Part shown: one piece after another, positions 1 through 64,000 of the stretch
Layout of the letters: each line of letters starts with the position of its first letter
Numbering within the stretch: the stretch's first letter is position 1
DNA from: Acidobacteriaceae bacterium
Lineage (GTDB): Bacteria > Acidobacteriota > Terriglobia > Terriglobales > Acidobacteriaceae
NCBI GenBank assembly: GCA_025361625.1
Contig: JANYKL010000043.1
Location: 1-64,000, forward strand
Reading direction: 5' to 3'
DNA length: 64,000 nucleotides
Translations under genes and position numbers: made by a program
Notes under the pieces: model-generated
The model's input: only the letters and a program-made list of their open reading frames with translations
What the model was told of the DNA's origin: nothing
Database searches by the model: none

Positions 1-638
1 ATCGCATCCGGCGTGTGATCACTGCCAAATTGTACGAAGCCAAGCATTCCGAGGGCGTCGGCCGAAGCGGGTGCGACGCTGGCGGCATGCTGCGCGTAAG
101 GCAACGCTTCAGAGGCGTGCCCAGTCCGCATAAGGGTGGCGCAGTAATAAATAAGCAAGGTGGAGTTGTCAGGCTGTAAGCGAAGCGCGGCTTCGAAGTA
201 GCGTTTGGCTAGGGGGAAATTCCCTTGATCGGATTCCAGCTTCCCGGCGAGGAAGTATGCGGTGGTTGCGACGTCGGGATTTGCCGAACGGGCGAGACTG
301 GCGATGGCGTCGGTATCGACCTTGCCGTCTCGGATAACCTTGGCGGCTACATCCGACTCATTGGCGAACGACGGCTCGGGGGCAGCGATATCGGGAGCCG
401 GAGGGTTTGAAGCGCTCCCGGCAGCATGCGCCGGTGCGGAGCCTCCCGCCTCGATATGGTCGACCGACGCACGAGGGATCGAATAGGTGTCATCACCAAG
501 CTGATACTCGACACGATCCTTCGTCTTTCGAACTTCGTCGGCCCAGATGGTGCGCCCGTTCTTGAGATGAATGACGTCCGCAGCCGACCGCAGGGCGGGA
601 AAGAACGCCAGGGCGAAAATGATGGCTAAGGCTCGCAC
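1..638 (-). CDS. TPR-repeat secreted protein, 3' part cut by window edge
   Basis: Reading leftward from a GTG at 638 there is one open frame of 212 codons that runs off the left edge. It starts with a signal peptide (VRALAIIFALAFFPALRSAA), followed by a short beta-rich segment with the motif LKNGRTIWADEV, a Pro/Ala-rich linker, and then helical repeats of tetratricopeptide type (for example AKRYFEAALRLQPDNSTL and ASEALPYAQHAASVAPAS). TPR arrays are protein-interaction scaffolds; the partner cannot be told. The first 60 residues resemble the small domain seen before TPR or protease domains in other acidobacterial exported proteins (from memory). GTG is chosen because it puts the signal peptide at the N-terminus; no upstream in-frame ATG exists nearby. 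It is divergent from the peptidase gene at 811. Confidence 0.8.
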   Translation of the reverse strand, partial: MRALAIIFALAFFPALRSAADVIHLKNGRTIWADEVRKTKDRVEYQLGDDTYSIPRASVDHIEAGGSAPAHAAGSASNPPAPDIAAPEPSFANESDVAAKVIRDGKVDTDAIASLARSANPDVATTAYFLAGKLESDQGNFPLAKRYFEAALRLQPDNSTLLIYYCATLMRTGHASEALPYAQHAASVAPASADALGMLGFVQFGSDHTPDA

Positions 639-810
639 TCGGCTGATTCTAGCAATGCAAGCATGCCTGCCGTAAGGTGACCAAGGTGTTGTTGCGCAGT
701 TCCGAGTTAAGCTTCAGCCGCGATTTCAACCAGCGCATCGGCCGCTTGCAGCAGCGACTTTCTGGATCTTTCTGGCCTGCGCCTTAAATAGCGCGCGTCA
801 GAAGAGTACA

Positions 811-3390
811 GTGTTGACCAGGATGTACGACTTTGTTCACGCCAGGTGGGCGGCTCTTTTCTTGCTTCTGGCGACCGCGTCATTCGCCGCCGCGAGCGAT
901 TCGCATTGTCCGCAAACTACCTCGGCACTCTACTCCCGAATTCGATCTGTCGGCCTTGATCCGCAACGGGTCTATCAAGTTCGAGAAGCGTCGATCGACC
1001 GCCCGAATCTGCACCTCGATTTTGAAGACGGGACCCTGGCCTTCACCGAAGATATTTGTGGCCGCATCACGGGGGCATTCTTCGAGGGCGAAGGTGAGAT
1101 CCGTTTGCGCCCTCCAAACCGCAGGGAGCGCGGATCACTAACGCTGTTCACAGGAATGGCAATTCTGGTCGAGCACTTCTCCTCAGGATATTTGCGTTTC
1201 AACGACGACACGGCGGCCGACCTCAGGCCGTTTCTCTCAAACCTTGCTGAAGAATCGGACTTTCTCAAGCGTTCAGACGGAATGGCTCGGGAGCTAGCGG
1301 AGTTCGATGCTCTAAGATTGCTGCTCGACTTTAGCCACTTTCTTCCTTCGACAGGCATTGGAGCGACGGCGCCGAAGTTCACGTCGTTACTGCACGCGCA
1401 CCTGATCGGCACAAAGCTCGGCGCATTTGAAGTCTTCTGGGATGCGGCGACCTTCGAGCCCATTTGGGCTGGCCAGCCCCGTGTAAGGGATGGCATTTTG
1501 TACTTCGATATTTGGACAGCTTTTTCTCCTAATGCGCCTTCGGTAACAAGGCCCGCGGTCGACACAACCATCACCAGCTTCAGGATTCGCGCTTCCGTCG
1601 AGCCTCCGAGGATGTTGCGCGCTTCGACGGAGTTGAGCGTACGAGCCCGCAAGGGAGGCGAGCGCACGTTGTTGTTCGAACTCTCGCGGTACTTGAAAGT
1701 AAACAGCGTCGAAAGCGAAGGGCATGCGCTCGACTTCATTCAAAATCCAGCTAGAGAAGGAACCCAGCTGCAACGCCGGGGCAACGACCTCATCGCGGTT
1801 GTCTTTCCGCAGGGAATAAAGCCGGGCACGGAGATAAAGCTCGATTTCGTCTATGCGGGCGAGGTGCTCTCGGACGCCGGTAACGGGCTGCTGCTGGTCG
1901 GTGAGCGAGGCACCTGGTATCCAAATTTGGGCTTGAGCCCGGCGCGGTTCGATTTGGAGTTTCGCTATCCTTCGGAATGGACTCTTGTTGCCACCGGAAA
2001 GGCGATGTCCCCGGAAAGTGCCGCTAACGGCGATGTGGAGGCGAGCGGGGCGAGTGCCGCGGGCTCGCAGCATGCGGCGAATGCTCCAACTGGCAAGGTA
2101 TCGCGATGGATTTCAGAGAGGCCGATTCCGGTCGCCGGATTCAACCTTGGCAAGTACGTTCGGGCGCAAGCCAACCTGTCTGGCGTGTTGGTCGAGGCAT
2201 TTGCTGATCGAGCTGTCGAAAAGTCCTTTCCCAAAGCGCCGCCTCAGATCGCGGAGCCTTTCCCCGACATTCAGGCGCAATCTTCCCATGGTTCCGCGAA
2301 GCCCGTGCTTGTAGTTCCGCCTCCTCCGTCTCCCGCTCGCAACGCGCAGGCAGTGGCGGACCAGGCGGCAAAGGCGATTTCCAATTTCTCGCGCTGGTTT
2401 GGACCGTACCCCTACGGCGCGCTGGCCCTGACGCAGATGCCAGGTGATTTCAGCCAGGGGTGGCCGGGCCTCGTGTTTCTTTCGAGCTACGCCTTCCTCA
2501 GCCCGAGAGAGCGGCTTGACCTGCACATGGATTCGCTCCGCAGCATCCTCGACAATCAAGTACTCGTGCACGAGACCGCCCACCAATGGTGGGGAGACCT
2601 GGTGCTATGGACGACCTATCGCGATCAATGGATCGCGGAGGGGCTTTCAAACTACTCCGCTCTCTTGCTACTGGAGCAACAGAACCCGTTGCAATTCGAA
2701 CAGGTACTGGAGAGCTATCGCCGGGATCTCGCCCGCACGGACAAGGAAGGGGCGCATTTGCGCGATGCGGGCCCGGTAACATTGGGCCAGAGGCTTCAGT
2801 CGTCGCACTTTCCCGGCGGCTATGAATCGATCAGTTACGAGAGAGGGACGTGGCTCTTTCACATGCTGCGGTGCATGCTGCGGGACTCCGCGGCGGCGCA
2901 CAATTCCCTGGCTCTAAGCCGGTCTCGAGGCGACCGCAAAGGGAGCGTGACCAATGCTGACGAGCCTTTCTTTCGAGTGTTGCGAAAGGTGCGCGAGCGG
3001 TACGCCGGCAAGAGCATCAGTACAGAAGAATTGGTGCAGGCATTCGAGGAAGACCTGCCGCGCCCGCTTTGGTACGAACGGCGTCCTAAATTGGACTGGT
3101 TTCTCGAAGGATGGATTAACGGAACCGCGATTCCGGAGATTGAAGCGAGCAATGTTCACATCGATGAGAAGAATGGCGTGACTACCGTCACCGGTTCAAT
3201 CGTACAAAAGGACGTACCTGAAGATCTTGTAACCGCCGTACCGGTGTATGGTATGAACGCCGCAGGAGCACTCATCTTTTTAGGCGAAGTATTGGCAGAT
3301 GGCGCGGAGAGCGGCTTCCGGATGACTTCTTCGATCACGGTACACAAAATCGTGCTCGATCCCAGACACACAATTCTTTCCGCCAAATAG
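811..3390 (+). CDS. M1-family (gluzincin) aminopeptidase-like protein, exported
   Basis: 859 residues. The N-terminus is a signal peptide ending near AAASDSHC, so the enzyme acts outside the cytoplasm. Residues 587-591 are HETAH and a glutamate follows 18 residues later (IAEGLSN, E610), which is the HExxH-x18-E zinc site of M1 peptidases. The 250 residues before it are beta-rich as in the M1 N-terminal domain, but the long first part (to about residue 280) is not a standard aminopeptidase N-domain. I do not see the GxMEN exopeptidase motif; the equivalent position reads near LTQMPGDFSQGWPG. So peptidase fold and zinc binding are well supported while true aminopeptidase activity is less sure. 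Start: GTG at 811 and TTG at 814 precede an ATG at 823 that also leaves an intact signal peptide; 823 is equally possible. Confidence 0.85.
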   Translation: MLTRMYDFVHARWAALFLLLATASFAAASDSHCPQTTSALYSRIRSVGLDPQRVYQVREASIDRPNLHLDFEDGTLAFTEDICGRITGAFFEGEGEIRLRPPNRRERGSLTLFTGMAILVEHFSSGYLRFNDDTAADLRPFLSNLAEESDFLKRSDGMARELAEFDALRLLLDFSHFLPSTGIGATAPKFTSLLHAHLIGTKLGAFEVFWDAATFEPIWAGQPRVRDGILYFDIWTAFSPNAPSVTRPAVDTTITSFRIRASVEPPRMLRASTELSVRARKGGERTLLFELSRYLKVNSVESEGHALDFIQNPAREGTQLQRRGNDLIAVVFPQGIKPGTEIKLDFVYAGEVLSDAGNGLLLVGERGTWYPNLGLSPARFDLEFRYPSEWTLVATGKAMSPESAANGDVEASGASAAGSQHAANAPTGKVSRWISERPIPVAGFNLGKYVRAQANLSGVLVEAFADRAVEKSFPKAPPQIAEPFPDIQAQSSHGSAKPVLVVPPPPSPARNAQAVADQAAKAISNFSRWFGPYPYGALALTQMPGDFSQGWPGLVFLSSYAFLSPRERLDLHMDSLRSILDNQVLVHETAHQWWGDLVLWTTYRDQWIAEGLSNYSALLLLEQQNPLQFEQVLESYRRDLARTDKEGAHLRDAGPVTLGQRLQSSHFPGGYESISYERGTWLFHMLRCMLRDSAAAHNSLALSRSRGDRKGSVTNADEPFFRVLRKVRERYAGKSISTEELVQAFEEDLPRPLWYERRPKLDWFLEGWINGTAIPEIEASNVHIDEKNGVTTVTGSIVQKDVPEDLVTAVPVYGMNAAGALIFLGEVLADGAESGFRMTSSITVHKIVLDPRHTILSAK

Positions 3391-3503
3391 TTTCGGGAGA
3401 ATTGAGCAAGCCTTCTGCACCGCCAGATTCACCGCGTAGTCCACGTTCCATCCTCCCGAGGCGATGTGATTGCTAGAAGAAAATCAGCGGGAAGGCAGAC
3501 CTG

Positions 3504-3938
3504 GTGGATCCTGTGAAATTTCAAAGAAACTACACTCTGGGCAAGCGGCGAAGAAAAATTCTGTTGGTCGAGGATCAAGTGCAAGTGCGGCAGTCAACCA
3601 AGCTCGTCCTTGAGAACGCGGGCTTCGATGTTTTAGCGGCAGCGTATGCCTCGGAAGCAATGGAAATCTTCCGCGAAACTCCTGGCATAGAACTGGTGAT
3701 GAGCGACGTCGAACTTCCCGGTGCAAGCGGGCTGCAGTTGCGAGAGACCCTGCGAGAGGAAGCGCCGTGGCTGAGTGTTCTGCTCACCACCGGTCAGCTT
3801 TGCGAAGAGGACCTTGAGAATCCCGAATTGCAGACTTACTTTCTGGCGAAACCCTACGGGACACGCGCTTTAATCGCGAAAATTGAAGAGGCGTTGACGC
3901 CTTTTGTGCGGGCAAAGGCGGCAGCGCAAGCCGGATAG
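3504..3938 (+). CDS. Stand-alone response-regulator receiver protein (CheY-like)
   Basis: 144 residues, almost entirely one receiver domain. The acidic pair E23-D24 (ILLVEDQ), the phospho-acceptor D68 (VMSDVELPG), a Thr-Thr pair after beta-4 (LLTTG) and the conserved Lys after beta-5 (LAKPYG) are all present, so it should accept a phosphoryl group from a histidine kinase. No output domain and no kinase gene is nearby, so the partner is unknown. Single-domain receivers work by protein contact or as phosphate relays. The start is GTG (a second in-frame GTG lies three codons later). The gene is monocistronic between the peptidase and a non-coding stretch. Confidence 0.88.
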   Translation: MDPVKFQRNYTLGKRRRKILLVEDQVQVRQSTKLVLENAGFDVLAAAYASEAMEIFRETPGIELVMSDVELPGASGLQLRETLREEAPWLSVLLTTGQLCEEDLENPELQTYFLAKPYGTRALIAKIEEALTPFVRAKAAAQAG

Positions 3939-4075
3939 ATCAAGCGGGAAGATGGAGTCTCGAAGCGAAAGCTGCAACTGGGGCCGGAAGTCGTCGCCTT
4001 CATGACAGCGCTAAGACTCGATGATCCCACCTCGCAAAGAATGCGCTTGCATATCCGTTAGTGGCGCTAGTTCGG

Positions 4076-4277
4076 TCAAGACATTCTGTAGACCACGCGC
4101 CTAGCTCGGTCCTGTACCACCGCCTGACGAAACATAGCCTGCATTCCTTCGGCGCCATCGTCAATCATGTAGCGACGTGTATCCGGGCACCCCTTGAGCG
4201 ATGCCGCTAGCTTTTAAGCGAGATCGAGTCCAGTCGATCTGCGTGCCCCGCTTAGTTTGTGGGTCGGAAAACAGCAT
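4076..4277 (-). pseudogene. Frameshifted small gene, product unknown
   Basis: Read leftward, an ATG at 4277 opens a frame starting MLFSDPQTKRGTQIDWTR; after about position 4220 protein-like sequence continues in a different frame (KLAASLKGCPDTRRYM, then IDDGAEGMQAMFRQAVVQD) and ends in a stop at 4078-4076. The span is 202 bp, not a multiple of three, which fits one indel. The second part has the amino-acid texture of a real soluble protein, but an in-frame TAA lies just before it. I do not recognise the family. A random coincidence remains possible because each half is short. Confidence 0.4.
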
Positions 4278-4304
4278 GTGTCGGTTGCGATCGCTCCCGG
4301 CGGT

Positions 4305-4310
4305 TATAAT
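4305..4310 (+). promoter_or_regulatory. Candidate sigma-70 -10 box for fabG
   Basis: A perfect TATAAT lies 54 bp upstream of the fabG ATG. There is no good -35 at 16-18 bp; the nearest TTG-containing hexamer is only 14 bp away. Confidence 0.45.
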
Positions 4311-4364
4311 CCTCGATTCCCTGCAAAAAATTTAGGAACTGACAGTAAGTAACCAGGAGCAAGA

Positions 4365-5108
4365 ATGAAATTGGCAGGAAAAGTTGCGCTCATCACAGGA
4401 GCGTCGCAAGGGATCGGCCATGCGTGCGCGCTTGCACTGGCGCGGCATGGAGCCCAAGTTGCGGTCGCCGCGCGCAACCGCGAGAAGCTTGACTCGCTCG
4501 TAGCGGAGATCACGAAGGCGGGCGGCAAAGCCTCTGCCTACGTCATTGACGTGGGAGACGAAGAGCAAATTAAGTTGGGAATAAAGTCGGCAATCGGGGA
4601 CCTGGGCAAGATCGATATTCTCGTCAATAACGCCGGAATCACGCGCGACCAGCTTGTCATGCGCATGAAGCGTCCTGATTGGGATGCGGTTCTTTCCACC
4701 AATTTGACCTCCGCCTATCTTTGCATTCAGCAAGTCATCGGATCGATGCTTAAGCAGCGCTGGGGAAGGATCATCAACATCACGAGTGTCTTCGGGCAGA
4801 TGGGCCAGGCCGGGCAAGCGAACTACGCCGCCTCGAAGGCCGGACTGATTGGCCTGACGATGGCGATGGCACGCGAAGTAGCGTCGCGCAACATCACTTG
4901 CAATGCAGTGGCTCCGGGATTCATCGAGACGAACATGACGGCTGCGCTGAGCGAAGAGTTCAGGCAAACTGCGGTGAAGTCAATCCCGTTAGGCCGCGTG
5001 GGATCGCCCGAAGATGTCGCGAGCGCGGTGAGTTTTCTGGCCTCTGACGACGCCTCTTACATCACCGGTCACGTCCTAAACGTCAACGGCGGCCTGCTCA
5101 TGGGGTAA
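4365..5108 (+). CDS. fabG: 3-oxoacyl-[acyl-carrier-protein] reductase (SDR)
   Basis: 247 residues, the usual FabG length. The Rossmann glycine motif is GASQGIG (residues 12-18), NNAG follows at about 86, and the catalytic Ser-Tyr-Lys set is in NITSVFG and YAASK near residues 138-155. The C-terminal GRVGSPEDVASAVSFLASD and ITGHVLNVNGG are typical of FabG, which reduces 3-oxoacyl-ACP with NADPH in fatty acid elongation. The ATG follows a purine-rich stretch (aggagc) at good spacing. It stands alone rather than in an acpP/fabF cluster, so another short-chain reductase role is not excluded, but the sequence is much closer to FabG than the SDR at 40778. Confidence 0.9.
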   Translation: MKLAGKVALITGASQGIGHACALALARHGAQVAVAARNREKLDSLVAEITKAGGKASAYVIDVGDEEQIKLGIKSAIGDLGKIDILVNNAGITRDQLVMRMKRPDWDAVLSTNLTSAYLCIQQVIGSMLKQRWGRIINITSVFGQMGQAGQANYAASKAGLIGLTMAMAREVASRNITCNAVAPGFIETNMTAALSEEFRQTAVKSIPLGRVGSPEDVASAVSFLASDDASYITGHVLNVNGGLLMG

Positions 5109-5236
5109 GTGGGGGCGGGTGGATTGGCAGGCAGTGGCCACAAGGAATGGCCGCAAGTAGAAAGATGGTCCCGCTTTAGCCTGAGATGTATTGCTCGCGC
5201 TGAGCGGAAGATTTTACGAAAACTATCCAAGATGGT

Positions 5237-5470
5237 ATGAAGCAGAATCTCTGGCGAGCGCTGATCGAAATAGGCTTCATCCTCTTTCTTTTTTACGCGA
5301 ACCTTCTCATGGGAGCATACGAACGCTCTTCACCGGGCCGTCAAAAGGGATTCGCGTGGGCGATAGCAGAAGTCTTCACTGCGGCAAACTTCGGCATTGC
5401 CTTGATAGCGGCGGTGGTTGGCTATGTGGTATTTGGGTTTCTGCGGAAGAGATTTGTGAAGCGAACGTGA
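5237..5470 (+). CDS. Small two-helix membrane protein, unknown function
   Basis: 77 residues with two clear transmembrane segments (about residues 8-27, IEIGFILFLFYANLLMGAY, and 48-68, FGIALIAAVVGYVVFGFLR) and a basic C-terminus. Nothing identifies a function. The hydrophobic pattern with charged ends supports it as real; an overlapping open frame at 5191-5523 has no such structure. The ribosome-binding site is weak. It lies between fabG and the convergent transglycosylase gene. Confidence 0.6.
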   Translation: MKQNLWRALIEIGFILFLFYANLLMGAYERSSPGRQKGFAWAIAEVFTAANFGIALIAAVVGYVVFGFLRKRFVKRT

Positions 5471-5536
5471 GTTCTATTCTTGTCCTGCTCCCAGGGCGTC
5501 TGGTTTCTTCAAGAGGGATGTAATGTGCCTTTTGGC

Positions 5537-7624
5537 TTAGCGCACGTCCCGAACTAACAGAATCATGCCAGGACGAAGCACCGCTACATCGCGATTGTCG
5601 CGCTTGAGGGCTGTGACCGAGGTATTGTAGGAGCTCGCGATGGAGTAGAGCGTTTCGCCCGCTTTCACCTTGTGATGCAGAACACTGCTAGCCGAAGTCT
5701 CCGCGTTCGGCGGTAGCTTGCCCGCAGACGAGTGACTTGCGAGGCCAGCTTTTCGGCCTGGCGATTTACTGGAATGATTGCTTGCTACATGTGTATCGAC
5801 GCTTGTCGCGGTGACCGGCAGGTGAAGATACAGAATTCGCCGCCCGGCCAGATTGTCGCCTTTCAGTCGGTTCCAAACGCGCAGCATTTTTACCGATACA
5901 CCGAAGTTCTCTGCGACGGATTCGACGGTGTCGCCGTGGCGAATCTTGTAATGCGTGGTGGCGCGAGCGTAAGTTGAAGTGTCGCTCTGCTTGCTTGCAG
6001 CCACGGGGATAATCAGGCGCGTGTCGGGCGAGAGAAGTCCGTTGGTCGTCTGGTCGCCGAGATCATTCGCTTCGGCGATGGATTTCGAGGTGGTGTGGTA
6101 GATGCGGGCAATCGAAGCCAGCGTTTCTGTTCCCTGCACGCGGTGATAACGCCACCAGACACGCTTGTCGGCGGGAATGGCAGCGACCGCAGTTTCAAAT
6201 TTTTCAGCGGTGCCGACGGGCAGGTGGAGGTCGAAGGAACGGTTCTTTGGGGTCGTCAAGCGCAACAGGCTTGGATTCAGATCCAGCAGATCGCTGGCGG
6301 ATGCGTCGACGCACTCGGCAGCCAGCCGCAGATCGATTGGATAATTGATTTTTACGGTGTCGTACACCATCGGTTTTTCTTTCACCACAGAATCCAACCC
6401 GTACTGCGCTGGGTTCTTCGCCATGATGGTGACGGCCACGATGATGGGGACGTAATTGCGAGTTTCTTTCGGCAGCACGTTGCGGTTGTAGAGCTCCCAG
6501 AAGTCCGCGTATCCAGTGCGCTTGACGGCAGACTGCACCGTGCCTGGGCCGGAATTATAGGCGGCCATCGCCAGGTACCAGTCCCCAAACTCTTTGTAGA
6601 GATCTTTCAGGTGATGGGCGGCGGCGCGCGTCGCTTTCTCGGGATCCTGGCGATCGTCGATCCACCAGTTCCGCTCAAGCCCATAACCCTTGGCGCGGCT
6701 TCCCATGAACTGCCACATGCCGCGAGCGCCGGCGCGCGAAACGGCGAGAGGATGAAATCCTGATTCGGCCTGAGCGAGGTAGATGAGCTCCTCGGGAACT
6801 CCCTCTTCGCGCAGAATCCGGCGGATCATATCTTCGTAGCGTCCGGAGCGGGCGAGACCTTGCTGAAGAGTGCCTCGTCCGCGCCCTGAAAAGTGGTTAA
6901 TGAAGCCGGCAACCTGATCGGTCATCACCAGAGGCAAATCGGAGTGGGTGATTTTAAGCTCGGCTTCGGCCTTCGCTTTGACGTTCGCGTCGGCAGTTGG
7001 ATTCAGTTCGTTCGCTTCATCGATCGGCGCGGGCTCAGACTTCTGCCCCTCGGTTCCGTCGCCTTGCGGTAGGGTCGCGAGCTTGACTCCGTTTAGGCCT
7101 TCAAGGATGCGGTCGAGTTCGTGTTGCAGGCGCTCATCCGCGTGGATGTCAAATCCGCTCTGCATCAGTTTGTTGAAGGCGGCGTCGTAATCCTGCTTCG
7201 CGGCGTCGAGGTTGCCGGCCTGGAAATTCTCTTCACCAGACTGGCGTTGCTTCTCGGCAGCGGCGATCAAGCCGGTTATTGGATCGGCTGCTGCTTGAAC
7301 TGGCGTGGCCGGCGGTAGGGCAGGGGCAGCCGGTTGCACAGCGGACGGGCTGGCCGCTTGTGAATTTTGTGCACTAGTCTTTTGATCGCCATGCTTTTGA
7401 TCGCCGGGCTTTGAAGCGCCAGGCTTTTGTGCGCCAGGCTTCGTGGGGCCGGAGGCGGTTTGAGGAGCGGGTTTTGAGGCCGCTATGGCTGGAGCCTGGG
7501 CGCGCGCTGGAGGTTTGGCGCTTGCTGTCTTCGGCGTCCCGCTACAACCTGCGGTCGCGAGCAAAGCCGCCGCCAGTGGGGAGGAGAGAACGATCGCCAA
7601 ATACGGGTGGGAAGTAAACCTCAT
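5537..7624 (-). CDS. LysM-containing lytic transglycosylase lipoprotein (MltD-like)
   Basis: 695 residues from the ATG at 7624; an upstream GTG at 7648 only adds eight residues before the signal peptide. The signal ends in a lipobox (LLATAGCSG), so the protein is probably lipid-anchored. A Pro/Ala/Lys-rich spacer with short repeats of KPG(A/D)QK type follows, then a helical part, an SLT transglycosylase domain with the catalytic-glutamate region LIYLAQAESGFHP and GARGMWQFM, and three LysM peptidoglycan-binding repeats (beginning YHRVQGTETLASIA, HYKIRHGDTVESVA and HHKVKAGETLYSIA). It should cleave the glycan strands of murein with formation of 1,6-anhydro ends. The domain order matches MltD. 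It is convergent with the small membrane protein and divergent from qor. Confidence 0.9.
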   Translation of the reverse strand: MRFTSHPYLAIVLSSPLAAALLATAGCSGTPKTASAKPPARAQAPAIAASKPAPQTASGPTKPGAQKPGASKPGDQKHGDQKTSAQNSQAASPSAVQPAAPALPPATPVQAAADPITGLIAAAEKQRQSGEENFQAGNLDAAKQDYDAAFNKLMQSGFDIHADERLQHELDRILEGLNGVKLATLPQGDGTEGQKSEPAPIDEANELNPTADANVKAKAEAELKITHSDLPLVMTDQVAGFINHFSGRGRGTLQQGLARSGRYEDMIRRILREEGVPEELIYLAQAESGFHPLAVSRAGARGMWQFMGSRAKGYGLERNWWIDDRQDPEKATRAAAHHLKDLYKEFGDWYLAMAAYNSGPGTVQSAVKRTGYADFWELYNRNVLPKETRNYVPIIVAVTIMAKNPAQYGLDSVVKEKPMVYDTVKINYPIDLRLAAECVDASASDLLDLNPSLLRLTTPKNRSFDLHLPVGTAEKFETAVAAIPADKRVWWRYHRVQGTETLASIARIYHTTSKSIAEANDLGDQTTNGLLSPDTRLIIPVAASKQSDTSTYARATTHYKIRHGDTVESVAENFGVSVKMLRVWNRLKGDNLAGRRILYLHLPVTATSVDTHVASNHSSKSPGRKAGLASHSSAGKLPPNAETSASSVLHHKVKAGETLYSIASSYNTSVTALKRDNRDVAVLRPGMILLVRDVR

Positions 7625-7906
7625 ATTTATCAACGTTGCCGCGACCACTCCTGACGCGAAGTGAGCGTCTATTCTGCCAAGTCAGCTTCTAGGGTTGAGA
7701 TGTTAATATCGCAAAAATCGTTGGGTGAACGCTAGTCAACACAAGCATCTGTAGTTACCTTAGGCACAGGCCGACCATATTACCTCAGTGCCGCCCCTCT
7801 CGCCGGGCATGACGTCACTCCCAAACCACCACGCTACGAAACGCGGACGCACTGGAAAATCGCGCGTCGATGAGTCCTACACGAGTTGTTGTTCATCGAA
7901 GCGAAG

Positions 7907-8905
7907 ATGAAAGCAATTCAGATACGGCGAACGGGCGGCCCCGAGGTCATGGAACTGGCAGAATTACCGGTTCCTCAACCAAAATCAAACGAAGTAGTAG
8001 TCAAGATCAAAGCCGCGGGCGTTAACTTTATCGACGTCTACAACCGCGAAGGCCGTTATAAAGCTCCACTGCCTCTCGTCATCGGGCAAGAAGGCGCGGG
8101 CACAGTCATCGCGGTCGGTTCCGATGCCGGAACGGCCAATGAAGCCGGTAAAGGCGACGTGAAGTTTTCCGTCGGCGACCCCGTGGCTTACGCCGGAGTG
8201 CTCGGCAGCTACGCCGAATATGCCTTAGTGCCGGCTGATCGTCTGGTGAAGATACCTCCGGGGGTTAGCGAACGGGATGCCGCCGCGGCGATGTTGCAGG
8301 GGATGACGGCACACTATCTTTCACACGACACTTATCCGTTGAAAAGGGGCGAAACGGCGCTCATTCATGCTGCGGCGGGAGGCGTCGGATTGCTGCTGGT
8401 ACAGATGGCGCGCAACATCGGGGCTCGCGTGATAGGCACGGTTTCGACCGAAGAAAAAGCCAAGCTGGCGCGCGAAGCCGGAGCCGACGAGATTATCTTC
8501 TACACGCAATCGGATTTCGAAGCAGAGACGAAACGCCTGACAGACGGTAAAGGGGTAGACGTGGTGTACGACTCGGTTGGCAAGACTACGTTTGAAAAAG
8601 GCCTGAATGTGCTGCGACCGCGAGGCATGATGGCGCTCTTTGGCGGCTCAAGCGGAGCCGTGGCTCCGATCGATCCGATCGTGCTGACTCAAAAAGGATC
8701 GCTGTTTCTAACGCGGCCTTCTCTCAATAGCTACGTCATTACTTCGCAGGAATTGCAGGCACGCGCGGGAGCAGTCCTCGGAATGATTCGCCAGGGAAAA
8801 CTAAAGCTGCGAGTCGCGCACACCTATCCGCTGGCCGACGCACAGCAGGCGCATCGCGATCTCGAAGGCCGCAAGACTACGGGCAAGTTGCTGCTGCTGA
8901 CATAG
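7907..8905 (+). CDS. qor: NADPH:quinone oxidoreductase (zinc-free MDR)
   Basis: 332 residues from the ATG at 7907 (MKAIQIRRTGGPEVM); a TTG at 7886 would add seven residues of no family likeness. It shows the quinone-reductase features GVNFIDVYNREGRYK, GQEGAGTV, the nucleotide-binding AAAGGVGLLLVQMA and the C-terminal RKTTGKLLL. No structural or catalytic zinc cysteines are seen, which separates the Qor group from alcohol dehydrogenases. It likely reduces quinones or other reactive carbonyls with NADPH. A short insertion (residues about 78-94, with EAGKGDVKF) lengthens the first domain loop. The gene is single. Confidence 0.87.
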   Translation: MKAIQIRRTGGPEVMELAELPVPQPKSNEVVVKIKAAGVNFIDVYNREGRYKAPLPLVIGQEGAGTVIAVGSDAGTANEAGKGDVKFSVGDPVAYAGVLGSYAEYALVPADRLVKIPPGVSERDAAAAMLQGMTAHYLSHDTYPLKRGETALIHAAAGGVGLLLVQMARNIGARVIGTVSTEEKAKLAREAGADEIIFYTQSDFEAETKRLTDGKGVDVVYDSVGKTTFEKGLNVLRPRGMMALFGGSSGAVAPIDPIVLTQKGSLFLTRPSLNSYVITSQELQARAGAVLGMIRQGKLKLRVAHTYPLADAQQAHRDLEGRKTTGKLLLLT

Positions 8906-8937
8906 CGCGCAAGCGGACAGTCTTGCACTTGCACTTG

Positions 8938-9612
8938 CTAGCTTTTCTTGGGGCGCGCGTAATTTTGTAGATAGGCTGGGTAATTGCGATCGCAACGTTG
9001 ATCGCGAATCGCCTCTCGCGACTGTACTTCCAGCGGAATGACCCCGGCCCAGGTCGGAAACGAATAATCCTCTTCATCATCGATAGCAGGGCCGACGCGA
9101 CACTTCGCAGAAAATTCAGTGATTGACAATCGCAACACTGACGTTGCCTTCAGTTCTTTTTCATTTGGCTGCCGTGAGTCGTCCCATCGACCAGGAATGA
9201 TGTGCTCAGTGAGGGCTTGCAACGCCGCAAGTTTTTCAGCAGGCTCGCTCACCAGCGTGGCGGTGCCCAGAACAACCACGGACCGGTAATTCATCGAATG
9301 GTTAAAGATGGAACGAGCCAGCACCAATCCATCGAGCAGCGTAACCGTGATGCATACCCTAATGCCCTTATCGAGGTTTCGCAGCATGCGGCTGGCGGCC
9401 GAGCCGTGAATGTAGAGAACATCGCCATCGCGCCCGTAGGACGTAGGGATCACATAGGGCTGCCCGTCCAGGGTAAATCCGACATGGCAGATGAAACCTT
9501 CATCCAGAATCGCGTTGACTTGGTCGCGGTCGTATACTGCGCGTTGCGGTTCCCGGACAACTTTTGTGCGTGCGGTCGGGTTGGGATTACCGGTATTTTC
9601 GCTGCTTGACAT
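8938..9612 (-). CDS. NimA-like pyridoxamine-phosphate-oxidase-fold flavin protein
   Basis: 224 residues from ATG 9612. The split-barrel fold is recognisable in the segment from VYDRDQVNAILDEGFICHV through GQPYVIPTSYGRDGDVLYIHG and ASRMLRNLDKGIRVCITVT, which matches the FMN-binding PNPOx-like family that includes nitroimidazole reductase NimA. The usual histidine of that family appears near YIHGS. Such proteins bind FMN or heme and reduce small molecules; the real substrate is unknown. An extra upstream in-frame ATG (9669) would add 19 residues that look unrelated. It is convergent with qor. Confidence 0.82.
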   Translation of the reverse strand: MSSSENTGNPNPTARTKVVREPQRAVYDRDQVNAILDEGFICHVGFTLDGQPYVIPTSYGRDGDVLYIHGSAASRMLRNLDKGIRVCITVTLLDGLVLARSIFNHSMNYRSVVVLGTATLVSEPAEKLAALQALTEHIIPGRWDDSRQPNEKELKATSVLRLSITEFSAKCRVGPAIDDEEDYSFPTWAGVIPLEVQSREAIRDQRCDRNYPAYLQNYARPKKS

Positions 9613-9805
9613 GGGGCGGGACTTCCTAGGCAGGCGCCAAGAGTGATGAAACAAAAGCAATGAAGCCAACGATGAAGAAGAATCTTAGCAGATGCGATCT
9701 GCGATTCGCGTTGGCGAGTTTTTGCGTCTAAGAGCGTTAGCTAACGTGCAGAATCAATGCATGCCTTAGCGGGAGAGGCAACTCCGCGTCCGATCTTCGG
9801 GGTGG

Positions 9806-9844
9806 ATTGAGAGATCGCATTGAGATACCGCATTGAGAGATCGC
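9806..9844 (+). repeat. Three 13-bp tandem units ending 1 nt before a start codon
   Basis: Units attgagagatcgc (9806-9818), attgagataccgc (9819-9831) and attgagagatcgc (9832-9844) are perfectly in register, with two substitutions in the middle copy. The start codon of the DUF4126 gene is at 9846. Each unit carries a GAGA core that could act as a weak ribosome-binding site. Confidence 0.85.
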
Positions 9845-9845
9845 T

Positions 9846-10358
9846 ATGAGTTCAGGCCTTACAGTTTTTTTGGTTAGTTCAGGTCTTGCAGTTTTTCTCA
9901 CGTTGGGGATTGGAATCGTGGCGGGTTTGCGAACCATGACCGCGCCTGCGGTCGTCGCCTGGGCATCTCACTTCGGCTGGATCGATCTTTCGGGCACACA
10001 CCTGAAGTTCATGGGCTCAATCATTGCCCTCGTGTTGTTCACGCTGGCAGCGCTGGGGGAATATGTCGTGGATACGCTGCCCGGAACTCCCCCGCGCACG
10101 TCAGGACCGGCCCTCACCGGCAGAATTTTCATGAGCTTGCTTGCAGGCGCGTGTATCGGCATCGCGTGCGGCGGCGCGGCTTGGCTGGGCGCAGTGTTTG
10201 CGGCGCTGGGCGCCGTCGGAGGGGCGTTTGCCGGCTATGAGGCCCGGAAGAGGATCGTCAAGGCATTGAACGTCCGCGATGTGATGGTTGCGATTCCTGA
10301 AGACCTGTTTGCGATCGGGCTTGGCTTGCTCATTGTGGCTAGACTTTCGACGCACTGA
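9846..10358 (+). CDS. DUF4126 family membrane protein
   Basis: 170 residues with four or five hydrophobic segments (about 9-27, 54-70, 95-130 in two glycine-rich spans, 152-167). The pattern GIVAGLRTMTAPAVVAWA near the N-terminus and IPEDLFAIGLGLLIVA at the C-terminus is that of DUF4126, a family of unknown function. The first 30 residues contain a direct repeat at DNA and protein level (SSGLTVFLV / SSGLAVFLT), so the true N-terminus may have been duplicated; a downstream start would still leave the family domain intact. Confidence 0.75.
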   Translation: MSSGLTVFLVSSGLAVFLTLGIGIVAGLRTMTAPAVVAWASHFGWIDLSGTHLKFMGSIIALVLFTLAALGEYVVDTLPGTPPRTSGPALTGRIFMSLLAGACIGIACGGAAWLGAVFAALGAVGGAFAGYEARKRIVKALNVRDVMVAIPEDLFAIGLGLLIVARLSTH

Positions 10359-10414
10359 TCTTTGCGGCCTGCTCAGTCTTTATCTCTTCTCCGTTGGTGG
10401 TTGAGCCGATGGTT

Positions 10415-10460
10415 GATCCTGAAATGTTTTGATCTGAAATGTCTCCTCCGAAATGTCTGA
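10415..10460 (+). repeat. Degenerate repeat of gatcctgaaatgt type over a start codon
   Basis: Three copies of a core (c)(t/c)gaaatgt occur at about 10418-10427, 10434-10443 and 10449-10457. The ATG of the following oxidoreductase (10453) is the ATG inside the third copy, so the earlier copies carry decoy ATGs in front of it. Confidence 0.6.
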
Positions 10461-11850
10461 TTCACAAAAATACGATGCGGTCATAATCGGTTCCGGGCAG
10501 GGCGGAACTCCGCTCTCGGTGGAGCTAGCCAAGGCCGGGAGGCGGACCGCCCTGGTCGAACGGACGCATATCGGCGGCACCTGCATCAACGAAGGGTGCA
10601 GCCCGACGAAAACCATGGTGGCCAGCGGAAGGGTCGCTTATCTCGCGCGTCGTGGCAACGACTATGGCGTGCGTACCGGCGAAATTTCGATTGATCTGAA
10701 GAAAGTTCGCGAGCGAAAGCGCAATGTCATCGACCGCTTTCGCGCTAGCACGCAGGGAAATCTTGAGCAGACGAAAAACCTCGATCTAATTTTCGGCGAA
10801 GCCAGGTTTACTGGCCAAAAAACTATCGAGGTCCGCTTGAATGATGGCGAGCGGCAATCGCTGGTAGCGGACAATATTTTTATCAATGCTGGAACTCGAG
10901 CGGCCCGGCCCAAACTTGAGGGGCTTGATACTGTTCCCGCGCTCGACAACGTTTCTTTGATGGAACTGGACGCCGTTCCTGAGCACCTTTTGATTCTTGG
11001 CGGAGGATACATCGGGGTTGAGTTCGGCCAGTTGTTTCGGCGCTTCGGAAGCCGGGTCACTATCGTCCAGTCAGCGGCGCAATTGTTGGGGAAAGAAGAT
11101 CCTGATGTGGCTGAAGCAGTGACCGAAATTCTGCGGCAGGATGGACTCGAAATTTTACTGAAGGCGCGGGCGGAGCGGGTCGCCAAAATTCCTTCAGGAG
11201 TTGAACTCGAGATAAAGCGTGAAGGCGCGTCCATGAAATTAGCGGGCTCGCATCTTTTGGTCGCGGTTGGCCGCATTTCAAATTCGGATTCACTAAATCT
11301 TGCGGCTGCCGGAGTCGAAACAGACGAACGCGGCATGATCAAAGTTAATGATCGGCTGGAAACAACTGCGCGTGGAGTGTACGCGCTTGGCGATATCAAC
11401 GGCGGCCCGGCCTTCACTCATATTTCGTATGACGACTACAGAATTCTTCGTGACAACATGCTCCACCAGAAAAACGCGACCACTCGCGGCCGACTTGTGC
11501 CTTACACCGTCTATATCGATCCGCAACTCGGGCGCGTCGGTCTCTCCGGAGCCGAGGCGCAAGCTCAAAAGCGAAGCATCCGAATTGCGAAGATGCCGAT
11601 GACATCAGTCGCTCGCGCCATCGAGACCGACGAAACGCGTGGGTTCATAAAGGTCATCGTGGATGGAGATTCAGACCAAATCCTGGGGGCGGCAGTACTC
11701 GCCGTGGAGGGTGGAGAAATGATGTCTGCAATCGAAATCGCCATGATCGGGAAATTACCGTACACAGCTCTCCGCGAAGGCATTTTCGCTCACCCAACCT
11801 GGATGGAATCGCTGAATAATTTATTTAAGAAGATGGAAAGCGGGAATTGA
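10453..11850 (+). CDS. FAD-dependent pyridine nucleotide-disulfide oxidoreductase (MerA/Lpd-like)
   Basis: 465 residues. The FAD site is DAVIIGSGQGGTPLSVELA, the redox-active disulfide is GGTCINEGCSPTK (two Cys five apart), the NAD(P) site is LLILGGGYIGVEFGQLFRRF, and the second FAD motif is GVYALGDINGGPAFTH. The C-terminal dimer interface keeps the active-site His-Glu pair in FAHPTWMES. This is the mercuric reductase / dihydrolipoamide dehydrogenase group. There is no N-terminal heavy-metal domain, no C-terminal vicinal cysteine pair and no mer genes nearby, so mercury reduction is not supported. No 2-oxoacid dehydrogenase genes are adjacent either. A soluble disulfide or quinone reductase role is likely. 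Confidence 0.87.
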   Translation: MSDSQKYDAVIIGSGQGGTPLSVELAKAGRRTALVERTHIGGTCINEGCSPTKTMVASGRVAYLARRGNDYGVRTGEISIDLKKVRERKRNVIDRFRASTQGNLEQTKNLDLIFGEARFTGQKTIEVRLNDGERQSLVADNIFINAGTRAARPKLEGLDTVPALDNVSLMELDAVPEHLLILGGGYIGVEFGQLFRRFGSRVTIVQSAAQLLGKEDPDVAEAVTEILRQDGLEILLKARAERVAKIPSGVELEIKREGASMKLAGSHLLVAVGRISNSDSLNLAAAGVETDERGMIKVNDRLETTARGVYALGDINGGPAFTHISYDDYRILRDNMLHQKNATTRGRLVPYTVYIDPQLGRVGLSGAEAQAQKRSIRIAKMPMTSVARAIETDETRGFIKVIVDGDSDQILGAAVLAVEGGEMMSAIEIAMIGKLPYTALREGIFAHPTWMESLNNLFKKMESGN

Positions 11851-11954
11851 CGCCGGCGTTTGCTCTTGCCCTATACGCGCAGGACCGCCAGGGAGTGATT
11901 TCATCAGGAGAAAGACATTGGGACGACTACAAAAATAGTTTGCCAGCGGTCCCG

Positions 11955-12143
11955 CTACAGCAGTCCGCCGGTCTTCAGGGCGAGCGTGCTGAGTGCCATC
12001 TCCAATTTGGTGATTGCCTCGCCCAGTTCCGGATGAGAGCCGATTTTGTCTTGCAGACCTTTTAAAATCTGATGAGCGCTAGCTACGTGCTCGGCGGCCG
12101 GATTGGAATTTTGTTCGGGCTTACCTTCAGTAAGGTCTGGCAT
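11955..12143 (-). CDS. Small hydrophilic helical protein, unknown function
   Basis: 62 residues starting MPDLTEGKPEQNSNPA, with a helical body (HVASAHQILKGLQDKIG, then GEAITKLEMALSTLALKTGG). A moderate GGGAG lies upstream of the ATG. The amphipathic pattern and its place just downstream of rnr on the same strand of reading make a real gene likely, but no family is recognised. Confidence 0.55.
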   Translation of the reverse strand: MPDLTEGKPEQNSNPAAEHVASAHQILKGLQDKIGSHPELGEAITKLEMALSTLALKTGGLL

Positions 12144-12281
12144 GCGGGCTCCCGTTCCATACTAATACTGAATCACCCGGGCGGGAAGAAAGATGGGTTC
12201 GAGTCGGGACAATCGACTGAAGGGGCGAAGTTCGCTGGTGTCCGCGACATAATTCTTTCGTCACACGCTACCTCCACTCAC

Positions 12282-14693
12282 CTAACCCTTTTTTTTCTTT
12301 GGGGAGCGGGCAGGCTTTTCTTCGAACACGGCGAATTGAATCTTCTTTTCGACCGGATCGATGCGGTCGACTAAAACTCGCACTCGATCTCCTAGGCCGT
12401 AGGTCTTTCGCGAGCGCTGCCCGATAATCTCTCGTGTGTCTTCGTAGTAGTTGTAGCGGTCGTCAATCAGCGTGTTCAGCGGGACCAACCCTTCGACGAA
12501 GAGGTCGGTGAGTTCAACGAAAAAGCCATACTTGGTGACGCTGATGATCAGGCTATCGAAATCTTCGCCGATCCGGCGCTCCATAAATTTAACTTTTTTC
12601 CACTCCATCAGCCCGCGCTCGGCTTCGTCGGCGCGCCGCTCGGCCTGACTGGATTCGTCGGCGATGTTGTGAAGTTCTTTGAGAGAGATTGGTCCGCTCA
12701 GCGGCTCAAGCGCTTCTTGATGCGCATGCCGGTCGCGTCGCTTCGACCAGGGGGTGGCGCCCGGGTCCTTCCGGCCCGATGGCTGGCGAGTGGCGCGCGG
12801 ATTCCCAGCGTTGGTCGCGAGCATATCGGTCGCGAGCATTGAGACGCCCACCGGCACTTCTTCGTCGAGCCGTTCCGGCGATTTCCGCAGTACCTGTTTC
12901 AGAATTCGATGAACGATTAAATCTGGGTAGCGGCGGATTGGCGATGTGAAGTGCGTATAGGAGGTGGCGGCGAGCGCGAAGTGCCCGCGATTCTCTTCGG
13001 AGTAGCGCGCTTGCTTGAGCGAGCGCAACATCAGAAAACTCAGGATTCTTTCTTCCGGCTTGCCGGCGATCTTGTCGGTAAGTTTTTGATACATCCGCGG
13101 CGTGATGTGAACTTCTTTGGGCACTTCGATGTCTCGGGTGCGTTTGCCGGTACCGCGAGCGGCGCGGCGGTCTGCCTTCATCTGCACGCGGTGAATCGGA
13201 AGCGAGCCCACCCCGAGCGAATAACCAAAGGTAGCGGCGATCACTTCGAAATCGTAAACGCGTTTCGCCTCCGGCTTGTCGTGGATCCGATAAAGCGAAG
13301 CAATCTGCTTGGTTTCAAGATAGTGAGCCACACTCTCATTCGCGGAGAGCATGAATTCTTCGATGAGCCGATGGGCAAAGTTTCGCTCAGATCGCGTGAT
13401 GCTTTTCATCAACCCAAACTCGTCAAACTCGATGATTGCTTCCGGCAGATCGAAGTCAATCGATCCGCGACGCTGGCGCTTGCGATTCAGGATCGTCGCC
13501 AGATCGCGCATGCGCCCGAAATGTTCAACCTGGTTCGCGTAGTCACGTATTGCCTCGGCGTGGCCCTCACTCTCGGCGTCGATTACAGCATTCACCGCGG
13601 TATACGTCATACGATCGGCGCTGCGGATGACGCCTTCATTCAATTCGTATCCAACGATTTCGCCCTGATGATCGATCTCCATAATGCAGGAGAGCACGAG
13701 GCGATCTACGTTCGGACGCAGGCTGCAGATGTCGGTCGAGAGTTCGAGCGGCAGCATGGGAATGGAGCGATCGGGGAAATAAACGCTTGTGCCACGCAGG
13801 CGCGCTTCTCTGTCAAGCGGCGAACCGGGAGCGACGTATTGCGCCACGTCCGCAATATGCACCTGCAGTTCATAGTTGCCGTTTCGAAGTTGGCGAACGT
13901 GAACCGCATCGTCAAAATCGCGGGCCGTCTCGCCATCGATGGTCACGATAGGAAGTTCGCGGTAATCGCGGCGGCGACGTAATGCGGCAGCAGGAATTTC
14001 AGGATCGATCGCTCGCGCCTCGTCAACCGCCTCTGAAGGAAACCGGTGGGGCAGGTGAAACTTGCGGATCATGACTTCGACGTCCACTCCAAAGTCATTC
14101 TCATCGCCAAGTATTTCGATGACGCGGCCGCGCGGATTCTGGGTGGCGCTCGGCCATTCTGTAATTTCCACATCGACGACGAGGCCTTCCAAATCTTTCC
14201 AGTCGCCGTGGACGGCAGCCTCTTTGCCGATCACTCGATCCCGGCTCTTCTCTTTCTGCGTTGCCGCGTTTTTCTGCGTTGCCCCGGACGCGTCGCCTGA
14301 CTGCTCGGCCTGCGGGAATTCCTTCCCCGGCGGAATGAGGATTTCCTGGGTAACTTTTCCATCGATCGCCTTGACGTAATTGTGGCGAGGTCCGTAGTGA
14401 AAAATTCCCACGACCGTCGGATGGGCGCGGGCAAGCGATTTGATGACTCGTCCATCGGCACGCCCATCGTTGCGGACATTCGAAACTTCTACGAGCACGC
14501 GGTCGCCGTGCATTGACGATGCGATGGCGTGCGGCGGCACAAAAACGTCACCAGCCAAACGCCCTTTGAGACTTTCTTCGAGAGAGTCTGCCTCAGGAAT
14601 CACGAAGCCGTAGCCATCGCGATGCATGGTCAACCGCCCAATAAGAAGATTGCGGCCCTTGTGGGAATGCTCGGAATGGCGTGGTTTGCTCAC
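12282..14693 (-). CDS. rnr: Ribonuclease R (RNB family 3'-5' exoribonuclease)
   Basis: 803 residues. Two cold-shock/OB segments at the N-terminus (LTMHRDGYGFVIPEAD and following) lead into the RNB catalytic domain with the Mg-binding aspartates in DGETARDFDDAVHV and with SPIRRYPDLIVHR near its end; an S1 domain (DFDSLIISVTKYGFFVEL) and a Lys-rich tail (SPKKKKG) close the protein. RNase R degrades structured RNA processively from 3' ends. Between the RNB and S1 parts, after VLRKSPERL, there is a roughly 60-residue Arg/Pro/Ser-rich insertion (containing RQPSGRKDPGATPWSKRRDR) that the common enzymes lack. The start is GTG at 14693. It reads toward the small gene at 11955. Confidence 0.93.
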   Translation of the reverse strand: MSKPRHSEHSHKGRNLLIGRLTMHRDGYGFVIPEADSLEESLKGRLAGDVFVPPHAIASSMHGDRVLVEVSNVRNDGRADGRVIKSLARAHPTVVGIFHYGPRHNYVKAIDGKVTQEILIPPGKEFPQAEQSGDASGATQKNAATQKEKSRDRVIGKEAAVHGDWKDLEGLVVDVEITEWPSATQNPRGRVIEILGDENDFGVDVEVMIRKFHLPHRFPSEAVDEARAIDPEIPAAALRRRRDYRELPIVTIDGETARDFDDAVHVRQLRNGNYELQVHIADVAQYVAPGSPLDREARLRGTSVYFPDRSIPMLPLELSTDICSLRPNVDRLVLSCIMEIDHQGEIVGYELNEGVIRSADRMTYTAVNAVIDAESEGHAEAIRDYANQVEHFGRMRDLATILNRKRQRRGSIDFDLPEAIIEFDEFGLMKSITRSERNFAHRLIEEFMLSANESVAHYLETKQIASLYRIHDKPEAKRVYDFEVIAATFGYSLGVGSLPIHRVQMKADRRAARGTGKRTRDIEVPKEVHITPRMYQKLTDKIAGKPEERILSFLMLRSLKQARYSEENRGHFALAATSYTHFTSPIRRYPDLIVHRILKQVLRKSPERLDEEVPVGVSMLATDMLATNAGNPRATRQPSGRKDPGATPWSKRRDRHAHQEALEPLSGPISLKELHNIADESSQAERRADEAERGLMEWKKVKFMERRIGEDFDSLIISVTKYGFFVELTDLFVEGLVPLNTLIDDRYNYYEDTREIIGQRSRKTYGLGDRVRVLVDRIDPVEKKIQFAVFEEKPARSPKKKKG

Positions 14694-14838
14694 AACTGAT
14701 TTGGCTGTGTAATTAGTGTAACGAATTGAAAGTTCCGCGGGGCGAACCCGGATGTGGCTGCTATGGCTCGTCAGAGACCAAGGACTGAACGCAGTTTTAG
14801 CAAAGGTCTCGCTCTTTGCGTCACTGATGTATATAGAA

Positions 14839-15060
14839 TTACCGGTCGTTTCGGCGCGGCAAGTCGGTCTGGCGCAACTCCAGTCCAGTTAGCGGAGAGT
14901 TAGTGGGAACTGCGCTCGCCTGCGCCGTTCGCTTAGCCGCTCGCGATGCGAGCCACGCTACCAGTTGAAGGCCGGCTCGAACCATGGGCTTTTCGACGGT
15001 GTAGTAAAGCAGAACAGGCAGAGCTACCAACATCGCGACTAGCATAACGAGCGCTACGAG
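14839..15060 (-). pseudogene. 3' remnant of an acyltransferase-3 (OafA-like) membrane gene
   Basis: On the minus strand the segment from about 15060 to the stop at 14839 encodes a hydrophobic helix (VALVMLVAMLVALPVLLYYT) followed directly by VEKPMVRAG and a basic tail. That is the usual end of acyltransferase family 3 proteins, whose last membrane helix runs into Y-x-(V/I)-E-(K/R)-P. The rest of the gene (about 300 residues expected) is missing: upstream sequence switches abruptly into the gene beginning at 15100 on the other strand. I read it as a truncation left by a deletion or insertion. Confidence 0.55.
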
Positions 15061-15071
15061 CGCATTGACAT

Positions 15072-15083
15072 GGTATCGATACC
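15072..15083. promoter_or_regulatory. 12-bp perfect palindrome (candidate operator)
   Basis: ggtatcgatacc lies 16 bp upstream of the ATG at 15100 and at the edge of the acyltransferase remnant. Its size and position fit an operator for the ribbon-helix-helix-like protein encoded next to it. This is inference; a 12-bp palindrome can arise by chance in 64 kb. Confidence 0.35.
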
Positions 15084-15099
15084 GTATCACAATAGTAAT

Positions 15100-15636
15100 A
15101 TGAAAATGCTCAATGTCGTGTTGCCAGACAAAATTAGTCAACAAATTTGGGCGGAAGCCAAAAAGCGAAATGTCGATGCCGCCGCTCTCTGTTCAGGTGT
15201 AATCACGGAGCACTTCCTTGAAAGGGGCGGCAAAGGCTCAGCAAGCAGTGAACAGGAGGTCCACATGACTGTGCCATCTACCGCGTTCGATGTCAGGAAA
15301 AATTTTCCCGGGTTTCCAATCCTGTCGATAGAACTCGCGCAGCGTTTTGTTGATGAATCCTTTAAGCTGCCTGACACTCGAGCGTTCAAGTCTTTTTCTG
15401 GGCGGGGCGTGGGCGTTTCACCAAATTTCGTCTTCGTGCCGTATCTGCTGAAGAGGCAGCCAGGTGGAATAGGGGTTAGCTTCTATGGCGGCCCCGACAA
15501 GCTAAATCATTCTGGCCTTCGCGATGGCCGAAACCCGAACTACAGCAGAGCAACCGTCCACACTTGGGAAGAATTAAACGGTCTGCTGGGGCTAATCCGG
15601 CGGTCGTACGAGCTGAAGCTTGGCCGTATTCGCTAG
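15100..15636 (+). CDS. Hypothetical protein with ribbon-helix-helix-like N-terminus
   Basis: 178 residues from ATG 15100 (a GTG-type start at 15070 would add ten). The first 45 residues (MKMLNVVLPDKISQQIWAEA and on to CSGVITEHFL) look like a beta-strand followed by two helices, as in MetJ/Arc repressors. The remainder has an unrelated, aromatic and glycine-rich domain: KSFSGRGVGVSPNFVFVPYL, GGIGVSFYGGPDKL, DGRNPNYSRATVHTWEEL and a final helix LLGLIRRSYELKLG. I do not recognise the second domain; it could bind a ligand or nucleic acid. It replaces the upstream part of a broken acyltransferase gene, which hints at recent arrival. Confidence 0.65.
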   Translation: MKMLNVVLPDKISQQIWAEAKKRNVDAAALCSGVITEHFLERGGKGSASSEQEVHMTVPSTAFDVRKNFPGFPILSIELAQRFVDESFKLPDTRAFKSFSGRGVGVSPNFVFVPYLLKRQPGGIGVSFYGGPDKLNHSGLRDGRNPNYSRATVHTWEELNGLLGLIRRSYELKLGRIR

Positions 15637-15731
15637 AAGCGAGGCTCGTCCAGCCGGAGGTTCATATTTCGTCCCATTGTGTTTCACCCGGTCAAGCATT
15701 CACACGAAGTTACCGCTCAGTTCCCGCACTT

Positions 15732-16679
15732 TTACCTTTGTGCTCCGAGCACTAAAGTTGCTTCGGTTTGCCAGTACCCCCGAACCATAAAAGCAACTCG
15801 AACTTCCTCGCCAGCGGCTCGACCCGAAAGCTCGGCAGCGAGTTGCTTTGCATCCTTTACCGGTTTTCCGTCGATCCCGTTGATAACATCTCCTGGTCTA
15901 ATTCCCTTCAAGTCTGCGGCACTGCCCCCATAAACGTCGACAATTACAACCCCTTCCGATCCTTTCGAGGATACTGCCAATCCCAGAATTGCGATTTGCG
16001 TTAACTCTCCTTGGTAGGGTGAAGGGGAGGCGGGTGGTGGTGCCTGGGGCGCCACTGGGCGTAAGCCCCGGCGCGCTCGGCCTTGTACCGAGGGGGTTCC
16101 CAGAGGGGTCGCATCTTGCCGCGGAGTATCTACTGGCTGTTCAGTCTCACTCCGCTTCCCCCCAAAGCCGTACGTGAACCCGAAGGTAACTGCGCTAACA
16201 CTGTTTTGGCTGAAACTCCCGTTCTTGACGTTAACGTACGCAAGGTCGTAGGTAACCTCAAACGCCGTCCGACGACTCGTAAAAAACTTTAAGCCTGCTT
16301 CCGCGCTCCCAAGGCCCCAATGACGTACAGAAGACACAGTCGATGAGAAAACGTTGATGCCTCCGCCGCCACCGACGAAGGGGAAAATTTTAGAATTGCC
16401 GGTGGAGAAAAGATGGCGATAGCGGCCTAGCACATATACGTCCTGCACATTCTTCGAAAAGATTGTGACAGTATTTAGTCCAGCTAAGTCATGGGCTCGA
16501 AAGTAATAGCCATAAGTTAGATCTACGAGACCGATGGTATCACCGGGAGAGGTGTGAGGAATCAGAACCGCACCGTTCAACCCGACGTCCGACGAACCTT
16601 TCTCTGGCTGAGAAAAGGCGGTAACGGCGAGCAGAAACACTGCGAGTGCTCCTATCAGAATGCGAAAGCAGATATTCAT
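15732..16679 (-). CDS. Outer-membrane beta-barrel-like protein with C-terminal PDZ domain
   Basis: 315 residues from ATG 16679 (an upstream GTG-type start at 16760 adds 27 residues without a signal). A signal peptide (FRILIGALAVFLLAVTAFS) is followed by about 160 residues with alternating polar/aromatic strands typical of small OmpA-like or opacity barrels (LVDLTYGYYFRAHDLAG, SAVTFGFTYGFGGK). A Pro-rich linker leads to a PDZ domain: ILGLAVSSKGSEGVVIVDVY, GSAADLKGIRPGDVINGIDG. PDZ domains bind peptide C-termini and usually sit in proteases such as DegP, but no protease domain is present here. A barrel joined to a PDZ is uncommon. Function unknown. Confidence 0.72.
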   Translation of the reverse strand: MNICFRILIGALAVFLLAVTAFSQPEKGSSDVGLNGAVLIPHTSPGDTIGLVDLTYGYYFRAHDLAGLNTVTIFSKNVQDVYVLGRYRHLFSTGNSKIFPFVGGGGGINVFSSTVSSVRHWGLGSAEAGLKFFTSRRTAFEVTYDLAYVNVKNGSFSQNSVSAVTFGFTYGFGGKRSETEQPVDTPRQDATPLGTPSVQGRARRGLRPVAPQAPPPASPSPYQGELTQIAILGLAVSSKGSEGVVIVDVYGGSAADLKGIRPGDVINGIDGKPVKDAKQLAAELSGRAAGEEVRVAFMVRGYWQTEATLVLGAQR

Positions 16680-17151
16680 CTTACCTCCCGGCGGCGAGCC
16701 AAGATTGTCCGCTTTCAACGACGTGCTGGCAATACCAAAATCGCTCGCAGCGTGTGACAAGTTTCATCTGCACACACGTCCCCGCGCGCGATATTAGTGA
16801 ACGACCTGCACCTGCCACAAGTTGGTCTGAGTCATTGACGACGAGACCAATATTAGCAAGCAGTTGTCTAAATATTTCTCCGAGCTTGGGGGGGAACGTC
16901 GTCGCCAGAATGAGAATGTGAAGGCAAAAGACGGCAGGCGATGAACGCCGCTAAAGCTCGTTGGGCTAAGCACCACCGGAAGAAAGCGGGGAAGGGTAGG
17001 AAGAAAATCGTGAATAATACAAAGCCATAAGAATGTGTAGTAGCCCGAAGCCTATGTGCGTAAGTGCTTCAAAATTCGTAGCCCGGTTCGTGTCTCCGTC
17101 ACAATTGCAGAAGCCAAAAAACCTAAACCAGAAAAACAAATCCAGTTTGTA
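16680..17151. other. Non-coding stretch between rnpB and the barrel-PDZ gene
   Basis: About 470 bp. It carries the leader of the barrel-PDZ gene and the 3' flank of rnpB. I see no convincing gene; the open frames here are short and lack protein-like composition. Confidence 0.5.
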
Positions 17152-17571
17152 GGCAGCCGGACCTGTAAGCCGAATTCTGTCCGCGGCATTGCTGCCGCGG
17201 GACGGTCATTCCTCTGGGCCACGCATTACTGCGGGGCTCAAGCGACCTACCCGGAGGTTGTGGCGCATCGAGCCGACACGCTTTTCTGACTGGCCCGAGG
17301 GCTCGCCAGAAAATCCCTCCCTATTTGGTCTTGCTCCGTGTGGGGTTTGCCCTGCCCGCTGCATTACTGCCGCGGCGGTGCGCTCTTACCGCACCTTTTC
17401 ACCCTTACCTGGGCCTTGCGGCCCGGGCGGTATGTTCTCTGTGGCACTTGCCGTCGAACCGGCTTGAACCGGCCCTCCCGGACGTTATCCGGCACACTGC
17501 TCTGCGGAGTTCGGACTTTCCTCCCGCAGCTCTTCGAAAAAAGCAACGAGCGACCGTCCGGTCCGGCTGCC
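17152..17571 (-). ncRNA. rnpB: RNase P RNA (bacterial type A)
   Basis: About 420 nt. Its ends pair as helix P1: ggcagccggacc at 17152-17163 is the exact complement of ggtccggctgcc at 17560-17571. Just inside the 5' side the minus strand reads GAGGAAAGTCCGAACTCC (17523-17506), the near-universal P4/CR-I region, followed by GCAGAGCAG. Near the 3' end the minus strand reads ACAGAATTCGGCTTACAG (17180-17163), the matching CR-V/P4 strand. Between them are the expected AGGTAAGGGTGAAA(A) element of the P10-P12 region and GC-rich stems. It is the catalytic RNA that matures tRNA 5' ends. No terminator with a clean stem is visible just past 17152. Confidence 0.97.
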
Positions 17572-17690
17572 AACCTGATGATTATAACGTGGAGGGAGGA
17601 CGCCGCTGTCCGGTGCTCTGCGGGTTGCCCGGAAAATCGGTCGGATCGTGACTGCTAGAATAGCCGCGCTCGCAATTGAACCTTGAAATC

Positions 17691-17745
17691 TTGGAATGAC
17701 AGTCTTTGGAATGACAGTCTGGAATGACAGCCTGGAATGACAGCC
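17691..17745 (+). repeat. Four tandem units of tggaatgacag(t/c)c over the hpnI start
   Basis: Units ttggaatgacagtct (17691-17705), ttggaatgacagtc (17706-17719), tggaatgacagcc (17720-17732) and tggaatgacagcc (17733-17745). The hpnI start codon (17737) is the ATG inside the fourth unit, so every unit offers an ATG. Confidence 0.88.
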
Positions 17746-18915
17746 TTGCCACTGGCGAAAATACTCGGAGCTGCCGCCGCATTCGGAACTCTTAGCAGTC
17801 TGGTCTTCTATTTTTTGTCGGCTCTCGGCATCGGCGGCTTTCTTCGCGACCGACAAAAACAATTGCAGCGGCCTTTACCGGCTGACGAGGAACTGCCGCC
17901 GGTTTCCATCCTGAAGCCGCTCAAGGGCGTCGACCCAAATGCTTGGGAGTGTTTCAGCAGCCACTGCGAGCAAAAGTATCCGGAGGTCCAGCTCATCTTC
18001 GGCGTGAGCGATGGCGACGATCCTGCGGTTGAAGTGGTTCGACGGCTTCAAGAAAAATATCCGGCTCAGGCAATCGAACTGGTCGTGTGCGAGCGAAGGC
18101 TGGGTACGAATACCAAGGTCAGCAACCTGGTGCAGATGCTGCCCAGCGCGCACCATGATGTGCTGGTTGTGAATGACAGCGACATTCGCGTTCCCGCCGA
18201 TTATCTGCGCGGCCTCGCAAGCCTTCTTGGCGACGAAGCGCTCGGGCTCGTCACTTGTCTTTATTACGGAGTGCCGAGCGGGACTCTCGGGTCGCGCCTC
18301 GAAGCCCTCAGCATCAGCACCGATTTTGTGCCGGGAGTTCTGACGGCCAGATTCCTCGAGCGAAAGCTGCGTTTCGGATTGGGCTCGACGCTCGCGTTTC
18401 GCCGCGCCGACTTGCACGCAGCCGGAGGATTCGAAAGCTTGCTCGACTACCTTGCCGACGACTATGGACTTGGCCGCCGTATCGCCGCGACGGGAAAAAG
18501 AGTTGAACTCGGCGCCTCAGTGGTCGAAACATTTTTGCCGCCCTATAACTTCAGACAGTTTTTCTCGCACCAGCTGCGGTGGGCTCGAACTATTCGAGAC
18601 GTCCGACGCTGGGGATACACCGGCACGTTGTTGACTTTCGGTTTGCCCTGGTCGCTGGCGACCGTCATCATTTCCGGCGGAGCGCTCTGGGCTTGGGGTC
18701 TGTTTGCGATGACGGCCGTGGCTCGTCTCGCGACGGGATATGCGGCGGCCAGCCTCGTTCTCGGCGATACGAGTTTTGTGCGAAACATTTGGCTCCTGCC
18801 GCTTCGAGACCTGCTGGCGCCGCTGGTGTGGGCGGCGAGTTTTATGGGAAACCAGATTCGCTGGCGGGGCGAAACCTTCACTCTCAAAGAAGGAAGACTG
18901 ACGCACCGTTCGTAA
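17737..18915 (+). CDS. hpnI: HpnI-like hopanoid glycosyltransferase (GT2)
   Basis: 392 residues. An N-terminal membrane helix (about 5-30) is followed by a GT2 domain: PVSILKPLKGVDPNAWE, the metal-binding VVNDSDIRVPADYL (DxD), FRRADLHAAGGFESLLDYLA, DDYGLGRRIAATGK, and the QxxRW motif HQLRWARTIRD. Two or three membrane segments close the protein. This arrangement and the similarity to ceramide glucosyltransferase are those of HpnI, which adds N-acetylglucosamine to bacteriohopanetetrol. The usual partners (hpnK deacetylase, shc) are not in the window, so assignment rests on the sequence alone. The start codon lies within a tandem repeat and the next in-frame possibilities are much further in. 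Confidence 0.78.
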   Translation: MTALPLAKILGAAAAFGTLSSLVFYFLSALGIGGFLRDRQKQLQRPLPADEELPPVSILKPLKGVDPNAWECFSSHCEQKYPEVQLIFGVSDGDDPAVEVVRRLQEKYPAQAIELVVCERRLGTNTKVSNLVQMLPSAHHDVLVVNDSDIRVPADYLRGLASLLGDEALGLVTCLYYGVPSGTLGSRLEALSISTDFVPGVLTARFLERKLRFGLGSTLAFRRADLHAAGGFESLLDYLADDYGLGRRIAATGKRVELGASVVETFLPPYNFRQFFSHQLRWARTIRDVRRWGYTGTLLTFGLPWSLATVIISGGALWAWGLFAMTAVARLATGYAAASLVLGDTSFVRNIWLLPLRDLLAPLVWAASFMGNQIRWRGETFTLKEGRLTHRS

Positions 18916-18958
18916 GCGCCGCTATACAGCGGACAGGCTCTACAAATGCGAAGCTGAT

Positions 18959-20854
18959 TTAACGCGGATTTGGCGAGGGTTGGTTCGAAAAGATGGTCTT
19001 GCCGCCACGGCGGGCGATCACGAAAGTTTTTAATCCGTGTAAAGCCGTTGGCTCGTCCTCGTCGCTCCACAGGAACACACGGTGCGGAGCATTCCACATT
19101 TGCACCAACGAATCCTGGGACTCCCAAACTTTCGGAGCGCCGGGAAACTGCGTCCCGTACCACATATTCCCTCCCGGAGCGTGGAGACTGTGCAACGGAA
19201 CGCCGGTGTAAAAATTCAACGTCGACGCATTTTCATAAAGGCCGGCGACGACGATCTGATCTCCCGGCTTGTATTGCTCGCGAATCGCCATTGCCAAGTC
19301 TTTCGACGAGATGATGGGGGAGAAAATGCCGAAGGCAACCCGAACGCAGGCGAGAAGAACAACGGCCATCGCAGCCAGCGAAATATTTCCAAGCGTCGTT
19401 TGATCACGGCGGCGCAAGATCCAGTTGGCGAGCGCGCCGGCGAGAAAGGCGAACGAAAATCCGAAGAGCGGAACTCGGAATGCTCCCATCGCTTGCGGAG
19501 TCAGATCGAAAAAATGTCCGAACGACAAGGCGTAATCCTGCGGATTTTTCTTCAATAAATCAGAAAGGTCGGTGCCCGGCGCCGGGGCCTTGGAAAGTAA
19601 AAGCAAAGCGAATCCCACGATTGCGATGAGGCTTGCTACTACAAGCAAAACTGTCGACGATAATTTTCCAGCGCGACGCTCCGGGCTCTGTGCGCTCGAC
19701 TGCCGCTCGCGCTGCAACCAGCCACCGACGAGCAACGCCAGACCTGGAAGCGCCGGGATGGTGTAATACTCCTGACGAGTGGACAGGCTGAAAAAGCCGA
19801 CGATCACAAGGTTCCACAGAAAGAAGATTGAATATGATTGCTGCCTCCGCGTCAGCTTTGAACGCAGCGTAGGCCATCTTTTCGGCACCTCTTTCAAGGC
19901 TTGCGGAATGAAAACCGTCCAGGGCAAGAGCCACAGAACCAGCAAGGCCCAGAAAAGTAAGAGTGGAACCGTGTCGTAGTCGCGAGGGACGCGCGTGTTC
20001 AAGAAGCGGCGAACGTGTTCATTGACGAAATAAAACCACAGGAAGCCTCGCACATTGCCCTGCGGCGGATTTCGCAGCGACGCCAAAACATGCCAGGGGG
20101 CCGCGACGGCTAGAAAAACGAACGCGCTCGAAACTAATCGCAGCCGCAACAGGTGACGCAGGTTTCCAGTAAGAAGCAAGTAGAGTCCGATCGCTCCCAC
20201 GGGAAAAACAAGCCCGATCAGGCCTTTCGTCAAAACGTTCAGCGCGCAGACGGCGGCCAGCGTCCAGCACGTCCACAGTTTGGGTTTCTGTTGTTCGAGG
20301 GTGATCAGAAAGAGCCAGAATGTGAGGGTCAGCCATAAACCAACGGCGACATCGGGGATCAGAAAGCGTGTAAACAAAAAGGGGCCGAGTGCGGTTGCCA
20401 AAACCAGCGCAGAATCGAAGCCGCCTTCGGCACCAAGCGCCCACCGCCCGAGTCCGTAGGTTGAGAGAATGGTCGCCAGCACGAACAACATCAGGGGGAA
20501 GCGCGTGCTCCACTCGCTGATCCCAAACAATGTGTAACTCGCCGCCACACTCCAGTACATCATCGGCGCTTTTTCAAGATATCGAATGCCGTTAACGTAC
20601 AGTGTGATCCAATCGTGGCGCAGAATCATCTCGCGCGCCGCTTCCGCGTGTACGGTATCGACGTCGTCCAGCAGCGCAGGATGGGACAGGCCCGACAAAT
20701 AAATCATCGCCCAGAGCGCAAATAAGATGAGCAGCGCATAGGGTGTGCGCGAGAGTAACCCCGGCCGGCTGCGAATCGGTGCGCCAACACGCTCTAAAGC
20801 GGCTTCGAATTTCGGGTCAAATTTTTCGGGATTAGGCGGTTCGCCGGGGGTCAT
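18959..20854 (-). CDS. GT39 / ArnT-like membrane glycosyltransferase
   Basis: 631 residues with about 12 hydrophobic segments. The first periplasmic loop carries the acidic pair of the family in SHPALLDDVDTVHAEAAREM and the segment YLEKAPMMYWSVAASYTLFG, as in ArnT and protein O-mannosyltransferases. These enzymes move a sugar from a polyprenyl phosphate donor onto lipid A or another periplasmic acceptor. The C-terminal roughly 130 residues form a soluble domain (VVAGLYENASTLNFYTGVPL). It is 12 bp downstream of the glycosyltransferase-4 gene, so the two are probably one transcript. The acceptor is unknown. Confidence 0.85.
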   Translation of the reverse strand: MTPGEPPNPEKFDPKFEAALERVGAPIRSRPGLLSRTPYALLILFALWAMIYLSGLSHPALLDDVDTVHAEAAREMILRHDWITLYVNGIRYLEKAPMMYWSVAASYTLFGISEWSTRFPLMLFVLATILSTYGLGRWALGAEGGFDSALVLATALGPFLFTRFLIPDVAVGLWLTLTFWLFLITLEQQKPKLWTCWTLAAVCALNVLTKGLIGLVFPVGAIGLYLLLTGNLRHLLRLRLVSSAFVFLAVAAPWHVLASLRNPPQGNVRGFLWFYFVNEHVRRFLNTRVPRDYDTVPLLLFWALLVLWLLPWTVFIPQALKEVPKRWPTLRSKLTRRQQSYSIFFLWNLVIVGFFSLSTRQEYYTIPALPGLALLVGGWLQRERQSSAQSPERRAGKLSSTVLLVVASLIAIVGFALLLLSKAPAPGTDLSDLLKKNPQDYALSFGHFFDLTPQAMGAFRVPLFGFSFAFLAGALANWILRRRDQTTLGNISLAAMAVVLLACVRVAFGIFSPIISSKDLAMAIREQYKPGDQIVVAGLYENASTLNFYTGVPLHSLHAPGGNMWYGTQFPGAPKVWESQDSLVQMWNAPHRVFLWSDEDEPTALHGLKTFVIARRGGKTIFSNQPSPNPR

Positions 20855-20866
20855 CGGGAAAATTTA

Positions 20867-22057
20867 TTATACGGGAGCAGCAACATCCCTCTGCCGAACA
20901 GGCCTGGAGACGCGCTCGCCGGCAACTTCGCGATATATTTCCAAAATTCTGGAGACCGAACTCGTCCACGAAAATCGCTGCGATTGCTTGTAGCCCAATT
21001 CCTTCATGCGGGCGCGAAGAGGTTGGTCCAGTAAGACGCGCTGCAATCCTTTCCGAATCTCGAAAACGTTTTCGGGATTGACCAGCACCGCCGCGTTTCC
21101 GGCAACCTCCGGGAGGCTCGACGAATTCGATGTTACGACCGGCGTTCCGTGGGCCATTGCCTCCAGGGGCGGCAGTCCAAAGCCTTCATACAGCGACGGG
21201 AAAACAAAGATCTTGGCGACATCATAGAAAATTCGCAGCACATCGATCGGCACAAATCCAAGGAAACGCACATCGTTTTGCACCCCGCTACGCACGACGG
21301 TTCTTCGCACCCGAGGATGCCCAGAGAGATCGTCCCCGATAATGATCAGCTTTAGATCATGAAACTGATTTTCTGCCAGCGTCTGCTTCAGCAGTTCGCT
21401 TTTCAGCGCGGAAAACGCTTCGATGATTCTGACGACGTTTTTGTGCGGACGAATCGCGCCCGCATACAAGATGAATGGATAATTTACGAGATAGCGTTGC
21501 GCAATCATTTCGCGGTCGGCATCGGTAGCATGGCCGTGAAGAAAACGCTCATCGATCGCGTTGTAAACAACCTCGATTCGCTGGTTCGGAATCGCAAGCA
21601 ACTTTTCTATCTCGCTCTTGGTGAATTGCGAGACGGCGAGAACGCGCGCCGCTTTCTTCAGCACCCGCCGAGTCAGATAAAAGTGAAGGCTGCGCCGCAT
21701 GGAAGACGCGTTGCGCGATCCATACATGTGCTCGAGAAGGTCGTGGACGGTGAGAACGTAGGGGCAACCGAGGCCCTTGGGAATCCAGAAGAGATGAGGT
21801 ATGTGAACCAGGTCGCATTGCAACCGCCGGACGATGGCTCGGAATTCCAGATTGCCTTTTATGGTATTGTCGCGCCCAGCGAGCGGGACGGTATGAAAAT
21901 TCGCAGGCAAAGGGCCGCATTCTTCAACTTTGGCCGGCGACCCGATCAAGAAATACGGACTGTTCTGATCCAGCCGAGCCAGGGTTCGCACCACATTGCG
22001 AATGTAGGTACCGACTCCGAATTCCGTCATGCGACGGATATCGATAGCGACTTTCAC
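20867..22057 (-). CDS. Glycosyltransferase family 4 (GT-B)
   Basis: 396 residues from the GTG at 22057 (a TTG one codon upstream is also open). It begins VKVAIDIRRMTEFGVGTYI, continues with YVLTVHDLLEH, the donor-site hinge YAGAIRPHKNVVRIIEAF, and the E-x7-E motif PSLYEGFGLPPLEAMAHG, all typical of retaining GT4 enzymes such as mannosyltransferases. It should add a sugar from a nucleotide donor on the cytoplasmic side. It follows glyA by about 130 bp and runs into the GT39 gene, suggesting joint work in a surface glycan or glycolipid. Confidence 0.88.
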   Translation of the reverse strand: MKVAIDIRRMTEFGVGTYIRNVVRTLARLDQNSPYFLIGSPAKVEECGPLPANFHTVPLAGRDNTIKGNLEFRAIVRRLQCDLVHIPHLFWIPKGLGCPYVLTVHDLLEHMYGSRNASSMRRSLHFYLTRRVLKKAARVLAVSQFTKSEIEKLLAIPNQRIEVVYNAIDERFLHGHATDADREMIAQRYLVNYPFILYAGAIRPHKNVVRIIEAFSALKSELLKQTLAENQFHDLKLIIIGDDLSGHPRVRRTVVRSGVQNDVRFLGFVPIDVLRIFYDVAKIFVFPSLYEGFGLPPLEAMAHGTPVVTSNSSSLPEVAGNAAVLVNPENVFEIRKGLQRVLLDQPLRARMKELGYKQSQRFSWTSSVSRILEIYREVAGERVSRPVRQRDVAAPV

Positions 22058-22187
22058 CAATGGATTTAACCACAGAGGCGGCCGTAGACACAGATAATTC
22101 CATATTCACAGATCTGTCGTAGTGGTGGACAGGGGGACGTGCGGGTAGCACCGGCCTTCGCCGCTCCACACAGACGCGGGGCATGGT

Positions 22188-23477
22188 TCAGGCGCGGAGT
22201 TCGGCCTGGGCCTTTAACCGGCGGTCGGCGTATAGAGGAAAATCCTCCGCCAGGGCGAGCACCTGTTTGCGAATCTTGCTGAGCACGGCAGCGTCGTTGC
22301 GGTGATTGAGCGCCTCGGCGATCCAATGCGAGATCTGCCGCATCTCGCCTTCTTTCATGCCGCGCGTGGTAATCGCTGGCGTGCCAATGCGAATGCCGCT
22401 CGGCTTCATTGGTGGATTGGCATCGAACGGAATCGCGTTCTTATTCACCGTGATGCCTGCTTCGCCCAGCGCTTTCTCGGCCTCGCTGCCGAACATGCCC
22501 TTGGCGAATACATCCACAAGCATGAGGTGAGTGTCGGTGCCGCCGGAGATGATGCGATAGCCTTCGGCCGCCAACGTTTCGGCCATGACCTTGGCATTCG
22601 CGACGACCTGCTTTGCATATTCGCGGAAACTCGACTGCGAAGCCTCAAGGAAGCAGACGGCTTTGGCGGCCATGATATGGACGAGAGGCCCGCCTTGCAT
22701 TCCCGGGAAGACCGTCTTGTCGATGGCTGCGGCAAACTCCTGCTTGCTCAAGATCATTCCCGAACGCGGCCCCCGCAAGGTCTTGTGCGTGGTCGAAGTC
22801 ACGACGTGAGCGTGCGGAACGGGCGATGGATGCGCGCCTCCGGCGACCAGGCCGGCAAAGTGCGCCATGTCTACTAAGAAGAGAGCCCCCACTTTATCGG
22901 CGATTTGCCGCATGCGAGCGAAATCGATGATTCGAGGATAGGCGCTGCCGCCGCCGATAATGAGCTTTGGATTTTCAGCGGTGGCAATTTTTTCGAGGTC
23001 GTCGTAATCGATCGTTTCGGTTTCTTTGGTGACGCCATAGGGGACAATCTTGTAGGTCTTGCCGGAAAAATTCAGCGGGTGGCCATGAGTCAAGTGCCCG
23101 CCGTGCGCAAGGTTCAATCCTAGAATCGTGTCGCCGGGCTTGATAATCGCCGAGTAGGCTGCCTGGTTCGCCTGCGACCCCGAATGCGGCTGGACGTTCA
23201 CGTTCTCCGCCCCGAAAAGCTTCTTCGCCCGCTCACGCGCCAACTCTTCTACGACGTCGGTAAATTCGCATCCGCCGTAATAACGCTTGCCGGGATATCC
23301 CTCGGCATACTTGTTTGTGAAAACCGAACCGGCCGCCTCAAGAACTGCCTCGCTGACAAAATTTTCTGAAGCGATCAGTTCTAAGCCCTCGTGCTGGCGG
23401 CGGGCTTCATTGTCGATAGCGTTGGCAATCTGCGGGTCAACTTCGTAGAGCGGACGGGACATGCCGGAATTTTTCAT
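22188..23477 (-). CDS. glyA: Serine hydroxymethyltransferase
   Basis: 429 residues from ATG 23477; in-frame GTG 23486 and ATG 23462 are alternatives. Family marks are [58 protein letters not shown] and the PLP-lysine motif [14 protein letters not shown]. It converts serine and tetrahydrofolate to glycine and methylene-THF, feeding one-carbon metabolism. Near-full agreement over the whole length leaves little doubt. A TATATT/TTGCTT promoter pair about 205 bp upstream may drive it; no glycine or folate riboswitch could be recognised in the leader. Confidence 0.97.
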
Positions 23478-23681
23478 AGGAGACACCGGCCATCATTTTA
23501 CTGTGGGGCAGACACTCTTGTCCGCGACTGCCTGAGAGTGGTTGCGGAAGCATTCATGGAGAGGATTTCTGTGAACGGTTCTCACAATTCTCGATCAACC
23601 CCACACAGCGATTCAGCGGGAGACAGAAAATTTACAATCGAGGGGGCTGCGCTAACAAATCAGCCAAGATCCACGGAACTC

Positions 23682-23710
23682 AATATAGGCAAGGCGTTCA
23701 GGCGAAGCAA
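23682..23710 (-). promoter_or_regulatory. Candidate promoter for glyA
   Basis: On the minus strand TTGCTT (23710-23705), a 17-bp spacer and TATATT (23687-23682). Half of the -35 consensus and five of six -10 bases match; the leader to glyA would be about 200 nt. Confidence 0.35.
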
Positions 23711-23782
23711 AGCTGAAAGGCGACCCCACGAAGCGCTTGACTTTCGCTCGGCCTGCTAGCACCATGAGCGGCGTCGGTTTTT

Positions 23783-23847
23783 CACCGGTCTTGCACCAGT
23801 CTCCACCGGTCATGCACCGGCTTTCCACCGACCTTTCATCGATCTTT
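23783..23847 (+). repeat. Six degenerate 11-bp tandem units before the amidase gene
   Basis: Units begin caccggtcttg, caccagtctc, caccggtcatg, caccggctttc, caccgaccttt and catcgatcttt (23783-23847). They end 14 bp before the amidase ATG (23862), separated only by a strong Shine-Dalgarno (aaggag). Confidence 0.8.
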
Positions 23848-23861
23848 CAAGGAGAATCGAA

Positions 23862-25679
23862 ATGAAAATCCCAGCCCTGACGCCGCTCGTTCTTTTGGCT
23901 CTGTTCGCCCTACCACTCTCCGCAGCACCTGCAAAGACTGCTCCGTCAAGCAGTGTGCCTACGTCCCACAATGAGGAGACGGTTGCTCAACTGCAACAAG
24001 AGATGTCCGCCGGGCGACTTACCTCCGAAGAATTGACGAGAGAGTACATTGCCCGCATCATCGCGCTCGACCAGAACGGCCCCGGTGTGAATTCTGTGCT
24101 GGAGTTGAATCCCGATGCCCTGGACATGGCCCGCAATGCGGACCGACTGCGCAGACAAGGAAGAGTTTTGGGTCCGCTGCACGGAATTCCTGTTTTGCTG
24201 AAAGGCAACGTCGATACGGGCGACATGATGCAGACAACCGCAGGCTCTTTCGGGCTAGTGGGCAGGCCGGCGTTGATGGACTCGACGGTGGCCGCAAATC
24301 TGCGCGCCGGTGGCGCAGTAATTTTGGGGAAGACGAACCTTTCGGAGTGGGCAAACTTTAGATCGTTCGAATCAATCAGCGGATGGTCAGGCTGGGGCGG
24401 TCAAACAAATAATCCGTACGGCATTGATCGCAATCCTTGCGGATCCAGTTCAGGTTCCGCAGCGGCTGTCTCGGCAAATTTTGCGGCGGTATCGTTTGGA
24501 ACCGAGACTGACGGCAGCATTGTCTGCCCTGCGAACGCCAACGGAGTTGTCGGAATCAAACCAACGGTTGGCTTGACCAGCCGGGCTGGCATTGTGCCTA
24601 TCTCTCACACCCAGGACACCTTTGGTCCTCATGGCCGAACAGTCGGTGACGCCGCAGCGGCACTTGGCGTCGTGCAGAGCCGCACCTTCGACGGACGAGA
24701 TCCAGCGACTGCAGGCGTACCGCTCGGTTGGCAAGGGCGCTTCAATCGGCCGAAAAACATTCCCACCGACTACACGCAGTTCCTGGATCGAAACGGGCTG
24801 CAGGGCGCCGTCCTAGGCGTTACGCGCGCGGGATTGAATGGCTTCGATCCGAACTTTCCGACGCCTCCCATGGTGCTTGCACAATTTGAGAATGCAGTGG
24901 CTGATTTAACCAAAGCTGGAGCTAGCGTCATAGACCTTGACGCTGCGGGTTTCACTTTCCCATCGGCCACCGGCGAGACGCTGGTGCTGTGTTTTGATTT
25001 CCGCAACGACTTGCGGAACTATCTTGCGACCCGAGTCGGGGTTCCACTGGCAGGAAAAACGCTGGTTGATGGCATCGCGTTCAATAACACGCACGCCACC
25101 GAAGAGATGCCGTTCTTTAGTCAGGATCTTTGGGAGTTCTGCGCTTCGCTGGCGCATGGGCCGAATGATCCGCAGTCGGCTTTCGGAGGAATGACCTACA
25201 ACCAGGCCCTCGCGATCGATCAGGCGTCTGGAGTGAACGGGATTGATGCTGCCATCAGCCAGTTCCACCTTGATGCGGTCGTCAGCGCGACCGACAACCC
25301 GGCGTGGACGACCGACCTGATCTACGGCGATCACTTCATCTTCGGGACCTCCGGCCTTGCCGCGCCCGAAGGCTATCCCATAGTGCAAGTTCCGGCGGGA
25401 ATGGTTTTTGGCGCTCCGATGGGCATCAGTTTCTTCGGCACGGCTTTCAGCGAACCGAAGCTGATCAAACTCGCTTCCGGTTTCGAAGCGGTCACGCATG
25501 TGAGAGCCAAGAATCTGCCTACCTTCGCGGAGACCGTCCCATTCACTCACATCGCGGGCACGACATTGACTCCGTCGAGCCAACGTAAGGTCTCGGCCGA
25601 GGGAGTCGTCAAACCTACGTCTCCAACGGGTCCGGCAGGCAAGTCGGCGAACCGAATCAAAGAGCTGCATCATCTTTGA
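23862..25679 (+). CDS. Exported amidase-signature (AS) family hydrolase
   Basis: 605 residues with a clear signal peptide (MKIPALTPLVLLALFALPLS). The Ser-cisSer-Lys catalytic set of the amidase signature is visible: Lys in VLLKGNVDTGDMM, cis-Ser in PCGSSSGSAAAVSANF, and nucleophile Ser in TETDGSIVCPANANGVVG. It is longer than cytoplasmic GatA-type amidases and lacks GatB/GatC neighbours, so a role in tRNA charging is excluded; it hydrolyses some amide outside the cytoplasm. The C-terminal part (about 520-605) is a low-complexity Ser/Pro/Lys tail. The ribosome-binding site aaggag is well placed. A terminator follows at 25700. Confidence 0.88.
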   Translation: MKIPALTPLVLLALFALPLSAAPAKTAPSSSVPTSHNEETVAQLQQEMSAGRLTSEELTREYIARIIALDQNGPGVNSVLELNPDALDMARNADRLRRQGRVLGPLHGIPVLLKGNVDTGDMMQTTAGSFGLVGRPALMDSTVAANLRAGGAVILGKTNLSEWANFRSFESISGWSGWGGQTNNPYGIDRNPCGSSSGSAAAVSANFAAVSFGTETDGSIVCPANANGVVGIKPTVGLTSRAGIVPISHTQDTFGPHGRTVGDAAAALGVVQSRTFDGRDPATAGVPLGWQGRFNRPKNIPTDYTQFLDRNGLQGAVLGVTRAGLNGFDPNFPTPPMVLAQFENAVADLTKAGASVIDLDAAGFTFPSATGETLVLCFDFRNDLRNYLATRVGVPLAGKTLVDGIAFNNTHATEEMPFFSQDLWEFCASLAHGPNDPQSAFGGMTYNQALAIDQASGVNGIDAAISQFHLDAVVSATDNPAWTTDLIYGDHFIFGTSGLAAPEGYPIVQVPAGMVFGAPMGISFFGTAFSEPKLIKLASGFEAVTHVRAKNLPTFAETVPFTHIAGTTLTPSSQRKVSAEGVVKPTSPTGPAGKSANRIKELHHL

Positions 25680-25699
25680 TTTCGGGTTCAGCTTGAATG

Positions 25700-25735
25700 G
25701 GATGAACTGCACGAGCGCAGTTCATCCTGTTTTAA
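25700..25735 (+). terminator. Rho-independent terminator after the amidase
   Basis: ggatgaactgc (25700-25710) pairs perfectly over 11 bp with gcagttcatcc (25717-25727), with a six-base loop, followed by tgttttaagtttt. Confidence 0.75.
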
Positions 25736-25767
25736 GTTTTGCCGGCATTTAAGACGAGTTGCGGTGC

Positions 25768-26142
25768 TCAGGCCGGTTCACCGGCAAAAGTTTGCAGAAC
25801 CTGCAATAGCCGGGCGACGTCCGCGCGCTCGCCTTCGTTATCCGGGATGAACTCGCAGCCATACCGATAGCCCTTGCGGTTGCGGACCACGCCAGAGACG
25901 CGGATGGGTTCGCCGGAAAACGGAATCGTAAACTCGATTCCAAGTTCCTCCGCTATTTTCAGTTCGACTGGCGCCCAGACACACATTCCAAGCTGGCTCA
26001 GTTCCGTACCGCGACCTTCGCGAATCAGGACGGTGACATCCTTTTGCAAGACAACTCTGAGGGGTACGTCAAGCTTGTAGCGCGCGGCACGGCGCGGGCT
26101 AAGGTAAGACGGGGAGGGGTTGGCGGTGATCTCGAGCGCCAT
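25768..26142 (-). CDS. PilZ-domain protein
   Basis: 124 residues, mostly one PilZ domain. The N-terminal arginine motif is RRAARYKL (residues 18-25), followed by VPLRVVLQ; the second motif reads GTELSQLGM, where the usual Asp/Asn of the D/NxSxxG box is replaced by Glu or displaced; FSGEPIRVSGVVRN and YGCEFI complete the barrel. PilZ domains bind cyclic di-GMP. With the altered second motif, affinity may be reduced. No partner domain is present. It is convergent with the amidase. Confidence 0.82.
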   Translation of the reverse strand: MALEITANPSPSYLSPRRAARYKLDVPLRVVLQKDVTVLIREGRGTELSQLGMCVWAPVELKIAEELGIEFTIPFSGEPIRVSGVVRNRKGYRYGCEFIPDNEGERADVARLLQVLQTFAGEPA

Positions 26143-26309
26143 TTTTAGAGGCTACCAGCATTACAGCGGGCGATAAAAGTAACGGAAGGCGCTAGCAATC
26201 CTTAGCAGTCGTTAACCACGGGCGGGTAAGCCCGATTCCCTTTTGGGAATTTTGACGGAACCCACCGGCCAACCGGCCCCACCGGGTCATCATCCTAATG
26301 GAAACTTAA

Positions 26310-26345
26310 CGAGAGCTAACACGAGAGTTAACACGAGGGCCAACA
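26310..26345 (+). repeat. Three 12-bp tandem units ending 1 nt before a start codon
   Basis: cgagagctaaca (26310-26321), cgagagttaaca (26322-26333) and cgagggccaaca (26334-26345). The ATG of the lipoprotein gene is at 26347. Each unit has a GAG(A/G)G core 8-10 bp before the position of the start codon. Confidence 0.88.
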
Positions 26346-26346
26346 A

Positions 26347-26706
26347 ATGATCCTTCGCAAAATGAATTCCTCGATTGGTCTTACGCTGCTGGTGGTGCTC
26401 ACGGCCTGCCAACAGCAAAATTCTCAGGATTTGCGCGAACAGACTGCGAAGACCACCGCGGAGGTGAAGAGTGATGCGAAGGCGGTAGCCCAGGGAATCC
26501 GCGAGGGCTGGAGCCGCAATAAGACTCACGACCTGAATACTGCGTCGAAAGACGAATTGGTGACCCTGCCCGATTTGACCGAAGGCCAAGCCGACCGCAT
26601 CATCGCGGGGCGCCCTTACAGCGACCCGAGCGAACTGCTCAAGCGCCGCATTCTGCCGAAAGCCGAATACGACAAGATCGCCGACCAGATCACGGTAAAA
26701 AAATAA
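26347..26706 (+). CDS. Small lipoprotein with a ComEA-like helix-hairpin-helix
   Basis: 119 residues. The signal peptide ends in a lipobox (VVLTACQQQ). A charged helical stretch (EQTAKTTAEVKSDAKAVAQ) leads to a helix-hairpin-helix region: HDLNTASKDELVTLPDLTEG, then QADRIIAGRPYSDPSELLKR. The same LNTAS-x-EL...L.. I.GA..A..II..RPY layout is found in ComEA and in small exported HhH proteins, which bind DNA non-specifically through the backbone. No competence genes are near, so DNA binding is inference. The start may also be ATG 26362. Confidence 0.75.
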   Translation: MILRKMNSSIGLTLLVVLTACQQQNSQDLREQTAKTTAEVKSDAKAVAQGIREGWSRNKTHDLNTASKDELVTLPDLTEGQADRIIAGRPYSDPSELLKRRILPKAEYDKIADQITVKK

Positions 26707-26720
26707 GACATCTTTTGACA

Positions 26721-26780
26721 CGATCTTCTAACGGCGATCTTTTGTCGGCGATCTTTTAACCGCTAGCGGGAGACCGCTAG
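26721..26780. repeat. Three 14-bp units plus a perfect hairpin
   Basis: cgatcttctaacgg (26721-26734), cgatcttttgtcgg (26735-26748) and cgatcttttaaccg (26749-26762) are followed by ctagcgg-gaga-ccgctag (26763-26780), a perfect 7-bp stem that overlaps the end of the convergent hydrolase gene. It lies between two convergent genes and may act as a shared terminator, though no T tract follows on the plus strand. Confidence 0.75.
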
Positions 26781-27892
26781 TGAAAGGCGGTCCGCAAAAA
26801 ATTACCGAGCTGCCATCCGTCCATATATTTATAGGGGGTTTCCCCAAGCGTGTAATGCCCGCAAGGCAGCACGACAACCTTGTGATCGAGGTTGTGCTTT
26901 TCAAATTGCTCAACCACCTGCTCTGAGAATTCCGGCAAGAAAGTCATGTCATATTTGGCGTAGATAATGAGCGAGCGACGAGGCCAGCGCGAGAACTTGT
27001 CGAAATACACCATGGGGCTGACGGCTCGCCATACTTGGCGCAGATTGTCCAGGTCGATTCCAGATTCAAGGCCCTGGCGGATATGCCGCGTCGACTGCCC
27101 ATGCCAGACGACGTCGGCAAAGTAAGTGGAGGCGTGATTGAAGGCTGCAACCTTGATGCGCGGATCATGCGCGGTAGCGATGAAGGCGTAGCACGACCCG
27201 AGGCTCGTGCCCACGATCCCAAGTTCTGAATAGCCTTGCGATTCGAGCCAATCGAGACAGCAGCGGATGTCGATCACTCCCTGCCGCACGGAATCGAGCG
27301 TGCGCCCGATATTGGCCGAGACGGCGTAGTCGGCGCGGTCGATTTCCGCGGGACGGCGGATGTCATGGTAGGGCAGGGAGAGCCGGAGCACCGCAATGCC
27401 CATCCAGTTCAGCATGCGGCAGAGGCTGTTGTAGGCGAGCGCATCCGAATTCCAGTGGGGAAGCAGCACGACAGCGCGCCGCCCCGAGGCCGGGAACCAG
27501 CGCGCGTTGACCAGATTGTTTTCCGGGAAGGGCGTTGCAACAGGGGAGGTGAAGCGCAAAAAATCGGCATGGGTGCCGCGAACTTTTTCTTCCAGTTTCG
27601 GGTTGGGAGTTTCGCGGGTGCTGAAGACCTGAACTTCGCGGCGCTCCAGCCGAAAATCGGTCGGCGTCTTGTAAGAATAAAAATTATCGCTGTCGCGAAT
27701 GATCTGGTCGTTGAAGCGCGAGAAATATTCCAGAAGATCGCGCGAATCTGGGCCGGAAGGACCTCCATTGCGACCGGGCCATGCATGGGTCCAGTCGAGC
27801 CCCCAATCCAAGGGGCGGACGACACGGTTGTTGTCGACGGACGTGAGCCGAGTCTCCCATTTGTACATCCATTTGGCGTAGGGCGAAGACAT
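26777..27892 (-). CDS. Alpha/beta-hydrolase of unknown substrate
   Basis: 371 residues. The nucleophile elbow is GIVGTSLGSCYAF, the acid probably the Asp in IIYAKYDMTFLPE, and the His in LPCGHYTLGETPY, giving the Ser-Asp-His triad of the fold. The core also has AVVLLPHWNSDALAYNSLCR (oxyanion side). The N-terminal 110 residues are unlike common esterases and start with YAKWMYKWETRLTS. No signal peptide is seen, so it acts in the cytoplasm. The substrate cannot be told from context, which contains only unrelated genes. Confidence 0.8.
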   Translation of the reverse strand: MSSPYAKWMYKWETRLTSVDNNRVVRPLDWGLDWTHAWPGRNGGPSGPDSRDLLEYFSRFNDQIIRDSDNFYSYKTPTDFRLERREVQVFSTRETPNPKLEEKVRGTHADFLRFTSPVATPFPENNLVNARWFPASGRRAVVLLPHWNSDALAYNSLCRMLNWMGIAVLRLSLPYHDIRRPAEIDRADYAVSANIGRTLDSVRQGVIDIRCCLDWLESQGYSELGIVGTSLGSCYAFIATAHDPRIKVAAFNHASTYFADVVWHGQSTRHIRQGLESGIDLDNLRQVWRAVSPMVYFDKFSRWPRRSLIIYAKYDMTFLPEFSEQVVEQFEKHNLDHKVVVLPCGHYTLGETPYKYMDGWQLGNFLRTAFH

Positions 27893-28004
27893 CTGCTAAT
27901 AGAAATACAGCAGAAGGCATGAGTCTGGCGACTTTGCGAGATTTAACGGTCGATTTCAGCGGCTGAGCAGTGCTGGCGCACGGCCTAAACCTTAGCTGTG
28001 AATT

Positions 28005-29177
28005 CTAGCTGTAAACTCTCGGCACTCGCTGCGACAAGCCGCACAAAATCTCGTACGGAACTGTTTCGCACCATTGCGCGAGTTCCACCGCGTCAACAAT
28101 CTTGCCGTTGCTGGCTCCGATCAACACGACCTCATCTCCGACGGCAACTCCGGGAATGTGGCTGACATCGACGATGGTCAGGTCCATCGAGACGCGCCCG
28201 ACCACGGGAGCGTAATCGCCGCCGACGAGTACCCGCGCACGATTGGAAAGAAGCCGCGGATAGCCGTCCGCATATCCCACGGGCAACACCGCGATCCGGG
28301 TATTCCCTTTCGCAACGTAGGTGCCCATGTAGCCGATGGCTTCCCCTGCCGCAACTTCTTTTATCGAGAGCACGCGGGTCTTCCATGAAAGCACGGGACG
28401 CAACTTTAGCTCCGGAACAGCACACTGTTTCGCATTTCGCGTGAATGGGAGCGAGTATCCGTACAGCGCAATTCCTGGCCGCACCATCGTCTTCCACGTC
28501 TCCGGACGCGCCGTCATCGCCGCCGAATTCCCCATGTGAACAAGCGCCGGATGTAATCCGTAGCTCTTCAGAACAGCGAGACCCTCTTCGAATCGCTGCA
28601 TCTGGCGAACGGCGTCTTCGGCGTCGAGTACTTCGGCCGAAGCAAAATGAGTGCTGACTCCTTCAAGCATCAGCTGCCTGCTTGCGAGCAGCATTTCGCA
28701 AATTTTAGGCAGCATCTCTTTTGACGCGCCCAGCCGGTTCATTCCAGTATCGAGTTTCAGATGGACGGGCAAGCGTGTCGAAGCCATCGAAGCCGATCGG
28801 GAGGCACGCTCAAGCGCGTCGATATGCCAGGGTTCCCAGATAGTTGGGGTGAGATTCTCAGCGATGACGGAGCTTTCTTCGCCTTTCCAGATTCCCGTCA
28901 TCAGCAGGATGCGAACTGTGACTCCGGCTCTGCGCAGCGCCAAACCTTCAGCCGCATCAGTTACACCGAGCCATTGCGCGCCTTCCGATTCGAGAGCGCG
29001 AGCGCATTCAACCGCGCCATGACCGTACCCGTCGGCCTTTACTACGGCGCAAACGGTTACATCGTTGCCGACGTGCTTCTTTACGGCATGAAAATTTTCG
29101 CCGAGCGCTTTAAGCGAAACTTCAGCCCAGGTTCGCCCGTCAAGGATGAGCGAGCGCCGTTCCGGTATCTTCGACAT
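28005..29177 (-). CDS. alr: Alanine racemase
   Basis: 390 residues from ATG 29177. An open frame extends 62 codons upstream but that part is not conserved-looking. The PLP-lysine motif is CAVVKADGYGHGAVE, the catalytic Tyr region is EAIGYMGTYVAKG, and substrate/PLP motifs LKLDTGMNRLGA, HFASAE, MVRPGIALYGY and GRVSMDLTIVDVS are all present. It converts L- to D-alanine for peptidoglycan. The gene follows the ompH gene by 240 bp beyond a terminator, so it should have its own promoter in 29178-29341. No dadA gene is near. Confidence 0.95.
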   Translation of the reverse strand: MSKIPERRSLILDGRTWAEVSLKALGENFHAVKKHVGNDVTVCAVVKADGYGHGAVECARALESEGAQWLGVTDAAEGLALRRAGVTVRILLMTGIWKGEESSVIAENLTPTIWEPWHIDALERASRSASMASTRLPVHLKLDTGMNRLGASKEMLPKICEMLLASRQLMLEGVSTHFASAEVLDAEDAVRQMQRFEEGLAVLKSYGLHPALVHMGNSAAMTARPETWKTMVRPGIALYGYSLPFTRNAKQCAVPELKLRPVLSWKTRVLSIKEVAAGEAIGYMGTYVAKGNTRIAVLPVGYADGYPRLLSNRARVLVGGDYAPVVGRVSMDLTIVDVSHIPGVAVGDEVVLIGASNGKIVDAVELAQWCETVPYEILCGLSQRVPRVYS

Positions 29178-29341
29178 TTCAGGGCGGGCAGCGTGCACGT
29201 AGCCGATTATAGTGACCGGACCGCGCTCCGCAGCCGTTAGCCGGTTCCGAAGCTGGTTCCGATAGTAACGTCTACTGACGCCCGGGGCGGGATGTTTGCG
29301 GACGCTTGGTCCATTAGGGCGGGCGAGAGTTTTTGGGCTGC

Positions 29342-29369
29342 AAAAAAAAGGCCGCGTCTGCACGCGGCC
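29342..29369 (-). terminator. Rho-independent terminator downstream of ompH
   Basis: On the minus strand GGCCGCGT (29369-29362), a four-base loop and ACGCGGCC (29357-29350) are followed by eight T (29349-29342). It is the cleanest terminator in the window. Confidence 0.9.
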
Positions 29370-29415
29370 CTGAAATTTCCGGAAATTGTCTCGCCCACCG
29401 GCGCGGGTCGCCGGT

Positions 29416-30192
29416 CTATGGTTTCGGAGGCGTGCTGGTTGGAGTCTTCGGTGCGGGAGTAGCCGGTTTCGCGCCGGTGCCGGCAGGTCGCGCGGCTCTC
29501 GGCGTCGCGCTTCCCGCAGGCTGTGCGGGAACGCCAGATTGCACGTTGTATGCCTCGACGATCGGTTGCGTAATATCGACGGCCGGACCGTACCAGATCA
29601 CCGGTCCCCTGGGCCACTGCTGTGACGTATCGAGAATCATGCCGTATCCGTTCTCGCTGGCAAATTTGACGATCATCGGAGCCATCTTCGTGAGAATCTT
29701 GTTTCCGATTTCGCCCTGCTGATTCTGAAAGTCTTCCTGCGCGTCTTGCGTGGAGCGGTCGAATACTTTCTGCTTCGCTTCGATCTGCTTCACCAGCTTG
29801 TCGTGGCTTTCTTCGTTTAATTTGTCCTGTTGAGCGTTGAGTTGCTTCTTCAGGCTGTCGATCTCATCGGCTGAACCCTTGAGTTCATTCTGTTTCGGCT
29901 CAAACTTCTTGCTCAGAACTTCGAATTCGCGGCGGCCTTCATTGGAGGCGAAGATCGCTTGTTCGATGTTAATGGTTCCAACCTTGGTGCCAGTCGCCTT
30001 CACGGTCGGAGAAGCAGCGGCGGCCGAAGGCGCGTCGGGAGCGGGCGCGGAAGTTGTGCTTTTGGCGGGAGCGGTTTGGGCAGCTGGAGCGGCTGGGGAC
30101 GTTGCACTTTTCGCGGGCGCGGTTTGAGCGGATGCGAAAAGGGACAGACCGAATACCACAGTTCCGGCAGTGCGTGCCATCTTGCTATTCAT
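29416..30192 (-). CDS. OmpH/Skp-family periplasmic chaperone
   Basis: 258 residues from ATG 30192 (upstream in-frame ATGs at 30279 and 30264 only extend through repeat-like sequence). A signal peptide ending near LFASAQTAP is followed by an Ala/Pro/Thr-rich spacer with duplicated blocks of type TAPAKS. The Skp core begins TKVGTINIEQAIFASNEGRR and contains a long coiled coil (SADEIDSLKKQLNAQQDKLN to KQKVFDRSTQDAQEDF), then ENGYGMILDTSQQ. A Pro/Ala/Thr tail follows. Skp trimers hold unfolded outer-membrane proteins in the periplasm. BamA and lpxD, its frequent neighbours, are absent here. Confidence 0.85.
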   Translation of the reverse strand: MNSKMARTAGTVVFGLSLFASAQTAPAKSATSPAAPAAQTAPAKSTTSAPAPDAPSAAAASPTVKATGTKVGTINIEQAIFASNEGRREFEVLSKKFEPKQNELKGSADEIDSLKKQLNAQQDKLNEESHDKLVKQIEAKQKVFDRSTQDAQEDFQNQQGEIGNKILTKMAPMIVKFASENGYGMILDTSQQWPRGPVIWYGPAVDITQPIVEAYNVQSGVPAQPAGSATPRAARPAGTGAKPATPAPKTPTSTPPKP

Positions 30193-30655
30193 TACGCTAC
30201 AAACGGCGTTACAAATTTTTGACTCGCTAATATTTAACTTGCAGGTGTTTAACTCGTTAATCATTAAATCTCTAATCATTGGATCCTTTTACTCCTTCAG
30301 AGTGTAGAAATGGCTCAAAGCTCAATTCGCGGGGTCGATCACGAATGCTGAAAGCGGCCCAAGCTAACCAAGTAAGCAGGTCCGAATGCAGACCGGCAAA
30401 CAGGAACCTGAAAACCATCGCGAGGAACGCGCGAGCGCGCACGACGCCCGGCTCTCTTCACCTAATAACTTCAAGCTTGGTGATCAGGTGGGGACGATTG
30501 CATTATACGGAGCCCACGCGAACAGCGTCAAACGCGGGGGCAGAGTTGACCCTCGCAGGCTGTGTTCAACCTCCGTCCGACCCGGTGAGAAACTCTCGTT
30601 TTAGCCCTGCCGCAGGGTCAACCCGACACTCGAGACCCTGGTAGAGATCGACACC
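30193..30655. other. Intergenic region between ompH and the TonB receptor gene
   Basis: About 460 bp. The part next to ompH is AT-rich with degenerate repeats of taatcatt type (30255-30285) and may contain its promoter. No gene is seen. Confidence 0.5.
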
Positions 30656-33016
30656 CTAGTATTTGAAGCGATACCGAACCTGAACAAACACTTCTCGCGG
30701 ATTATTCCAATGAAAACCGCCGAAGGTGACACTGTTATCCAGCTCCATTCGACGATTGGAAACGTTGATTGCACTTAACGACGCCGAAAAGCGCTCACCA
30801 AAATCTTTCCCAACCGTTAAATCGAACGTCGTGTGCCCAGGGAGGTAGTCGCCAAACGGCGACTGCTGCGGAAAAGCGTTGCTGAACCCTGAACCGTAAT
30901 AGACATTGGTCGAAGCATAAGAAAGCCGGGGTAGCGTGATTTCAGCTCCGACGTTGAGTGTGTTTCGCTGGTCATGATCCAGGGCACAGAGGGGCACTCC
31001 GGTCCCGCACAGGCTGCTTGAGAAATCGGTCAAACCTCCTGTAATTTTTCCTCCGGCGTAAGCCACCTGATTCGAGTAGGCGAGATGAATTTGCGCTCGA
31101 TGCGCGATGCGTGGGGATTGCAGCGTGAACTCCCACCCGCGTATCAACGCTGCCTGGATCGTGAGCGGGAAGAAAAGGTTCGATTCGCCGATCGTATTAT
31201 GGTCGAAGAAATTGTGTGCTCGAGTGCGAAACGTGTCGGCATCGAGCACCCAGCCGCGAAACGGAATCGTTACTCCAAACTGGTGCTCTTCATCGCGTTC
31301 GCCGCGCAGTGGAATGAATCCGCAATTGTTCGTTGAGCAAAAACTCACTAGAGGCCCGGAAGCGGTTACGAGCGGAGGCGCCTGATAGTAGTGCCCGTAG
31401 AAGGCGCGGAATGTCCAGTTGAGCCGGGGCACGGTTGCAGTTGCACCAAAGCGCGGGCTGATGGCGTTTTCGCTGATCGCGCCCGAGAAGTGGGTTGGAC
31501 GAGCCCCGGCGGAGAGCGTCAGCCAGGAAAAAGGCTTCACTTTGTCGTCCACAAAAAATGCTAACAGGCCGCCCGATTCGGGCTGCGAATCCGCAAAAGG
31601 AGCGCCTCCGCAATTGCCGGCAAAACTTGGATCCCCGTTCGAGGGGCAGTTAAACAGTACGCTCAGGCGCTGGTAGTCGGCCTGATGAAATCCGAAGACG
31701 CCGGCTTGCAGATCGTCGCGCGCAGAATTGGCGGCCAAACTCACCTGGCCGCCGGCATAAGTAGAAGAATGATGATCGCGCGTCGCGGTGGGATAGTCAT
31801 TCCTCGAGCTCTCGTAGTTCGTGGTATTGCGATGAAAGAGCGGGGACGCCGTGAGCAGAAGCTTCGAATTAAATGTATGCACCCATGACGCATTGAGCAA
31901 GGCATCGGCTTCACGGTTGGTATCGCGGAGGCCGCTGCTATCGAAGTTTGAGCTTTCGAGATCGCCGAAGTTTGGATCGTAAGGAACCTGGTAGTAATCC
32001 CGGCGCAGCGAGGTCACGAGGCGCAACTGGTTCCTGGCGTCCAGGTTGAAGATCAATGACGCGAACCCTCCAACTCCGTTCGCGGCGTCATGTACAACTT
32101 GCGGAATTGGAGGTTGCAGGCCGAGATTAGTGCGATTGCCATTCACGCTGACGTAATAAGCGAAGCTTTGCGTGTGGCTGCCGAAGCTGAGCGAATCGTT
32201 CGTTTGATAAAAATTGCCGACGCTCAAGGTAAGTTCAGCCTGATTATTGCGCTCGAAGCCGGAACGTGGCACAACATTGAAGGCGCCGTAGGTTCGATCT
32301 CCGAACTCAGCGCCCAGACTGCCGCGGTTGACCTCCATGTAATCGATGTCTTTCGGATCGAACTGAGGTCCGACGTTTGAGGCAATATTCGTGTTTGGGA
32401 CGGGCACGCCATCCATAAGCCAAGACGTCTGGTGGCCCCCGCGAATATGCAGTTGGTCGTGGGTGACGTAGGCGCCGGGTACGTAGTCGGTAATCATCGC
32501 CAGGCTATTGGTCCGGTCGGCTCCGGGCGTGCGCGCAATATCCGATCGGCTGATGAGCATGCTCGGGGTGGCGCTGTCGGTCGGGACGAAGTCGGAGCTG
32601 GCGGTAACGCTGATTTTTTCGTTATTCACTGCTAGTTGCAGTTGGAAGTGAATGACTGGAACAGCCCCGGAGTTAATCGTCAACGCCTGCGAGGCGGGCG
32701 CGAACCCGGCGCTAATCACAACCACGGAATATGCTCCCAGTGGAACCGCGTTGAATTGAAATTGACCGGCATCGTCGGTGGTCGCGCTCTTTGTCCAGGC
32801 GGTAGACCGGGCCCTTAGTGTGACCGATGCATTCTGCATCGGCCGGTGCTGGGGATCGTGCACTATGCCGCGGACCGCGCTGAATTCAGATGCGAGTGCA
32901 AAACGACCAGCGAAGAGTGCTGCAGTCGTCAGAGCAATAACCAACGGCCACCTGATGGCGCACTGCATTGCAATAGGCTCCCGTCTGCGCTTGAGGCGTT
33001 TCTCGATAAATTTCAT
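30656..33016 (-). CDS. TonB-dependent receptor with N-terminal carboxypeptidase-regulatory-like domain
   Basis: 786 residues from 33016; ATG 32968 (770 residues, better Shine-Dalgarno GGGAG) also keeps the signal peptide (LVIALTTAALFAGRFALAS). Residues about 50-130 form a CarboxypepD_reg-like beta-sandwich (VRGIVHDPQHRPMQNASVTL, GQFQFNAVPLGAYSVVV). A plug domain follows (YVPGAYVTHDQLHIRGGHQT, SWLMDGVPVPNTN), then the barrel, which ends VQVRYRFKY with a terminal aromatic residue as needed for BAM recognition. No TonB box is certain. It imports an unknown compound; the Cys/His-rich gene just upstream suggests a metal, but that is inference. Confidence 0.88.
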   Translation of the reverse strand: MKFIEKRLKRRREPIAMQCAIRWPLVIALTTAALFAGRFALASEFSAVRGIVHDPQHRPMQNASVTLRARSTAWTKSATTDDAGQFQFNAVPLGAYSVVVISAGFAPASQALTINSGAVPVIHFQLQLAVNNEKISVTASSDFVPTDSATPSMLISRSDIARTPGADRTNSLAMITDYVPGAYVTHDQLHIRGGHQTSWLMDGVPVPNTNIASNVGPQFDPKDIDYMEVNRGSLGAEFGDRTYGAFNVVPRSGFERNNQAELTLSVGNFYQTNDSLSFGSHTQSFAYYVSVNGNRTNLGLQPPIPQVVHDAANGVGGFASLIFNLDARNQLRLVTSLRRDYYQVPYDPNFGDLESSNFDSSGLRDTNREADALLNASWVHTFNSKLLLTASPLFHRNTTNYESSRNDYPTATRDHHSSTYAGGQVSLAANSARDDLQAGVFGFHQADYQRLSVLFNCPSNGDPSFAGNCGGAPFADSQPESGGLLAFFVDDKVKPFSWLTLSAGARPTHFSGAISENAISPRFGATATVPRLNWTFRAFYGHYYQAPPLVTASGPLVSFCSTNNCGFIPLRGERDEEHQFGVTIPFRGWVLDADTFRTRAHNFFDHNTIGESNLFFPLTIQAALIRGWEFTLQSPRIAHRAQIHLAYSNQVAYAGGKITGGLTDFSSSLCGTGVPLCALDHDQRNTLNVGAEITLPRLSYASTNVYYGSGFSNAFPQQSPFGDYLPGHTTFDLTVGKDFGERFSASLSAINVSNRRMELDNSVTFGGFHWNNPREVFVQVRYRFKY

Positions 33017-33226
33017 AAGAGCCTGCCTTTTATTGGTCGCCAGGATTCGTCGCCAGCTTGGCGCTTAGCTGCCGCGTTTTGGCGAACATTTGCGAATCGT
33101 GCGAAACAGGCATCGCTTCTGCCCTATCGATAGCAACGCAGGGTAAACGTGTCTTTAGAGGTAGACCGATAAGATCTCGTCCGGAAGACCTTGCAGGACA
33201 TTTGCAACAGGAAACTTGAGAGGAAT

Positions 33227-33664
33227 CTAGCTGAGAGGGGGAGCCCGGGCGGATTCAGGCGCGAATACTGCCTTCACGATTAAGGGCGAATTCTGGGGAA
33301 GCGTTGAGCGCTCCAGTAACAAACAGCAAGAGGAGAGAGAAACAGAAAAGAACCTGTCCTGCTGCGAACTTCCGACGCGCGAACAACAATCGTGATTCTG
33401 GCAGCAACTCTCGCTCGCATGGACCGAGACTTCGTTTGTTGCCCGAGCGGTCTCGCTGGATGGATCGGCGGGCTTCTCCGCTTGGGGTACTGAACCGTGG
33501 CACGGAGGCTCTACTGTGGACGACGTTTTTCGCCGAAGGCAGTGCGTGCCACCTTCCTGTGTGGATCGCGCTTGCATGGATCGCGCCATCGCCAGCGGCG
33601 ACAATGCCGGCGCGAGCAAAGTAAGCGTTAAAAATCTTGCGATCCAGCAAGCAGCGCGATTCAT
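33227..33664 (-). CDS. Secreted Cys/His-rich small protein upstream of the TonB receptor
   Basis: 145 residues from ATG 33664, which leaves a gap to the divergent tilS gene. The N-terminus is a signal peptide (CWIARFLTLTLLAPALSPLA). The body has CLRR, PPCHG and a cluster CCQNHDCCS, and a short hydrophobic segment (FFSVSLSSCCLLL) before the end SARAPPLS. From memory, short acidobacterial proteins with CC-x-x-H-x-CC clusters and this C-terminal ending sit beside TonB receptors; copper or another soft metal is the natural ligand guess. Same strand as the receptor, about 210 bp upstream of it. No function is proven. An overlapping frame at 33255-33677 lacks these features. Confidence 0.6.
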   Translation of the reverse strand: MNRAACWIARFLTLTLLAPALSPLAMARSMQARSTQEGGTHCLRRKTSSTVEPPCHGSVPQAEKPADPSSETARATNEVSVHASESCCQNHDCCSRVGSSQQDRFFSVSLSSCCLLLERSTLPQNSPLIVKAVFAPESARAPPLS

Positions 33665-33771
33665 TCGCAGATAGCATAGCAGCCGCGCAGCGGCGAGGCT
33701 ATCCGCCAACAACCATGCCAAGACGATCCGGCGGGAGTGATCGGGGAGGGTGACTGCTGTACCATTTCCCC

Positions 33772-35160
33772 GTGCATCCACTGGCTCAAAGGCTGCTGAC
33801 TTCCATCCGGAAGCAGGATTCCATCCGGGCTGGGGATCGCCTTGCGGTAGCCGTCTCAGGCGGAGCGGACTCGGTGGCGCTTCTTCGCCTGCTGCTTGAG
33901 CTTCGCGACGAAATCGGGATCGTGCTCTCGGTCGCGCATGTGAACCACAAATTGCGGGGGCATGAAAGCGATAGGGACGCCGAGTTCGTCAGAGCATTGT
34001 CCGCTGCCTATAATCTGCGGCTGCGCATGAAAGATGCGCCGGCACCGGCCTCGAACACCGAAGCGGCGGCGCGTGACCTGCGGCTCAAATTTATTTTCGA
34101 TCTTGCTCGCGGCGGCGAAGTCTCGAAAATTGCCACGGCACACACGCTTGACGACCAGGCGGAAACTGTTTTGCTGCGAATTTTTCGCGGTACGGGAATT
34201 CGCGGGCTCGGGGGTATTCACCCTCGGATTGTGTTCGAAGACGAAGGCCGGCCCTTCGGCGAAGTCATGCGACCGTTGCTAAGCTTTCGCCGCGCTGATC
34301 TTAAAGAATTTCTCGATGACCTGGGCCAGCCATGGCGCGAAGATTCGTCCAATTCAAATGTCGCATTCGACCGCAACCGCGCGCGCAACCGGTTGCTGCC
34401 GCTCATTATCTCGGAATTCGGCGATGCTGCCATCGAGCACATGAGCGAGCTTGCGGAAATTGCGCGAGCAGAGGAGGACTACTGGAAAACCCTCTACCCC
34501 GAAGGGATCGGTTCGGAATCTTCGACTTTGCCCGTTGAACCAGTGCTGGCACTCCCCCTGGCGGCGCAGCGGCGCCTGGTGAGGCATTGGCTGGAAATGA
34601 ACGCGGCCGGCGTCAGCATCTCCTTCCGAGTGATCGAGCAGGCACGGCGACTTGCTTTTACCGAAGGGCCACAGGAATCACCGATTCAGATTAGTTCGAT
34701 TTGGACGGTGCGGCGCGACGGCGGCCGGTTGAGACTTGAGGGCAAGCGCGCAAAAGTGGCAGATCATTATGCCTACGCACTCGCGGTTCCGGGGGAGAGA
34801 TGGGTTCCAGAACTTGGGCTCCGATTTGAAGCCCTGGAAGTGGAAGTGCAGTCGATTCCGGAAGAGTCGCGCCGAATCCTGCTCAACCCGGAACGACTCT
34901 CCCATAAACTTCTCCTACGGAACTGGAATCCCGGCGAGCGGTACTGGCCTGCGAACACTTCGTCCCCAAAAAAGATTAAAGATCTGCTCACCGATCGAAA
35001 AATAAGAGGCCAGGAAAAACGCCTCTGGATGGTGGCTGAGTCGGAAGACGGTACCGTTGTCTGGATGCGCGGCTTCCCCCCGCCCGCCAGCTTCCAAGTT
35101 CCGAGTGATGGAACAAAGGCCATATGGATTCGTGAGTTTCCAGCTATTCCTAATTCATAA
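33772..35160 (+). CDS. tilS: tRNA(Ile)-lysidine synthase
   Basis: 462 residues. The PP-loop ATP-pyrophosphatase motif is AVAVSGGADSVALLRLL (SGGADS at 29-34), followed by VAHVNHKLRGHESDRD and IATAHTLDDQAETVLLR with FRGTGIRGL, which are the TilS signature. A C-terminal substrate-binding domain is present (LSHKLLLRNWNPGERYWP, KKIKDLLTDRKI). It modifies C34 of the AUA-reading tRNA-Ile with lysine and is essential in most bacteria. The start is GTG at 33772. It opens the tilS-hpt-ftsH run found in many bacteria. Confidence 0.95.
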   Translation: MHPLAQRLLTSIRKQDSIRAGDRLAVAVSGGADSVALLRLLLELRDEIGIVLSVAHVNHKLRGHESDRDAEFVRALSAAYNLRLRMKDAPAPASNTEAAARDLRLKFIFDLARGGEVSKIATAHTLDDQAETVLLRIFRGTGIRGLGGIHPRIVFEDEGRPFGEVMRPLLSFRRADLKEFLDDLGQPWREDSSNSNVAFDRNRARNRLLPLIISEFGDAAIEHMSELAEIARAEEDYWKTLYPEGIGSESSTLPVEPVLALPLAAQRRLVRHWLEMNAAGVSISFRVIEQARRLAFTEGPQESPIQISSIWTVRRDGGRLRLEGKRAKVADHYAYALAVPGERWVPELGLRFEALEVEVQSIPEESRRILLNPERLSHKLLLRNWNPGERYWPANTSSPKKIKDLLTDRKIRGQEKRLWMVAESEDGTVVWMRGFPPPASFQVPSDGTKAIWIREFPAIPNS

Positions 35161-35256
35161 TGGTGTAACATTTCGCGAGAAGTGGCGAAGCCGTCGCTCC
35201 CCTAAGCATGGTTGATACTGAACCTGAAAGTTAACCGGGACGACAGAAAAGGTGAA

Positions 35257-35790
35257 ATGACAATTTCTGCCAATGCTGGGCTTCGCCAAATCATTTCGGC
35301 GGAGCAGATACAAAAAAGGGTTCGCGAACTGGGCCGACAGATTTCCGACGACTATCGCGGCGATTCGGTGATTGCGTTGGGGATTCTCGAAAACAGCTTC
35401 CTGTTCATGGCCGACCTGGTGCGCGAAATCGATATCCCGCTGATTTGCTCATTCATCAAGCCGACCTACAAAACGAGCGAGCAAAGCGGATCGCCAATCC
35501 TGGAAATTTTCTTCAGCCACGAGTTGCAGATTACGGGCAAGAAGATATTGCTGATCGAGGGACTGGTGCACTCCGGGGTCACCACGGAATTCCTGATGAG
35601 CGACCTTCGCGGCCGCGGTGCTGCGTCGGTCAAAGTTGTCACCCTGCTGGATCGCCAATCGGCGCGCCGAGTTTCTTTGCAACCCGATTATTTCGGTTTT
35701 CTGGTGGATGATACTTTTGTTTGCGGTTACGGTTTGAGCAGCGCGGAGCAGACGGGGCGAAACCTTCCCTATCTCGCGGCATCTCCATAG
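35257..35790 (+). CDS. hpt: HPRT-like phosphoribosyltransferase with degenerate active site
   Basis: 177 residues from ATG 35257 (good upstream AAAGG); a TTG at 35212 is also open. Position between tilS and ftsH and the overall pattern (VIALGILENSFLFMADLVRE, then KKILLIEGLVHSGVTTEFLM, then PDYFGFLVDDTFVCGYGL) identify hypoxanthine phosphoribosyltransferase. However, key sites differ from the family: loop I LKG reads LEN, and the PRPP loop, normally V(E)D-x-(I/V)-DTG-x-T, reads EGLVHSGVT, losing both acidic pairs. The C-terminal DD(x)FV(V/C)GYGL nucleobase site is retained. I infer it is inactive or altered as a transferase, perhaps regulatory. Family membership is firm; the enzyme name is not. 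Confidence 0.75.
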   Translation: MTISANAGLRQIISAEQIQKRVRELGRQISDDYRGDSVIALGILENSFLFMADLVREIDIPLICSFIKPTYKTSEQSGSPILEIFFSHELQITGKKILLIEGLVHSGVTTEFLMSDLRGRGAASVKVVTLLDRQSARRVSLQPDYFGFLVDDTFVCGYGLSSAEQTGRNLPYLAASP

Positions 35791-35975
35791 TTGGAATAGA
35801 AGCTCGAATCCCAGTTTTGAAAGTGGCTTTAGTCACCAGCATCGGGCCAACTTTTTCTCTGGAAAAGGTCTAGAATAGAAGAACTATCTTTCTCCAATCG
35901 TATTTTCCTCCCCGGCATCCAATATTGTTGGGCGGGTCGTAGGTGCTGGCAGGCTTCGCTTAGAGGAGTTTCGGA

Positions 35976-37877
35976 GTGAATTCAACCATTAAAACGGTAA
36001 TCTTTTGGGCCGTCATCGTAATCTCGGCCTTTTTACTATGGCAAGTTGTCCGGACCGGCAGCAATGGTCCAAAGGACAAGGAAATCGGTTTCTCTGAATT
36101 CCTCGCTAATGTGGACCAGAGCAACGTCCACGACGTGGTATTCATCGGGCAGGAAGTCCGCGGCAAATTAAAGACTCCCGACGCGCCGTTCCACACGATC
36201 GCTCCCGCCAACTTTCCCGACATGTATAAGGCGCTGCGCGACAAGGGCGTGAACTATAGCGTGAAAGACATCAGCAACGGGAGTTGGCCAAGCTGGATTC
36301 TGAATCTTGCGCCACTCGTCCTTCTTGGCGCGCTGTGGTTCTTCATGATCCGGCAGATGCAGACTGGCGGCAACAAAGCCCTTTCATTCGGCAAGAGCCG
36401 CGCCCGCCTGCTCTCGATGCAGCAGAAGAAAATCACGTTCAAAGATGTTGCCGGCGTTGATGAGGCGAAAGAAGAGCTGCGCGAAATTATCGAATTTCTG
36501 CGCGAAGCCCAAAAGTTCCAGAAGCTTGGCGGACGCATACCGAAGGGCGTGCTTCTCGTCGGGCCTCCCGGAACTGGTAAAACTTTGCTGGCGCGCGCTG
36601 TGGCGGGCGAAGCAAACGTACCTTTCTTCTCGATCTCAGGGTCGGATTTCGTTGAAATGTTTGTCGGCGTAGGCGCGAGCCGGGTTCGCGACCTTTTCGA
36701 ACAGGGAAAGAAAAACGCTCCCTGCATCATCTTTATCGACGAAATCGACGCGGTTGGACGCCACCGCGGCGCTGGCTTGGGTGGTGGACACGACGAGCGT
36801 GAGCAGACATTGAATCAACTTCTGGTTGAGATGGATGGTTTCGAATCGAACGATGGCGTGATCCTGATGGCGGCGACAAACCGTCCCGACGTGCTTGATC
36901 CCGCGCTTCTGCGGCCAGGGCGTTTTGACCGGCGCGTAGTTGTAAATCGTCCGGACGTCCGGGGACGCGAGGAAATTCTTCGTGTGCATACCCGGAAAAT
37001 TCCGCTTGCCGATGACGTCGATCTTCAGGTGCTGGCGCGCGGCACGCCGGGCTTCTCGGGCGCTGACCTCGCCAACATGGTGAATGAAGCGGCTCTCGCG
37101 GCTGCGCGGCAGAATCGTAAAGCTGTTTTGCAATACGACTTCGAAGTCGCCAAAGATAAAGTGCTGATGGGCGTAGAACGCAAGTCGCTTCTTCTTACGG
37201 ACGAGGAGAAGAAGAATACCGCTTACCACGAAGCGGGGCACGCCCTCGTCGCGGCGAAGTTGCCGCATGCGGATCCGGTCCATAAAGTCACGATCATTCC
37301 GCGTGGCATGGCTCTTGGATTGACCATGCAGTTGCCGGTCGACGACCGTCACAACTACTACAAGAATTACCTCGACACTCAAATTGCAATTCTCATGGGC
37401 GGCAGGATTGCGGAAGAGATATTCCTCAATCAGATGTCTACCGGCGCTGGCAACGATATCGAACGCGCAACCGAACTTGCCCGCAAGATGGTTTGCGAAT
37501 GGGGCATGAGCAATCTTGGACCTCTGACCTTCGGCAAGAAAGAAGAGCAGATTTTTCTGGGACGCGAAATCGCCCAGCATCGCGACTATTCTGAAGCGAC
37601 CGCGATCCAGATCGACGAAGAAGTCAGAAAGATGGTCAGTACCGGTTATGCCACGGCGAAAGGGATTCTCTCGGAAAATCGCGAGATCCTGGAAAATATC
37701 GCAAAGGCGTTGATCGAGCGGGAAGTGCTTGATGCCGTGGAGATTAAACTGCTGGTCGACGGGCAAGACTTGCCTCCGATCAAACCGCTTCCGGCAAAGT
37801 CGGATGATGGAGTGCAGCAGGTAATCAAGCCGGAGAGGTCTCCAGCAAAAGGCGGCGAGCGACCGGCAACGGCATAG
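35976..37877 (+). CDS. ftsH: ATP-dependent zinc metalloprotease FtsH
   Basis: 633 residues. Two membrane helices (about 6-24 and 107-126, [18 protein letters not shown]) flank a periplasmic domain. The AAA domain has Walker A GPPGTGKT (196-203), Walker [12 protein letters not shown], and the pore motif [19 protein letters not shown]; the second region of homology is [11 protein letters not shown]. The protease zinc site is HEAGH (418-422) with the third ligand in the later IERATELAR region. It degrades membrane and short-lived cytoplasmic proteins, including LpxC in many Gram-negatives, and lpxC lies 5 kb away. The start is GTG at 35976 after GAGGAG. A terminator follows at 37983. Confidence 0.97.
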
Positions 37878-37977
37878 GTTGTCGGTGGAGATTCTGTTCA
37901 CCGCGTCTCATCGAAGGTGTACCTCGCGTACCTACGACGAGAAAAACTGCCGGCGGGAAGTCGGGGCTCGGTCCACG

Positions 37978-39297
37978 CTACGAAGACGGCCTTAGGGCCG
38001 TCTTTTTTCTTGATGCCGACTCTATCGCAACCATCGCGAGAATAACGAAGAAGGGGTCGACCGGACGCCGGTAATACACTTCCGGGCTCGTAACGTAGTA
38101 AATCAGCGGAAAGACAAAGAGCATGATGGCGTAGGGCAGGGCCGTAGCACGGTCGGTGCGCCAAGCTCTCCACAGGCCGAACAATGCAAAAATAGTCAGG
38201 GTTGAGCAGAAGAGAATATTCGGTGGATCCAACGGTTCCTGTTTCAGGTATTCACGGTCGAGACTCCAGTATCCCGTCCACAGAAAGACCGCTCGCCGTA
38301 GCGAAGTCCAAACGTACCAGGCAGGGTTGACGCGAATGAAATCGACGGCCTCGCGTTTCTTTTGATCCATATAGTCGAGTTCGCCGAGTCGCTTGAAGTC
38401 ATTCCATTCGCGGTCGTTGTGCCACGGGCCGAGTTGATATTGGCCCCAATAGTCACCCTCGCCTCTCGTGCCGAGCTTCAGCACCAACCCCATGTTGTCG
38501 CGAAAAGGAATGAAGCGGTGGAAGACTTCGTAATTGCGAATAAACCAAGGCGCGATCAGGACAAGGAACACAGCTGCCGCCACGGCATGCTTCAACAACC
38601 ACAGTTTTCTGCGCCTCTTTTTGCGCCTCGACCTCTGCCAGATAATCCAGGCGACGAGAAATGGCAGCACGATCAGAACCGCTGAACTGGTTAAGGCAGC
38701 CAAGGCCCAGAGCAGTCCATAGGCCGCCCACTTCCATAGACGGTCGTCTTCTTCAAGTTGCAACGTTAAAAGAAACAACAGTGATAACAGCAGGGTGGAG
38801 AGCCATGTTTCCCAGATGCGTTCCACCGGAAAGTAAATTCCATACGGACAAATTGCCCAGGCCCAAGCTGACCACTTGGCGATGCGATCGCCGAATCCCA
38901 TCCGGGCGACGAAAAAAACGGGGATACAAACCAGAGCCGACATCAGAGCATTCAACGAGAGCAACACAATCGCTGACGCGGTGGTGTAGACGCCAAACAT
39001 CTTGAAAACGCCTGCGATCAGGTAGGGATAGATGGGGGTCATCCAGGCGGTGGGGCCAGTATTCTCAAATAGAGGACTTGAAAACCCTCGCCCTTCGGCA
39101 ATCGACGCCCCGATTTTCCCTGCTTCGTATCCAAAGTGCCAGTGGTTGCGCTCGGGGCTGAGCTGCTCGGGAAGCAGGAAATACATCACCACCAGACGAA
39201 TGGCGAGAGCAACGAGGACGATCAGTATTAATTTGGATACCGAAGTTCTTGCTCGTGAATCATCAGTGCCTGCAGCCGGATTTGAGGAAGGCGTCAA
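37978..39297 (-). CDS. Polytopic GT39-like glycosyltransferase
   Basis: 439 residues with about nine membrane helices. The N-terminal periplasmic loop contains SPERNHWHFGYEAGKIGASI, GRGFSSPLFENTGPTAWMTP and IYPYLIAGVFKMFGVYT, a layout typical of the mannosyltransferase-like GT39/ArnT relatives found in many soil bacteria. A basic cytoplasmic loop (RSRRKKRRRKLWLLKH) lies near residue 230. The substrate is unknown. Its last codons overlap the ftsH terminator on the opposite strand, so both genes share 3' sequence. Confidence 0.75.
   Translation of the reverse strand: MTPSSNPAAGTDDSRARTSVSKLILIVLVALAIRLVVMYFLLPEQLSPERNHWHFGYEAGKIGASIAEGRGFSSPLFENTGPTAWMTPIYPYLIAGVFKMFGVYTTASAIVLLSLNALMSALVCIPVFFVARMGFGDRIAKWSAWAWAICPYGIYFPVERIWETWLSTLLLSLLFLLTLQLEEDDRLWKWAAYGLLWALAALTSSAVLIVLPFLVAWIIWQRSRRKKRRRKLWLLKHAVAAAVFLVLIAPWFIRNYEVFHRFIPFRDNMGLVLKLGTRGEGDYWGQYQLGPWHNDREWNDFKRLGELDYMDQKKREAVDFIRVNPAWYVWTSLRRAVFLWTGYWSLDREYLKQEPLDPPNILFCSTLTIFALFGLWRAWRTDRATALPYAIMLFVFPLIYYVTSPEVYYRRPVDPFFVILAMVAIESASRKKTALRPSS
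37983..38008 (+). terminator. Rho-independent terminator of ftsH, inside the convergent gene's 3' end
   Basis: aagacggcc (37983-37991) pairs with ggccgtctt (37996-38004) over nine bases with loop ttag, then a run of T to 38008. The minus-strand coding sequence ends at 37978, so the stem is also translated from the other strand. Confidence 0.85.
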
Positions 39298-39451
39298 AGG
39301 AGTGAGGGCTCGCCTGCGATGATCATAAAGCAGCGATCGATTTTTCTAGAACGCTTAGAGTTTTCCAAAAAAATGACTTTCAAGACGCGCCCTGACCCAG
39401 TCTAAGGCTTGCAGCAAGTCTGGGCTGCTCGTAGCATCTAATACACACCCC

Positions 39452-40690
39452 ATGCCCACGGTAGCGACTCGGCACGAACGCTCACACCTCGCCTTCGGAG
39501 AAATTTTCAGCTTCGCGTACGAGACATTCATGAGCAATAAAGTGAGGTTTGCGCTGACCGCCCTGGGCATGGTGATCGGCACCGCGTCCCTCATTCTAGT
39601 GACGACCATCGGGCTCACGGGGAAACAGTATCTTCTCAATCAGATTCAATCGATCGGGTCGAACTGGATTTATGCCGAATACGAAAGTGGCGGCGGGCGG
39701 ATCACCGAAACCGGAAACGACACGTTAACCATTCAAGACATGGAGGCAGTGCAACGCGAGGTCATCGGCATAGCGGCTGCGTCGCCGGTGCTTCCGCTTA
39801 ATGAGCGCGTGACGGTCGGGAATGGCAAAGAGCGCGACTTGCAGATCATGGGCGTGTATCCTCAGTACGAGCAGGTCCGCAACCTGATTATCTTGTCTGG
39901 ACGTTTTTTCGATGCACAGGATTCGCAGGCCCACAACAAGGTCGGAGTGGTCACGCCAAAACTAGCGATCGACCTGTACGGATCCGAAGACGGCGCATTG
40001 GGCAAAACGTTAAAACTAAGCGGCCTTCCTTTCACCATCATCGGGATTTTTCGTGAGCGGGTCGACACCTTCGGACAATCCGAAGTGACCGACAACACGA
40101 TGCTGATTCCATATACGGTGATCCGCTATTTTCAAGAGACGCCTTCCGTGAAGCAAATATTTTTCTCCGCCGCCGACGCATCGCTGGTCGTTCCTATTAC
40201 CGCAGAAGTGCAACGCGTGATTCAATCGCGCCATCGTCCGGAATCGGTGTACAGCGTGCGCAACCTCACGCAACTCGTCACGGTCGCGGACAAGACAGCA
40301 AGCGCCATGACTATGGTTTTGCTTGCGGTGTCGCTGGTTGTTCTGCTCGTGAGCGGGATCGGCATCATGAACATCATGCTGGCGACGGTGAGCGCGCGAA
40401 TTCGCGAGATTGGGATACGCAAGGCAATGGGGGCAACGAACCGCGAAATCCGTTATCAGTTTCTGGCTGAAGCCATTCTCATTTCGCTGATTGGCGGGGT
40501 GCTGGGCATCATCATTGGGCTGGCCATCCCGTTCTCGGTGCGTTTCTTCACGGACTATAGACTCCCCATTTCTGGCCTTTCGGCTTTCATCGCCATCGGC
40601 GTTTCATCGCTGGTCGGAGTTTTATTTGGGACGGTGCCGGCCATCCGCGCCTCGCAGCTTGATCCGGTCGAAAGCCTCCGTTACGAATAA
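39452..40690 (+). CDS. MacB/FtsX-type ABC transporter permease
   Basis: 412 residues. The layout is one N-terminal membrane helix (VRFALTALGMVIGTASLILV), a large periplasmic domain (about 60-280), and three C-terminal helices including MVLLAVSLVVLLVSGIGIMN and the coupling segment ARIREIGIRKAMGATNREIR, ending RASQLDPVESLRYE. This is the MacB-permease family, which works by mechanotransmission rather than pore transport. The cognate ATPase is not adjacent and nothing else in the window matches one, so it pairs with a subunit encoded elsewhere or is orphan. Confidence 0.9.
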   Translation: MPTVATRHERSHLAFGEIFSFAYETFMSNKVRFALTALGMVIGTASLILVTTIGLTGKQYLLNQIQSIGSNWIYAEYESGGGRITETGNDTLTIQDMEAVQREVIGIAAASPVLPLNERVTVGNGKERDLQIMGVYPQYEQVRNLIILSGRFFDAQDSQAHNKVGVVTPKLAIDLYGSEDGALGKTLKLSGLPFTIIGIFRERVDTFGQSEVTDNTMLIPYTVIRYFQETPSVKQIFFSAADASLVVPITAEVQRVIQSRHRPESVYSVRNLTQLVTVADKTASAMTMVLLAVSLVVLLVSGIGIMNIMLATVSARIREIGIRKAMGATNREIRYQFLAEAILISLIGGVLGIIIGLAIPFSVRFFTDYRLPISGLSAFIAIGVSSLVGVLFGTVPAIRASQLDPVESLRYE

Positions 40691-40777
40691 GTAGGGCCTT
40701 TTCGATAGCTGTCATGCCTACGCTCTGCAAAGAATGACAAAACCTCGCTCACAAAAGATCGTGCGATACTGTTTCCC

Positions 40778-41599
40778 ATGAATCTCAGGCTTGATTCCAA
40801 AGTTGCACTAATCACCGGAGGCTCGCGCGGCATCGGCGCGGCGGCGGTACGGGAATTTGTCGCTGCCGGTGCGAAGGTTGTTTTCAACTATCACTCAGCG
40901 CAGGCTCAAGCCGATGCTTTAGTACATGAGCTGGGCGAGGCGGGCTGCCGGGCCGTGAAGAGTGATCTTTCGACCACTGAAGCGGCGCGAGAGTTGGTGG
41001 CCGCCACGGTCGCAGCTTTCGGACGGATCGATATCCTGGTTGCGAACCACGGTATCTGGCCTCCCGCTGATGCTGCGATCGACAAGATGTCTGACGAGCA
41101 GTGGCACAAGACGATCGCGGTTAATCTTGATAGTGTTTTTGCTCTGATCAAGCATTCCGTCGGTCAGATGAAAAAACAGAGCGCTCTCTCGGCAAAGCCA
41201 TCTACGGGTGCCGAGCAGAAGAAGACGGATGCCCTTCCAGCAGCAGGCCACATCGTACTGATCAGCTCGACTTCGGCCCAGAGGGGGGAGCCATTCCATT
41301 GCGATTATTCCGCGACCAAGGGAGCCTTGATCAGCATGGTAAAAGGGCTTTCTTCGGAGCTGGCACCTCACCGAATTTATGTGAACGCGGTGGCCCCAGG
41401 ATGGGTGGATACCGAGATGTCGGCCCCGGCGCTCAACGATCCGCCAACCCGCGACGAGATCTTCGGCTCGATTCCGCTCGGCCGGGTGGGAACCCCGGAG
41501 GAGATTGCCGGCCCGATTCTCTTTCTGTGCACGAAGTATGCAAGCTTTATTACCGGTGAAATTTTTAATGTGAATGGCGGAGCGGTGTTGGTCGGCTGA
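40778..41599 (+). CDS. Short-chain dehydrogenase/reductase
   Basis: 273 residues. The Rossmann motif is ITGGSRGIGAAAV; ILVANHG replaces NNAG; the catalytic Ser is in VLISSTSAQRG and Tyr-Lys in YSATKGALI; the tail ends ITGEIFNVNGGAVLVG. A Lys/Ser/Thr-rich insertion of about 25 residues (KKQSALSAKPSTGAEQKK) separates helix 4 from strand 5, making it longer than FabG. The substrate is unknown. It is monocistronic or the first gene before the LolA-like gene 66 bp downstream. Confidence 0.87.
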   Translation: MNLRLDSKVALITGGSRGIGAAAVREFVAAGAKVVFNYHSAQAQADALVHELGEAGCRAVKSDLSTTEAARELVAATVAAFGRIDILVANHGIWPPADAAIDKMSDEQWHKTIAVNLDSVFALIKHSVGQMKKQSALSAKPSTGAEQKKTDALPAAGHIVLISSTSAQRGEPFHCDYSATKGALISMVKGLSSELAPHRIYVNAVAPGWVDTEMSAPALNDPPTRDEIFGSIPLGRVGTPEEIAGPILFLCTKYASFITGEIFNVNGGAVLVG

Positions 41600-41665
41600 A
41601 TCGGGCGGATGCCGTGCGCGTTCGGTACAGCTAAAATTCGCTTTGACGCTTCTAAGTTATTATCC

Positions 41666-42610
41666 ATGTTCCGTTTAACGCTCATTTTTTTGTGGTGCGC
41701 CCTCTTCGGAGCCGCGGCGCAGAACCCACCTGCTCCTTCCGCAAGCCCCACAAGCCCCGCGAATCCAACGAACCCGGCCAGCGGTGCTGTGCCTGTCAAT
41801 CAGTCCGAGAACGCTAATCAGTCCGAGAACGTCAATCAGTCCGAGAACGCTAAGAAAGCTCGCGCGCTCCTCGACCAGGCAATTCAGGCGCTGGGAGGCC
41901 AGGCGTACCTCACCTACCAGAGCAAAGGTGAAACAGGGCGTTATTATCCGCTGTTTCATGGGCGCACCGAGAGCAGCGGAATTCCCTACAACTTCTTCCA
42001 GAAATATCCGGACAAAGACCGCTTTGAGGTCGTGCACCAACGAAACATTTTTCTTCTTTACGGGACAGTCAGCGACGTCAAGGTCAAAAACAAATCTGAC
42101 ATCGTCTTAATTCACAACGGAGACAAGGGATACGAGATCACCTATAAGGGAACTGCAGCGCAAGATCCGATTGATCTCGATAAGTATCTTCGCCGGCGGT
42201 CGCACTCGGTTGATTGGCTGTTTCGCAAGTGGATGCAGGATCCTGAGGTTGCATTGTTTTACGATGGGGCTTCGGTTGTGGACAGCAAAGAGACGGAGGG
42301 GGTGACGCTGCTCAACCGCCAGAATGATTCGGTCACCGTGAACCTGGACCAGAACACTCACTATCCAATCAAAATCAGCTATTCATGGCGGGATGCAAAC
42401 GATAAGCAGAAGAACACGGAAGAAGAAATTTACGACAATTACAAACTCGTGCAGGGAATCTGGACCGCGCATTCGATCACGCGCTATTACAACGGTGAGA
42501 CATCATTGCAACGCTTTGTGGCGACAGCGGGCTACAACTTGAAACTACCTGATTCCGCGTTTGAAGCGGCGGTTACTTACGACCCGACGGCGCCACCCAA
42601 AAAGCGCTGA
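41666..42610 (+). CDS. Exported protein of LolA-like appearance
   Basis: 314 residues from ATG 41666. A signal peptide (RLTLIFLWCALFGAAAQ) is followed by a Pro/Ser/Asn-rich spacer that includes three tandem hexapeptides NQSENA/NQSENV/NQSENA encoded by near-identical 18-bp repeats. The rest begins AKKARALLDQAIQALGGQAY and is beta-rich with D-x-V-K-N-K-S and HYPIKISYSWRDANDKQ, a layout like outer-membrane lipoprotein-sorting (LolA) domains, which bind acyl chains. I infer that fold; no key residue proves it. It is a typical large paralogous family of acidobacteria (from memory). Confidence 0.65.
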   Translation: MFRLTLIFLWCALFGAAAQNPPAPSASPTSPANPTNPASGAVPVNQSENANQSENVNQSENAKKARALLDQAIQALGGQAYLTYQSKGETGRYYPLFHGRTESSGIPYNFFQKYPDKDRFEVVHQRNIFLLYGTVSDVKVKNKSDIVLIHNGDKGYEITYKGTAAQDPIDLDKYLRRRSHSVDWLFRKWMQDPEVALFYDGASVVDSKETEGVTLLNRQNDSVTVNLDQNTHYPIKISYSWRDANDKQKNTEEEIYDNYKLVQGIWTAHSITRYYNGETSLQRFVATAGYNLKLPDSAFEAAVTYDPTAPPKKR

Positions 42611-42741
42611 CAACTGCTTCAAAGTTAAGCAAAACCGGCAATATTCCGGCCATAATCTCTAGGGGTTTACCCTTCTAGTTACCCTCACGAAGTCGATGAT
42701 GAATAAGAGGTTAACGACGGACTTCCGTTTTATTGCATCAC

Positions 42742-42763
42742 ACTGTGGCTAAAGCGCCACAGT
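42742..42763 (+). promoter_or_regulatory. Perfect 8-bp hairpin in the lpxC leader
   Basis: actgtggc (42742-42749) and gccacagt (42756-42763) with a six-base loop, 57 bp before the lpxC start. No T tract follows, so it is not a terminator. It may be a leader structure. Confidence 0.4.
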
Positions 42764-42819
42764 CGCGTCGTCCCGCATAGCGGTAAGCTAGTAGATAGCA
42801 AACGACTTACCTACATCCA

Positions 42820-43719
42820 TTGACGCAGGAGCAAACAATCCGTTCCGCGGTGACCTGTTCTGGAATCGGTCTCCACAGCGGAGCTCCCGTCAGCCTTCGC
42901 ATCCTGCCCGCTCCTGCCGGCACCGGCATCGTCTTTCATCGTTCCGATTTGGAAGGCTTCGCGGTTGAGGCGAGCGGCCGCAATGTGGCTCGTGTCAGCT
43001 ATGCCACGAGTTTGATGAAGAAGGGCGTCCTCATCTCGACGACCGAGCACCTGCTATCGGCCTTCACGGGCGTTGGCATCGACAATGCAATTGTCGAACT
43101 GGATAATCTTGAACTCCCGATCCTCGATGGCAGCGCCCAGCCTTTTGTCGAAATGATTCAGAAGGCGGGAATCCGAAAGCAGCGCAAAGCTCGCACCTAT
43201 TTGCGCATTGTTCGCGAGATCGAATTGCGAGAGGGCGACAAGTTCATAGCTGTTTATCCCGCAGATACTTACACGGTTGCTTATTCCATTAATTTCCCTC
43301 ACCCGCTGATAGGGAAACAAAAATACAGTGTGCGGCTAACCAACGGAAGCTATGTCAAGGAGATTGCTTCGGCCCGGACGTTTGGCTTTCTGCATGAGGC
43401 CGATGCCATGCGCCAGCAAGGCTTGATCCGGGGCGCTTCAACCGATAACGCCATCGTGTTGAATCGGGAGGAAGTTCTCAATCCTCCGTTGCGCTTCGCG
43501 GACGAGTTCGTCCGACATAAGGTGTTAGACCTTATCGGAGACCTTGCGTTAATTGGCAAGCAAATTTTAGGTTCGGTGGTTGCTGACCGGGCCGGGCATG
43601 CCATGCACACAGCGCTCGTGTCGCGCATCTTGCGTGATCACTCTTACTGGGAAGAGACCACGATGGAGGAGATATCGGCAAGGCCGGAAGTTGCCTCAGG
43701 CGTGTCGCTGGGTGTCTAG
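42820..43719 (+). CDS. lpxC: UDP-3-O-acyl-N-acetylglucosamine deacetylase
   Basis: 299 residues. The start is a TTG: MTQEQTIRSAVTCSGIGLHS aligns with the usual LpxC N-terminus, and no other start fits. Zinc-site motifs are ISTTEHLLSAFTG (His) and FVRHKVLDLIGDLALIG (His, Asp), with the general-base region and SARTFGFLHEA. C-terminal AGHAMHTALVSRIL carries the last catalytic His. It performs the first committed step of lipid A synthesis. The rare start and the 8-bp hairpin in the leader suggest low, controlled translation. FtsH, which degrades LpxC in enterobacteria, is in the window. Confidence 0.95.
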   Translation: MTQEQTIRSAVTCSGIGLHSGAPVSLRILPAPAGTGIVFHRSDLEGFAVEASGRNVARVSYATSLMKKGVLISTTEHLLSAFTGVGIDNAIVELDNLELPILDGSAQPFVEMIQKAGIRKQRKARTYLRIVREIELREGDKFIAVYPADTYTVAYSINFPHPLIGKQKYSVRLTNGSYVKEIASARTFGFLHEADAMRQQGLIRGASTDNAIVLNREEVLNPPLRFADEFVRHKVLDLIGDLALIGKQILGSVVADRAGHAMHTALVSRILRDHSYWEETTMEEISARPEVASGVSLGV

Positions 43720-43758
43720 CGCCCGGGGGCGTGGTGTTCTAGCGAATCGCGCCTGGAA

Positions 43759-43965
43759 TTAGTTCGCATTTCGCGGATTTCGTTCTGCCATCAGCCGCTT
43801 TAACTCGGCCTCAGCCTCAGCCCTTATCAGATCGGCATAAGCGAATGCGCTTTGGCGGTGCTCTTCGCCTAGCGGCGAAAGGCGTACCTGCAAATAGGGC
43901 TGGTCTTGTTCCATGCGGCGCAGCATGTGCTGCGTTTTAGCAATTTTCTCTTCGAGAGTAATCAT
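43759..43965 (-). CDS. Small coiled-coil protein, unknown function
   Basis: 68 residues, almost wholly charged helix (MITLEEKIAKTQHMLRRMEQ, then YADLIRAEAEAELKRLMAER). An AGGAGG lies five bases before the ATG, the best Shine-Dalgarno in this region, which makes the gene credible. It is convergent with lpxC. No family recognised. Confidence 0.6.
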   Translation of the reverse strand: MITLEEKIAKTQHMLRRMEQDQPYLQVRLSPLGEEHRQSAFAYADLIRAEAEAELKRLMAERNPRNAN

Positions 43966-44099
43966 GATTCCTCCTGAGCGGGTGCTGGCTGGCGTAGAGA
44001 CACGTTGAGAGATAAGGGTGTCACATCAGGAGTGGGGCACAAGTCCCAAGATAGGTGCCCAACCAAGGCAAAGAGATGAGCGCAGGGCGGGGAGAACGA

Positions 44100-44816
44100 T
44101 TAAGTGAGAGTAGCGTAACCCTTTAGACGCGGCGGCATTTCGTCTTGCAGGCGATCGGTGAGCCACTTTTCGAGCTGGTATTGCGAGCTTTGCGAAACCT
44201 CGAGGAAGCGAATGCCAGCCTGGCCGGTTCCATCGGTCCACGCCACTTCGCATTTTAAATCGAGCGAAGTATTGATGGCGGGAAGGGTAAAACGAACTTG
44301 ACCTCGACTTTCTTTGGCTAGCTTGGTCAAGATACGGATGGCCATTCCGCCTTCACTGAGATTCGTTGCGATGGCGGTCAGGTCCTGGTCGGGCGGAACG
44401 CTGAGGCGAACCGGCATATCCACCGGATGGCGAAAGTATCGGCGGCGCTCGCGCACCATAAAATTCAAAGCTGCGTTAAAGCAGCGCGATGCTTGTAGAG
44501 TAGTGAGCGGCTTCTGGAGGACGAAGTTGGCTCCCGATTTGAATGCATCTTGGGTTGTCGTTTTTCCATTTACCACGGCGAAGGCGACAGACTTGCCATT
44601 GCTATGAGTCGCCCGGAGTCCCTGAAGCAGTTCGAAATCGTGCGGCAGATCGTCGCAGTCAACGATCACGGCATCGAATTTGCGCTTTGCCAAGAGGTCG
44701 TTCGAGCGCCTCTGATCGGCGCAGGTCTCGACGGTGACAGAAATTCTCTCCAATGCCGGGCGAAGCACGGTCAACAAGGCGGGATCACGGCTGATGAGAA
44801 GAGAATCTAAATTCAT
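44100..44816 (-). CDS. Receiver-like domain fused to PilZ
   Basis: 238 residues. Residues 1-120 look like a response-regulator receiver: SLLISRDPALLTVLRPALE, the phospho-acceptor region FDAVIVDCDDLPHD, and the conserved Lys in FVLQKPLTTLQ; only one of the two early acids is kept. Residues about 122-225 are a PilZ domain with the arginine motif RRRYFRHPVDMPV and NLSEGGMAIRI. It could join phosphorelay input to cyclic-di-GMP binding. No kinase gene is near. Confidence 0.8.
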   Translation of the reverse strand: MNLDSLLISRDPALLTVLRPALERISVTVETCADQRRSNDLLAKRKFDAVIVDCDDLPHDFELLQGLRATHSNGKSVAFAVVNGKTTTQDAFKSGANFVLQKPLTTLQASRCFNAALNFMVRERRRYFRHPVDMPVRLSVPPDQDLTAIATNLSEGGMAIRILTKLAKESRGQVRFTLPAINTSLDLKCEVAWTDGTGQAGIRFLEVSQSSQYQLEKWLTDRLQDEMPPRLKGYATLT

Positions 44817-44922
44817 GGCTGGGCTAATCCTAATGGCCTGGGAGAACTTGGAAAAGTAACCTAGGTACCGGGCTAATGGGTGCCCTAGTCAGCGGTAAAA
44901 CGAGGCGAAACCCTGCAATTTT

Positions 44923-45441
44923 ATGAGTGAACCCACCCATCCCGCCTGCCTCGCCTATCTGGCTTATCTATCGCTTGGCTCGAACCTCGGGGATCGCGCC
45001 TGCAATCTGAAATCTGCAATTTCTCAATTGCGGGCGGGCGGGAAGTTGAGGGCTGCATCGGAGTTTTACGAAACTCAGCCGGTAGAAGTCACGAATCAAC
45101 CCTGGTTTATAAACTGCGTGATCGCGCTTGAGACGGATAAGACGCCCGAACAATTACTCACCCTCGCGCTGAACATCGAGGCGGGCATGGGACGTGTGCG
45201 GCAATCCGACAAGGGGCCACGCACCATCGATATCGATATCGTGTTGTTCGGCGACGAGGTCGTCAGCGAACCCGGGTTGAGCATTCCGCACCCAGCCATG
45301 GCCGAGCGCCGCTTCGTTTTGCAGCCATTGGCTGAGATCGCTCCCGAGGCGTTCCATCCGATACTGAAGAAAACAGCGCGAGAACTTCTCGCGGCGTTGC
45401 CGGAGGGGCAAGACGTGCGGCGAGTTGATCGATCTTTGTAA
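44923..45441 (+). CDS. folK: 2-amino-4-hydroxy-6-hydroxymethyldihydropteridine pyrophosphokinase
   Basis: 172 residues. YLSLGSNLGDRACNL, FYETQPVEVTNQPWFINCV and the pyrophosphate-transfer motif GPRTIDIDIVLFGDEV with IPHPAMAERRFVLQPLAEI are all present and in order, as in HPPK. It makes the activated pterin for folate. Other folate genes (folP, folB) are absent here. An extra repeat (AYLAYLS) sits at the N-terminus before the family start; a start one or two codons on would also be possible. Confidence 0.93.
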   Translation: MSEPTHPACLAYLAYLSLGSNLGDRACNLKSAISQLRAGGKLRAASEFYETQPVEVTNQPWFINCVIALETDKTPEQLLTLALNIEAGMGRVRQSDKGPRTIDIDIVLFGDEVVSEPGLSIPHPAMAERRFVLQPLAEIAPEAFHPILKKTARELLAALPEGQDVRRVDRSL

Positions 45442-45601
45442 CGCTGATTACAAGGCCGATGAACGTTATGCACTTGGTTTCGTTAAACATAGAGCGTTCA
45501 TTTGGAAAAGTTAGAGCCGTCGAAATTTGACTGTTTTCAGCCCGCTGGGCTAGCCTCAAGGCCCAGACAGCATCATCAAGGTCACGGTTTCTTTTGCTTT
45601 T

Positions 45602-47347
45602 ATGACTCTTAGGATTGTTCATCGCCTTCATTGGCTGAGAGCGGTTCCGCTTCTCGCATCGCTGAGTGGTGCCATGGCCGCGGCCCCGCTCCTTCCGAGC
45701 CACGCACAGCATGCAATGGTCGCTAGTGTCCACGAGTTGGCGTCTCGAGCCGGATTAGAAATGCTCCGGGCGGGCGGCAACGCCGTCGATGCGGCTGTTG
45801 CCACGGGATTCACGCTGGCGGTCGTTCACCCGCAAGCTGGGAACCTCGGTGGCGGAGGGTTTCTTTTGCTTCGCAAAGCAAACGGCGAGACTAAGTTCAT
45901 CGACTTCCGCGAGAAAGCTCCAGCGGCGGCGACAGAGAATATGTATCTCGACAACCAGGGGAACGTCATTCCAGAGGCGAGCAAAGGATCGAGCCTGGTC
46001 GGGTACAGAGCGATCGGAGTGCCGGGATCAGTGGCGGGACTGGTCTATGCCGAAGAGAAGTTCGGGAAATTATCGTTAGAAAAAGTGATTGCACCCGCGA
46101 TCAAGCTCGCTCGCGACGGCTTCGCCTTAGCCTACGAGGACGCAAGCGATCTTCGCGAAGATGAGTACTTGCCACTCTTCCCCGAGTCGAAACGAGTTTT
46201 TCTGCGCGATGGAAAGTTTTATCAAGCTGGCGACATCTTTAAACAGCCCGATCTGGCGCGCACGCTCGAGCGGATCTCGAAAAATCCTGACGACTTCTAC
46301 CACGGCGCCCTGGCGCGTGAACTGGCAGCGGCAGTTCAAAAGAATGGGGGCCTGCTCACCGCCCAAGACCTCGCGGCCTATGAAGTCAAAGAACGCGAAC
46401 CGGTCCATGGAGATTATCGAGGCTACGAAATTATCAGCGCTCCTCCTCCTTCTTCAGGCGGAGTCGCCTTGATCGAAATCCTGAATATTCTCGAGGGCTT
46501 CGACTTGGCAAAATATGGCAACCGTTCAGCCGATGCGATTCACCTTGAAGCCGAGGCTTTCAGCCGCGCATTTTATGACCGCGCCGATTTTATGGGCGAT
46601 CCTGATTTTGCAAAAATTCCGGTGGCGCAACTCATCGACAAAAAATATGGCGAGGCCTGGCGCAACACGATTGATCCCGCTCATGCCAGCCCCAGTAAAG
46701 AATTGAAGCGCCCATCGTTCAATGAATTAGAGCGCGTAGCGCAATCTCATACTGCGATCCGGGAGCCTGAAAATACCACCCACTATTCGGTGGTTGACGC
46801 AGAAGGGAATGCCGTTGCCGTTACGACGACGCTCAATGACTCCTTCGGATCGCGTGTTACTGCCGAGGGCCTTGGCTTTCTGCTGAACGATGAGATGGAC
46901 GATTTCACTTCGAAGCCGGGGACGCCGAACAACTACGGGCTGATTCAGGGTCCGGCAAATGCCATCGGGCCGAACAAGCGCCCGCTTTCTGCAATGACTC
47001 CGACCATCGTTCTAAAAAACGGCAAACTTTTTCTCGTCGCCGGCTCTCCCGGAGGACCGACAATCATCACGACGGTAGCGAACGTCGTCATGGGGATAAT
47101 CGACTTCAATCTGGATATTCAAGAGGCGGTCAATGCTCCGCGCTTTCATCATCAATGGCTGCCGGACGAGATTCTCGTCGAAGATCGCCTCTCACCCGAT
47201 ACAATGAATATTCTTAAAACCAAGGGACACAAGTTAAACGTGAGCCATTTTTGGGGAGATGCAGAGTGCATTATGGTCGACCCCAAGACTGGCGAGCGCC
47301 TTGGAGCCAGCGATGGCCGCAACAATGGAAGGGCGATAGGTTACTGA
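45602..47347 (+). CDS. ggt: Gamma-glutamyltranspeptidase, exported
   Basis: 581 residues. A signal peptide (HWLRAVPLLASLSGAMAAAP) is followed by the large subunit (AGGNAVDAAVATGFTLAVVH, NLGGGGFLLLR). The self-cleavage and nucleophile threonine is T392 in PENTTHYSVVDAEGN; downstream are AVTTTLNDSFGSRV, LLNDEMDDF and SPGGPTIITTV, all usual for GGT. It hydrolyses or transfers the gamma-glutamyl group of glutathione in the periplasm. The stop overlaps the ATG of the next gene by one base (TGATG), so the two are translationally coupled. Confidence 0.95.
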   Translation: MTLRIVHRLHWLRAVPLLASLSGAMAAAPLLPSHAQHAMVASVHELASRAGLEMLRAGGNAVDAAVATGFTLAVVHPQAGNLGGGGFLLLRKANGETKFIDFREKAPAAATENMYLDNQGNVIPEASKGSSLVGYRAIGVPGSVAGLVYAEEKFGKLSLEKVIAPAIKLARDGFALAYEDASDLREDEYLPLFPESKRVFLRDGKFYQAGDIFKQPDLARTLERISKNPDDFYHGALARELAAAVQKNGGLLTAQDLAAYEVKEREPVHGDYRGYEIISAPPPSSGGVALIEILNILEGFDLAKYGNRSADAIHLEAEAFSRAFYDRADFMGDPDFAKIPVAQLIDKKYGEAWRNTIDPAHASPSKELKRPSFNELERVAQSHTAIREPENTTHYSVVDAEGNAVAVTTTLNDSFGSRVTAEGLGFLLNDEMDDFTSKPGTPNNYGLIQGPANAIGPNKRPLSAMTPTIVLKNGKLFLVAGSPGGPTIITTVANVVMGIIDFNLDIQEAVNAPRFHHQWLPDEILVEDRLSPDTMNILKTKGHKLNVSHFWGDAECIMVDPKTGERLGASDGRNNGRAIGY

Positions 47348-48168
47348 TGCAAAGAGCGGTATCGACATATCTCTACGTGAAGGAGCGGCTGCATCCTGGC
47401 ATTCTGGATGAGTTGGTGCGCGCCGGGGCGCAGGCCATTGAGATTTTTGCCGCTCGTCAGCACTTCGACTACGCCAACCGCAAACAGCACGTCAAAGAAA
47501 TCGCGGATTGGTTCAAGTCGACTGGCATTCCGCTTCACTCTTTGCACGGGCCTTTATATTCCGATTACGATTGGGGACGAACCGGTTCGCCTCCCGTGAA
47601 CATTGCATCGACCGACCGATCTGGACGAATCGATGCGATGGATGAGATCAAGCGCGCGATTGAAGTTGCTGAACATATCCCCTTCCGGTTTCTGATTCAG
47701 CACATTGGGAATCCGAATGACAGCTTCGACGAAAAGAAATTCGAAGCGGCGATGACCTGCGTGGAGCACCTGCGCGCCTTCGCCAAGCCTCTTGGCGTGC
47801 GGCTACTCATCGAAAATATTCCAAACGAATTGTCTACCCCTGAGCGTTTAGTGGAATTCATCAAGACCATGCACTTCGACGACATGGGAGTATGTTTCGA
47901 TTGCGGCCATGCCAACATGATGGGCGCAATTCCAGAAGCTTTCGAGATATTAAAAAGCCATATCTGCTCGACCCACGTGCACGACAACGACAAGTTCAAA
48001 GATTCGCACCTGTGGCCTGGAGCTGGGACGATCGATTGGAAGCAAACTATCAACCTGTTGCGCACCGCTCCGCAAAAGCCGCCGCTACTCCTTGAAATTG
48101 AAGGCGAAGAGAAGAAAAATCCGAGCGAAGAAGTGAGCGCGACCTTCCGCAAGCTTGAAGAGGCGTGA
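47347..48168 (+). CDS. Xylose-isomerase-like TIM-barrel protein (AP-endonuclease-2 fold)
   Basis: 273 residues from ATG 47347, which shares one base with the ggt stop codon. Typical strands and metal ligands are LVRAGAQAIEIFAARQHFDY, IPLHSLHGPLY, LIQHIGNP, RLLIENIPNE, GVCFDCGHANMMG and STHVHDNDKFKDSH (His and Asp ligands), the pattern of sugar-phosphate isomerases/epimerases and endonuclease IV-like folds. The reaction is unknown. Coupling with ggt is unusual and may point to a shared pathway, but no known pathway joins these families. Confidence 0.85.
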   Translation: MQRAVSTYLYVKERLHPGILDELVRAGAQAIEIFAARQHFDYANRKQHVKEIADWFKSTGIPLHSLHGPLYSDYDWGRTGSPPVNIASTDRSGRIDAMDEIKRAIEVAEHIPFRFLIQHIGNPNDSFDEKKFEAAMTCVEHLRAFAKPLGVRLLIENIPNELSTPERLVEFIKTMHFDDMGVCFDCGHANMMGAIPEAFEILKSHICSTHVHDNDKFKDSHLWPGAGTIDWKQTINLLRTAPQKPPLLLEIEGEEKKNPSEEVSATFRKLEEA

Positions 48169-48300
48169 GCGATGGCGCGTCCTGAACACAATTGGAATTC
48201 CGGATGGAGCTAGGGACGGGCTTTCTCGGTCGTCCAGGACAGTACCGGCGCGCCGCCGCCGCGAGTGAATTAAGATTCAATGCCTGCGACTAACGAAATC

Positions 48301-49626
48301 ATGTCAGCACCCATCAGCACGATAGCGGAGATCGGCAAACACGACGGCCAATCCGTCACCATTCGCGGATGGCTTTATAACCTCCGCGAGAGCGGCAAAC
48401 TTCTCTTTCCACAATTTCGCGACGGCTCGGGAGTAATCCAGGGTGTGGTGCCGAAAAACGCCGTACCGCCAGAAGTTTTCGACGCGATTAAAGGCTTGAC
48501 CCAGGAATCAAGCGTGATCGTCGAAGGGAAGGTGCGCGCCGATAAGCGCGCTCCCGGCGGATATGAGCTTGACGTCTCGAACGTGCAGGTGGTGCAACGA
48601 GTGCCCGAGGCGACTCCCTATCCTATTACTCCAAAAGAGCACGGCGTAGATTTTTTGATGGAGCACCGCCATCTCTGGCTGCGCTCGCAGCGCCAGGCAT
48701 CCATTCTGCGGGTGCGCGCTGAGATTATTCGCGCCGCTCGTGATTTTTTTGACAGCAACGGATTTACGCTGACCGACCCTCCAATTCTTACCCCGGCGGC
48801 GTGTGAGGGAACATCGACGCTTTTCCCGGTCGACTACTTCGAAGAGCAGGCTTTTCTAACGCAATCGGGCCAACTCTACATCGAAGCGACGGCGATGGCG
48901 CTCGGCAAGGTCTACTCGTTCGGGCCAACCTTCCGCGCCGAGAAATCGAAGACGCGCCGCCACCTCACCGAGTTTTGGATGGTTGAACCCGAGGTCGCCT
49001 ACGCCACGCTCGACGACCTCATGGAACTCGCCGAGGGCCTGCTCACATTTTTAGTAAAAAAATGTTTGGAGAAACGCCGGGCCGATCTGCTGACCATAGG
49101 TCGCGACCTGACAAAGCTTGAGAAAATTGAGACTCCCTTCCCTCGCATCACCTATGACGAGGCCGTCAGCCAGTTGCAGGAAGGCCATGCGCAGGGCAAG
49201 CTGGAAAATAAATTTGAGTGGGGAGGCGATCTCGGCTCTCCCGACGAGACCTATCTTTCTTCGCTTTACGACCGGCCCGTCATGATTCATCGCTATCCTG
49301 CGGCGGTAAAAGCCTTTTATATGGAGCCTGATCCGCAACGCTCGGAGCTTGCTCTGTGCGTCGACGTCCTGGCTCCAGAAGGATACGGCGAGATCATCGG
49401 CGGGTCGCAGCGTATGGCGTCGCATGATCTGCTCCTACAGCGCATTCGCGAGCACAATCTGCCGGAAGAGGCCTTCAAATGGTATTTGGACCTGCGAAAA
49501 TTCGGCAGCGTTCCGCACTCCGGGTTCGGCATGGGCATTGAGCGGGCAGTGGCGTGGATTTGCGGCCTAGAACACGTGCGTGAAACGATACCGTTCCCGA
49601 GAATGCTGCACCGCTTGTATCCGTAG
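48301..49626 (+). CDS. asnS: Asparaginyl-tRNA synthetase
   Basis: 441 residues from ATG 48301; an ATG at 48280 in frame adds seven. An OB-fold anticodon-binding domain ([20 protein letters not shown]) precedes the class II core: motif 1 near [19 protein letters not shown], motif 2 [20 protein letters not shown] and motif 3 [20 protein letters not shown]. The Glu/Asn pattern [20 protein letters not shown] is that of AsnRS rather than AspRS. It is a single gene. A complete AsnS suggests direct asparaginylation instead of the GatCAB route for this tRNA. Confidence 0.93.
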
Positions 49627-49661
49627 GCTGGAACTAGGGTGGAACCATCGCAGTGCTATCT

Positions 49662-49895
49662 TCACTTCCCGGCGAGAAAAGTGATGAACTCATCGCGGGT
49701 GAATCCCGCCTCTCGCAGCATCGACATCAAAGTCCCCTTGGGCACATCGCGATTGTGTTGAGGGACAACCGCGCGGCGGCGCGAGACTGCATTCTAGAAA
49801 ATGAAGTGGCTTCCAGAGGTGTGGTCCAAAATAAACCCGCTTCGCTCAAGAAAGCGGATAATTTGCCGCGGTTTAACGGCGGGTAACTTCGGCAT
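49662..49895 (-). pseudogene. hicA: HicA toxin gene with an in-frame amber stop
   Basis: The frame opens at ATG 49895, overlapping the end of hicB, with MPKLPAVKPRQIIRFLERSG, then DHTSGSHFIF with the HicA catalytic His. Codon 34 is TAG (49796-49794) where the family has Tyr. After it the same frame continues without other change: NAVSRRRAVVPQHNRDVPKG, TLMSMLREAGFTRDEFITFL, AGK and a TGA stop (49664-49662). The 77-residue total is normal for HicA, an mRNA interferase. One point mutation from TAC or TAT explains the stop, so loss is recent, or a sequencing error or readthrough occurs. Confidence 0.85.
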
Positions 49896-50124
49896 ACTCC
49901 AGGTCGAGAGAAGCTACGAGGGTATTGTCGTCCGTTGGGATGGGATCCTTGTGCTTGCGCAGACTCGCGATGTAGCCCGAGATGGCGTCTTTCGCCATTT
50001 GTCGCGCTTCATCGACCGTCCGTCCGTAAGTAACGCACCCTGGCAGGGCCGGCACGAGCGCGGTGTAGCCACCCTCTGGCTCAGGCCGAAGCATAATGTT
50101 GTAGTGGTATCGGACCTTCGCCAT
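49873..50124 (-). CDS. hicB: HicB antitoxin
   Basis: 83 residues. The HicB partial RNase H-like fold is clear: YNIMLRPEPEGGYTALVPAL, then GCVTYGRTVDEARQMAKDAI, and SGYIASLRKHKDPIP. It has no added DNA-binding domain. It neutralises the HicA toxin encoded next, whose ATG (49895) lies inside the end of hicB. Here the order is hicB-hicA, the reverse of the most common one. With the toxin interrupted, the antitoxin may be a leftover. Confidence 0.88.
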   Translation of the reverse strand: MAKVRYHYNIMLRPEPEGGYTALVPALPGCVTYGRTVDEARQMAKDAISGYIASLRKHKDPIPTDDNTLVASLDLEYAEVTRR

Positions 50125-50517
50125 GGAGCGATACTATCGCGCGGTAGGAGCGGGGTCAAACAGGGAAAGGGGAGATGAAGATGGAAGGTCGGACCTGCAC
50201 AGGCATGAGTTGTCTGCGTTGTCGACATTTCGGCAGGCCACGTTTGTTGGATTAAATTTTAAGGTGATGTTCGTTTGCCTGCCTGCTCGGACCAATCTAC
50301 CGCGTGCCCGACAGCGTGTGAGCGCGGGCGTGTCGACGCACGGTGTGTGCCATCAAAATTGATTTCCCCGCCCGATAAACTCCCCCTAATCTCCCCTATA
50401 ACCGATTTCTATTTGTCTACCCGTGTCTGGCGCGATAGCCTGTCACGTTATGCCCCGTTGAAATACAATCGTTGCATCGATCGGCACTGGCATCGAGACC
50501 ACTTCCTAAGGAGATGC
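50125..50517. other. Intergenic region upstream of glutamine synthetase
   Basis: 393 bp, GC-rich then mixed. A TACAAT at 50464-50469 could be a -10 box for the next gene; its -35 side is poor. A frame open from 50275 into the glutamine synthetase gene has no protein-like content before 50518. Confidence 0.5.
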
Positions 50518-51948
50518 ATGTCAACTGATTTGCGGAATTTCCTGGCGATCCCGTACGACGAACTCGAAGAGATGAACCTGAAGGCGAAGAAGCAGCGCCT
50601 GGACCGCGTCGCTCCCCACAAAATTCAGGAAGAGCGCCTGAAGTATCTCACCGATGAGTCGCGCGTTAAAGCCGTGACTGTGATGTTCAGCGACCTTGAA
50701 GGCCGTCTGCACATGCTCGATTACGATAAAAAATTCCTGCTCAACAGTTACGACAATTTAACCTTCGACGGCTCATCGATTCGCGGCTTTACCGCCCAGC
50801 GCGAAAGCGATTTGCGCCTTGGCATCGACTGGAGCGCACTCTACTGGGGGCCGGCGGATGTCTTTGGGCCGGGCAAAATGCTGGTATTCGGCGAAGTCAT
50901 CGATAAAGGCGGCGAGCCCTATGCTGCCGATATGCGAGGAGTGCTTAAGAGTTTTGCCGGCGATCTCTACAAAAAGCAAGGCTACACGCTGAACGCCGCT
51001 AACGAAATTGAAGGCTTCTTGTTTCAAGGCGCCGATGCCGAGCGCAGCTACCATGAGACCGGCAAATTCGAATACGTCAACACTGGCGGTTACTATCATT
51101 CGCTGCCGGGCGATCCGTTGCGAAACTTCATCGACACGACTGCTGAAGTGCAGCGCGCAATGGGCTTTCAGAACGAAAAAGATCATCCGGAAGTTGCTCC
51201 GTCGCAATTTGAAATCAATTACGGGTACGGCGAAGTTGTGGCCGCAGCCGATCAGATTCAGCTTTACAAGTTAATCTGCCGCCAGGTCGCGGGCAAGATG
51301 GGATTGACCGCGTGCTTCCTGCCGAAGCCTGTCGTCGGCGTCAACGGCAGCGGCATGCATACTAACGTTTCCATCAGCAAGGGCGGCAAAAATCTTTTCT
51401 GGGATCCGAAGGGCGAAGAGATGCTTAGTAAGTTTGGATGGGAATTTGTCGATCGCATCCTCACGCACGGCAACGATATCTGCCTGCTGCTGAATCCGAG
51501 CGTGAATTCCTATCGCCGCCTTGATCCGCACTTCGAAGCGCCGAATCAGATCAAAGCTTCGGCGGTCGATCGCGGATCGATGATCCGCATTCCGATCGGC
51601 AACGAACGCAGCATGCGGGTCGAGGTCCGTTCGGTCGCTCCCGATGCGAACCCGTATCTCGTGATGCTCTCGATCTTCAAGAGCGGGCTGCAGGGCTCGA
51701 CCTCGAAGGTTAAGAACTTGCGTCAGGCTGAGCGTTACCTGCCCGACAACATCTACAAGGCGCTAACGGACTTCCGCAAATCAGAATGGACATCAGAGTT
51801 GATGGGCGAAGACGTGAAGGGCCGGTACGCGGATCTCAAAGAAGCGTCTGCTGATCGCTGCCCGCGCCTTTTGGGAACAGTCGTAAAAGCTCCTGAGGTG
51901 CAGTATCACCACGACGTCTACAACCAGTATTTGTGGAATAAGTTTTAA
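50518..51948 (+). CDS. glnA: Glutamine synthetase family protein
   Basis: 476 residues from ATG 50518, preceded by aaggag. The N-terminal domain includes VTVMFSDLEGRLHMLDYDKK and YDNLTFDGSSIRGFTAQRES; the catalytic domain has NAANEIEGFLFQG (metal-binding Glu), VAPSQFEINYGYGEVVAAAD, VGVNGSGMHTNVSISKGGKN and VNSYRRLDPHFEAPNQIKAS. These are the class I GS motifs. The C-terminus ends YNQYLWNKF, and I do not see the adenylylation loop around NLYDLP of enterobacterial GlnA, so control is different or the protein belongs to the GlnT-like branch. Acid-amide ligase activity with glutamate is likely. Confidence 0.88.
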   Translation: MSTDLRNFLAIPYDELEEMNLKAKKQRLDRVAPHKIQEERLKYLTDESRVKAVTVMFSDLEGRLHMLDYDKKFLLNSYDNLTFDGSSIRGFTAQRESDLRLGIDWSALYWGPADVFGPGKMLVFGEVIDKGGEPYAADMRGVLKSFAGDLYKKQGYTLNAANEIEGFLFQGADAERSYHETGKFEYVNTGGYYHSLPGDPLRNFIDTTAEVQRAMGFQNEKDHPEVAPSQFEINYGYGEVVAAADQIQLYKLICRQVAGKMGLTACFLPKPVVGVNGSGMHTNVSISKGGKNLFWDPKGEEMLSKFGWEFVDRILTHGNDICLLLNPSVNSYRRLDPHFEAPNQIKASAVDRGSMIRIPIGNERSMRVEVRSVAPDANPYLVMLSIFKSGLQGSTSKVKNLRQAERYLPDNIYKALTDFRKSEWTSELMGEDVKGRYADLKEASADRCPRLLGTVVKAPEVQYHHDVYNQYLWNKF

Positions 51949-52010
51949 GCGGCTGAGAGAAATATTGCACGGGAGGCACGGCAAAAAATCGCGTCTCCGA
52001 CGCAGACCAC

Positions 52011-53111
52011 TTACAAGGTCGTTGTTGCATTTGTCAGATCGGCGTTCAAATACCTGCTCATGGCAAGATCAATAATTGAGCCGATCATTTCGGTGTAGGA
52101 GAGCCCATGCGCCTTCGACGCCATAGCAAACTCCTGGCGGCTGGCGAGCCATGGATTCGGGTTTGCTTCGATCACATAGACATCACCGTTCGGAGCGAGG
52201 CGCATATCGATGCGCCCGTAATCACGCAGTTTCAGCGCTCGATAGGCGGCGAGGGCAGTGTCTTCGAGACGCTTGCGGGTGGCGTCGTCCAAATCTTCTG
52301 CGATAGATGATTTCGTTAGTTTATAAGCCTCGGTGTTCTTCTCGAACTTCACATCGTAGCTTGCGATCTTGGGCGTACCCTCCGGCAACTTGGATAAATC
52401 CAGTTCGATCAGCGGGAGAACCTGCGCCCGCTCGTAACTGCCGAGAATGCCCGCATAAATTTCGCGACCCTCGATGTACTCTTCGATGAGCGCGGGCGAA
52501 TCGAATTCATCCTGAATGTACTGCACGCGCTCCATCATCTCTTTCACGTTCTTTACGACGGACCCGGCATCGATGCCGATCGATCCGTCCTCCCATGAAG
52601 GCTTCACGATCAGCGGAAAAGAAATGTCGTGGCAATGGTCGACGCGCCCGCGATAGGACGTCGCGAAGAAGGGAGTCTTGATGCCGTGAAAGCCGAAAAT
52701 CTTCTTAGCGGTAGTTTTATCCTGCGAAAGAAAAATTGCATGCGGGCCGGCTCCGGTATATCGCAGCCCAAGTAGATCGACGTAGGCGACCACGTTCATC
52801 TCTTTGGTATCGTCGCCACCGAAAGATTCAGTCAAATTAAAAATCAGGTCCGCATCGCAGCGCGAAAGAGAATGCAGTGATTGCGGACGGCCATCTAATT
52901 CAAAGTTCGAGGGCTCGTGCCCCAGCTTTTGGAGCGCTTCGAAGATCTCTTCGCGATCGGTCTTTTCCTTTTTCTTAACTTTCTTTTTGACCTTTTTTCG
53001 AGTCTTGCGCACGGGCGTTTCTTGCTGCGGCGCTTCGTTGGCGGCAGCCGCCACTGGATCTTCGTTCCACAGGTCGTACAGCAGCGCGATTTTTAATTTC
53101 GCTCCAATCAT
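52011..53111 (-). CDS. ATP-grasp ligase of D-Ala-D-Ala ligase type
   Basis: 366 residues from ATG 53111 (a further upstream start at 53156 gives 381). After KIALLYDLWNED comes an odd Lys/Arg-rich stretch (about residues 35-52, KTRKKVKKKVKKKEK). The ATP-grasp body then shows ELDGRPQSLHSLSR, CDADLIFNLTESFGG, DLLGLRYTGAGPHAIFLS, VKPSWEDGSIGID, LIEEYIEGREIYAGIL and the final IDMRLAPNGDVYVIEANPNP with metal ligands. That is the D-Ala-D-Ala ligase fold but with a distinct middle, so the substrate is unlikely to be D-Ala; a peptide-bond-forming ligase is inferred. It is 66 bp downstream of the zinc peptidase gene on the same strand. Confidence 0.82.
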   Translation of the reverse strand: MIGAKLKIALLYDLWNEDPVAAAANEAPQQETPVRKTRKKVKKKVKKKEKTDREEIFEALQKLGHEPSNFELDGRPQSLHSLSRCDADLIFNLTESFGGDDTKEMNVVAYVDLLGLRYTGAGPHAIFLSQDKTTAKKIFGFHGIKTPFFATSYRGRVDHCHDISFPLIVKPSWEDGSIGIDAGSVVKNVKEMMERVQYIQDEFDSPALIEEYIEGREIYAGILGSYERAQVLPLIELDLSKLPEGTPKIASYDVKFEKNTEAYKLTKSSIAEDLDDATRKRLEDTALAAYRALKLRDYGRIDMRLAPNGDVYVIEANPNPWLASRQEFAMASKAHGLSYTEMIGSIIDLAMSRYLNADLTNATTTL

Positions 53112-53177
53112 GATTTTTTCCCCATCCGCGTTCTCTTCAATCTGCGTTCTCCGCAACCGGCGGCCGCTACCCGTCGC

Positions 53178-54200
53178 TTACGGCTGAATAAATTTCCCCT
53201 TTGTCACGTACGTCATCACGAGCGCGGTCGCATAGGCCGTAACCTCGGCCAAGTGTTCCGGCATGCGTGTTTTATCGGCGCGCAGATCAAGCTCCGCAGT
53301 GCGCTTCTCAATCGAGTCAATCAATTTCCTGATCAACGGGCGCTGCGCGCCCGTCCATTGCGCGACTTTATCGATCACCGCTTTACGATGCTCGTGTAAA
53401 AATTCATTCGCCGGAACCGCTGCTTTCCTGCGCTTCGACACCGCGAAAATATCGCGCAAATCCGTATCCGGAGTCAGTTCCGAGACTGCGAGTTCTTCGC
53501 GCGCCGCCTGCTGAATGTTGTAAAACTCGGCGACGGTCGTCTCCATGTCATCGACGGTGATGTCGGTCTGCCCGCGACGCCGGGGCGGATCGATCTTGCC
53601 CAACTTCCGCGCCAGGCGATTCAGGTACACCACCTTGTCGAGCGCCGGCCATCCCCGATAGCGTTTGCGCCAGTTCGAACGCGGCGTCAGCCATACCGCA
53701 AAGGTCTCGGCAAAGTCCTCGTCCGGATGCTTCTGGGCGTACCAACCGGGCAGATGCCGCACGTAGTCGCGCGAGAACGGAGCGGGCCGGTAATTATCGC
53801 GATAGGGACGGCGAAACGGGCCGAAAATTTGCTTCCACTCCGGCTTATTGTGCAGCTTGTAGGCATAAACGAATGCATGCCCGGCTTCATGCCGCAGGTA
53901 CATCATGATCTCGCGCGCGTCTTCGAGATCGTGCGTTTCCTTTTCAAGCTGCGCCAGCGCCGTGCTCGCGAGATAAAACGGAATCCCGATAATCGGCTCC
54001 CCCGACGGGCATCCCCATTCATCGGTTAAATAAACTTCGGGACGAAACTTAGTCAGGCCCTTGGCTTCAAGCTCGCGATAAAGCTGCTCGACGAACCGCT
54101 CCACGGGAGACCCGGCGAGTTTGAGCCCCAGCTCGCGGATGGGCCGGGTCAGGAATTCCTGATACGCGGGTTCGGGTTTATCAATGACGACGCTATGCAC
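53178..54200 (-). CDS. Putative zinc-binding metallopeptidase
   Basis: 340 residues. Residues 104-108 are HEAGH (YLRHEAGHAFVYAY) and a downstream DFAETFAVW (E165) is the likely third ligand, so this is a gluzincin-like or related HExxH peptidase. No signal peptide or membrane helix is seen, so it acts in the cytoplasm. The start is GTG at 54200. It precedes an ATP-grasp ligase gene; peptide-forming and peptide-cutting enzymes in one operon suggest a small-peptide pathway. It resembles uncharacterised zinc-binding peptidases rather than a named enzyme. Confidence 0.75.
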   Translation of the reverse strand: MHSVVIDKPEPAYQEFLTRPIRELGLKLAGSPVERFVEQLYRELEAKGLTKFRPEVYLTDEWGCPSGEPIIGIPFYLASTALAQLEKETHDLEDAREIMMYLRHEAGHAFVYAYKLHNKPEWKQIFGPFRRPYRDNYRPAPFSRDYVRHLPGWYAQKHPDEDFAETFAVWLTPRSNWRKRYRGWPALDKVVYLNRLARKLGKIDPPRRRGQTDITVDDMETTVAEFYNIQQAAREELAVSELTPDTDLRDIFAVSKRRKAAVPANEFLHEHRKAVIDKVAQWTGAQRPLIRKLIDSIEKRTAELDLRADKTRMPEHLAEVTAYATALVMTYVTKGKFIQP

Positions 54201-54411
54201 AAGGCCTCATTGCACTGAACCGCGCGCTTGCGCGGGCATTATCGCTTAGATTAACAGTAGTGGAGGGTGGGATCGGGCGGAAGTGACTGCGGTAATGCGA
54301 CCTGAAGCCACCAATAAATTCTCGAGCCAGCTTTTTCCAAAAAAACTGTCTGGATTGATTGCCCACTTTCGCGGTGCGTCCTGTGTATGATGTAGAGCCA
54401 ATAGGTTCCTG

Positions 54412-55551
54412 ATGATTGTTACAAAACTTATCCTGCAAAACTGGCGCAATTTTCGCACTGTTAATATCGAACTGACCCAGCGCGTCTTCGTTGCTGGGCC
54501 GAATGCCTCGGGCAAATCTAATCTGCTGGACGTTTTTGCCTTCTTACGCGATATAGCCAAAGCGGGGGGCGGCCTTCAGAAGGCGGTCAACGAGCGGGGA
54601 GGCATAGCGAAGTTACGATGTTTAGCGGCGAGGCGGTACCCGGATGTCGAAATTGAGGTTCAGGTAGCCGACAACGGGACCTTGTGGTCTTATGCTATCG
54701 GAATAAAGCAGGAGGCAAGAGGATACCGTCTACCGCTGTTGTCTTATGAACGAGTGATGAAGGGGGACGAAACGATCCTGACCCGACCGGACGACGATGA
54801 CAAACGCGATCCTCTACGGCTGACACAAACGCATCTCGAACAGATTAACGCCAATGCAGAGTTTAGGGACCTTGTCCGTTTTTTCGAATCTACTAGCTAT
54901 CTGCACCTGGTGCCTCAGTTGCTTCGCCATCCAGAGGCATTCTCCGGGCCCGGTGTTCCGGGCGACCCTTTCGGCAAGAGCTTCCTGGAAAAAGTTGCAA
55001 GAACCCCGTCGGGTACTAGGAAAGCGCGACTCAAGAGAATCGAGTCGGCCCTACGCATGGCCGTGCCCCAACTAAAGGAACTGAAAGATGTTAAGGATGA
55101 AACGGGCATTCCGCACCTCGAGGCAATTTACGAACACTGGCGGCCCCATGGAGCAAAACAACGAGAGGACCAGTTCTCAGATGGAACGCTTCGAATGCTC
55201 GGTCTTCTTTGGTCCCTTTTGGACGGCGATTCGCTTTTACTCTTGGAGGAGCCCGAACTTTCGCTGAATTTTGGCATAGTCCGAAAGTTGCCGGGGCTCA
55301 TGTATCGAATTCAGAGGCAGAAAAGAAGGCAGACAATTATCAGCACCCACAGCCCTGATCTCTTGTCCGACCCCGGAATTGGAGGAGAAGAGGTTCTTAT
55401 CCTTACGCCCAACGAGGATGGCACTAAGGCAGAGGTTGCTTCTTCAATCCAGGAAGTGAAAGACCTTTTAGAGGGAGGGCTCACAATTGCAGATGCAGCT
55501 CTTCCGAGGACCATTCCATCCTCCGTGGCGCAATTGGATCTTTTTGAATGA
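54412..55551 (+). CDS. AAA (AAA_21/OLD-like) ATPase of a two-gene cassette
   Basis: 379 residues. Walker A is GPNASGKS (29-36), preceded by KLILQNWRNF, which is the usual start of RecF/SMC-related AAA_21 ATPases. The ABC signature-like FSDGTLRMLGLLWSLL, Walker B LLLLEEPELSLNF and the H-loop TIISTHSPDLL follow. Its stop overlaps the start of the next gene by four bases (ATGA). These ATPases sense a trigger and gate a nuclease partner in OLD/Gabija/PARIS-type defences. Codon choice appears lower in GC than in neighbours gyrA and the peptidase gene. The exact system is not named. Confidence 0.88.
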   Translation: MIVTKLILQNWRNFRTVNIELTQRVFVAGPNASGKSNLLDVFAFLRDIAKAGGGLQKAVNERGGIAKLRCLAARRYPDVEIEVQVADNGTLWSYAIGIKQEARGYRLPLLSYERVMKGDETILTRPDDDDKRDPLRLTQTHLEQINANAEFRDLVRFFESTSYLHLVPQLLRHPEAFSGPGVPGDPFGKSFLEKVARTPSGTRKARLKRIESALRMAVPQLKELKDVKDETGIPHLEAIYEHWRPHGAKQREDQFSDGTLRMLGLLWSLLDGDSLLLLEEPELSLNFGIVRKLPGLMYRIQRQKRRQTIISTHSPDLLSDPGIGGEEVLILTPNEDGTKAEVASSIQEVKDLLEGGLTIADAALPRTIPSSVAQLDLFE

Positions 55552-56165
55552 CTTCTCCGATCCCATTAAATCTTGCCGTTGAAGACGCCTTGACGGAGTC
55601 ACTGTTCACGAAGATCATCCAGAGGCTACCTGCTCTCTACGCAATCCGCACGATCTACAATCGCGGCGGGTACGGTTACCTCCGGCAAAATATAAACGGT
55701 TTCAATAACGCCGCCCGAGGGACGCCTTTTCTAATAGGAACTGACTTGGACGAGTATGAGTGCCCTCCGGCGCTCATTGTACACTGGCTATCGCGACCCA
55801 AACACCACAACTTGCTCATCCGGGTTGCCGTGCGGCAAGCCGAAGCGTGGGTTCTCGCCGATAAGGTGAACTTCGCAAACTTCTTGGGGATTCGCTCCGC
55901 TCTCATACCCGATGAAGTTGAGACCATTCCCGACGCAAAACGCGAATTGATCAATCTAGCGAGGAGAGCGAGGAGAAGAGAATTGCGGGAGGATATTTGT
56001 CCTCCCGCTAACAGCACCAGAACTGTCGGACCGAACTATAACCCGCGTCTAGCTACATTTGTTCAGCAACATTGGAACCCAAATACTGCTAGAGAGCACG
56101 CTTCGAGTCTGGCACGCACAATTGAACGATTGAGAGCCTTTCAGCCGCTGTGGCCGCAATCATAG
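55548..56165 (+). CDS. Toprim-like (DUF4276/DUF4435-type) nuclease candidate
   Basis: 205 residues, overlapping the ATPase gene by ATGA. Features of the Toprim fold are an early acid (LNLAVEDALTESLFTK, E12), a DxD-type pair in FLIGTDLDEYECPP (D66, D68) and the segment RVAVRQAEAWVLADKVNF, which matches the EAW(L/V)LAD signature of DUF4276-like proteins. A C-terminal helical part is rich in Arg. Toprim nucleases act downstream of AAA sensor ATPases. I infer that the pair is a defence cassette; no exact family can be claimed. Confidence 0.7.
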   Translation: MTSPIPLNLAVEDALTESLFTKIIQRLPALYAIRTIYNRGGYGYLRQNINGFNNAARGTPFLIGTDLDEYECPPALIVHWLSRPKHHNLLIRVAVRQAEAWVLADKVNFANFLGIRSALIPDEVETIPDAKRELINLARRARRRELREDICPPANSTRTVGPNYNPRLATFVQQHWNPNTAREHASSLARTIERLRAFQPLWPQS

Positions 56166-56166
56166 A

Positions 56167-58821
56167 CTACTGAATCAGCGTCCCATTCCCACTCGGCTCT
56201 TCCGGCGGAATCACCACCGCGGCGGCCACGCGATCGCCGGGCTCAACATTTATCAATCGCACTCCTTGCGCCGAGCGGCCTGACTCGCGGATGAACTTTG
56301 AATCGATGCGGATAATTTTGCCGTACTGGCTGATCAGCATCACTTCTGATTTATCCGTCACCTGCGAGATGCCTACCACTTTGCCGTTGCGTTCGGTGGT
56401 CTTGACGTTGATCACGCCCTTGCCGCCTCGATTGGTCAGGCGGTATTCGTCCGCCGGAGTGCGCTTGCCATAGCCGTTCTCGGTGACCGAGAGGATGAGC
56501 GAGCCCTTCTCCGGTACAAGGTCGGCGACTTCGGGCGCAACGTCGTCTTGTGACTTCTCGACAACAACCTTAGCCTCTGGCTTCGTCGTAGTGGCCATGC
56601 CGACGATGTAATCTTTCTCGCCAAGGTTCATGCCGCGCACTCCGGTGGCGTTGCGGCCCATGGAGCGAACGTCGTTTTCGTCGAAGCGGATCGCCTGCCC
56701 ATCGTGCGAAGCGAGGAATACGATCTGATTGCCGTCGGTCAAGGAGGCAGCGACCAGTTCATCGCCTTCTTCGATGTTGATGGCGATGATGCCGCGCTGC
56801 ATCACGTGACAGAAGTCTTTTACTTCAGTCTTTTTCACGGTGCCGTTGTGCGTGACGAAGAAGACGAACCTGCCTTCTTCTTCAAGGTCGCGCACGGCGA
56901 GCATGGTGCGAACCGTTTCTCCCGGCTGCAGTGCGACCAGGTTGCCGACGTGCTTGCCCTTGCCGGCGGCGCTGACGTCAGGAATTTCGTAGACCTTGAG
57001 CCAGTAGACGCGCCCCTTGTTGGTGAAGATCAGGATGTAGGCGTGGGTCGAGGCGATGAAAAGATGCTGGACGAAATCCTCGTCGCGGGTCTTCATGCCG
57101 GTACGGCCCGTGCCTCCGCGGCGCTGCATGCGGTAGGTCGAAATCGGAGTGCGCTTCATGTAGCCGAAGTGGCTGACGGTGACCGCGACTTGCTCATCGG
57201 CGATCAGGTCTTCGAGCATGATCTCCGCAGCTTCATCTTCGATTACCGTGCGGCGGGCGTTGCCGTAGAGTTTCTTAACTTCCTCGAGTTCTTTGATGAT
57301 GACTTTGCGCAGCTTCACTTCTGAGCCGAGAATGGATTCAAACTCTGCGATTGCGTCGCGCACCGTCTTCAACTCGTTCGAAATTTCATCGATGGAAAGT
57401 TTGGTTAGGCGATGCAATTGCAGTTCGAGGATGGCGTCGGCCTGTTTCGACGTAAACGGGCGATCAGCAGCGAGCTTTGGCGCGCGGCCGGTGACGTTGA
57501 TGTCGATCTTCTTGCCGCCAAAAAACGCGACCAGGTTTTCGCGCGCATCGGCGCGGTTGGCGCTGGCGCGGATGATCGTGATCACGTTGTCGAGGTGGTC
57601 GAGCGCGGTCAAGTAGCCTTCTAAAATGTGCTCGCGGTCTCGCGCCTTGTTCAGCAAATAAAGAGTGCGGCGGCGCACCACATCGACGCGATGGTCGATG
57701 AAGTGTTTGATGGCCTGGATCAGGCCCATTTCCTTCGGCTGCTGGTTGACCACCGCGAGCAGGATCATGCTGAAACCTTCCTGCATCGACGTGTGCTTAT
57801 AGAGTTGGTTCAGCACAATTTGCGGCTCGGCTCCGCGTTTCAGCTCGATCACAATGCGCATGCCGTCACGATCGCTCTCGTCGCGAATGTCGGAGATGTC
57901 ATCGATCGTCTTCGCGTTGACAAGGTCGGCGATGCGCTCGATCAAGCGCGCTTTATTCACCTGGTACGGAATTTCGGTGACGATGATCGCCTGCTTGTCT
58001 TTGGTGACGCTTTCGATGGCGGCGCGGGCGCGCATCATGAAGCGACCGCGTCCGGTGCGGTAAGCTTCGAAAATTCCGGCGCGGCCGTGAATGATGGCGG
58101 CGGTCGGAAAGTCGGGGCCTTGCACGAATTTCAAAATTTCAGGCAACTGCGCGCCGGGATTATTCACGAGCGTGATCGTGGCGTCGACGATCTCTGTCAA
58201 GTTGTGCGGCGGAATTTTGGTCGCCATACCGACGGCAATGCCGTCTGAACCGTTAACCAGCAGATTGGGATAACGCGCGGGAAGTACGGACGGCTGCGTC
58301 TCCGTTCCGTCGTAGTTCGGATAAAAATCAACCGCTTCTTTATCAAGATCTTCAAGCAGCGCGGTAGAAACACGCGTCAACCGGGCTTCGGTATAACGAT
58401 CGGCTGCGGGAGGATCGCCATCGACCGAGCCGAAGTTTCCCTGACCATCGACCAGAGGAGCGCGCATGGCAAAGGGCTGCGCCAACCGCACCAGCGCGTC
58501 GTATACGGCGAGGTTGCCATGCGGGTGGTACTTACCCATCACTTCTCCGACGATACGGGCGCATTTACGCGTTGCGCCGCCGGGACGAAGGCCCATCTGC
58601 TGCATGGTGTAAAGAATGCGGCGATGCACCGGCTTCAAGCCGTCGCGGACGTCAGGCAGGGCGCGGCCAATGATGACGGAGAGGGAGTAGTCGAGGTACG
58701 ACCGCTTCATCTCATCTTCAATGTTCACCGGCAGCATGTTGAGCGCGCCCGGGCCGGCAGGAGGTTGGCCGTCGCCGCCGGGAGGAGTTAAGGGGAGTTC
58801 GGGATTTTTATCGTCAGCCAT
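56167..58821 (-). CDS. gyrA: DNA gyrase subunit A
   Basis: 884 residues. The DNA-cleavage Tyr is Y143 in AADRYTEARL; the quinolone region reads KYHPHGNLAVYDALVRLAQ, with N103 and L104 at the positions of E. coli D82 and S83. The GyrA box is QRRGGTG (consensus QRRGGKG or close), so this is gyrase and not topoisomerase IV. Six beta-propeller repeats form the C-terminal half. It breaks and passes DNA with GyrB to introduce negative supercoils. The N-terminus has an extra Pro/Gly-rich lead before the usual start near MLPVNIEDEMKRSYLDYS. gyrB is not adjacent. Confidence 0.96.
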   Translation of the reverse strand: MADDKNPELPLTPPGGDGQPPAGPGALNMLPVNIEDEMKRSYLDYSLSVIIGRALPDVRDGLKPVHRRILYTMQQMGLRPGGATRKCARIVGEVMGKYHPHGNLAVYDALVRLAQPFAMRAPLVDGQGNFGSVDGDPPAADRYTEARLTRVSTALLEDLDKEAVDFYPNYDGTETQPSVLPARYPNLLVNGSDGIAVGMATKIPPHNLTEIVDATITLVNNPGAQLPEILKFVQGPDFPTAAIIHGRAGIFEAYRTGRGRFMMRARAAIESVTKDKQAIIVTEIPYQVNKARLIERIADLVNAKTIDDISDIRDESDRDGMRIVIELKRGAEPQIVLNQLYKHTSMQEGFSMILLAVVNQQPKEMGLIQAIKHFIDHRVDVVRRRTLYLLNKARDREHILEGYLTALDHLDNVITIIRASANRADARENLVAFFGGKKIDINVTGRAPKLAADRPFTSKQADAILELQLHRLTKLSIDEISNELKTVRDAIAEFESILGSEVKLRKVIIKELEEVKKLYGNARRTVIEDEAAEIMLEDLIADEQVAVTVSHFGYMKRTPISTYRMQRRGGTGRTGMKTRDEDFVQHLFIASTHAYILIFTNKGRVYWLKVYEIPDVSAAGKGKHVGNLVALQPGETVRTMLAVRDLEEEGRFVFFVTHNGTVKKTEVKDFCHVMQRGIIAINIEEGDELVAASLTDGNQIVFLASHDGQAIRFDENDVRSMGRNATGVRGMNLGEKDYIVGMATTTKPEAKVVVEKSQDDVAPEVADLVPEKGSLILSVTENGYGKRTPADEYRLTNRGGKGVINVKTTERNGKVVGISQVTDKSEVMLISQYGKIIRIDSKFIRESGRSAQGVRLINVEPGDRVAAAVVIPPEEPSGNGTLIQ

Positions 58822-59306
58822 GGGTGTCTGTTCTTTCGGTTGGTGTTTCTTACTTCGCTAATTCTTAGTTCTTAATTCTTGGTCCTGGGTCGCTAATTCA
58901 GACCTTAAATCAGGCGAAATCAAATGTAAGGAGGGGCCAATTCCCTGCCTAAAAGCGGCCCGAAAGATAGCCGTCGATGTCTCTGGTTTCCAGACTTTGG
59001 ATTCGGAGCTAACTGATTGATTTACAGGGTATTAACCCACAATTATCTGGATAAATTATAGCATATCTTTGTTCTCAGAAACAGCTGCGGCCAGTAGCAT
59101 AAAAGGCTCCGATCATATGCTTGGAATTAGCCCGGCAGCCTGCTGGCTTTCACCATTGGGATGCGACATTGTTCTGCTGCCCTGTTTGCCGCGCGGGGCG
59201 AGACGCTGGCGCTATACAAAAGCTTTGGTCTGTAGCGCAGGGATTTAGGGCTGCAATTTGCTTCGATCAAGACTGACCGGGCTAGATCCGCTGAGCTGCG
59301 CGATTC
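58822..59306. other. Intergenic region upstream of gyrA
   Basis: 485 bp. It includes repeats of a(a/g)ttctta(g/a) type at about 58858-58905 just before gyrA and, on the minus strand, a perfect TATAAT at 59060-59055. No gene is seen; the tRNA-like cloverleaf search by eye was negative. Confidence 0.55.
59055..59060 (-). promoter_or_regulatory. Candidate -10 box for gyrA
   Basis: TATAAT on the minus strand, about 235 bp before the gyrA start, in an AT-rich stretch. The -35 side (TGTTTC with 17-bp spacing) matches poorly. Confidence 0.4.
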
Positions 59307-60542
59307 TTAGGCGCGTCGCAAGGTCAGCAGCGTGATCTCCGGAGGAACTCCCAGCCGCACTGGAAATCCAAATGTCCCGAGCCCTCGATTCACATAAAGC
59401 GCGGCTTTGTGCATTCCATTACTGTCGGCCGAGGCCTTTTCATTCGCCATCGGCAGTCGATAAAGACCGGCGACGAATGGAGAAATCAGCCGCGCCGGAC
59501 TCACGCTGTGATCCACAATCTCAACTTTCACTTGTCCACCATGAGTGTGGCCGGCGAGGCTCAACTCGATTCCAAGTTCCGCAGCGCGATGGAATGAATT
59601 TGGATTGTGCGAGAGCAACACATTCAGCATGTCGCGTCGAATCAAATGCTCGACTTCGCGGAGCATCGGCCCCGTCCCTTGGTTGCGGGTCATGCTGTCG
59701 CGCTGGTAGTCGACGCCCATCAGATTGAAACGTCCGCCGTTATGCTCGATCACCTGCGAAGAGGCGCGCAGCAGACGCATTGCGTTGTCATGGAAAAGCC
59801 GTTCGGCTTCATCTTCTACTCCGGCATAAATTTCGTGATTTCCATTGCATCCCCAAACGCCCAAAGGAGCACGCAATCGGCTCAACTCATTAATACAGGT
59901 AGCAAGTGGATCGCCCTCGCTCGAAACAAAATCGCCAGTGACAAAAGAAATATCGGGACGCAGTTCGTTCGCCATATCGACGGCCCGGGCAATCTCATGC
60001 GGAGGCATGTAATCGCCAATGTGAATATCACTCAATTGCGCGATGCGCAGGCCGTCCAACTCAGGAGGAAGGCCAGCGATGGGCACATCGACGCGTTCGA
60101 CGGTATAGCGCAGGCGGCCGGCCGCGAATCCGTAAGCGGCAGCGATGAAGGGAACGCTTGCGGCGAACGCAGCGGAGTACTGAAAGAAAATCCTTCGCGA
60201 CGGGCTATCAGCGCCAGCGCTCGCTCTGTGAGATGTCGCCAGGTTCGTGAGCCCTTCGATTCCACCCACCACTTGCACTGCGATCAAGGCGAAGAACGAG
60301 GTGATCAGCCACATCCGGGCGAAGGTCGCGAGTGACTTGCCCAGGCTGAAGCTTCCGATATTTGTTCGAGTCACCGCGTGACCGAGAAGCGGATCAAGCA
60401 TTGCGGCCAGCAGCGCGGCAGCTAATGCGATGAGTCCGGCGTACAGCCCAAGACGCAGGCTGGAGTTAGAAAGCGCGCCGATCCAGTTCCAGGCACGCAT
60501 GAACCAGAAGCGCTGGACGAAATAAACTGCCAACAGAAACAC
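59307..60542 (-). CDS. Membrane-anchored metallophosphoesterase (YkuE/YaeI-like)
   Basis: 411 residues. The first 145 are hydrophobic (several helices). The calcineurin-like metal-binding motifs follow: LRIAQLSDIHIGDYM (DxH), FVTGDFVSSEG (GDxx), WGCNGNHEIYAG (GNHE), and VLLSHNPNSFH with LSLAGHTHGGQVK (GHxH). Such proteins hydrolyse phosphodiesters, for example UDP-diacylglucosamine (LpxH-like) or cyclic nucleotides; the substrate is unknown here. The GTG at 60542 is the first start I can support; the hydrophobic coding pattern extends a few codons upstream without a standard start. Confidence 0.85.
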   Translation of the reverse strand: MFLLAVYFVQRFWFMRAWNWIGALSNSSLRLGLYAGLIALAAALLAAMLDPLLGHAVTRTNIGSFSLGKSLATFARMWLITSFFALIAVQVVGGIEGLTNLATSHRASAGADSPSRRIFFQYSAAFAASVPFIAAAYGFAAGRLRYTVERVDVPIAGLPPELDGLRIAQLSDIHIGDYMPPHEIARAVDMANELRPDISFVTGDFVSSEGDPLATCINELSRLRAPLGVWGCNGNHEIYAGVEDEAERLFHDNAMRLLRASSQVIEHNGGRFNLMGVDYQRDSMTRNQGTGPMLREVEHLIRRDMLNVLLSHNPNSFHRAAELGIELSLAGHTHGGQVKVEIVDHSVSPARLISPFVAGLYRLPMANEKASADSNGMHKAALYVNRGLGTFGFPVRLGVPPEITLLTLRRA

Positions 60543-61235
60543 TGAAAAGAAAAGAATCTGTTTAAGAATCAGGGTGATACTCCAATGGAACTCGCTTGAT
60601 TAGATGCGGCGGAGGTAGCGGAAGGCTCGCTGCCGGAACCCCTCCCACGCTGGCATGCAGCGCCAGCAGCATCGAGAAATCAGCTGCGATGGAATTGCTG
60701 GAAACGGGAGTGTCGCGATCCACTGGGCTAGATGGGTCAAAAGACTACGAGATTAAAGGGTCCGACTTAGGCAACGGCCAGCTCTCCGGAATTCATGTGC
60801 GCGAGTTCGACCATGCGATGTTTGACATATCCATCTTCGGTGATGTGGGCAGAGGCTGAGGCTTGTCGGCTGGAGGCAATTACCTGATCCAGCGGACTTC
60901 GCGTGCGAAAATGCGGATCGTGGTCTTGGCAAAACTCACATGGGCGGCTGGAGCGAGTGTCCGAGCGTCGAACGATTGCGCGATCGATATGTTCCACTTA
61001 TATCTCCGGGGGCGAGATTGGATCGCCCAACAAATAATCGTTTGGGTGATTCGAATGTGCGGGACGAAGCCTTTGTACTATATAGAACGTTTCAGTTCAA
61101 GCCCTTGGCGCCAAAACTTCGGAGCCTTTACTTTCAGTGGAATGCGCTCATATACAGAGGCTGCTTAGAGACAGCGCCGGAAAACAATTTATCTGCGATG
61201 CTAATTTCGCAGCCGGCACGAACGTTGGAGATCAT
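60543..61235. other. Long stretch without a supported gene
   Basis: 693 bp of GC-rich sequence between divergent genes. A minus-strand open frame (60767-60997, 76 codons, ending HMNSGELAVA) has soluble-protein texture but no family, ribosome-binding site or clear start. I do not call it. Confidence 0.4.
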
Positions 61236-61928
61236 GTGAACAATGACGCAGGCAAAGCTGATCTGGTATTTCTTTTCGACGTAGACAATACTCTGCTCGA
61301 CAACGATCGAGTAGCTGCTGATTTGCAGCAGCACCTCATTCATGAAGTTGGAGGCTCGAGCGCGGGACGCTATTGGGAGATTTTGGAAGAGCTGCGCACG
61401 CATCTCGGATATGCAGACTACCTTGGAGCGCTACAGCGTTATCGCGTCGAAAACCCCCGAGACCCGAAGCTGCTCGAGGTCTCGCATTTCATGATCAATT
61501 ATCCGTTTGCGAACCGCCTCTATCCGGGATCGCTTGACGCGGTCGAACACGCGCGGCAGTTTGGCCAGCCGGCGATTTTGAGTGACGGGGATGTTGTTTT
61601 TCAGCCGCTCAAGGTGGATCGCTCAGGACTGAAAGAGGCTTTCAATGGCCAAGTTCTGATTTACATCCACAAAGAGGAAGAACTGGATGACGTAGAAGCG
61701 AAATATCCGGCGCAGCATTACGTGATGGTCGACGATAAAGTGCGGCTGCTGACGGCAATCAAGAAGTTTTGGGGAGAGCGGGTCACCACGATATTTCCGC
61801 GGCAGGGGCACTATGCTCTGGATGCAGCTCTGGTAGCGCAGTTCCCCACGCCGGATATCACGATCGATCGGATCGGAGATTTACTGAATTATTCAGGGGA
61901 GCAGATTTTGTCCGCCGCCCGAAAATAG
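61236..61928 (+). CDS. HAD-superfamily hydrolase
   Basis: 230 residues from GTG 61236. Motif I is FLFDVDNTLLDNDRV (DxD nucleophile), motif II lies near AILSDGDVVFQPL, motif III Lys near the helix after SGLKEAFNG, and motif IV is HYVMVDDKVRLL. The cap segment is helical. The usual HAD start (residues 10-15) is found right after the GTG. It is probably a phosphatase of a small molecule. An upstream ATG (61137) adds 33 residues with no family likeness. Confidence 0.82.
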   Translation: MNNDAGKADLVFLFDVDNTLLDNDRVAADLQQHLIHEVGGSSAGRYWEILEELRTHLGYADYLGALQRYRVENPRDPKLLEVSHFMINYPFANRLYPGSLDAVEHARQFGQPAILSDGDVVFQPLKVDRSGLKEAFNGQVLIYIHKEEELDDVEAKYPAQHYVMVDDKVRLLTAIKKFWGERVTTIFPRQGHYALDAALVAQFPTPDITIDRIGDLLNYSGEQILSAARK

Positions 61929-61943
61929 AGATTTACTGTCACT

Positions 61944-61982
61944 CTTTACTCTTCGTCTTTACTTTTTGTCTTTACTCTTCGT
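61944..61982. repeat. Three 13-bp tandem units between two convergent genes
   Basis: ctttactcttcgt (61944-61956), ctttactttttgt (61957-61969) and ctttactcttcgt (61970-61982); the first and third are identical. They fill the gap between the HAD stop (61928) and the PilZ stop (61983). Confidence 0.88.
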
Positions 61983-62354
61983 TTAGTCTTCCTCTCGGTC
62001 GTGGGCGGCTCCGCCTTGCACCAGGCTATCCAGTTCGCGCTTCAGTTGCTTGTGATCATCCTCGGGAAAATCGATGAATCGAAAAGGCTGCATGCAGCCC
62101 TGCGTGGCCCACATCGGAAACATCATTCTCGCCCGGCACCGGATCGATGTTGTTCCGAGATGAAAAACCACCGTGACTCGAATGCCCTCATCCAGCGCCT
62201 TTTCGAGTGAGACGAGTCCGCCATTCACCGAAAGCTGGTTCATTCGGGCGCGAATCTGACGCCCGTTTTCGAGGACGATGAGAGCAAGAATTGAGCCCGC
62301 GAGTTTTACGCGCAAGCTTCGGGGCTCTTTCGGCATTGTGTCAGTGGACGGCAT
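61983..62354 (-). CDS. PilZ-like protein
   Basis: 123 residues from ATG 62354 (an upstream start at 62411 is open). The fold pattern of PilZ is visible: LRVKLAGSILALIVLENGRQ, then ARMNQLSVNGGLVSLEKALD, then TSIRCRARMMFPMW and FRFIDFPEDD. The arginine motif is weak (RVKLA) and the second motif reads QLSVNGG without the initial Asp/Asn, so cyclic-di-GMP binding is doubtful. It is convergent with the HAD gene. Confidence 0.65.
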   Translation of the reverse strand: MPSTDTMPKEPRSLRVKLAGSILALIVLENGRQIRARMNQLSVNGGLVSLEKALDEGIRVTVVFHLGTTSIRCRARMMFPMWATQGCMQPFRFIDFPEDDHKQLKRELDSLVQGGAAHDREED

Positions 62355-62544
62355 TTTAATGATTGTGCCTGAGCAAAGCGCTGCGAGGGAGATTACCAAA
62401 GTCGACTCCACGTAAGGGTGGGGTCCGCTGGCGTTTCGTCCTTTGGAGTGGCGCTCTGAATAGGCGCGTGCGAGAATGCGTGCCGACGTAAAATTTCAAA
62501 GCCGTGGCCGTAAGCTCGGCAAAGTTAAGAGAGAGGCGATAAGA

Positions 62545-63051
62545 ATGAAGAACGTGATCGCAACAAGAGTCGCATTGCTTGCCCTGTGCCTGTTGTTGTT
62601 TGGCACTAACCAATCGGGAGTTGCGCAAGCGGCGCCTAAGGGAGAGAAGAAAGCAAAATCGGCGGTTGGCGCTGTCGACAAAGCGTACCTGCAGAAAATT
62701 TGGGATGGCTGGGGGACGCTCGATGCGGCTGGCCAGAAGCAATATTACGCCCAGGGCCCTCACGTTTTTTTTGATGATGAACCGCTAAAATTTTCCAGTT
62801 GGGACGAATACCAGGCGACGACTGCCAAGGAACTTGCCGAATACAAGACGGGCCGCTTCACAGTTAACGATGATGCCGAGATCCACAAGAGTGGCGACAT
62901 CTACTGGAGCGCTGCGACCGTAGCCTCTGACATGACGCAAAAATCCGGCAAGCGCGAGCAGGCTACATTTCGCTGGACCGCAATCTTCGAAAGGGAAAAC
63001 GGGAAATGGCTGATCGTGCACGAGCACGTGTCGGTACCGATGCCGGAATAA
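62545..63051 (+). CDS. Exported SnoaL/NTF2-like protein
   Basis: 168 residues from ATG 62545. A signal peptide (RVALLALCLLLFGTNQS) is followed by a SnoaL/DUF4440-type domain: KAYLQKIWDGWGTLDAAGQK, FFDDEPLKFSSWDEYQATTA, AEIHKSGDIYWSAATVAS, and ATFRWTAIFERENGKWLIVH with HEHVSVPMPE. The W-x-HEH ending is usual for the family. The fold serves as enzyme or ligand-binding domain; function unknown. It is preceded by a gagagg ribosome site. Confidence 0.85.
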   Translation: MKNVIATRVALLALCLLLFGTNQSGVAQAAPKGEKKAKSAVGAVDKAYLQKIWDGWGTLDAAGQKQYYAQGPHVFFDDEPLKFSSWDEYQATTAKELAEYKTGRFTVNDDAEIHKSGDIYWSAATVASDMTQKSGKREQATFRWTAIFERENGKWLIVHEHVSVPMPE

Positions 63052-63250
63052 TCGACTTTCTATTGATGTCGCCGAGCAAAAACATGCCCCAAATTGAGCG
63101 CCGGGCCTCGGGTTCCCTGCGGCGCAACCCGTGGTCATGATGAACGACGGTGCGCAATCAAGCACTTAGCGAGGTGGACGCCTGGTGTATTGCCGGATTC
63201 GAATCGCTCTGCCCCGCGTGCTAGAATCGAGCAAGTGCTCCCTGGGACCG

Positions 63251-64000
63251 ATGCTTCCTGATATCGAAAAGTTACTGCAACTGCAGGTCGCGGATAAAGA
63301 GATCCGCAGGCTGCAGGAAGAAGTTGCGGCGCTGCCAAAGCGCATGGCGGTGATCGAAGCGAAGTTGGCCGGGACCAAGGCTAAACTGGAAAAAGCCCGG
63401 GCAGCGGCAAAGGGCGACGAAGCCAACCGCAAAAGTTTCGAAGCCAATATAAAAGACCTGCAAGGCAAGATTTCCAAATATCGCAGCCAAGCCCTCGACG
63501 TAAAAACTAACGAACAATATAAAGCCCTGCAGCATGAGATTGAATTTGCCGAGCAGGAGATACGTCTGAACGAGGACCGCATTCTCGACGTGATGGTCAA
63601 TGTCGACGCGCGCGAAAAAGAAGTGAAATTGGCCGAGGCTGATCTCAAAGCCGAAACGGCGCAGATCGAAATAGAAAAAGAAGAGGCGCGAAAAGTTACC
63701 GCCGAAGATCAGAAGCAGCTTGCCGAATGGAACGGCAAGCGCGAATTGCTGCGCCATGGGATCGCGGAAGACGTTCTTCGGCAATATGACCGGGTGGGGA
63801 AATTTCGCGGTACAGGTTTGGCGGAAGTCCGCGACCAGAAATGCACGGGCTGCCAGGTAAAACTTCGTCCTCAGACTTACAACGAAGTGCGGAATGGCGA
63901 GAAGGTGATGGTCTGCGAAAGCTGCCAGCGCATTTATTACTTCAATCCCGCCAACGAAGTGAAGCCGGAGCAGGAAGTGGTGACTGTAACCGGACGCAAG
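63251..64000 (+). CDS. Coiled-coil zinc-ribbon protein (C4-type), 3' end cut by window edge
   Basis: At least 250 residues, open to the right edge. The first about 175 residues form a long coiled coil (LQVADKEIRRLQEEVAALPK and so on), then a C4 zinc ribbon with Cys pairs KCTGCQVKLRP and MVCESCQRIYYF. This is the zf-RING_7 (PF02591) arrangement, a widespread family of unclear function often annotated as zinc-ribbon or nucleic-acid-binding. The start ATG 63251 has no strong Shine-Dalgarno. Confidence 0.85.
   Translation, partial: MLPDIEKLLQLQVADKEIRRLQEEVAALPKRMAVIEAKLAGTKAKLEKARAAAKGDEANRKSFEANIKDLQGKISKYRSQALDVKTNEQYKALQHEIEFAEQEIRLNEDRILDVMVNVDAREKEVKLAEADLKAETAQIEIEKEEARKVTAEDQKQLAEWNGKRELLRHGIAEDVLRQYDRVGKFRGTGLAEVRDQKCTGCQVKLRPQTYNEVRNGEKVMVCESCQRIYYFNPANEVKPEQEVVTVTGRK

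Follow-up and report, generated by a model that had tools for sequence, protein, structure and literature searches.

Positions 54,412 to 56,165 of the window, by which we mean the whole analyzed stretch of 64,000 nucleotides from a draft assembly of 196 contigs, are occupied by two plus-strand genes, A and B, whose stop and start codons share the letters ATGA, an arrangement that may couple their translation. Both open reading frames begin with ATG and run as the original prediction, made from the letters alone, had described them, and the motifs that it quoted are found in the translations: GPNASGKS, LLLLEEPELSLNF, and THSPD in gene A, and E12, TDLDE (with D66 and D68), and RQAEAWVLAD in gene B. 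The pair lies between a peptidase gene and gyrA, as had likewise been stated: Upstream, a divergent Peptidase_Mx gene occupies 53178–54200 on the minus strand (PF15887, E 7e-8), and downstream the convergent gyrA (56167–58821, minus strand) is separated from the stop codon of gene B by 1 bp. The individual features are:

54412..55551, plus strand: gene A, HEC-01A, ABC/AAA_21-type ATPase of 379 aa with an SMC/Rad50/PtuA/AriA-like head (PADLOC, Pfam, model, structural matches)
54496..54519, plus strand: Walker A motif GPNASGKS, residues 29–36 (translation)
55177..55188, plus strand: ABC-signature-type motif SDGT, residues 256–259 (invariant in 27 homologues)
55234..55266, plus strand: Walker B motif LLLLEEPELSL, residues 275–285, with E279/E280 (glutamates invariant in 27 homologues)
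55348..55350, plus strand: H-loop histidine H313, in THSPD (invariant in 27 homologues)
55531..55545, plus strand: putative sliding-clamp-binding motif QLDLF, residues 374–378 (published consensus; family conservation compared with controls)
55548..55551, plus strand: ATGA stop/start overlap of genes A and B (sequence)
55548..56165, plus strand: gene B, HEC-01B, Toprim-fold putative nuclease of 205 aa, DUF4276-related (PADLOC, model, PF14103 matches of relatives)
55581..55583, plus strand: Toprim glutamate E12 at the end of the first strand, residues 5–11 (invariant; model)
55743..55751, plus strand: Toprim DxD, D66-L-D68, at the end of strand 61–67 (D66 invariant, D68 in at least 90%; model)
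55821..55862, plus strand: conserved block R92...E99-x-W101...D105 (invariant residues)

Both genes carry a name in PADLOC-DB. Gene A matches the HEC-01A model PDLC04180 with 527.8 bits over residues 1–377 of 379, compared with 133 bits for the next model, and gene B matches the HEC-01B model PDLC04194 with 209.5 bits over residues 1–201 of 205, compared with 155 bits for the next model, which is likewise one of HEC-01B. The original prediction could not place the pair in a named system and took it for a possible new variant; the full-length matches of both genes rule this out, and the locus is a new copy of an already catalogued candidate system. Judged by these profile matches, its identity as HEC-01, a two-gene candidate anti-phage cassette, is nearly certain. 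The name stands for Hma-embedded candidate and stems from a guilt-by-embedding study (Payne et al. 2024, bioRxiv 10.1101/2024.01.29.577857) cited in PMC12988326; the passages found in the latter describe several HECs, including HEC-06, as active and do not name HEC-01.

The linkage of the two genes in other genomes, on which the original prediction had made itself depend, is conserved: Gene B directly follows gene A in 29 of the 29 loci first examined, overlapping it or standing a few bases away except in damaged copies, and the two adjoin in most of 80 loci from Cyanobacteria, Bacteroidota, Pseudomonadota, Poribacteria, Actinomycetota, and others. In nearly all relatives the overlap is 4 bp or is replaced by a gap of a few bp. 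The co-occurrence with defense islands to which the same prediction had pointed was found as well, with relatives inside or beside Hma and methyltransferase genes: In one locus (L050) the pair sits exactly between HmaA and HmaB, in another (L038) it occurs together with HmaA, HEC-05, and HmaB, and in a third (L048) it adjoins a type III methyltransferase. We consider a role of the pair in defense likely. Its spread is patchy, with HEC-01 in 22 of 396 genomes of the phylum and 13 of 398 of the family. Relatives were found by alignment with gene A, while a protein scan of the genome contigs with gene B as query returned none; plasmid and INPHARED phage collections gave no HEC-01A match at the limits used. 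Five viral contigs from IMG/VR (L216–L220) encode HEC-01A, with HEC-01B detected beside it in three, and the tails of these viral HEC-01A proteins include QLGLW and QLGLL.

The genes also stand out in composition. Their GC3 values of 0.551 (A) and 0.566 (B) compare with a window mean of 0.636 (sd 0.043) and rank second and fourth from the bottom among 43 window ORFs, and their codon fit is likewise among the lowest in the window, which modestly bears out the earlier impression of a lower GC and codon texture than in the neighbors. The hint of transfer drawn from that impression is backed by the low GC3 together with the patchy distribution in the phylum. Moreover, the interval between gyrA and the peptidase gene (54201–56166 in the window) is variable: In three same-genus genomes without the pair at this site it measures 232 to 1059 bp, the shortest version being nearly empty and the 1059-bp version containing a DUF3800 gene, and in seven further ones it extends over 2.0 to 5.6 kb and holds other cargo, VapBC, PIN/DUF433, AAA_16, and M48 peptidase genes among it (loci compared: L068, L081–L085, L088, L091, L097, and L098). 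In three other genera of the family (L032, L034, and L042) the HEC-01 pair is directly convergent to gyrA. Because of this variable cargo and the recurrence of the pair beside gyrA, the 3′ side of gyrA is an exchange site. Clean vertical inheritance of the gyrA-side copies finds no support in the tree, whose resolution is too low, and L043, which stems from a different family of the phylum, holds an equally close copy; either repeated insertion or old inheritance with losses may account for them.

Gene A has the features of an ABC ATPase. It matches AAA_21 in Pfam (E 1.9e-36), and its structure model (mean pLDDT 89) resembles the heads of SMC, Rad50, PtuA, and AriA about equally, with Z of 19–21. 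Within Walker A, residues G29, N31, A32, G34, K35, and S36 are invariant among the 27 homologues.

The partner has no Pfam match of its own, and a profile search of gene B against PDB sequences returned only meaningless kinetochore matches; for this reason, its fold was taken from a model (pLDDT 94.0, pTM 0.89). The order of strands and helices is that of Toprim, with E12 following the first strand (5–11) and D66/D68 following the third (61–67). Foldseek ranks OLD Toprim domains best, albeit with weak E-values (0.014), and a second fold comparison gave Z 8.8 to the OLD Toprim 6nk8 and Z 7.5 to AriB 8ux9 (rmsd 4.6, 163 aligned residues). Taken by itself, a Z of this size would support the assignment only moderately, and the remaining weight falls on the conserved E...DxD site: E12, G41, D66, R92, E99, W101, D105, and K131 are invariant across 28 homologues, D68 nearly so. 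The reading of the pair as AAA plus Toprim is thus upheld by the model and the fold comparison, the acidic site that it presupposed being present with E12 and D66 invariant, and the suggested link to OLD and PARIS-like systems gains support from the OLD and AriB Toprims among the nearest solved folds. With respect to the two families named for comparison, the outcome is split: DUF4276 (PF14103) is matched by 27 of 28 relatives of gene B (best E 1.5e-8), whereas none of the 28 B proteins matches DUF4435 at E up to 1, and a DUF4435 partner is therefore rejected. Our literature search found no paper naming DUF4276. Gene B is predicted, with high confidence, to be an active metal-dependent nuclease. 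At one related locus (L041, 5103–6886, genome G033) the ATPase frame is broken and the Toprim gene is still open, an arrangement that, if the lone effector is intact, would bear on whether B is toxic without A.

The original description of the ATPase missed the tail of the protein. Gene A ends in ...AQLDLFE, with QLDLF one residue before the C-terminus (379). Bacterial proteins classically attach to the sliding clamp through QL[S/D]LF, and the revised consensus reads Q-aliphatic-x-[LM]-[FL], or a hexapeptide with an extra residue before the last (PMC12309361, PMC13254535); for QLDLF itself, very tight binding to the E. coli clamp has been reported, with a KD of about 6.9 nM (PMC12309361). When tails were scored by the strict published consensus within the last 12 residues, 51 of 101 HEC-01A proteins, or 22 of 53 clusters at 65% identity, carried the motif; a further 19 of the 101 have near-consensus tails such as QMDLF and QLGLW, and 31, several actinobacterial ones included, have no motif even in relaxed form. 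Among the neighboring ORFs, which served as the motif-frequency control, the strict consensus occurs in 2 of 601, and among twelve-residue pieces of the A core in 2 of 1682. The corresponding Fisher p of 2e-24 is only descriptive because the homologues are not independent. A slightly different motif pattern was found in 68 of 101 HEC-01A proteins compared with 1 of 601 neighboring ORFs, and the other AAA_21 matches in the phylum have the motif in 0 of 24 cases.

Stronger arguments than the p-value are the free variation of the x position (S, T, A, G, or D), the switching between motif forms, and the recurrence of the motif in a second subtype. Both QLxLF and QLxLxL/F occur in the family, and a tree computed from the proteins minus their tails requires at least four separate changes to the hexapeptide. 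The second HEC-01A subtype (PDLC04178) is 25% identical to the window protein with a tail that cannot be aligned, and its members end in QLRLF, QIRLF, QIALF, or QLSLF; the PDLC04182 subtype is without the motif. In the main subtype the spacing between the motif and a conserved TxP hardly varies, and a short helix is modeled at the motif of gene A (about pLDDT 80); given this spacing and helix, the tail could instead pack on A or B. Among individual loci, clamp-type C-termini of the PDLC04178 subtype were seen in L224, L233, L241–L245, L247, and L251, with L247 encoding two neighboring HEC-01A-like genes, one with QLSLF and the other with QMEIDF near its C-terminus. In Brachybacterium (L159), HEC-01A has the C-terminal hexapeptide QLALRL, and the HEC-01A proteins of three actinobacterial loci (L171, L176, and L178) have unrelated tails and no motif. 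The founding preprint aside, our search of the literature returned no paper linking the HEC-01 family or AAA–Toprim defense to clamp binding, and as far as that search extends, the clamp-type tail of HEC-01A is unreported.

Pairing an AAA ATPase with a Toprim protein is a common strategy of bacterial immunity, and we know of no account of what most such pairs sense or where they act. The sliding clamp, in turn, is borrowed by many phages. We propose that HEC-01A is an ABC ATPase of the SMC/Rad50 kind in minimal form. Two copies of it would be expected to close when ATP binds and to contact DNA, and the ATPase would hold and control HEC-01B, a Toprim nuclease on a separate polypeptide whose E...DxD site would bind metal. 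The C-terminal QLDLF of HEC-01A would dock into the hydrophobic pocket of DnaN, a step that we hold to be somewhat more likely than not, and would thereby keep the complex on DNA that has just been replicated or carries a loaded clamp. When replication is disturbed, for instance by phage forks or by a phage that takes over the clamp, the nuclease would be released or activated, most likely to cut DNA; we lean slightly toward DNA over RNA as the target. To this replisome-docked explanation as a whole we assign a probability of about 0.5. Its full form as immunity, in which the ATPase rides the host clamp, surveys replication, and unleashes the Toprim protein on phage replication or clamp interference, is more tentative and falls a little short of even odds.

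The main rival is a cage of the PARIS type, in which the ATPase would sequester a toxic Toprim ribonuclease until a phage protein triggers its release, tRNA would be cut and the infection aborted, and the tail would serve as an A–B or A–A contact. We hold it to be rather unlikely. In AriA/AriB the ATPase forms such a cage and the AriB Toprim cuts tRNA (PMC12409363), and the pair in the window shares the layout of an AAA ATPase with a separate Toprim partner in one operon; the model of gene A matches AriA 8v46 (Z 19.2, rmsd 3.8, 272 aligned residues), and gene B matches AriB as given above. The latter score, however, lies in a range where unrelated folds also score, gene B groups with DUF4276 and not with DUF4435, and gene A has 379 residues compared with 464 in AriA. 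The tail itself speaks to both sides: A cage can accommodate the nearly constant spacing to TxP and the lack of the motif in a third of the family and in the PDLC04182 subtype, whereas the switching between penta- and hexapeptide and the recurrence in an unrelated tail would sooner be expected of a clamp ligand than of a packing surface.

The SMC/Rad50-like fold of A together with the clamp-type tail would also suit a host function in replication or repair, with a RecF/Rad50-like ATPase and a nuclease acting at clamp-marked DNA, and an archaeal ATPase of the OLD family, Cran1, is reported to serve cell-cycle progression rather than defense (PMC12796447). The patchy occurrence in phylum and family argues against such a role, as do the Hma and methyltransferase loci elsewhere, the low GC3, and the five viral contigs with HEC-01A, and we judge it improbable. 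Finally, the pair might be a decayed, inactive remnant at a site of cargo exchange, for which truncated or frameshifted relatives (L041, L052, and L059) could be cited; since the window frames are of full length, with every invariant active-site residue present and the overlap intact, this is very improbable indeed.

The significance of the replisome-docked explanation lies in the tail. Its persistence in different phyla, in either form of the motif and in two subtypes that have diverged, gives HEC-01 a concrete cellular address and suggests that the system is stationed on replicating DNA via its ATPase. If this is true, the clamp would be an immune surveillance platform as well as a part of the replication machinery.

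Compared with the catalogued HEC-01, the pair is the same in full-length matches, gene order, and adjacency and differs in being a solo insertion beside gyrA, whereas relatives are embedded in Hma loci. PARIS is likewise a two-gene system of AAA ATPase and Toprim nuclease with similar folds, but AriB is labeled DUF4435 and has about 305 aa, compared with the 205 aa of the DUF4276-related gene B, and gene A is shorter than AriA; gene A reaches 109.9 bits with the PADLOC model for AriA, a generic AAA_21-type model, far below its HEC-01A score, and its Z to AriA is equaled by those to SMC and Rad50. The OLD nucleases, GajA of Gabija, and the OLD protein of retron-Eco8 also combine an ABC ATPase with a Toprim nuclease, and gene B finds one of its best structural matches in the OLD Toprim; in class 1 OLD, GajA, and retron-Eco8 OLD, however, both parts form one polypeptide, whereas two ORFs encode them here. 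With Peptidase_Mx and gyrA as its neighbors, the window pair adjoins neither a UvrD/Rep-like helicase such as GajB nor a reverse transcriptase as in retron-Eco8. In Septu (PtuA/PtuB) and the PtuAB of retron-Eco7, the ATPase is matched by the model of gene A (PtuA, Z about 21) and has a separate nuclease partner as well, but PtuB is an HNH nuclease and gene B a Toprim protein.

The tail, for its part, places HEC-01A beside known clamp-binding proteins, namely Pol III, PolC, Hda (QLSLPL), and RecB (QVEMEF), which share the motif, in PolC as a likewise C-terminal QLSLF (PMC12309361, PMC13254535). These are replication and repair factors, however, and none is a two-gene defense pair of ATPase and Toprim. 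A toxin–antitoxin system that also involves the sliding clamp is that of the Rosmer toxin RipA from Streptococcus pneumoniae, in which the clamp is the target and neither an ATPase–Toprim pair nor a clamp-binding motif is mentioned (PMC12795458). With RipA there is a precedent for a toxin system that meets the clamp, albeit not in the manner that we propose for HEC-01.
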